Part shown: piece by piece, positions 1 to 25,815 of the stretch | Layout of the letters: the number at the start of each line of letters is the position of its first letter | Position numbering within the stretch: position 1 is the stretch's first letter | IMG/VR virus record: IMGVR_UViG_3300031788_000095 | Span: 1-25,815 of that record | Length of the DNA stretch: 25,815 bases | DNA from: a virus | Reading direction: 5' to 3' (one strand) | The notes under the pieces: model-generated | Told to the model about the DNA's origin: nothing | Databases searched by the model: none | What the model saw: the letters and a program-made list of their open reading frames with translations, nothing else | Made by a program: the position numbers and the translations under genes

Positions 1-1451
1 ATGTAGAATGGGTAATCAGATCCATCCGTTGTTATCACAACTGGAGCATCTGAAGATATAAAATTCACATTAGCACCAACAAAGTGCTGTTGCTGTATTG
101 TGTAGGCCGGACTTATCAGTATAGTAGAGCTAGAAGGAGTCGCTATATAAGGAATGGGGCCTTCTTGATTTTCTGAACCGTAATCTAAAACTAAATACCC
201 GAAAGAATTCGGGAACGATGAGGAATTCGCTACTTGTATAACTTTAGGGGAAATGGAATTCAAATTCTCATTCAGCGTAGTTTCGTAAGCACCTATAGTG
301 AAAGATTGCTGAATATTGTAAATATAAGGTCCATATTGTCCAGGAGATGAAGGCTGACCATCCTGAATAAAAGCTGCACCCTCTCTAGATCTTCTTACTA
401 TTTGCGTTGAAGCTGGCAAGAATATCTGCAATGTGTTAGCCTGTACTTGATATAGTGCGGCATATAGATTCTGATTATTTAAAATAGACTTTACAGGATT
501 ATAAAAAAGTACTGCATTATCAACGCCTTCTACTACAATACCAGTTGTACCGAGTGGGTTATTGATTTCGAAATAAGCAATATTTACAGTGCCACCTTGC
601 ATTTTTACTATAGTATAACTACCTTCATTTGAAGAAGAAGTAAAACCACCGCCGAAAATATTAACATAATAACCGGCCTGCAATTTTCCAATCCTAGGGT
701 CAGAACCACCGGACCAAGTAAATCTTAGTAGTCCGCCGTTTTGGTTAGTTATAGTCCATTGAGTGGACATGTTGCCGCCAGCCGGAACTATTTCTGGGAA
801 TATAAAATCATTCTGAGCACTTCCACCCATTACAGTAACAGAAGAGGCTGGTCCAATTGTATCGCTGAATATTTGTATGAAATTTCCATTTCCATTATTA
901 CCTACAACTGCAGTGCCAGTTTGCCCTTTAGCACGGAGTTGTTTAGTAATAGCATCGGCTACTTCTTGCGCGAGAGCAGCGGCAATATCTTGAAATTGGG
1001 ATGTCGTGAAAGTAATTGTAGAAGTATGATTTTCATCAAAGTTTATGATTAAATCATCCCCATTCATTAAATTATAAGGTTCCACATTCAATGATGATAC
1101 ATTTGCTTTGGTGTAGAGATCGCCAAATAAGTCATCTAGGATGACGTTTAAAAGATCTCTGACTTGTTTTCTATTCTTAACAGATATACCAAGACTGCTA
1201 TAAATATCATCGGATAGGCCGACATTGTCCGGTCTAGTAATCCCGCTTGCAGCTAAAAGCTCGTCTAGATATTGAGCTTGAGCGGATACTATATACATTG
1301 AATCGTTAACTGCTGCTGCTTGATTTACAAGATAAGTGGACATCGCCGTAGCCAGAGCGTAAAGGATGGCGTCGGTATTTTTCCCTTTAATGTAAGGATT
1401 TAGATAACTTCTAAGCCTGGTATATTCTTGCTGAACGGTAGTTACAGACAT
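1..1451 (-). CDS. Baseplate J-like wedge protein, second copy (3' end cut by window edge)
   Basis: My own translation from the ATG at 1451 is open for 483 codons to the window edge, so the C-terminus is missing. The start lies 4 bases after the stop of the 2101-aa gene, with GGATAA just upstream as a weak ribosome site. Residues 1-110 are helical and resemble the N-terminus of wedge proteins (AQYLDELLAASGI). Residues 245-285 carry a beta unit (FTWSGGSDP, then GYYVNIFGGGFTSSSNEGSY) that matches units repeated inside the neighbouring 2101-aa protein. Residues 415-465 contain EGPIPY followed by HFVGANV, matching EGPLPY and HNLGESV near the start of that same neighbour, a feature of J-like proteins. 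Likely role: structural component of the baseplate periphery. The family call rests on these shared segments and on gene order; the exact wedge position is inference. Confidence 0.7.
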   Translation of the reverse strand, partial: MSVTTVQQEYTRLRSYLNPYIKGKNTDAILYALATAMSTYLVNQAAAVNDSMYIVSAQAQYLDELLAASGITRPDNVGLSDDIYSSLGISVKNRKQVRDLLNVILDDLFGDLYTKANVSSLNVEPYNLMNGDDLIINFDENHTSTITFTTSQFQDIAAALAQEVADAITKQLRAKGQTGTAVVGNNGNGNFIQIFSDTIGPASSVTVMGGSAQNDFIFPEIVPAGGNMSTQWTITNQNGGLLRFTWSGGSDPRIGKLQAGYYVNIFGGGFTSSSNEGSYTIVKMQGGTVNIAYFEINNPLGTTGIVVEGVDNAVLFYNPVKSILNNQNLYAALYQVQANTLQIFLPASTQIVRRSREGAAFIQDGQPSSPGQYGPYIYNIQQSFTIGAYETTLNENLNSISPKVIQVANSSSFPNSFGYLVLDYGSENQEGPIPYIATPSSSTILISPAYTIQQQHFVGANVNFISSDAPVVITTDGSDYPFY

Positions 1452-1455
1452 GTGA

Positions 1456-4400
1456 TTATCCAGTTATTAAGGTTACACCGATATCGGTGGTAGGATTAAT
1501 AATTAAAGTCTTAGACATTGGTGGTACAGCTATAAGATCGTTAGTGGTACTATAATTTGGATTAGCAATCGATACTGATATGATACCTGGAATTTCACTA
1601 ACTACTGCTACGATACTGCTAATAGCAATTGCTTGTCCAATTGGATTACTGTTTACCAAGGAGCTGACTTGCGAGCGAATTTGAGTTACGATATTCGAGA
1701 ACGGTACACCTGTAGCTGTTCTGATATCGATTGACACTTGCACTCTTAAAGCTAGAGGAGCTCTTATGAAAATATCGGCACCAGCTGCACTCACGCCTGG
1801 GTAGGTAAAACTGTCTCTAGGATCACCGTATACTATCCTGTTAGCTTCAGCAATTAATCCAGTATTATATCTATAGCTATCTAATCCAATTTGGATAGTA
1901 GTTGGATAGTCTAGTTTTCCTAATGATGTTAGAGCAACACCTGCACTATTGTTAATTTTATCATACTGAGCAAAACCATAAAATGCTATGAGATTCTGAG
2001 TTGTCGAACCTGGTTGTGCTGATATTAACTTAGTCTTCTTATAAGCAGTATAAGGTGTTTGTTCAACTACATATACAGAAGTAGTTGCGTTATTTAAGCT
2101 AGCATTTAAAACTTGAACCATGTTACCTTTTACTATTGCGTGATCTCTATCTAGAACTTGAACAACAGTATAAGTGCCTGCATTGGCTAAGCTTAAAGTA
2201 CTGCCAGTAACCGTAAATATATCGCCTGGTTGAGTTACGTCATATTCAGAGAATAATATCTGAGGCCTATCACATTCCAGTACGCCTGAAGTCACTAAAA
2301 CTGAAGCTTGCGTTACAGCAGCTGGATTTATACAATTCAAATATGTTGCTCGTCCTTCTTGTAATACAAGGATAGAGAAAAATGAAGGCATGTTAAAATT
2401 TGAAGGATCAGTAGTTAAATTATAACCTGTAGTTGTAGTTGTGACGATTAAACCTGAAGAAACAGCAGTTATACCGATTGAAGTATTGATTGCTATAGCA
2501 GTTTTCGTAGCTACTTGAGTAGAATTATCACCATTTAGAATAGCTACTTCGATGCCCGTATAGCCAAATGGAACTGGATCGGTATTAGTTCCATTTACAT
2601 TGAACCATACGTAATACATGTTGACGTTACCGGCATTGTTAATGAAGAAATATTGACCTGCAGTACTTAACGTAAAAGCAGAGCCTGAAGGCATACTGAA
2701 TTGGCTGATTTGTTGCAATTTAGCACCGGAACTAAATACCATGAAGTTACCTTGGTTTGCGGAAGCGAAAGCCGTTCCAAAAGTAACTACATCACCCATG
2801 TTAGCATTACCAAGAAGGGGTTCAGTGCCTGTTCCATTCCAGCTTAATTTTAAAGTATGTTCAGAAGCATCAACATTAAAGGAAGTTGTAGAATCAAAAC
2901 CTAGACTTATAAGATTATCTGGCAAAGTAACGTCTTCATTTACAACATCGACATTTTCGTACCACACACTGTTGTTGAATTCTCGTATCACTCTGAACTG
3001 ACCTTGATTCAATGGAGAAAAAGGAGCAGATATTGTGATATTATCCCCTTCCGATACTCCACTAGTAGCGATAAATTGTCCAGATACAAATGATACACTA
3101 GATTGAACTGCAGCTAAAGGATTTAGAACTTGTGCGGTTAATCCATTATCGGATACGCCGGTAACTAAGAAAGTACCGTTATTACTTGTCGTTGGAAGTC
3201 CTGATACGGTTAATAAATCGCCAATAGATAGCTCAGTGAAATTAGCATTGCCAGTCAAAATGGTGTAAATAGAATCTTGCGAATTGGTAACTAAAGAAAC
3301 TGATACCGTACCACCTCCGCTGTCATTGAAATTCAATGGAGACTGTAAGAAGTCTGGACTAGTTCCGATTCCGTTCCAGCTTAAACAAGCTAGACTACCT
3401 TGATTTTCGATCTTAAAAGTTAATCCACGTACTCTCACATTGGCTCTTGGTTTTCCAAAATACCGTTGAGTCGGCAGTCTATTGAGTAGAGTTACTGTAG
3501 TTTCATTTGCAATTGGAGTATTTGGATAAAGACTGATACTGGTATTAGATCCAAAAAGCGTCTTCTTTGTTTGAGCAATTGTTGCAGCTAAACGGAACCA
3601 CTGGTCGCTTAATATTCCAGCTGAAGCGGGAATGCTTGCTGAAATTTGACAATACTGATTATTAAGATTCGCAGCCGAACCTAGGACTGGTGTTTGATAT
3701 CCATTAGCTAAACCGCCGAATATTTGTATAGAACCGGCGCTTCCAATCGTATCTGTTGATAAAGCTAACTTAGTGCCGCGATCTGCGGATTCTATTAGAC
3801 CGCCTGAGGTAAAACCGGTTACTGCTAATACATTGGTAAATCGCGATACTTGATCAATAGTAGTAGGGATTAATTGGAGAACTTCGCCATTATTGAAGGC
3901 GTAGCCTATATCAGTCGGTAAGGACAAGGGACGTTTCAATACGAACTGCGGACTACCGGAGATATTGCTACTGTAAATCCAATTAAGACCATCTTGTAAT
4001 GATATGGAACTGTAAGTAAATCCACTGTCTTGATAAGTACTTAAAACTATTACTCCTGAGCCAGAAAGATCGCCATCTAACGCTAAAGTAGCAGTTATGT
4101 AGGAAGCTAGATTAGCGTTTACGTACGTAACTATTTGAGCCGCAGTCGTAGGACTTGCTTCATAGAATTGAATACCATTAGGTACTAGAGTCTGTTTATT
4201 TGATTCTACAACTTCAGAGTTAGTTGCCCGTTGTATAGTAAATGAAGTAGAAGTAGGAGCAAATCCTGCCTGCGTAGATACTCTAAACACGCCTTGGTTA
4301 GCTGAACTAAATCCTGTTTGTGTGGAAATATTAACATATTCGCCACCAGATAGCGTTAAATTCGGCGCCGATCCTACAGTGTTCCAAGTGTAAGTGACCT

Positions 4401-7400
4401 GATCAATACCGGCGCTTGGAGTATTAGGTGTAGACGTTACATTCCATTGTGTAGTGCCGTCAATGGAAGTCGTATCTGCAACACCGCTTTGCAGGGAAAT
4501 TTGAATATTAACATTTGAAGTCGAAGTAACCGAACTAGTGATAGGACTATTGGCTAGAGCTGGATATATATAACTTACAGAAACAGATTCGCCACTTCGA
4601 CCCCATGGAACAGATCGATATAATATAGCAGTCTTGGTAGGACTAGGCTTCAATACTTTCTTAGCTTGCATTAAAACTTTGAAGTTGGAGAAATCAAAGG
4701 AGGTTCCGAACGAAGCAGTAAAGCTAGAAGTAGCTCCAGCGGCTGTATCGTAAGCATTGAAATTATTAGGATTCGAAGAATCGGTTGTATTAGTAGTTGC
4801 AGTTCTGTAAAGAGGAATCGTATATGTTTCTGAAATCAGATTGCTGTCTAGGGTAGCAACTAAAGTATCGTTATAACCAAAATCTAGAGGATTAGCTAAG
4901 AAGAATCTATCAACCGTCCTGAATCTCCTCATGTCTGGATTATCGCTAGTAATCGCTAGGTAATTGTTAATATCTACTGTAGTTCCGCCAGTTATTGAAC
5001 TTATTTGAGTATATTCAGCATAAGGTTGTGCGTCATAAGCCGAACCGTACGGTTGCAGTATGGAAACCAAATAGTTCGGGTCAAATGAAGCTAATGATAA
5101 GGAGGAATCAAAGGACTGTATGAAACTATCTATCGGATTTGCATAAACACCAGAAGCAAATGTTGTGTGGAAGAATAAAGGTAAACTAGCTTCAGTTAAA
5201 CCGTTATCGTAGGAAGCTATTAATGAGGTTGTACTGATTCCCGTAGAACCAGTAGGGAGGTTAAGCAGCTGACCTTGTGCATCGGCAGTGATCACTGTAA
5301 TACTGCCAGTGAGATCTGCGGTATTAGTTGTTATAACTATATATTGTTCTAATTGTACAGAGAATGTTATTTCTTCTGTTTGCAATTGTAAAGCTTGCGC
5401 AATCTGATCTAAAGATTGACTTCCGGATACTATCTTAAATTTCTGAGGTGTTCTACTATTCCTGGAAACTACAAATCCTTGAGTAAAAGTAACTGCTTGC
5501 GGAACTACTAGAGCGTATTCAGCTGCAGTGACTAAAAGTTGAACATAATCAAAGGAAGGATCGACATAATGTACTCGACCTTCTAATTGATTAAATGCAT
5601 TTAACTGTGGTGACCAGATAATTAGATAATCTCCGGCCAAAACATTGGTAAACGCACCTGATACTGAAGAAGTATATTGAACTATATTAGTCGATGGAGT
5701 AGAAACCGTAAGAGTAGTATTAGCGGCAACTCCTGTGTGAATAATTACTGTTGGATCATCGATTAATACCCAAAAATGGCCACTAGCAGTTGGAGCTATA
5801 CTACCACTGGAAATCAAACCGCTGATCACCGAACCTTCTGTAGAAGCAGTACCGGCGCTTAGAAGATCTCCTGGACTTAAAGCTACATTTAATGAGAACT
5901 GTGCAGTATTTCTATCTAATGTATAATCTGAAGTAGTTCCAGTCGAAGATAAGCCTAGAGCAACTGAGAACATCCCTTTTGTTACTAAAGTTGAGGATGA
6001 ACTAATCACTACTTGAGCTCTAGTGCTGATACCTAGATTGCTGGTTAATTGTATTTGAGTTCCTACGACCTCGGCGGTTACACCGGTCAATTTATAATTG
6101 AATACAGCGGCCCAAGCAGCTAATGAATTAGAAGCCGCGACTGTTACATAGGAACCAGTATTTATGAAATCTATATTCATAAATGTATAAGTAATTGGAG
6201 CGGTTCCATCTACCGATAAAGTTAAAGTATCGCCTTGAGCAATAGTATTGGACCAAAGGCTCTGAGCCTGGGTACTTACAGTAGCAGTAGTTCCATCTTT
6301 ACTTAATGGTAGATTATTTTTGTATAATCTTAAGGTTTCAATTTCACTAGAAGAAAGACCTAATAGAACAGAAGCATTACGTCCGGATGTAGTTGGTAGT
6401 TCTATTTGTAAAGAATCTTCAGTTTGAGCAATAGCTCTGAACACTACGTAAGTACCACTACCAGCCGTTAAAGCTTCAAAGCCTAATGCTGCATCAGCGT
6501 TAACACTAGCTGTAATTTCGTAAGCCGTAGCTGCACCTGGGGCAAGGAAATCGCTATTAGCAAATACATGCTGATAGGTAATTTCGCCAACAGTAATAGC
6601 TAAAGTATCTCCGCCGATTATATCAAATGGAGAAGCTAATGTAGATTGAAGAAAAGCTTTAGCTACCGGAGCCTGTGTTCCTCCAGTGCCTAATTGGAAG
6701 AATCTTTCACCGCCTAATGCACTGTTAACGATCGGTTCGATTGCGACGCCAGCGGATTTTTCTTCATATCCGGTGCCATTGTCGATTACTAAAGTAGCAT
6801 TATTGGTAGTTGTAATGATATTACTACTGGTGATAGTTGCTTGCTCATCTGGCGCTGTAGCACCGATCACAGCGGCTTCAATCGCCGTAGCGGTTCCTAG
6901 CCCTGTGGATGCTAGCTTAGCTTTAATGGTAGTTCTTAACTGATCGTCAGTCTCAGTATCCGCTCCGCTAGTGATAGAGGATGGGTTAAATACAGTAGCT
7001 CCGGAAAACGGTACTGAGGCAAATTGATTGATCGCGCCAATTGGAGCATTTCCAGTAGAACCTGGTAAAACGGCTACGATAGGTACGTTATCGACTTCAG
7101 TTTCGCCGTCTAATATGTAAGCAATTGAAGTTGTAGTATATTGGATATCTGCGTTTGCGCCAACAGATGGAGCTATTATGGTAGTTCCAGAACCGATGGT
7201 TCTGAGATTACCCTGGGACAGAATGACGGATTCGCCTAAGTTATGGTACTTAGACGTGGGAGTGGAAAGAGTCATTACATAGTAACCACCCGTAGGTACT
7301 ACAGAAGTATAAGGCAATGGGCCTTCTATATCAGGGGTACCGCGACCAATGTAGACTGATCCGGTGGCTGGAAAAGAAGCGCCGTTACTGATATTGAGTG

Positions 7401-7761
7401 TTACAGTTCCGATATTCGGAGGAGTAGTACCGGCATAAATTAGAGTGAAGATCTTTGTAAAACTAGTGTCGATAATACTTACTAAACCGGTCGCCGGAGT
7501 AGCTACTATAGGAGTAACACCGTTTTCGGCAGCTAGACGTTGTAGCGCGCTACCGGTAGCACGGTCAATGCTGAAATCATTAAGGATTTGGAATATATCA
7601 CCGGACGAGCGAGCCGCAGTAAGAGCTACTGTTTCAAAAAATGACGTAACGGCACTTCCGATGTTAAAATCGTTAATTCCAGTCTTAGCCGCATAAGTGG
7701 AAAGGAGATCGCCTAAGATCGAATCGTAAGATTGTGGGTTTGGAAGATCGGATGAAGCCAT
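1456..7761 (-). CDS. Giant baseplate J-like wedge protein (2101 aa) with large beta-rich insertion
   Basis: The ends resemble the gpJ/gp6-like baseplate wedge family. Residues 60-300 include the LQRLAAENGV helix, IGRGTPDIEGPLPY at 138-151, and the family hallmark SGADTETDDQLRTTIKAKL at 265-283. Residues about 1925-2101 contain the C-terminal pattern (IRAPLALRVQVSIDI, then PIGQAIAISSIV and IPGIISV). Between them lies an insertion of about 1600 residues, rich in Thr, Ser, Asn and Gly and nearly free of Cys. It holds at least five units of the form GDxxxI, NxG, F/YxV (near 1141, 1514, 1572, 1656 and 1846), some preceded by LSWNGxGTxP (1460, 1639). The usual family length is about 300-600 residues, so this is a greatly expanded version. 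A late-type promoter and GGAG ribosome site precede the ATG. The insertion probably forms a decorated outer surface of the baseplate. Confidence 0.85.
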   Translation of the reverse strand: MASSDLPNPQSYDSILGDLLSTYAAKTGINDFNIGSAVTSFFETVALTAARSSGDIFQILNDFSIDRATGSALQRLAAENGVTPIVATPATGLVSIIDTSFTKIFTLIYAGTTPPNIGTVTLNISNGASFPATGSVYIGRGTPDIEGPLPYTSVVPTGGYYVMTLSTPTSKYHNLGESVILSQGNLRTIGSGTTIIAPSVGANADIQYTTTSIAYILDGETEVDNVPIVAVLPGSTGNAPIGAINQFASVPFSGATVFNPSSITSGADTETDDQLRTTIKAKLASTGLGTATAIEAAVIGATAPDEQATITSSNIITTTNNATLVIDNGTGYEEKSAGVAIEPIVNSALGGERFFQLGTGGTQAPVAKAFLQSTLASPFDIIGGDTLAITVGEITYQHVFANSDFLAPGAATAYEITASVNADAALGFEALTAGSGTYVVFRAIAQTEDSLQIELPTTSGRNASVLLGLSSSEIETLRLYKNNLPLSKDGTTATVSTQAQSLWSNTIAQGDTLTLSVDGTAPITYTFMNIDFINTGSYVTVAASNSLAAWAAVFNYKLTGVTAEVVGTQIQLTSNLGISTRAQVVISSSSTLVTKGMFSVALGLSSTGTTSDYTLDRNTAQFSLNVALSPGDLLSAGTASTEGSVISGLISSGSIAPTASGHFWVLIDDPTVIIHTGVAANTTLTVSTPSTNIVQYTSSVSGAFTNVLAGDYLIIWSPQLNAFNQLEGRVHYVDPSFDYVQLLVTAAEYALVVPQAVTFTQGFVVSRNSRTPQKFKIVSGSQSLDQIAQALQLQTEEITFSVQLEQYIVITTNTADLTGSITVITADAQGQLLNLPTGSTGISTTSLIASYDNGLTEASLPLFFHTTFASGVYANPIDSFIQSFDSSLSLASFDPNYLVSILQPYGSAYDAQPYAEYTQISSITGGTTVDINNYLAITSDNPDMRRFRTVDRFFLANPLDFGYNDTLVATLDSNLISETYTIPLYRTATTNTTDSSNPNNFNAYDTAAGATSSFTASFGTSFDFSNFKVLMQAKKVLKPSPTKTAILYRSVPWGRSGESVSVSYIYPALANSPITSSVTSTSNVNIQISLQSGVADTTSIDGTTQWNVTSTPNTPSAGIDQVTYTWNTVGSAPNLTLSGGEYVNISTQTGFSSANQGVFRVSTQAGFAPTSTSFTIQRATNSEVVESNKQTLVPNGIQFYEASPTTAAQIVTYVNANLASYITATLALDGDLSGSGVIVLSTYQDSGFTYSSISLQDGLNWIYSSNISGSPQFVLKRPLSLPTDIGYAFNNGEVLQLIPTTIDQVSRFTNVLAVTGFTSGGLIESADRGTKLALSTDTIGSAGSIQIFGGLANGYQTPVLGSAANLNNQYCQISASIPASAGILSDQWFRLAATIAQTKKTLFGSNTSISLYPNTPIANETTVTLLNRLPTQRYFGKPRANVRVRGLTFKIENQGSLACLSWNGIGTSPDFLQSPLNFNDSGGGTVSVSLVTNSQDSIYTILTGNANFTELSIGDLLTVSGLPTTSNNGTFLVTGVSDNGLTAQVLNPLAAVQSSVSFVSGQFIATSGVSEGDNITISAPFSPLNQGQFRVIREFNNSVWYENVDVVNEDVTLPDNLISLGFDSTTSFNVDASEHTLKLSWNGTGTEPLLGNANMGDVVTFGTAFASANQGNFMVFSSGAKLQQISQFSMPSGSAFTLSTAGQYFFINNAGNVNMYYVWFNVNGTNTDPVPFGYTGIEVAILNGDNSTQVATKTAIAINTSIGITAVSSGLIVTTTTTGYNLTTDPSNFNMPSFFSILVLQEGRATYLNCINPAAVTQASVLVTSGVLECDRPQILFSEYDVTQPGDIFTVTGSTLSLANAGTYTVVQVLDRDHAIVKGNMVQVLNASLNNATTSVYVVEQTPYTAYKKTKLISAQPGSTTQNLIAFYGFAQYDKINNSAGVALTSLGKLDYPTTIQIGLDSYRYNTGLIAEANRIVYGDPRDSFTYPGVSAAGADIFIRAPLALRVQVSIDIRTATGVPFSNIVTQIRSQVSSLVNSNPIGQAIAISSIVAVVSEIPGIISVSIANPNYSTTNDLIAVPPMSKTLIINPTTDIGVTLITG

Positions 7762-7796
7762 TATATTCTCCGGACAAGTTATGATATCCCTACTCT

Positions 7797-7817
7797 ATAA
7801 GATTGAGGTTATCTTAT
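7797..7817 (-). other. Hairpin at the 5' end of the J-like transcript
   Basis: ATAAGAT and ATCTTAT arms are perfect (7 bp) around a 7-base loop. It coincides with the predicted start of the transcript and could protect a long late mRNA from its 5' end, or act as an operator. Confidence 0.4.
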
Positions 7818-7829
7818 TACTATATCATA
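7818..7829 (-). promoter_or_regulatory. Late-type promoter before the giant J-like gene
   Basis: Minus-strand TATGATATAGTA, identical to the site at 10658-10669. It partly reaches toward the end of the gp25-fusion gene. Transcription would begin near 7812, inside the hairpin at 7797-7817. Confidence 0.6.
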
Positions 7830-7833
7830 TCTG

Positions 7834-10575
7834 CTAAAGTGCTGAAACAATAAAGTTTATGGGTAGTAGACCTATTGAATTGACAATAGATATAGCCATG
7901 CTGATAAACAATACAGGACCTTGGAGACTAACCTGTAAGCTGACTACTTGCTGAAATCTAGGATCTTGAATTATAAGTCCATTGATTTCTTGATATATTA
8001 CAGTTACATCGAGATCGGCGATAGAGTTACCTGGCGCTATTCCTAATCCGAAGGATGGATGTAGTAACCATTTACCTTTAGAAGTTCCTAATTTTATCTT
8101 GATAGCCTGAATCAGATTATTAAGGCCGTAGCTCAATCTGAAATTTCCGTATTGATCTATAGCAATATCGCCAGAGTCAGATAAAACAAAATCTACCTGA
8201 CTAAGTCCGGTAAGAGGATCTGATAAAGTAACAGCTGGCGTCAATATAGAAGGAACTGGAGAAGGCGGTAAATTACTTGGTATGAATATAGTTTGTTGGG
8301 AATTAACTGTGCCTGGTAAATAAGCTTGTAAATAAGCACCATCAGCGGTCAGGAAATTATCTAGATTTGCTGGACCATCTAAAGTCAACAAGAAATTAGT
8401 ATCGGATAATTTATCTATACCTAAAATAGCTCTTGCTGTGAATACTTGGGTAGTACTATAAAGGCTAACGATATCGCCCAAATATAAATCATACTCGCTG
8501 GAAACCGTTACTTGTCTACCGCTAGCATTGGATAAAAGCGGTAATTGAAATCCCGATTCATCAATATAAGGTTCTCTTAAGTTATTTAACGTAGCAATTT
8601 CAAGCCATCTCTGCGCATCTCCTAGATATCTCATTGCAATTCCTTCCATGGTTAAACCATGAGGAACGGGGGCAAGGAATTTGCTATTGGAAATCTGGAA
8701 TTCTATATTCGAAGTCGCAGCCAATCCAGCGACATATTGTAAACTAGTTTGGGTTTGCTGATCATCAATTTGAGTAGTTGAAGTCATTTGTCCTAGAACT
8801 TGTATTACATCATACAGTGATGTTAAAATACTAAATTCATCTAAAGTCATTGGCTGAGTTCTAGGTGTAGGTGCTGGAGTTCCGTAAACAAAACTTACGT
8901 AAGAACTACCGGCTCCAAAACTATTAGCTAAGAGTGAAGCAGTATTTGCAAGTGTAGTTTGGAAGTTCTTAAAATCTTTTATAGTTAATTGTCTAACTGC
9001 TTGAATTTGATTAGTTAATTGAGCCTGTTGCGCTGTATTTAATACTAAAGAAGTTACCGGAACTTGACTAATTAAATTGAAATAATTATCTACATTATTT
9101 GCTATTTGGGTTACTGGACTAAGGGCCTGCGCTATAGCTGCCGAAGTACCAAGTTGGCCGCTGAAATTTGCACCTACATTATTTTTTGGATAAAAACTAT
9201 ATTTACTTACTGGATTTCCACCTCCGTTACCAGGATTGGAGCCTCCTGCTGCTGTTGGAGTAACAGATGAGGTAGGTAAACCTTCATTTGGAATTGCATT
9301 ATTACGTATGGCATTAAAAGCCTTTATAGAAGCCGGATCGCTAGTAACTGAACTAGGCAAAGAAGATGGAGGTGTCTTACCTAGAAAGTCAGCCCAAGCT
9401 GCGCTATAGTCTTTTTGAATTTGAGTAGGAAAATCAGCAATTGTCTGTACGACTCCCAGGGAATCATTGACAAATAATCTCATTTGTTTCAAAGCATTAA
9501 GAGGCGCTTCTACATCACTTGTAACTGCTCCAATTAAACTATTTAATGTAGCCATTACTTTTCTTGCCTGAGTAATAACCGCTAATGCTCTTTGTAAAAA
9601 GTTCGAAGTCAACTGAAATGAGGAAGGACTAACAGCGCTTGATGATAGCTTTAGATTGGTTAAATCAATTCGTCTCCACGCTTTAAATTGCAGAGTATAC
9701 ATCACTTCAAGCGCTTTATTAGCCGATTGTTGCCATGTAAACTGCAGGGGAGTGACAACTAGTGATTGTTTTTGTTTTGGGATATCGAATACGAGACGCC
9801 ATCCAGCATTAGCAGGATTTCTTTTTGCTTCTGCATATTGTTCCAAAAATTGCTGCAAAGCCTGGGCCATATAAAAGCCAGTACTTCCAAAGCCTTCATT
9901 ATTACTTCCAGGTCTTCTAGGTGGAGGTGGACTATTGGGATTTCCTGTATTAAACGTATTAACTAATCCTTGTACGCTACTTATGGTGCTTTTTACAGCA
10001 TTTAAAGTTCCACCAAATAGTGTACCGAGCAAACTTGGAGACTGAGGTGGCGCGACTACTGATTGCCTATAGGGCCAAACACCCATAGAACCAGAAGCGG
10101 TGATCATTTTGAATCTTAAGCCCGAATGTTCTTCCATAACACCATTTAAGGTCGCAGTAGTACTGATAGAGTACTGATCAGCAATACTCAATTGTTGCGG
10201 AGTAATAGGTAGGGTAAAAATCCACTGGGACTGAACTGGAGTGAAACTTATTATAGAACTACTTGCAGGAGCGGCACCGGTACCGGTCAAGCTGTTTAAT
10301 AGACTTGTAGCGCCTGCTATTATGGAACCACCGCCTAACGGCGGCGTAGAACCTAAAGACAATCCTGGGCCACTTCCACTTGGTGAAGAAGCAATTGCAC
10401 CAGCGGTTACATCATATACTATGAGTCTATAAGGGAAAAGTTTATCCCAATTTGCATCTGGTATACTGATAGCATTGAAAAAGGGGCTATTAACCCCAGA
10501 CCATGGGTATTTAGCTGGCTCTGCAGCCTCGGCGTTTGCTATTGTACCTGCTATGAGATCAAACGGGCTAGCCAT
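7834..10575 (-). CDS. Baseplate wedge fusion: N-terminal tail domain, LysM-like module, C-terminal gp25/GPW domain (913 aa)
   Basis: Residues 110-165 (LPITPQQLSIADQYSI, then ATLNGVMEEHSG) and 258-300 (WRLVFDIPKQ, then VMYTLQFKAWRR) look like the tail protein that often carries a LysM module near the hub in contractile phages. Residues 636-670 (HGLTMEGIAMRYLGDAQRWLEIATLNNL) are LysM/gp53-like. Residues 797-910 are a gp25/GPW-like wedge domain: DSGDIAIDQYGNFRLSYG, HPSFGLG at 839, then a beta-rich end. In many phages the gp53-like and gp25-like proteins are separate genes next to the J-like gene, so a single fused polypeptide is notable. Between the modules lie helical stretches and low-complexity linkers (poly-Pro near 216, Gly/Asn near 444-453). 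The gene follows its own late-type promoter and precedes the J-like gene by 72 bases. Function: connects hub/spike to the wedge. Confidence 0.85.
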   Translation of the reverse strand: MASPFDLIAGTIANAEAAEPAKYPWSGVNSPFFNAISIPDANWDKLFPYRLIVYDVTAGAIASSPSGSGPGLSLGSTPPLGGGSIIAGATSLLNSLTGTGAAPASSSIISFTPVQSQWIFTLPITPQQLSIADQYSISTTATLNGVMEEHSGLRFKMITASGSMGVWPYRQSVVAPPQSPSLLGTLFGGTLNAVKSTISSVQGLVNTFNTGNPNSPPPPRRPGSNNEGFGSTGFYMAQALQQFLEQYAEAKRNPANAGWRLVFDIPKQKQSLVVTPLQFTWQQSANKALEVMYTLQFKAWRRIDLTNLKLSSSAVSPSSFQLTSNFLQRALAVITQARKVMATLNSLIGAVTSDVEAPLNALKQMRLFVNDSLGVVQTIADFPTQIQKDYSAAWADFLGKTPPSSLPSSVTSDPASIKAFNAIRNNAIPNEGLPTSSVTPTAAGGSNPGNGGGNPVSKYSFYPKNNVGANFSGQLGTSAAIAQALSPVTQIANNVDNYFNLISQVPVTSLVLNTAQQAQLTNQIQAVRQLTIKDFKNFQTTLANTASLLANSFGAGSSYVSFVYGTPAPTPRTQPMTLDEFSILTSLYDVIQVLGQMTSTTQIDDQQTQTSLQYVAGLAATSNIEFQISNSKFLAPVPHGLTMEGIAMRYLGDAQRWLEIATLNNLREPYIDESGFQLPLLSNASGRQVTVSSEYDLYLGDIVSLYSTTQVFTARAILGIDKLSDTNFLLTLDGPANLDNFLTADGAYLQAYLPGTVNSQQTIFIPSNLPPSPVPSILTPAVTLSDPLTGLSQVDFVLSDSGDIAIDQYGNFRLSYGLNNLIQAIKIKLGTSKGKWLLHPSFGLGIAPGNSIADLDVTVIYQEINGLIIQDPRFQQVVSLQVSLQGPVLFISMAISIVNSIGLLPINFIVSAL

Positions 10576-10617
10576 GAGCTGTAAATCCTCTTTATATAAA
10601 GATTGCGGTCAATATTC

Positions 10618-10629
10618 TATGATATAATA
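10618..10629 (+). promoter_or_regulatory. Late-type promoter before the plus-strand 114-aa gene
   Basis: TATGATATAATA on the plus strand; TGA-TATAAT is a consensus extended -10. The start would be near 10635, 60 bases before the ATG at 10695. Confidence 0.55.
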
Positions 10630-10657
10630 TTATATAGACACCCTAAGAAGTATAGAT

Positions 10658-10669
10658 TACTATATCATA
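10658..10669 (-). promoter_or_regulatory. Late-type promoter before the LysM-gp25 gene
   Basis: Minus-strand TATGATATAGTA with extended -10 TGA-TATAGT, about 83 bases before the ATG at 10575. Identical to the 12-mer at 7818-7829. Nearby and facing the other way is the plus-strand copy at 10618-10629, so the two transcripts would overlap at their 5' ends. Confidence 0.6.
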
Positions 10670-10694
10670 AGTACTTATAATCCATAGGAATAGT

Positions 10695-11039
10695 ATGCTG
10701 ACTGAATCGAATAAGAGCAAAATAGAACAAGTCCTAAACAAGCTTTATATAAGAGAAGGCGAAAGCTGGACAGCTTATGACGATTTAATGGAGTTAGTAG
10801 ATTACCTTGATGATTCACAACTTTACAGGGAAGTTAGCGTTTCTTTACTATCTTATACTGATAAAACCGTAAATTGCGGTATACCTCACAGTGGCAGCTG
10901 TTTCATTGAAGAGCTTATGGACGCTTCGCATTTAATATCTGTTGACTTTCAAGATACTGAAATATTAGGAGATAAACACAGATATATACTTCAAAGTTAT
11001 ATTGCTCTTGAAGGCGCTGGAGTTTTCGTAGTTTCTTAG
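10695..11039 (+). CDS. Hypothetical protein (114 aa), plus-strand insertion in the tail block
   Basis: I do not recognise the family. The protein is acidic and soluble with no membrane segment or signal peptide. It starts with a helical region (SNKSKIEQVLNKLYIREGESW) followed by an alternating, beta-looking half ending GAGVFVVS. Cys residues near 78 and 86 flank a PHSGS stretch. It is one of only two plus-strand genes in the window. It has its own extended -10 promoter match at 10618-10629, divergent from the gp25-fusion promoter, and AGGA 9 bases before the ATG. Its stop overlaps the stop of the converging membrane-protein gene by four bases. Together with that gene it interrupts an otherwise unbroken tail operon, which suggests a moron-type accessory role (inference). 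Confidence 0.6.
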   Translation: MLTESNKSKIEQVLNKLYIREGESWTAYDDLMELVDYLDDSQLYREVSVSLLSYTDKTVNCGIPHSGSCFIEELMDASHLISVDFQDTEILGDKHRYILQSYIALEGAGVFVVS

Positions 11040-11554
11040 AAAAGACCGGCTAATGCTTTTAAAAATACAAGCGTACTTATATCGTATAGTGCATGGTTTA
11101 TAAACAGAGTGCCCCAGCCTTTTCTGTTGCCGATATAGCTCGTTATCGGAACATAAAGCATCATTAAATAACCTACAAAAGCACCTTGATAGACGTGTCC
11201 CATACCGAAAATATATGAGGAATATGCCATTAAGAACCAGTAAATTGGTCTTAGCAGCCATTTTGTCCCTATCATTCGATCAAATATTGCTAAAGGCAAA
11301 CTGAAAACAGCATCTTCTCTTCCAACAAAAATCAATGATAACAAAGATATAGACATTACCATAGGATTCATGGTAGCTTCACTCATGTCATTTATAAAAC
11401 AAAATATCACTATTCGATAGATAGTTACATAAGCTAAAGCTTTGGCCCAAGATTTTACAGCACCTGAATCTATCTTCAATAGACTTCTATATTGACTGAA
11501 ATAAGTTAGCAATACTATTAATGCGCCTAAAATAGTGAAGATAGTATTGTTCAT
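11036..11554 (-). CDS. Multi-pass membrane protein, divergent CPBP/Abi-like (172 aa)
   Basis: Hydrophobic segments near 5-20, 40-55, 64-77, 103-119, 122-140 and 150-170 suggest six membrane helices. The second half resembles CPBP intramembrane proteases (CAAX/Abi family): FGMGH with H120 and NHALYD with H154 and D158 fit motifs 2 and 3. Motif 1, normally EExxxR, would be E80-D81-A-V-F-S, 40 residues before H120, so the second Glu is replaced by Asp and the Arg is missing. The enzyme may therefore be inactive or altered. The gene lies inside the tail block but has a textbook promoter (TTGACA, 17 bases, TATAAT) at 11574-11602, unlike the structural genes. Known CPBP members act in prenyl-protein processing, bacteriocin immunity and abortive infection, so a role in superinfection exclusion is possible but unproven. 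The membrane protein call is firm; the family call is moderate. Confidence 0.6.
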   Translation of the reverse strand: MNNTIFTILGALIVLLTYFSQYRSLLKIDSGAVKSWAKALAYVTIYRIVIFCFINDMSEATMNPMVMSISLLSLIFVGREDAVFSLPLAIFDRMIGTKWLLRPIYWFLMAYSSYIFGMGHVYQGAFVGYLMMLYVPITSYIGNRKGWGTLFINHALYDISTLVFLKALAGLF

Positions 11555-11573
11555 TTTAGTTCCTTCTTTTTTT

Positions 11574-11602
11574 ATTATATCCTATTGATAAGATTATGTC
11601 AA
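11574..11602 (-). promoter_or_regulatory. Consensus sigma70 promoter of the CPBP-like gene
   Basis: Minus-strand TTGACA (11602-11597), exactly 17 bases, TATAAT (11579-11574): both hexamers are perfect. It lies within a tail operon, 19 bases before the ATG, followed by an A-rich leader with GAAGGA. Confidence 0.85.
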
Positions 11603-11606
11603 GTTA

Positions 11607-12143
11607 TTAAAGTGCCGATAAAACTATAGGTATCGGTGGGAAAACTGGTGGAGGCCCTAAGCCAATACAGGTGAACTGGAGTAATAAAGTGGCATCGTGT
11701 ATCGCCTGTGCCAAAGGCATAGGTGGACTATTCGACGAAGTAACCATTTGGAGGGAAGCGGTTAGTGCCGCTTTAGCTGCAGGTATAGTCACAATAGTTG
11801 CAGCGCCAGATGGAAGCGTGAGGATATCCAATGAGCCAGATCCAATCCAAGCTGGATTGGTTACAGTTCCTGGAGTTATAACTGAGGCGAGCAGACCGGC
11901 TTCAAAGGCACTTGCGAAACCTGATATCCAACTTGAATTAGCGACCGGCTGTTGAGTCATAAGAATAGAGACCATGACTGGTTCGTTCATTGTAAGAATT
12001 CCAGGCGTCCCTAAAGGAGAAGCTTGAACTTGATTCATAAAACTGGCGATAGTAGAAACGAATGCAGTCACGCCTTGCATTTTATTTGCCGTAGGTTTAA
12101 GAGATTTTATATTATTTGCCAATACCGATACAGGTGGTAACAT
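11607..12143 (-). CDS. Tail/baseplate-associated hypothetical protein (178 aa)
   Basis: Not recognised at family level. The protein is rich in Ala, Ser, Pro and Thr. It has a helical N-terminal half (ANNIKSLKPTANKMQGVTAF), alanine-rich helices in the middle, and a proline-rich tail (GLGPPPVFPPIPIVLSAL). It starts 9 bases after the spike gene's stop with AAGGA upstream of the ATG, so it is cotranscribed with hub and spike. Position directly after the spike and before the wedge genes suggests a small structural or assembly factor of the tail tip. No PAAR-type metal motif can be seen, so I do not call it a tip protein. Confidence 0.6.
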   Translation of the reverse strand: MLPPVSVLANNIKSLKPTANKMQGVTAFVSTIASFMNQVQASPLGTPGILTMNEPVMVSILMTQQPVANSSWISGFASAFEAGLLASVITPGTVTNPAWIGSGSLDILTLPSGAATIVTIPAAKAALTASLQMVTSSNSPPMPLAQAIHDATLLLQFTCIGLGPPPVFPPIPIVLSAL

Positions 12144-12152
12144 TATTAATCC

Positions 12153-13013
12153 TTAATTCGTACTAGACACAGTACTTAAAGCTGACGGTGAAAGCGGAAT
12201 CACAGGCGGTCCCGAAGGACCTATGGGAGTTGGATGTAAATGTGAATCAAATAATTGCTTAAAAGTATTTCCTTTAACTATAGCCTCTGCCGCATCCTTA
12301 CCTAGATTGATTTCTGGGGAATCAACAGTCACACTGATTGCACCTTTAATTATCACATTGCCCAACAGATCCATAGTTATAGTTGCCGTATCTGTACTGA
12401 GCTCAATGGTACCATCTGAAGACACTGAAGCTGAACTGGTTAAAACTGTTCCTGAATGAAGACCTTTATTGTCTGTAGGGCCGGAAACAGAAAGCTTTAT
12501 AGCGCCTTCTTCTGATATTGAAATGGCTACGCCGTTATATTCCCCAAATAATTGGGGCGCTGTGCCTGATAATTTTGTCGTACGATCTGGATGTATTAGA
12601 CCTCCAATGATTATAGCCTTGTCGGATACACCGTCTAGGCACAAAAGCAGTACTATAGCACCGTCTTGTTTACTTAAGTTAATTGCGTCATCTTTTGTAC
12701 TTTTAGACATTTTAGGTCGTATAGTAAATTCTAAATAATCAGCTATTGATCCTAAACTATCTCTGGACATACAGTTTCTGTATATAATGCTAGTAATACC
12801 TTTATTTTCATACTGTTCAATTACCGATACATCATATTCATTAGTTAATTTGCTATGATTATTAGGATCTGATACAGGATAACTTTGAATAACTACCCCA
12901 ACTCTTAACGATGTATTTCTGTAAGATTTATTAAAACCTGCCATCATAGCACTGGAATCATGGCCCATTAAACCTGATGGTAGTACTGCTCCAGATTCTA
13001 GAAAATTACTCAT
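12153..13013 (-). CDS. Baseplate central spike, gpV/gp5-like (286 aa)
   Basis: Forms the needle at the end of the contractile tail. Residues 35-145 fit the OB-fold of gpV/gp5/VgrG spikes (LRVGVVIQSYP, a long variable loop, then GAIVLLLCLDGVSDKAIIIGGLIHP). Residues 155-240 show short repeated beta strands (SEEGAIKLSVSG, SSDGTIELST, DLLGNVIIKGAI) as expected of a trimeric beta-prism or helix. FDSHLHPTPIGPSGPP at 255-270 is the conserved segment at the tip end of many gpV-like spikes. There is no lysozyme domain as in T4 gp5. The gene follows the hub gene by 19 bases with AAAGG before the ATG, the usual hub-spike order. Confidence 0.85.
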   Translation of the reverse strand: MSNFLESGAVLPSGLMGHDSSAMMAGFNKSYRNTSLRVGVVIQSYPVSDPNNHSKLTNEYDVSVIEQYENKGITSIIYRNCMSRDSLGSIADYLEFTIRPKMSKSTKDDAINLSKQDGAIVLLLCLDGVSDKAIIIGGLIHPDRTTKLSGTAPQLFGEYNGVAISISEEGAIKLSVSGPTDNKGLHSGTVLTSSASVSSDGTIELSTDTATITMDLLGNVIIKGAISVTVDSPEINLGKDAAEAIVKGNTFKQLFDSHLHPTPIGPSGPPVIPLSPSALSTVSSTN

Positions 13014-13032
13014 AATTGATTACCTTTCATTC

Positions 13033-15087
13033 CTAACTAATAGATTCATTACCGCCAGTACTTGTATCATCAATAGTACCTGAACTTCTTACAGTTGGAG
13101 ATTGACTTTCTGAGATACCCGGTAATATATGATAATTACTTGCATCCATAATTCTTTCGGAATATGCATTAGTATTTTGCATTTGTGGATATAAACTGGT
13201 TTGATTTGGATCCACATTTACACCGTGACTTAAACTTAACTGAGTACGGAAACTAATTTTACCGTCATTAGGAGAAACGGAACATGTGTGAGTAACAGCT
13301 TCTATATGATAAACTGTGTTATTAAATTCACAATTATCGCCAACTGTAATAGGTTCTACTATTCCAGCACATAATAGAGTGCCGTTCATTTTCAAATGAC
13401 CTTCCATTACTGCATCGGCCATAATCTTAGCCCAAGAAGGACTTTGAAAACTGCCCGCCGTGGGATCGGTAATTCCACTGGAATCTGATAGTTTTTCATC
13501 AAACTGTGAAGATATAATATAAGGACGAAGGCCACTTCTATTAATATCAGTGATATCTGTTACGTAATTTTTATGAGCTATTTCTTCAGCTGCTGCAGAT
13601 CCAGTATCACCTAGGGTACCTCTTCCGAAATATTGCACGAAATTAAATCTAGCCGCTTCATCTCTTCCTAGATCCGCCTCCATTACTAAGGAAGAATGTA
13701 TCTTCCATCTTGGGATACTTAAAAAGGGAGTAGAATTGATACCTGTAGATGCGAAAGCATCTGTACTAAAAGGTATCTGTCTAAAAACTACAGTTGGTAG
13801 AACAGTATTGTACTTCTTGCTTATCTTAAAACAAGTATATAGTTCATTCACTGGAGCGTTAGTATACTGATTTATAATAGACCAAGCTTTTTGATTATTC
13901 CAGTATTCTGCCTTTAATAATGTTTTTCCAGGACATGGGAGCAATGAGTCTACTGGATTCATGCCGGTCGCTAAATCAGTTAAGGTTCCTGGAGTGAGAC
14001 CGGGCGCATAAGATTGAATGCCAAACAATAGTGCGTAAATATCCTGAGCTGATTTTACACTTGGAATACCCATTAATTGCCCTATGATAGGAGGCATTAA
14101 AAAATGAGTATTAGGACTACTGGCGACTACTGGTATTTTACCACTAAGGCTTTTGATTCCTGTTCCTATAAAACTAGATATTAAAAATTGTATAATAGTC
14201 TGAACACTAGTAACTGATTTGCTATTTATCTTTTGATAATAATCAGGTCCAAGTCTACTTATGAATAAAAGATCATTTGTAAGATCGCCGGTAGTGAGCA
14301 TAAATTGATTGAAATAAATACTGTTATTAAATTCAGTAAAAGCAAATCCATCTATTTTGAATAATAATCTTTTCACGCCACTATTTGGATCAGTTGTCAA
14401 TATAGTTCTTACAGATTGAACTTTAAATAGTCCCTTAAACCCATCAGCGGGACCATTGATCGGTTTACTGTTAGTAGCATTTGCGGCGACATTATCTGCA
14501 TCAGACTGCCAATTTAAAATATTGACAAATACAAAATCCCCTGGTGCAATTGCTGTAGCATAGTTCGTATCGGTCATCACTAGAACAGCACTCATGGAAG
14601 GAGTTAAAGTGCCTTTAGTAGTAGAAACTGATAGTTGAACACAATCATTCTGAACTACTATTACATCACTTGTTTTAGAGCCTAAGGCGCTAGTTAGACT
14701 GGAAGTCGCGGCAGAAAGCGCTGACATTCCGGAACTAGCTAGTGAAGACGAAGCTGAAGAAGCTAAAGAAGCTAAAGAAGAAGGACTAGAAGAAGCTAAA
14801 GAAGAAGGACTAGAAGATGAGGATACCCCTGAAAAAGTTACTCTTGTATTCCAAGGAACGAAGGTTAAAACCCATGAAGGACTAGTTTGATTAATAGCGT
14901 AATGTTCGCCAGAAGAAGATGTCGGGACGGAAGATGTCGGGACGGAAGCGCTAGAGAGTAAACTAGACGGACTCGGAACACTGAGATTAGGTACACTTAA
15001 AGTAGGAACGCTAGCTCCAGCGCTAAGAGGCGGCTGGGCAATTCCTATAGGTGCTATATTGTAAGTGTAAGCTTTGTTATTAGCCAT
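13033..15087 (-). CDS. Baseplate hub protein, gp27/gpD-like (684 aa), with serine-rich insertions
   Basis: The hub links tail tube and spike. The family assignment rests on position between tape measure and spike, size, and gpD-like features: APGDFVFVNI near 181, a middle domain, and the late beta region (GDNCEFNNTVYHIEAVTHTCSVSPNDGKISFRTQL, read in two parts). The N-terminal 140 residues are unusual: residues 24-60 are SVP/TSS repeats and residues 88-140 are almost only Ser, Ala, Leu and Pro. The DNA there shows perfect tandem duplications (14768-14815 and 14915-14944). The gene lies 6 bases after the tape-measure stop and has GGAG before its ATG. The serine-rich stretches split what should be the first hub domain and are likely flexible loops. 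Confidence 0.75.
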   Translation of the reverse strand: MANNKAYTYNIAPIGIAQPPLSAGASVPTLSVPNLSVPSPSSLLSSASVPTSSVPTSSSGEHYAINQTSPSWVLTFVPWNTRVTFSGVSSSSSPSSLASSSPSSLASLASSASSSLASSGMSALSAATSSLTSALGSKTSDVIVVQNDCVQLSVSTTKGTLTPSMSAVLVMTDTNYATAIAPGDFVFVNILNWQSDADNVAANATNSKPINGPADGFKGLFKVQSVRTILTTDPNSGVKRLLFKIDGFAFTEFNNSIYFNQFMLTTGDLTNDLLFISRLGPDYYQKINSKSVTSVQTIIQFLISSFIGTGIKSLSGKIPVVASSPNTHFLMPPIIGQLMGIPSVKSAQDIYALLFGIQSYAPGLTPGTLTDLATGMNPVDSLLPCPGKTLLKAEYWNNQKAWSIINQYTNAPVNELYTCFKISKKYNTVLPTVVFRQIPFSTDAFASTGINSTPFLSIPRWKIHSSLVMEADLGRDEAARFNFVQYFGRGTLGDTGSAAAEEIAHKNYVTDITDINRSGLRPYIISSQFDEKLSDSSGITDPTAGSFQSPSWAKIMADAVMEGHLKMNGTLLCAGIVEPITVGDNCEFNNTVYHIEAVTHTCSVSPNDGKISFRTQLSLSHGVNVDPNQTSLYPQMQNTNAYSERIMDASNYHILPGISESQSPTVRSSGTIDDTSTGGNESIS
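14768..14815 (-). repeat. 24-bp tandem duplication in the hub gene
   Basis: Two perfect 24-base copies encode the SSPSSLAS repeats. An additional partial copy precedes them (GAAGCTAAA at 14759-14767), so the tract looks slippage-prone. Confidence 0.85.
14915..14944 (-). repeat. 15-bp tandem duplication in the hub gene
   Basis: GAAGATGTCGGGACG occurs twice without a mismatch and encodes the SVPTS repeats of the hub N-terminus. Confidence 0.85.
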
Positions 15088-15093
15088 AAATAT

Positions 15094-17742
15094 TTAAATC
15101 TCCGGAACCGATGGAGTGCTCTTGGACATCCCAAAATACCCTGGTGAAGCCTGCGTTTGATGACCTCTTTGAGTGCCCATCTTTTCAAGAAAAGTAGATG
15201 CACCCGGAGTTTTAACAGTTTCGGCAACTTTAGTTCTGAAATCTACAGCTGCGCCAGTCATAGCGGCGATTTGTACTGCTAACTCTCTAAACTTATCAGA
15301 TACTAAGGACGAGTCGGCAGCTAATTGCTTCATGGTAATATCTTCAATTTTACCTGTCGGCCCAGCTTGTTCTATTTTGGCTTCGGCTTCTTTTTGCTCT
15401 TTAGCTGCTTTGCCTAAGTCGAATTTCTCATCATTAATTTTCTTCAATGCAAGAGAACGTAATTCACGAGGATCTTTTATACCATATTCAATGGCTAAGT
15501 CCTTTTCCATTGTTCCAATATCTTGAAGTTGTTTGGAATTTTTATCTGCCGTAAATCCTGAAACGTCTTCTGCAGTTAGTTTCCTTCCTTCTGGATGGTC
15601 TTTAGTAGCAAGTTGTTTTTGCCTGAAGTCTTTCATTCGTTTAGCAGCTTGATCAAATTCTTCAAAGCTACTCATACTTTTTAAGTTAACTTTAGTCTTT
15701 TCATCTATCAAAGCGCCTGGGGAAACTTTAGCTTTAGCAGCTAAAGATCTTACTATATCATTAGATTCAGTAAATTGATTTTCTGGTATTTGAGCTAAGG
15801 CGGCCATATCTCGGCCGGACAATTTACTAAAAATAGGACTGGACATCATTCCAGTGAATTGCATTACACCTTGTCTGCCAGTAGTAGCTGAAGATATCCC
15901 TTGATAAACATCATAAGCTTTTTTACCAGCTTCAATGCCAAGCTGTGATTTATCGGTCATGAAGCTTTCTAGAGTATGCAGAACACGTTCTTCTTGTCCT
16001 TGCTTAGAAACATCCACACCAGAAGTCGCTACGGCTGCGGCGGCTAGTTCGGCATAATGTCTACTTTCTTCTGCAAACTTGCTACTATCTAAACCTATTG
16101 ACATTCCGGAAGCAATTACTTTTTCTAAAGCTTGTTTAGATGCCATATCGGATTCTTTTCCGATACCCATTCCCATGCCGCCTGAAACTCTGCCTAATAA
16201 TTCTGGGGCATTAGTTAAATTCAGATTTCTTTCAGCTCTAAGTGCTAAAGCGGATCCGGCTGCTCCGGCAGCTCCGGTTGAGCCTCCGGCTCCAAGAATT
16301 CTTTGCGAAGCTCCTAGTCCGGCTTCAGTAGTAAAACCAGACTGGCTTACTACATCTCTGAAACCTCCGGCTCCATGAAAAGTTCCAAAACCCAATCCAG
16401 TAGCTCTTTGGGCGGCTAGATTTCTTTGCATGTTTTGTTCATATTCATCTGAAGCTGCACGTAATTCCGGATGTTGTTGTCTTAAACTTTCTTTTGTTTG
16501 AGCATAAGTGGAACCTTTTAGCTGTTCTATTCCAGCTTCATAAGCTTCACCGCCGCCAGTACCAGGTATGGCGCTTAGACCGAGATTTCTCTGTCTCTCA
16601 TTGGTCATTCCGAACATGGCACCGCCAGCTGCTGTAGCACCGCCTATAAAACCGCCTATAGCTGTTCCTAGGCCCGGAATAACGCTGCCGACTGCTGCTC
16701 CAGCTGCTGCACCGGGAAGCGCGGAGGCGACAGCAGTAGCCGCTGCGGCCATTAAACTAGTCACATCTGAATCTCTGGTATCTGCTGCAGTTTTTTCAGC
16801 AATATCAGCGGCTTTTTTATTTTGATCAGCAAATATAGATTCAAAAGCAGATCTACCTGAGTAGACTTGTTTTAAAGCTTCACCAACCGTAGATTGAATC
16901 GCTGAACCTTTTGCCGCTTCAGTTCTAGCTGGCATAGTGGCCATGTGTTCCTGTACGACAGCGATGCCTTTTAGAATAGGAGCCATGAAAGCTATGTTTG
17001 ATAGTGTACTTTCTAATCTTTCTCCTCCGCCGCCACCGGGACCTCCAGCTCCACCGGGAGCGCCAGGCATATTCTGTTTCATTAACTCAGATTGCTTTAG
17101 ATTCTTATCTATAGCCGCACTTTGTTCATTTAATGATTTAAAATCTTTTGCTTGAATAGCTTCTACGGTTTCAAGTTGTTCTTGTTTAAGCTTCTTTTCT
17201 TTTTCAGAAGTCTTTAAACTATTTTCTTCAATCTTTTGAATTTCTTGTAGTTCACTTTTGTGTTTAGCCAATAATTCAAGGAGTTCTTTTTCACGCTTAA
17301 CTTCACTAGTTGATTTTCTAGCATCATCTGGAATTGCGGCAAGTTTCTTTTGAGTTTCTTCAATTTCATTAGTTTTACTTTTGGTCTGATCTGAGTATTT
17401 CTTTTGATTATCATTTCTGGCTTTATCGATATTTAAGATCTGTTCATTAATGGACTTAACTTTCTTAGCTTGCTCTTCATAGTTTTGAGTCGTTTTCATG
17501 TAAGCTTGAGCTTGCATTTTGGTCGAATCTTCAAAAGCCCTTAAATCCTGTTGGGTTGCATTTTTATAAGGATTAGTTACAATGCCTTGCATGCCAGCTT
17601 TTTCAAGCTTGGTTGACATTTTTGCTTGCATTTCAGTGACTTGGGAATTCATCTTGGCAAACTCATCCTTAACGTAGTTAACGCCCTCGGAGAGTCCAGT
17701 TTTATCAAAGCCAATATCTACGGTGAATTTTTTGTCTGCCAT
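15094..17742 (-). CDS. Tail tape measure protein (882 aa)
   Basis: Sets tail length and is thought to be ejected ahead of the DNA. The start (KKFTVDIGFDKTGLSEGVNYV) is typical of tape measures. Residues 70-225 are a Lys/Glu/Gln-rich coiled coil, followed by a Gly/Pro linker at 226-240. Residues 332-378 are a Gly/Ala-rich hydrophobic stretch (AAAGAAVGSVIPGLGTAIGG), the usual membrane-interacting region of these proteins, with a glycine-zipper pattern. The rest is helical and rich in Ala, Lys and Glu. At about 1.5 angstrom per residue the length suggests a tail near 130 nm (rule of thumb). A late-type promoter lies 68 bases upstream. No frameshifted tail-chaperone gene lies immediately before it, which is unusual; it may be elsewhere. 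Confidence 0.85.
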   Translation of the reverse strand: MADKKFTVDIGFDKTGLSEGVNYVKDEFAKMNSQVTEMQAKMSTKLEKAGMQGIVTNPYKNATQQDLRAFEDSTKMQAQAYMKTTQNYEEQAKKVKSINEQILNIDKARNDNQKKYSDQTKSKTNEIEETQKKLAAIPDDARKSTSEVKREKELLELLAKHKSELQEIQKIEENSLKTSEKEKKLKQEQLETVEAIQAKDFKSLNEQSAAIDKNLKQSELMKQNMPGAPGGAGGPGGGGGERLESTLSNIAFMAPILKGIAVVQEHMATMPARTEAAKGSAIQSTVGEALKQVYSGRSAFESIFADQNKKAADIAEKTAADTRDSDVTSLMAAAATAVASALPGAAAGAAVGSVIPGLGTAIGGFIGGATAAGGAMFGMTNERQRNLGLSAIPGTGGGEAYEAGIEQLKGSTYAQTKESLRQQHPELRAASDEYEQNMQRNLAAQRATGLGFGTFHGAGGFRDVVSQSGFTTEAGLGASQRILGAGGSTGAAGAAGSALALRAERNLNLTNAPELLGRVSGGMGMGIGKESDMASKQALEKVIASGMSIGLDSSKFAEESRHYAELAAAAVATSGVDVSKQGQEERVLHTLESFMTDKSQLGIEAGKKAYDVYQGISSATTGRQGVMQFTGMMSSPIFSKLSGRDMAALAQIPENQFTESNDIVRSLAAKAKVSPGALIDEKTKVNLKSMSSFEEFDQAAKRMKDFRQKQLATKDHPEGRKLTAEDVSGFTADKNSKQLQDIGTMEKDLAIEYGIKDPRELRSLALKKINDEKFDLGKAAKEQKEAEAKIEQAGPTGKIEDITMKQLAADSSLVSDKFRELAVQIAAMTGAAVDFRTKVAETVKTPGASTFLEKMGTQRGHQTQASPGYFGMSKSTPSVPEI

Positions 17743-17809
17743 ATCCCTATCCTATGAAATCTATGAGCCTATCTTAAAGATTGTCTTTTGACCTAAGACC
17801 ATCTATAGG

Positions 17810-17821
17810 TATTATATCATA
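17810..17821 (-). promoter_or_regulatory. Late-type promoter before the tape measure gene
   Basis: TATGATATAATA on the minus strand, identical to the 12-mer at 10618-10629 (plus). It contains TGA-TATAAT, an extended -10, with no good -35. The flanks resemble the site at 10658-10669 (GATTATAA and TACTT upstream, CTATA downstream). Confidence 0.6.
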
Positions 17822-17869
17822 TAAAGTATTATAATCATTGGACTATATTATCAGAGGGTTATGCGGCGG

Positions 17870-18034
17870 CTATTTTTGCTCAGGATCACTTTTCATAGCT
17901 TTAACGATTCCGACCGTTAGAATCCAAGCTCCTACAAGTATTGAGCCAAAAGGAAATACCACAGTAGCTGCGAATACATATTTTGGCAATTCTTTAGCAG
18001 TTTGTGCGATTGATTTTGTAAATCTATTACTCAT
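17870..18034 (-). CDS. Small membrane protein (54 aa)
   Basis: Found by direct translation. The ATG overlaps the last codons of the 23-residue-repeat gene (ATGAGTAA overlap), so it is translationally coupled and last in the deformylase operon. The first 18 residues are basic and helical (NRFTKSIAQTAKELPKYV), followed by one long or two short hydrophobic segments (residues 20-45, FAATVVFPFG then ILVGAWILTVGIV) and a polar tail (KSDPEQK). No family is recognised. Its position just before the tape-measure promoter is compatible with a holin-like or other membrane role, but nothing shows this directly. Confidence 0.65.
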   Translation of the reverse strand: MSNRFTKSIAQTAKELPKYVFAATVVFPFGSILVGAWILTVGIVKAMKSDPEQK

Positions 18035-18659
18035 TTAGAATATCCAACATATTTTGATTAAAACGTTTAGTTCTCATTATACCTTCGTATTCTTCTTGGG
18101 TATATTCTTTATCGTCTAAAAAGTATTGAACAGTTCCTTCAGACCATATAACGGCAGGCCCATCTTCGCGGTGAAGATTGTCATTTAAGTACCATTCTTT
18201 GTCGCCAGTATTCCAAATAATTGCTGGTCCATCTTCACGATGCAATTTACCATGTCTTAGCCAGCGTTCTTCTCCGTTGGGACACTCTATAGCTGGACCA
18301 TCTTCGCGGTGGAGTTCGTCATTTACCCACCATTCTTTTTTGCCATCCGGACGTATTACGGCCGGACCGTCTGTGCGGTGTTGGAGACCTTTGTAGAACC
18401 ACATCTTAATTCCATTAATTCGTTCAAGAGCGGGACCGTCTTCACGGTGGAGTTGGCCATACTCATACCAGCGTTTAGTACCCTCTTCGTCTATAGCAGG
18501 ATTTCCGTAACCCATAAGATAATCTGCATCCGTATCTAATCCATGGAGCATATAGAATTGAAATAATGCCATATCTTCTTTGACATCAAATTCCATTTTA
18601 TCATTTTCTGTTCTTACAGTCTCTATGTATCTTTTTATATAAATATCGATCTTACTCAT
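18027..18659 (-). CDS. LHREDGPA-type repeat protein (210 aa, five 23-residue repeats)
   Basis: Five copies of an H-R-[ET]-D-G-P-A motif start at residues 71, 94, 117, 140 and 163, exactly 23 residues apart, each followed by an aromatic-rich strand (KEWW, ERWL, KEWY) and a turn with Gly or Asn. The repeats resemble MORN/YwqK-like beta-hairpin repeats common in phage and giant-virus proteins of unknown role. The N-terminal 55 residues are helical. The last 30 residues (KEYTQEEYE, then RFNQNMLDIL) match the C-termini of two small proteins at 24353-24595 and 24826-25089. The start overlaps the deformylase stop by 4 bases. Probably a protein-binding scaffold; function unknown. Confidence 0.7.
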   Translation of the reverse strand: MSKIDIYIKRYIETVRTENDKMEFDVKEDMALFQFYMLHGLDTDADYLMGYGNPAIDEEGTKRWYEYGQLHREDGPALERINGIKMWFYKGLQHRTDGPAVIRPDGKKEWWVNDELHREDGPAIECPNGEERWLRHGKLHREDGPAIIWNTGDKEWYLNDNLHREDGPAVIWSEGTVQYFLDDKEYTQEEYEGIMRTKRFNQNMLDILNE

Positions 18660-19141
18660 TTAAGACCCCACTTTTTTAAAAGTCCTTTTCTAATATCTTT
18701 TGGAACATTCTTCGACTGGAAGAATGCAAGTCCTTGTAAATGTTCAAGTTCATGATTGACGCATACGGATTGAATGTCAAAAAAAGTCTCTATGATTGAT
18801 TCTCCAAATTCATTTTGATATTGAAGTTTTGTCCAAGCCGGTCTATCTCCGGTGATAACTGAATCACCGGGAGCGCTTAAGCAACCTTCTTCAAACATTA
18901 GAATTCGTACTGACTTTTCCACTATCTTTGGATTTATTACGTATCGTTTCGAACCGTCTTGAGCAAGCATGGTGAACATTTGGTAATTCAATCCAACCTG
19001 ATTGGAGGCTAATCCGATGCCGTTATTAGTTACCATCGTTTCCCACATACCGTCTAAAAGCGTAACGAGTTCACCATTAAATATGGTGACTTCTTTACAA
19101 ACCTCGAAGAGTGCGGGATGAGGAAACTTTAATACTTCCAT
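18656..19141 (-). CDS. def: Peptide deformylase
   Basis: Removes the formyl group from the N-terminal Met of new proteins using a bound metal ion. All three family motifs are present: GIGLASNQ at 41-48, EGCLS at 85-89 with the metal ligand C87, and HELEH at 130-134 with H130 and H134 as ligands and E131 catalytic. At 161 residues it is complete or nearly so, slightly shorter than typical cellular enzymes, and lacks their C-terminal extension, as known for phage versions. The gene overlaps both neighbours (13 bases with the upstream 73-aa gene, 4 with the repeat gene), so it belongs to a tight operon. The ATG has only a weak AAAAGAA upstream and may rely on coupling. Confidence 0.95.
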   Translation of the reverse strand: MEVLKFPHPALFEVCKEVTIFNGELVTLLDGMWETMVTNNGIGLASNQVGLNYQMFTMLAQDGSKRYVINPKIVEKSVRILMFEEGCLSAPGDSVITGDRPAWTKLQYQNEFGESIIETFFDIQSVCVNHELEHLQGLAFFQSKNVPKDIRKGLLKKWGLK

Positions 19142-19350
19142 GGATCAGTTCTTTTTCTTTCACGAGTAAAACATTCAGAAGGCTCATCGTATTTAGTGGC
19201 CATGTCTTTATCTAAAATCTTATCAGTGAGTTCAAGTAGATGCTCTATCTTCTTTTGACTCTGAGTCGATTCTATAGCTTCGCCTACATTTTTCAAAGCT
19301 TCTTGATTCGTAAGTTTTCCTAATTCCCACTCAGTACATATCATGCACAT
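19129..19350 (-). CDS. Small phage protein with N-terminal CxxC (73 aa)
   Basis: Starts MCMICTEWELGKLTNQEAL: two Cys in a CxxC arrangement at positions 2 and 5, followed by a helical body (VGEAIESTQSQKKIEHLLEL) and a charged tail (RERKRTDPWKY). Short proteins of this design, MCxICxxxxxGKLT plus helices, are frequent in phages but have no function I can name. The C-terminus overlaps the deformylase start by 13 bases. The CxxC could bind metal, though no second pair is present in the chain (one further Cys lies near residue 60). Confidence 0.6.
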   Translation of the reverse strand: MCMICTEWELGKLTNQEALKNVGEAIESTQSQKKIEHLLELTDKILDKDMATKYDEPSECFTRERKRTDPWKY

Positions 19351-19358
19351 AAATACTC

Positions 19359-19688
19359 CTAAATGTTATCAGATAATTCAACCAATAAAAGAGACAATTC
19401 AAAATAAATACGTTCCATTACTTTCTTAAACTTTGGATCCTTTGCTATATCGTCTATTACGAAAGTTTGTAAATACTCTGGGCAGACTTCAATAGCTTTA
19501 TCGATCAATCTAGTACCTTCATCGTCCATGGAAAGAGTAAACCAATCATGAGCTAAACTTATGAAGACCTTAGCTTGCAAACGTCTAGAATAGACACTAA
19601 AAGGCTGATTATGAAAAAAATACTCCATTTCAGTCAGTTCGTCAGCTAGTTTTCTTTCTTCATCAGTAACGTCACCATATATTTTCAT
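19359..19688 (-). CDS. Hypothetical helical protein (109 aa), faintly TPR-like
   Basis: Predominantly helical and acidic. Residues 38-71 (AKVFISLAHDWFTLSMDDEG, then IDKAIEVCPEYL) have the W/L/A/P spacing of a single TPR-like hairpin, but one unit is too little for a family call. No membrane segment or catalytic motif. It sits second in the 19899-17870 operon, 7 bases after the 67-aa gene. Confidence 0.55.
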   Translation of the reverse strand: MKIYGDVTDEERKLADELTEMEYFFHNQPFSVYSRRLQAKVFISLAHDWFTLSMDDEGTRLIDKAIEVCPEYLQTFVIDDIAKDPKFKKVMERIYFELSLLLVELSDNI

Positions 19689-19695
19689 AATATTC

Positions 19696-19899
19696 CTAGA
19701 ATGAACTATAAAACTCTTGTACTTTCATAAGTTTATCGATTATAATAACTATATTATCGACATCGATACCTTCTTTACTGAGGATATCGACGAAATGTTG
19801 AATAGCTTCCTGTTTATTATCAATGCCAGTAGCACCCATTACAAATTCTACGTGCTTTTTAGTTAGATTCACTTTTTCTTTTGAAGGTGGATGGCTCAT
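19696..19899 (-). CDS. Hypothetical protein (67 aa)
   Basis: First gene of the deformylase operon. Mostly helical with a basic N-terminus (PPSKEKVNLTKKHVEFVMGA), then DNKQEAIQHFVDIL and an aliphatic VDNIVIIIDKL stretch that is amphipathic rather than membrane-spanning. AAGGA lies 10 bases before the ATG. A plausible promoter is at 19978-20006. No family recognised. Confidence 0.55.
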   Translation of the reverse strand: MSHPPSKEKVNLTKKHVEFVMGATGIDNKQEAIQHFVDILSKEGIDVDNIVIIIDKLMKVQEFYSSF

Positions 19900-19977
19900 C
19901 TAGAGGGCTTCCTTTATAATGATTTTAGGGACTTACATATAAGATTGTATCGTGAAACATAACTACTTCTACTAATA

Positions 19978-20006
19978 ATGATAACATATACTTGTACGGT
20001 AGTAAA
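19978..20006 (-). promoter_or_regulatory. Possible promoter of the deformylase operon
   Basis: Minus-strand TTTACT (20006-20001), 17 bases, TATCAT (19983-19978) with TGT before the -10. It sits in the 126-base gap after the protease gene and upstream of the 67-aa gene. Confidence 0.45.
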
Positions 20007-20025
20007 GGATTAATTGCAAATATCA

Positions 20026-20820
20026 TTAGAACGTACTTAAAGGGGTCTTAAGCTTACTATGATGGTCATATAGCCTAATAAAACCTGATAAGTCGCCTAT
20101 ATTAGAATTGAGGATGCCAACCAGTCTACCAGTACGAGCATCTAACACAGGGCTACCGGAAGAGCCAGGGGAAGCATAAGCGTTGGTTACTGTAATTCTC
20201 ATTGGAACAGCACAAACTAAATCGCCAACTTCTATGGACCTTTCTGGTTTCCTAGCTATATAGCGTCCGGTTGCTTCAATGGGACAAGATTTGCTTTTTT
20301 TCATAGATAGATCTAAAGAAGTCAGCTCTTCTTGTAGAACTTTACCAGTAGAATGGACCATGGTAGTATTGCCAGTACCGAAGCTAGGGTATCCGGCAGT
20401 GTAAATCTTAGTTTCCTTGCTGTTGGCTAATTCAAAGCCTTTATGGAATTTACTTTTTATAATACATAGATCCCAGTTTGGGAACTGAGCAATAATGGGT
20501 GTTGTGTATTCAATTTTATTAATTGAATCAATAATTTGCACTACATTATTCTGCGCCCTAGAACATACATGCCAATTAGTTAATAAATAAAACTTGCCAC
20601 TAGTTGGCGATCTATAAGAAAAGGCAGTGCCACGAGATTGACCGCCAAATACCATGAAGACTTTGTCTTGTATAGTTGGTTGGTTATCTATAAAATAAGG
20701 ATTCATCTTATCTGGTTTCTTAGTAGTTTCTGCAAAAACATTGACTAAGAATGATAAATAAAGTATCATAGAAACTGATACTAAGGAAACCTTGCCTATA
20801 CTATTTAAAAAATCTCTCAT
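20026..20820 (-). CDS. Exported trypsin-like serine protease (264 aa)
   Basis: Residues 1-30 form a signal peptide or signal anchor with a hydrophobic core (VSLVSVSMILYLSFLVNVFA) and a likely cleavage after VFA. The mature part has the chymotrypsin-fold triad: H84 in TNWHVC, D117 in NWDLCII, S221 in PGSSGSPV. The S1 pattern of a strand before each catalytic residue is visible (GTAFSY before TNWH; LVGILNS after the serine). Four Cys in the mature part (86, 119, 179, 203) could form disulfides, consistent with periplasmic location. A strong promoter (20838-20867) lies directly upstream. An exported S1 protease is not a standard phage lysis or prohead enzyme. Targets could be envelope proteins, competing phages' receptors or host defences (inference). 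Confidence 0.85.
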   Translation of the reverse strand: MRDFLNSIGKVSLVSVSMILYLSFLVNVFAETTKKPDKMNPYFIDNQPTIQDKVFMVFGGQSRGTAFSYRSPTSGKFYLLTNWHVCSRAQNNVVQIIDSINKIEYTTPIIAQFPNWDLCIIKSKFHKGFELANSKETKIYTAGYPSFGTGNTTMVHSTGKVLQEELTSLDLSMKKSKSCPIEATGRYIARKPERSIEVGDLVCAVPMRITVTNAYASPGSSGSPVLDARTGRLVGILNSNIGDLSGFIRLYDHHSKLKTPLSTF

Positions 20821-20837
20821 GCCTATACCTCAACTTC

Positions 20838-20867
20838 ATTATAGCATTGTTAAGATGAAAAAGTCAA
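20838..20867 (-). promoter_or_regulatory. Sigma70-type promoter of the serine protease gene
   Basis: Minus-strand TTGACT (20867-20862), 18 bases, TATAAT (20843-20838), with TGC before the -10. It lies 18 bases from the protease ATG, so the leader is very short (about 11 bases) and the gene has its own switch. Confidence 0.65.
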
Positions 20868-20892
20868 GGGTGTGTCGAAAAAGTACTTAGAT

Positions 20893-20905
20893 TATACCCG
20901 GTATA
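20893..20905. promoter_or_regulatory. Palindrome upstream of the protease promoter
   Basis: TATACC-C-GGTATA, perfect 6-bp arms, 26 bases upstream of the protease -35. A possible operator; no matching second copy was found nearby. Confidence 0.3.
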
Positions 20906-20933
20906 GGTGTAATATTTGAATTTATTGAACTAT

Positions 20934-20951
20934 AATACCCTTACGGGTATT
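20934..20951 (-). terminator. Hairpin at the end of the small membrane-protein operon
   Basis: A perfect 7-bp stem AATACCC/GGGTATT with the loop GTAA on the minus strand (a GNRA-type loop). It directly follows the stop of the 28-aa gene. The following tract is only weakly T-rich, so it may act as a weak terminator or an RNA-stabilising end. Confidence 0.45.
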
Positions 20952-21037
20952 TATTTACGCTTTTCAAATAAACTTACAAAAGTAACTACAGCTAAGATGA
21001 TGAGAGCATTGGCGAAATCCTTAATTTTACTAATCAT
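20951..21037 (-). CDS. Tiny single-helix membrane protein (28 aa)
   Basis: My own translation. The ATG overlaps the end of the 64-aa gene (ATGATTAG) and AGAGAG lies 7 bases upstream, a good ribosome site. Residues 1-7 are basic (MISKIKD), residues 8-24 hydrophobic (FANALIILAVVTFVSLF), and the end is EKRK, an arrangement expected of a small bitopic protein. The stop codon coincides with the 3' arm of the hairpin at 20934-20951, so this is the last gene of its operon. Function unknown; could be a holin-modulating or other envelope peptide. Confidence 0.5.
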   Translation of the reverse strand: MISKIKDFANALIILAVVTFVSLFEKRK

Positions 21038-21224
21038 TTAAAGCTCTCTTTCTCATATGGCAAATCCCGTCCGGGCATTTATCAGATCTTCCTTTGTGAA
21101 ATAACATTTCTTCTCTTATATGCCTATAGGACATATGATAAGAAAGAGCAAATCCTAGTATTATCGCAAAGATAATTGATAGACTTAAGTTGCCACGAGA
21201 TTTCGGAGTAGTAATCCAGTCCAT
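21030..21224 (-). CDS. Small membrane protein (64 aa)
   Basis: Residues 13-31 (LSLSIIFAIILGFALSYHM) form one membrane helix after a basic, polar N-terminus. The remaining 33 residues are polar and basic with CPDGIC (C49, C54), possibly a disulfide or metal pair, and a KRALND end. GGAG lies 8 bases before the ATG, inside the end of the 30-aa gene. Cotranscribed with four other membrane or exported proteins. No family recognised. Confidence 0.6.
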   Translation of the reverse strand: MDWITTPKSRGNLSLSIIFAIILGFALSYHMSYRHIREEMLFHKGRSDKCPDGICHMRKRALND

Positions 21225-21226
21225 GT

Positions 21227-21319
21227 TTAATCTCCTACGGATTCATTCATAAGATATCTTACGAAGTTAAAGAAATAGCCGCACCATATGAAGGTGATAT
21301 ACGCTATCGATATAATCAT
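21227..21319 (-). CDS. Tiny single-helix membrane protein (30 aa)
   Basis: My own translation of the 91-base gap between the 77-aa and 64-aa genes. The start overlaps the upstream stop as ATGA, a classic coupling arrangement, and the reading frame runs to a TAA just before the next ATG, so it fills the gap exactly. Residues 2-20 are hydrophobic (IISIAYITFIWCGYFFNFV), followed by RYLMNESVGD. There is no independent ribosome site. The exact fit and composition favour a real gene, but at 30 residues chance cannot be excluded. Confidence 0.45.
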   Translation of the reverse strand: MIISIAYITFIWCGYFFNFVRYLMNESVGD

Positions 21320-21549
21320 AAATCACATTCTGCTGGACTTAACTTACTTAAGTTAGATTCAATTTCAGTAAATTCAACATTGTCCTTAGTTACTAATTTA
21401 TAGCGTTCTGAGCTGAATCTATCTTGACCTAGAACACGAGCTATCTGGCCAACGTAAAAGCCATCTCGGACTTTAACACAATCATGGAAATGTAGAGTGC
21501 CGGCCTGTACGTAAGTGATTGATAGTAAACTAAATAAAAGTATTTTCAT
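21316..21549 (-). CDS. Exported small protein with SH3/KOW-like fold (77 aa)
   Basis: Residues 1-16 are a signal peptide (MKILLFSLLSITYVQA, then GTLHF). The mature 61 residues contain CVKVRDGFYVGQIARVLGQD, close to the KOW/SH3 pattern of a beta-barrel (V-x-V-x-x-G-F-Y-x-G-Q-x-x-x-V), followed by further strands. Two Cys, near residues 25 and 75, could form a disulfide in the periplasm. The ATG is 2 bases after the stop of the two-helix protein. Possible roles are peptidoglycan or protein binding; this is inference from fold and location. Confidence 0.6.
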   Translation of the reverse strand: MKILLFSLLSITYVQAGTLHFHDCVKVRDGFYVGQIARVLGQDRFSSERYKLVTKDNVEFTEIESNLSKLSPAECDL

Positions 21550-21550
21550 A

Positions 21551-22096
21551 TTATTTCCTTTTCTTTCCTGTAGCTTTCTTACTTGCAGTTTTTTTGGTCT
21601 TTGCTTTTGATTTCTTAGACTTAGACGGTTTTATACGTTCTACTTTGATATTAAACTGGTCATCACATCTCTTATAGAGACTCTTTAGTATCTCAGGTAA
21701 AGGATCTAGCGAAGTGGAACTGTGCAATCTTGTGCCGCCACTTATTTCGTCTGGGCCGTAATATTCCGATACAGAAGGCATAACTGGCTCCATCAGGCCA
21801 CCGCCGCCGCCGCCCGCTGAAATAATCTGCAACCTGTCTACAGTTGAAAGAGGTATAGAAGGTAACTTATCTGCTGTAATTCTTAACTCAGGCGCTTTTC
21901 TAAAATAGTCGAAAATAGAACGTCCTTCGCACTGCATAATAAAAGTCCAAACAACGGACCAGGAAATAAAAATGAATGTGGAACAAACGGCTAACATAAT
22001 AGCCACTTCTCTTGCCATGAAGGCAAAGATCAAAAGTCCTAATATAGCCAGCGCGCTACCTATAGTAGCGACAATATCTAATGTCTTTGTTTTCAT
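21551..22096 (-). CDS. Two-helix membrane protein with lysine-rich tail (181 aa)
   Basis: I start at 22096 (MKTKTLDIV) and not at the in-frame ATG at 22111, because AAAGG lies 7 bases before 22096 while nothing precedes 22111. Residues 5-25 and 30-52 are membrane helices (ATIGSALAILGLLIFAFM; AIMLAVCSTFIFISWSVVW). A long cytoplasmic-type region follows, with a Gly6 run near 95-100, and the last 25 residues are almost all Lys, Ser, Thr and Ala. First gene of the envelope operon, promoter at 22141-22169. Two helices plus a basic C-terminus recall holins, but the 125-residue tail is long for one. Function unassigned. Confidence 0.6.
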   Translation of the reverse strand: MKTKTLDIVATIGSALAILGLLIFAFMAREVAIMLAVCSTFIFISWSVVWTFIMQCEGRSIFDYFRKAPELRITADKLPSIPLSTVDRLQIISAGGGGGGLMEPVMPSVSEYYGPDEISGGTRLHSSTSLDPLPEILKSLYKRCDDQFNIKVERIKPSKSKKSKAKTKKTASKKATGKKRK

Positions 22097-22140
22097 ATAC
22101 TTACCTTTCATATAGGCTAAAATAATTCGGCCCTATATTT

Positions 22141-22169
22141 ATCTTAACATACTTAAAATAGAAAGTCAA
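22141..22169 (-). promoter_or_regulatory. Sigma70-type promoter of the envelope operon
   Basis: Minus-strand TTGACT (22169-22164), 17 bases, TAAGAT (22146-22141), with TG one base before the -10. The start would be near 22134, giving a leader of about 38 bases to the ATG at 22096. Confidence 0.65.
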
Positions 22170-22186
22170 CAGTAGGTCGATCCTTA

Positions 22187-22318
22187 CCAATCTAGAGTAA
22201 TTCAAGCAGATCGGCTAGATTGGCTATTCGAGAATAGCGAATTATAAGGTACAATCTTATGTATAGGTATGACATTTTATCGTACCTTATTTAGCTAGTA
22301 TGTTACATTTTTAGTAAC
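22187..22318. repeat. Four consecutive inverted repeats between divergent genes
   Basis: CCAATCTAG (22187-22195)/CTAGATTGG (22215-22223); GCTATTC (22223-22229)/GAATAGC (22232-22238), two-base loop; TAAGGTAC (22245-22252)/GTACCTTA (22282-22289); GTTAC (22302-22306)/GTAAC (22314-22318). All arms are perfect. They occupy the intergenic stretch upstream of the HNH gene and behind the envelope-operon promoter, as operators or as a folded leader RNA. Confidence 0.6.
22220..22248 (+). promoter_or_regulatory. Possible promoter of the HNH gene
   Basis: TTGGCT (22220-22225), 17 bases, TATAAG (22243-22248). The start would be near 22255, leaving an 87-base leader that contains two inverted repeats. The match is moderate. 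Confidence 0.35.
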
Positions 22319-22341
22319 GTACCGGTCAAAAAGGAGCCATT

Positions 22342-22680
22342 ATGGATGCGAAGACTAAAGCAATGCACAAAAAGCACAAAGAAGCCGGTTCTAAGAGATC
22401 TGGTAAATGGCCTTCCGTTAGGAAGAAATTTCTACTTACACATCCTACTTGCGCTGTATGTGGTGGAAAGGCAAAGCTAGAAGTCCACCATAAGGAACCG
22501 TTCCACTTGAATCCGGAATTGGAATTAGACCCTACCAATTTTATAGTTTTATGCGAGAACGACAAGAATGGTGTAAACTGCCATCTTTTATTTGGACATC
22601 TTGGCAATTTTAAGTCCTTGAATTTAAAAGTAGAAGAGGATGCCAAGGAATGGTTGGATAAGATTAAAAACAGACCTTAG
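22342..22680 (+). CDS. HNH endonuclease (112 aa)
   Basis: DNA-cleaving or nicking HNH protein with zinc ligands. C37-x-x-C40 and a second pair at C71 and C80 form the zinc knuckle; H49-H50 (LEVHHK) starts the HNH core, N66 (PTNFIVLC) is the middle residue, and H81 or H86 (CHLLFGH) the last. The N-terminal 25 residues are basic. AAGGAG lies 8 bases before the ATG. Phages use such proteins as homing nucleases or in DNA packaging beside terminase. No terminase is in this window, so a free-standing homing-type enzyme is the simpler reading. It is on the opposite strand to its neighbours and its stop overlaps the next gene's stop. Confidence 0.85.
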   Translation: MDAKTKAMHKKHKEAGSKRSGKWPSVRKKFLLTHPTCAVCGGKAKLEVHHKEPFHLNPELELDPTNFIVLCENDKNGVNCHLLFGHLGNFKSLNLKVEEDAKEWLDKIKNRP

Positions 22681-22871
22681 TTCTTCGGATGAACATAAGT
22701 GTAAAATGGACCACCAGCAGGTTCCTTACTTGGAATAGCCTCAGGAACTTCCTTTTGAACCACTATCACTACGACTGGAACTGTCGGTCCCGAGTAAGGC
22801 TGATACCAGTTCTGATAAATAACCGGCGTAGCCGCTAAGTTTATAGTATTAAAGAGGAATAGATATTTCAT
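22677..22871 (-). CDS. Small exported proline-rich protein (64 aa)
   Basis: Residues 1-15 look like a weak signal peptide (MKYLFLFNTINLAATP). The rest is rich in Pro, Val and Tyr (YQPYSGPTVPVVVIVVQ) with no Cys, so it is not a lipoprotein. GAGAAAG lies upstream of the ATG. It is the last gene of the ligase operon, and its stop overlaps the HNH stop tail to tail. No family recognised. Confidence 0.5.
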   Translation of the reverse strand: MKYLFLFNTINLAATPVIYQNWYQPYSGPTVPVVVIVVQKEVPEAIPSKEPAGGPFYTYVHPKN

Positions 22872-22918
22872 TTTAAATCTTTCTCAATAGATTCATTGTT
22901 ACAGGGTTATTGAAAGTA

Positions 22919-23167
22919 TCAGGTCTCTTTATGACTAGGATGAACGATGGAAACCAATTTGGTTCCGGTGGTTAATTCGATAATATATCTAGGTTTTACG
23001 TCGGTATCTTCGTTCAATTCTATGCCCATTGATTCTATTTCATTTTGAGTAAAATGAGTTATACGAACAATATGTTCTAAATCTAATTCCGTGTCTCTCC
23101 ATGTGGACATGGAATCGAAAATATCTTTACTATTATTAACAGTACGGGTCTTTAATTTAATCATCAT
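22919..23167 (-). CDS. Small FlbD-like protein (82 aa)
   Basis: Contains TELDLEHIVRITHF followed by YIIELTTGTKLVSI, the layout of a short beta domain (LDLxHIV, then a strand with TG/NG turn) shared with the 81-aa protein at 24111-24356 and reminiscent of FlbD-type proteins. AAAGGA precedes the ATG; the second Met (23164) is an equally possible start. It lies 47 bases downstream of the ligase. Function unknown. Confidence 0.55.
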   Translation of the reverse strand: MMIKLKTRTVNNSKDIFDSMSTWRDTELDLEHIVRITHFTQNEIESMGIELNEDTDVKPRYIIELTTGTKLVSIVHPSHKET

Positions 23168-23214
23168 ATTAGTTTTCCTTTTAGTTTAAGTATAAAAGCA
23201 AGTCATATAGTATT

Positions 23215-24114
23215 TTAATCGATTTCATGTCTAAAAGACAAGAAGATAGGCAATCTAGGTAAATCTTTGATTCCATGAGGTTGGTACTTATATTTGATAA
23301 GTTTACCTAGGTAGTGCTCTCGGTCGGTCCATATGAGAGCTCTCAAATTATCGGTTAGTCCTTTGCCCGATCCTATAGCAAATTCCTGACCCTTCCATGG
23401 GGTATTGCCGACTTCACGGACTAGGAATTTTCCTAGTAAACCATTGCTAATTAGATTCTCTTTATGGGATGATCTTTTTGCATGTCCAAGTTCATCTTTG
23501 GTGAGTTCGTTTAAATTAGTCAACTGTTCTTCAAAGCCTATAATTATTGCCTCAGAATCTTCGAAACGCTTCATCTTCAATAAGAACTGTTCTTTTTCAG
23601 TGGACCTACCAAATTTATAAGGTGAACTGAGACTGCGCATCATGAGTCCCTCATAACCCTGAGACAGGAATGTCTCCTCAGCCGTTATAAGCTCAGATTC
23701 GGATAATACCCTGGTAGGGAATAGTTTTGAAATATGATTAAAGTCAATGGGTAAGGATGATAATTCCATCATCCGGGTAGTATAGGGGGCTTTTAAGTCT
23801 TTAGGATTATTAGATTTAACATAGTCAAAAATCACATATACAAAATTTGGTTTACCGTCTACTGACATAACGGCAGATTGTATCTGATTAAAAGTAGCGC
23901 CTGGAATTATTAATTCCCCATCTAAGCCATCTGGCAAGCTTTTGAGGATATCTTGGATATATTTATTGGGGATCGGTAACAACTTACGAGATAAAGCGGC
24001 ACCGCTTATTACAAGGCACCGTATACCGTCTAACTTAGGGGTTACCAACAACGGATACTTAAGTTTACTTAGGTCAGTTAAAGTTCCAGCTAGCATTGGT
24101 TTTTTTATAATCAT
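23215..24114 (-). CDS. ATP-dependent DNA ligase, T7-type (299 aa)
   Basis: Seals nicks during phage DNA replication and repair. The nucleotidyltransferase motifs are in order: motif I KLDGIR with the adenylated K27, DGEL at 65-68, FDYVK near 96, EGLMMR at 155-160 and LLKMK at 178-182. The second half is the OB domain, with the EEQ...NE...DELG...RSSHK loop (195-218) and the LGKFLV strand typical of T7-like and other small phage ligases. The length fits the family's short form with no extra DNA-binding domain. It overlaps the stop of the preceding 81-aa gene by 4 bases, so translation is coupled. Its promoter is probably the one at 25098-25126. Confidence 0.93.
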   Translation of the reverse strand: MIIKKPMLAGTLTDLSKLKYPLLVTPKLDGIRCLVISGAALSRKLLPIPNKYIQDILKSLPDGLDGELIIPGATFNQIQSAVMSVDGKPNFVYVIFDYVKSNNPKDLKAPYTTRMMELSSLPIDFNHISKLFPTRVLSESELITAEETFLSQGYEGLMMRSLSSPYKFGRSTEKEQFLLKMKRFEDSEAIIIGFEEQLTNLNELTKDELGHAKRSSHKENLISNGLLGKFLVREVGNTPWKGQEFAIGSGKGLTDNLRALIWTDREHYLGKLIKYKYQPHGIKDLPRLPIFLSFRHEID

Positions 24115-24356
24115 AATCTATCCGTAGCCGACCTGGCATCGATTAAAGGAAGTTCGAGTTCTAAATGACTTACAGGATTCACTTTGAATGGGTCATCCAG
24201 GGAAAGTAATGAGTGACCGTTCTTTAGAAGAACCAGGAACTGACAGGGATAAAGTGTTTCACGGGCCGAGACAATGTGATTCAAGTCCAAATGGATATTT
24301 GAGATTTTACCATCATAGGACTCATGTCTGATTTGGATCATTTTAACGAGTTTCAT
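24111..24356 (-). CDS. Small FlbD-like protein (81 aa), paralog of 22919-23167
   Basis: Residues 19-55 (IHLDLNHIVSARETLYPCQF, then LVLLKNGHSLLSL) show the LDLxHIV strand and NG turn also seen in the 82-aa protein three genes downstream. It overlaps both neighbours by 4 bases (start with the 80-aa gene, stop with the ligase start). No catalytic motif; function unknown. Confidence 0.55.
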   Translation of the reverse strand: MKLVKMIQIRHESYDGKISNIHLDLNHIVSARETLYPCQFLVLLKNGHSLLSLDDPFKVNPVSHLELELPLIDARSATDRL

Positions 24357-24595
24357 TTTAAAGCCTCATTGATTGAATTATTAAACTGTATTCTTCGAAG
24401 TTCCGCTTCATGCTCTTCTTTACTATATTGTATACCGTGCAGTAAATAAATGTTATTGTGAGGATCAAAGCCTTTTATTATACCGTTAGCGGGTAAGCCA
24501 GTTTCCTGTTCAAAAGCTAACATCCATGGACCATGAGGCAAGCAAGAAAGACCGTAGTATATGTCAATGTAGGAGTATTCTTTTAACTTAGTCAT
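24353..24595 (-). CDS. Small protein with ELRRIQFN C-terminal motif (80 aa)
   Basis: The N-terminal 50 residues form a beta-rich unit (IDIYYGLSCLPHGPWML, ANGIIKGFDPHNNIYLL). The C-terminal 27 residues (YSKEEHEAELRRIQFNNSIN) match the 87-aa protein at 24826-25089 almost residue for residue, and the DNA shares an exact 20-base stretch. The 210-aa repeat protein ends with a looser version. A tandem duplication with the gene two places upstream is the likely origin. Function unknown. Confidence 0.6.
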   Translation of the reverse strand: MTKLKEYSYIDIYYGLSCLPHGPWMLAFEQETGLPANGIIKGFDPHNNIYLLHGIQYSKEEHEAELRRIQFNNSINEALK

Positions 24596-24879
24596 TTAAG
24601 ATTACTCTTTTTGAACATAGCAATAGTAATATTCTTGGTATTATTAAACCGTTCTTCATTTTAGGGGTTTCCTTTTGTTTTTTAGCGAATTCCTGGTCAA
24701 GTGATTTTCTCTCAGAAATCCATTCTTCTTTGGTCAAATTTCTATACTTTAAGTACTCTTCTAGAGTCCGCCATTTACCTTCTACATGTATACGGCTGTT
24801 AGGTTTTAATTCTGATATTAACATATCATTTCTTTAAAGCCTCCATAATACTTTCATTGAACTGTATTCTTCGAAGTTC
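24384..24879 (-). repeat. 20-bp exact direct repeat in two paralogous genes
   Basis: The 20 bases at 24384-24403 and 24860-24879 are identical and encode the LRRIQFN part of both small proteins. This supports a fairly recent duplication, with the 78-aa gene now between the copies. Confidence 0.75.
24588..24824 (-). CDS. Hypothetical protein (78 aa)
   Basis: Lies between the two paralogs. Begins with a short beta part (LISELKPNSRIHVEGKW) and then has RTLEEYLKYRNLTKEEW, which may be another diverged form of the T-x-E-E-Y helix, followed by a Lys-rich stretch and an IPRILLLLCS tail. It overlaps the next gene by 8 bases. No family recognised. Confidence 0.5.
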   Translation of the reverse strand: MLISELKPNSRIHVEGKWRTLEEYLKYRNLTKEEWISERKSLDQEFAKKQKETPKMKNGLIIPRILLLLCSKRVILND

Positions 24880-25089
24880 TTGATTATATTCATCTTTGGT
24901 ACACTTCTGCCCTTTAATAACAAACATAAGGGTATTTCCTCCTATACTGTCGGAAGGAAGTGAGCTCTCAAATATTGTGCCGTTCACTAATCTATTGGAT
25001 TTAACCCATCCAAAAGACGAGCGTTCAAGTTCAACAATCTGGCCTGAATTTATGCTCACCTGGAACATATAATAAGTCTTAAATTCCAT
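24826..25089 (-). CDS. Small protein with ELRRIQFN C-terminal motif (87 aa), first gene of the ligase operon
   Basis: An in-frame ATG exists at 25107, but the promoter -10 (25098-25103) lies inside that extension, so the start is placed at 25089 (MEFKTYYMFQ). The expected transcription start is then only a few bases ahead of the ATG, which would make the mRNA nearly leaderless. A further Met at 25068 is an alternative. N-terminal beta-rich domain, then the C-terminal helix (CTKDEYNQELRRIQFNESIM) shared with the 80-aa protein. Function unknown. Confidence 0.55.
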   Translation of the reverse strand: MEFKTYYMFQVSINSGQIVELERSSFGWVKSNRLVNGTIFESSLPSDSIGGNTLMFVIKGQKCTKDEYNQELRRIQFNESIMEALKK

Positions 25090-25097
25090 ACCTAACC

Positions 25098-25126
25098 AGT
25101 ATACCATGCCTGAGATTGATTGTCAA
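25098..25126 (-). promoter_or_regulatory. Sigma70-type promoter of the ligase operon
   Basis: Minus-strand TTGACA (25126-25121), 17 bases, TATACT (25103-25098) with TGG directly before the -10: an exact -35, a 5 of 6 -10 and an extended -10. Transcription would start near 25091, two bases before the ATG at 25089. Confidence 0.7.
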
Positions 25127-25178
25127 ATTCACTAAGAAGTGACACAGGCCGATAGGAAGGACGATTTCCAGGATTTAG

Positions 25179-25245
25179 TATGGGAAAAATTTTATAGCCT
25201 ATATAGGGGTCGAAATTCTGGTAAAAGTATATGGGAAAATTTTAT
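25179..25245. repeat. Direct repeat TATGGGAAAA(A)TTTTAT, two copies
   Basis: The copies at 25179-25195 and 25230-25245 differ by one extra A and are about 50 bases apart. They lie in the gene-free stretch (25108-25307) between the leftward ligase-operon promoter and the rightward RNA promoter. The AAAATTTT core suggests a bent or protein-bound site. Otherwise this stretch holds the CTATATAG palindrome near 25199 and no credible gene. Confidence 0.4.
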
Positions 25246-25276
25246 GATAATATGATTTTGGAAATTATGAATGTGT

Positions 25277-25306
25277 TTGTATGTCGGGGTATGATATGGT
25301 ATACAT
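25277..25306 (+). promoter_or_regulatory. Promoter for the candidate structured RNA
   Basis: TTGTAT (25277-25282), 17 bases, TATACA (25300-25305) with TGG before the -10. Overlapping it, TATGATATGGTA (25290-25301) differs by one base from the late-type motif TATGATATAGTA found before tail genes. Either reading starts transcription near 25308-25313, at the beginning of the hairpin-rich region. Confidence 0.45.
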
Positions 25307-25327
25307 TTTGTCCCCTTAATACCCCGA
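25284..25327. repeat. 9-bp perfect inverted repeat around the plus-strand promoter
   Basis: TCGGGGTAT at 25284-25292 and ATACCCCGA at 25319-25327 are exact inverted copies 26 bases apart, with the candidate -10 between them. The GGGG could also pair with the CCCC at 25312-25315. It may be an operator. Confidence 0.5.
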
Positions 25328-25815
25328 TAGACGGGATTTATTAGGACCTTCAGTGACTTACACCGAGTGTCCCACACGACCAGGACACACCGTCAAAACA
25401 GTATACATGACACGCGTATCTAAAGTAGACACTCAGTCATGGTTCAGTCAATCATATCAACTACCTACCATGACCGGCTTCGTCCCAAGCCACTATAACC
25501 ACGTGACACACTGAGTCACTAAGGACCATGTCAAGCACGAAGTGCTAACCCTACACATGAGGCCTAGGCCTTCGGCTTAGTCGATATGTCCGGTCTTGTC
25601 CCATGGGTCTCTATATACTGAGTCTACTATTAAGTATCAGTCATGTCGTGTTGGTCAAGTCTCTATAGGGCTGTTAAGGTATAGGGCTGTTAAGGTATAG
25701 TGCTCTATATAGTTAACGTCGCTATGAGGCATAAGGGTTAGGTATCGCCGTTATGGAGTTGGGACGAACTCAGTCATTGTGCCATATGGGGTTAGGACAC
25801 GAAGTGTCGTCGTAG
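25308..25815 (+). ncRNA. Candidate large structured noncoding RNA (continues past window edge)
   Basis: No open frame with a ribosome site is present over 500 bases. Perfect short stems occur one after another: 25367-25372/25383-25388, 25436-25443/25467-25474 (8 bp), 25476-25480/25487-25491, 25503-25507/25515-25519, 25527-25531/25555-25559 enclosing 25534-25538/25542-25546, 25564-25570/25574-25580, 25617-25621/25637-25641 enclosing 25625-25628/25633-25636, 25696-25700/25705-25709, 25730-25734/25751-25755, 25756-25760/25767-25771 and 25796-25800/25804-25808. The loops at 25481-25486 (CGTCCC) and 25761-25766 (GGGACG) are exact complements. The stem at 25564-25580 includes a pair that is G-U on the plus strand but C-A on the minus strand, and a promoter-like site lies at 25277-25306; both favour plus-strand transcription. 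In size and style it recalls large ornate phage RNAs such as GOLLD and ROOL, but identity is not shown. Confidence 0.45.
25664..25701 (+). repeat. 16-bp tandem repeat, two full copies plus a partial third
   Basis: TATAGGGCTGTTAAGG at 25664-25679 and again, without change, at 25680-25695, then TATAGT. CTATA at 25663-25667 can pair with TATAG at 25680-25684, and TATAG at 25696-25700 with CTATA at 25705-25709, so the repeats can form alternative hairpins inside the candidate RNA. Confidence 0.8.

Follow-up and report, generated by a model that had tools for sequence, protein, structure and literature searches.

The stretch of DNA analyzed here in full, hereafter the window (G000), is an entire IMG/VR virus record, a linear fragment of 25815 nt. 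Its genes lie mostly on the minus strand and include those for a baseplate-J-like protein, a baseplate protein, a tape-measure-like protein, a peptide deformylase, a trypsin-like protease, and an ATP-dependent DNA ligase. The right end of the contig is non-coding, and the features that we describe below all fall within it (Table 1). Neither a tRNA nor an Rfam match was found in this end stretch, and an exact-match search at the contig end, made to extend the contig, returned no match.

Table 1. Features of the non-coding right end, in window coordinates
Feature	Position	Strand	Details
Non-coding stretch, contig right end	25108..25815 (last 708 nt)	.	no ORF ≥80 aa kept; contig stops inside the stretch
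A-tract site series (GGGAAAAATTTT-like)	25179..25270; sites 25179, 25230, 25255	.	direct repeat
Conserved leader: A-tract, TGTATGTCGG, ACCCCGATAnACGG, TTTAT, nnCAnTGACTTA	25255..25364	+	blastn to G007; nhmmer profile
Inverted repeat, 5' arm, 22 nt, holds loop 1	25467..25488	+	18/22 identity; 0/100 shuffles
Hairpin 1, GGCUU-CGUCCC-AAGCC	25476..25491	+	-4.4 kcal/mol alone
Mini-hairpin AGCAC-GAA-GTGCT, then AACCC	25534..25546	+	read from sequence; inverted repeat with 25789-25798
Hairpin CTAGGCC-TTC-GGCTTAG	25564..25580	+	read from sequence; one G-U pair on the + strand
Hairpin GTGCT c TATA..TATG a GGCAT	25700..25731	+	+455 from leader; scan; not recognised by model R1
Hairpin 2, GAGUU-GGGACG-AACUC	25756..25771	+	inverted copy of hairpin 1, two compensated stem pairs; -3.7 kcal/mol alone
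Inverted repeat, 3' arm, 22 nt, holds loop 2	25759..25780	+	partner of 25467-25488
Mini-hairpin GACAC-GAA-GTGTC, just 5' of contig end	25796..25808	+	read from sequence

Because the neighboring 93-aa protein had no detectable relatives, the search for related phages was run through the baseplate protein, which has 58 relatives in IMG/VR and a remote one in the Myxococcus phage Mx1 (31% identity). From ~35 relative contigs we took up to ~40 kb upstream of the baseplate gene. The relatives form a group of large, baseplate-bearing tailed phages that reach about 165-175 kb. Compared with GenBank phages by blastn, the region itself gave no match; in Mx1 nothing annotated ahead of the baseplate gene corresponds to it, and that stretch is not matched by the leader profile described below. 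A 16-mer, GGCTTCGTCCCAAGCC, gave matches in 25 IMG/VR contigs that have only the 16-18-mer itself in common with the window. Many of these read as a coding motif, W-A-W-D-E-A, none comes with a comparable region, and we took them as chance.

The first conserved part of the region is the leader. It is built of A-tract sites, common to the relatives as TTTTGGAAAAATTTT, followed by ~100 nt with a ACCCCGATAnACGG core; 10- to 12-mers such as GAAAAATTTT recur in up to 7/18 regions. The window and G007 share a 33-nt blastn match here (E 1.6e-5), and this match, together with the look of two other relatives, seeded a profile that was grown in two rounds. Profile searches placed the leader module in ~20 related phage contigs. 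When each genome in turn was left out, nhmmer recovered the leader in 16/17 genomes with E values of 1e-17 to 2e-3, the exception being G003 (E 0.11). A profile built without the window found the window's own leader at E 0.0019, as its only match in the window, and a reversed database yielded no leader matches of comparable strength. Relative to the baseplate gene, the leader has the identical orientation in all genomes, the window included. In several relatives it has leftward genes on one side and small rightward genes on the other, while in G003 its neighbors read leftward on both sides. Applied to the leader alignment, RNAalifold returned no consensus structure.

The second module is GACGCACGAATGCC followed by a hairpin with three outer pairs, a constant C.A mismatch, three to five inner pairs, and a loop. 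The mismatch falls exactly 14 nt past the first G, and the loop is variable in length, mostly 6-18 nt. The hairpin is introduced by GACGCACGAAT and is placed ~425-600 nt past the leader in most genomes; in G010 the distance from leader to hairpin is ~1.25 kb, with an open frame between. To score covariation, the hairpins of 14 genomes were aligned without gaps, with the loops trimmed to six bases. The paired fraction was 96.4% of cells, a figure inflated by selection in that several of the first 12 hairpins had been picked by a search for C.A hairpins, and for each of the six pairs two or more genomes show changes on both sides. The covariation score was 0.980, as against 0.219 in shuffles (0/500) and at most 0.173 for slid partners.

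A model of the first 12 hairpins (R1), applied to 50 whole records, added two more genomes, G046 and G032 (E 0.0026 and 0.0033). These two, found by the hairpin model alone, were later shown to carry the leader as well (E 5.9e-12 and 7.6e-7, respectively). Each genome has one strong match to the hairpin module (for example L044 1291-1330 and L158 5362-5399, plus 12 further genomes), and leader and C.A hairpin keep one orientation to the structural genes throughout. A 15-mer, GACGCACGAATGCMC, occurs exactly in 50 IMG/VR contigs, among which the leader is present only in the two genomes already known. As far as we have searched, the combination of the C.A module with the leader is thus specific to this phage group. 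The motif of GACGCACGAAT plus C.A hairpin was found neither in Rfam nor by literature search, and the leader/hairpin regions of nine relatives matched no Rfam family. Our larger result is a non-coding region that is conserved in a phage group, consists of two modules, and carries no annotation; the window contig contains its first part.

Model R1 found no C.A module in the window, which ends at +566, inside the range of 425-600 expected for it. The hairpin at 25700-25731 has the place and the C.A mismatch of the conserved module but is without the GACGCACGAAT prefix, and we do not claim it as a member. The conserved module may begin with the mini-hairpin at 25796-25808, in which case the end of the contig truncates it. 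This mini-hairpin resembles the other one in Table 1 (25534-25546): both have C-GAA-G loops and adjoin TAACCC-like bases, the two lie in opposite orientation, and here too the stem differences are compensated. The non-coding region also contains, at 25664-25695, a perfect tandem duplication of TATAGGGCTGTTAAGG in two copies of 16 nt.

A preliminary description of this DNA had drawn attention to the two hairpins numbered in Table 1, whose loops could meet in a kissing interaction. Reading the sequence confirmed both hairpins, and their six loop bases, CGTCCC and GGGACG, are exact reverse complements. The neighboring stems on which coaxial stacking had been proposed do fold, with energies of -9.3 kcal/mol (25436-25474) and -7.2 kcal/mol (25730-25755). 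The complementarity is wider than that description had noticed. It extends over ten bases, TTCGTCCCAA and TTGGGACGAA, within a 22-nt inverted repeat of 18/22 identity, and hairpin 2 therefore reads as an inverted copy of hairpin 1. Between the copies the stems differ at two pairs (GGC/GCC versus GAG/CTC), and both sides have changed in such a way that pairing is kept in both hairpins.

A pair of 5-bp hairpins with complementary 6-nt loops arose in 0/300 dinucleotide shuffles of the region, and an inverted repeat as good as the 22-nt one in 0/100 shuffles, figures that overstate the significance as the hairpin-pair pattern was chosen after it had been seen. A comparable hairpin pair was present in 0/72 overlapping 700-nt tiles of the window; these tiles end before the window does, and none contains the whole pair. 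The observation is correct, and it is hard to put down to chance. Counted from the start of the leader, the hairpins sit at about +227 and +507, past the leader and ahead of the position where the second module is expected. Their surroundings are the fast-changing middle of the non-coding region, where the sequence is not alignable between relatives.

Can the two segments pair, and if so, how? In a partition-function calculation on the plus strand (25240-25815), positions 25479-25488 paired with 25759-25768 with a probability of up to 0.92. The pairing predicted there is an ordinary long-range helix, with a probability of 0.03 for hairpin 1 and 0.00 for hairpin 2, as computed by a program unable to represent loop-loop helices. 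Forcing both hairpins with their loops open costs 2.3-4.6 kcal/mol. The 6-bp CGUCCC/GGGACG helix by itself is worth about -9.5 kcal/mol, and a kissing fold is therefore energetically possible. By these models a plain long-range helix and a kissing fold would both be allowed, and energy alone does not choose between them.

The proposal of a kissing contact thus stands in so far as the segments can pair with each other, but not as a conserved contact. A 5-bp hairpin pair with six complementary loop bases was present in 0/17 homologous regions, and by this comparison of sequences a kissing interaction is not conserved in the region, while one private to this phage is conceivable. The pairing of the two segments appears to be specific to the window's phage and to lie outside the conserved working part of the region, which is the leader with the C.A hairpin; taken alone, the kissing pair is an oddity of a single contig. 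In some relatives, most of all in G050, there are hints of a long-range helix whose arms would lie roughly where the inverted repeat lies in the window. Tested without the window, this helix gave a combined Fisher p of 0.011, as compared to 0.03-0.16 for control zones in the same repeat-rich DNA. A conserved helix enclosing the hairpin module, for which the geometry in the window and G050 is suggestive, is thus not clearly above controls and is only weakly indicated.

We tentatively favor the explanation that the region acts as a folded single strand. This strand would most likely be a rightward transcript, either a non-coding RNA or a long 5' leader that precedes the small rightward genes. 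The complementary segments of the window would pair within it, through a plain long-range helix or a loop-loop contact. The two hairpins are copies of one small hairpin, inverted relative to each other, and the part of the conserved region in which they lie is its rapidly evolving middle. The loop of the C.A hairpin varies in length while the mismatch keeps its position, which speaks for a folded strand and against a dimer site on double-stranded DNA. There is a slight lean to the plus strand, on which hairpins with one G-U pair number 119 (92.7 expected) and those with one A-C pair 95 (83.7 expected). Folding z-scores, by contrast, are modest and show no difference between the strands (mean -1.4 and -1.2), which speaks for DNA. 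As to whether the region is a structured RNA (a transcript or 5' leader) or a DNA origin, we lean with modest confidence to RNA.

It is also quite conceivable that the pair of hairpins is a neutral by-product, functionless in itself whatever the role of the surrounding region, in phages whose non-coding DNA gathers inverted repeats, for instance by template switching. Hairpins made wholly of Watson-Crick pairs are enriched 1.69-fold in the region, and they are enriched 1.61-fold in the other ORF-free gaps of these phages as compared to 0.95-fold in coding DNA. Since those gaps are equally rich, hairpin richness is no argument in itself, and the lack of conservation of the pair fits the neutral explanation as well. 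The two compensated differences between the stems speak against it, as they suggest that the divergence of the copies left their ability to form hairpins intact.

A rival to be taken seriously, though in our judgment somewhat less likely, is that the region is a DNA element that serves as a replication origin or in packaging. In that case a phage protein would bind the A-tract sites, which would bend or open the DNA, the C.A hairpin would serve on an exposed single strand as a primer or nicking signal, and the inverted hairpins of the window would be extra single-strand hairpins or protein sites. The repetition of the A-tracts is consistent with this, as is the single strong match to the hairpin module in each genome. 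The covarying stems contain one G-U pair in 84 cells, a lower share than RNA stems usually show; read from the opposite strand, the constant C.A would become a U.G pair. Sigma-70 promoters and terminators showed no excess in the four regions searched, and the inverted repeats have no strong strand preference. On the other hand, G002 shows no clear turn in GC skew near its region at 160.7 kb beyond the effect of gene direction, although skew tells little about an origin in this genome, and a compact origin would not predict the long gap with its open frame that separates leader and hairpin in G010.

It is improbable that the two loops make a functional kissing contact, whether inside a single RNA or from one copy to another: six GC-rich complementary loop bases, two compensated pairs that keep the stems of both copies, and a permissive energy balance speak for it, but the pair was missing from the homologous regions, the same bases are able to form an ordinary nested helix, and there is no relation to known multimeric RNAs.

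We give little credence to a bolder version of the folded transcript that we favor, in which the region would encode a long phage RNA of a class not described before, marked by the A-tract leader and the covarying C.A hairpin, and the two inverted hairpin copies of the window would dock loop to loop in place of the long-range helix of other members. Whichever explanation applies, the two-module element has strong covariation, occurs in many uncultured phages, and is absent from Rfam. It is a defined target on which to decide between a structured RNA and a hairpin-based origin.

Among known systems, ROOL, GOLLD, and OLE are ornate multimeric RNAs that have kissing loops among their contacts, some of them with covariation support (PMC12286853). 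The region resembles them as a long non-coding sequence, and some of them are phage-encoded; it differs in that the loop pair of the window is not conserved. We found no signs of multimers, and at the gathering score the window and the regions of the nine relatives had no match to ROOL, GOLLD, OLE, or any other Rfam family, the only matches being at chance level (E ~2).

The pRNA of phi29-type phages is also phage-encoded, and complementary loops join its subunits; it is a compact molecule of ~120-174 nt that carries both loops. Complementary loops in phage sequence are the common point with the window. However, the window has no Rfam match to the pRNA covariance model, and the phages studied here are large, baseplate-bearing, and tailed. 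A more general class is that of phage intergenic control regions and replication origins, which contain A-tracts and hairpins. Like these, the present region is non-coding, has A-tract repeats and hairpins, and in several relatives lies at a change of gene direction, but no named family of the class matched it.

Some further observations concern the phages themselves. A second contig, L027 / L051 (IMGVR_UViG_3300029955_000192), has a protein identity of 99.8-100% with the window over the left half of the latter and continues the phage leftward past window position 1. In the 2101-aa baseplate protein (window 1456-7761), a stretch at about residues 1680-1760 has counterparts in further genes of these phages at 34-53% identity (window with G002 and G003) and resembles a shared exposed domain. 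A long array of near-identical repeats (GGCTCGGCTCRGGTATAC) at L118 2500-2901 (G026) lies in an open frame and belongs to a gene for a repetitive protein. The baseplate-protein relatives L194, L195, and L196 were found in bacterial MAG contigs labeled Saprospiraceae, Bdellovibrionales, and Deltaproteobacteria. These are probably phage contigs that were binned with their hosts, and together with Mx1 the labels may hint that the hosts of this group are predatory or social bacteria.
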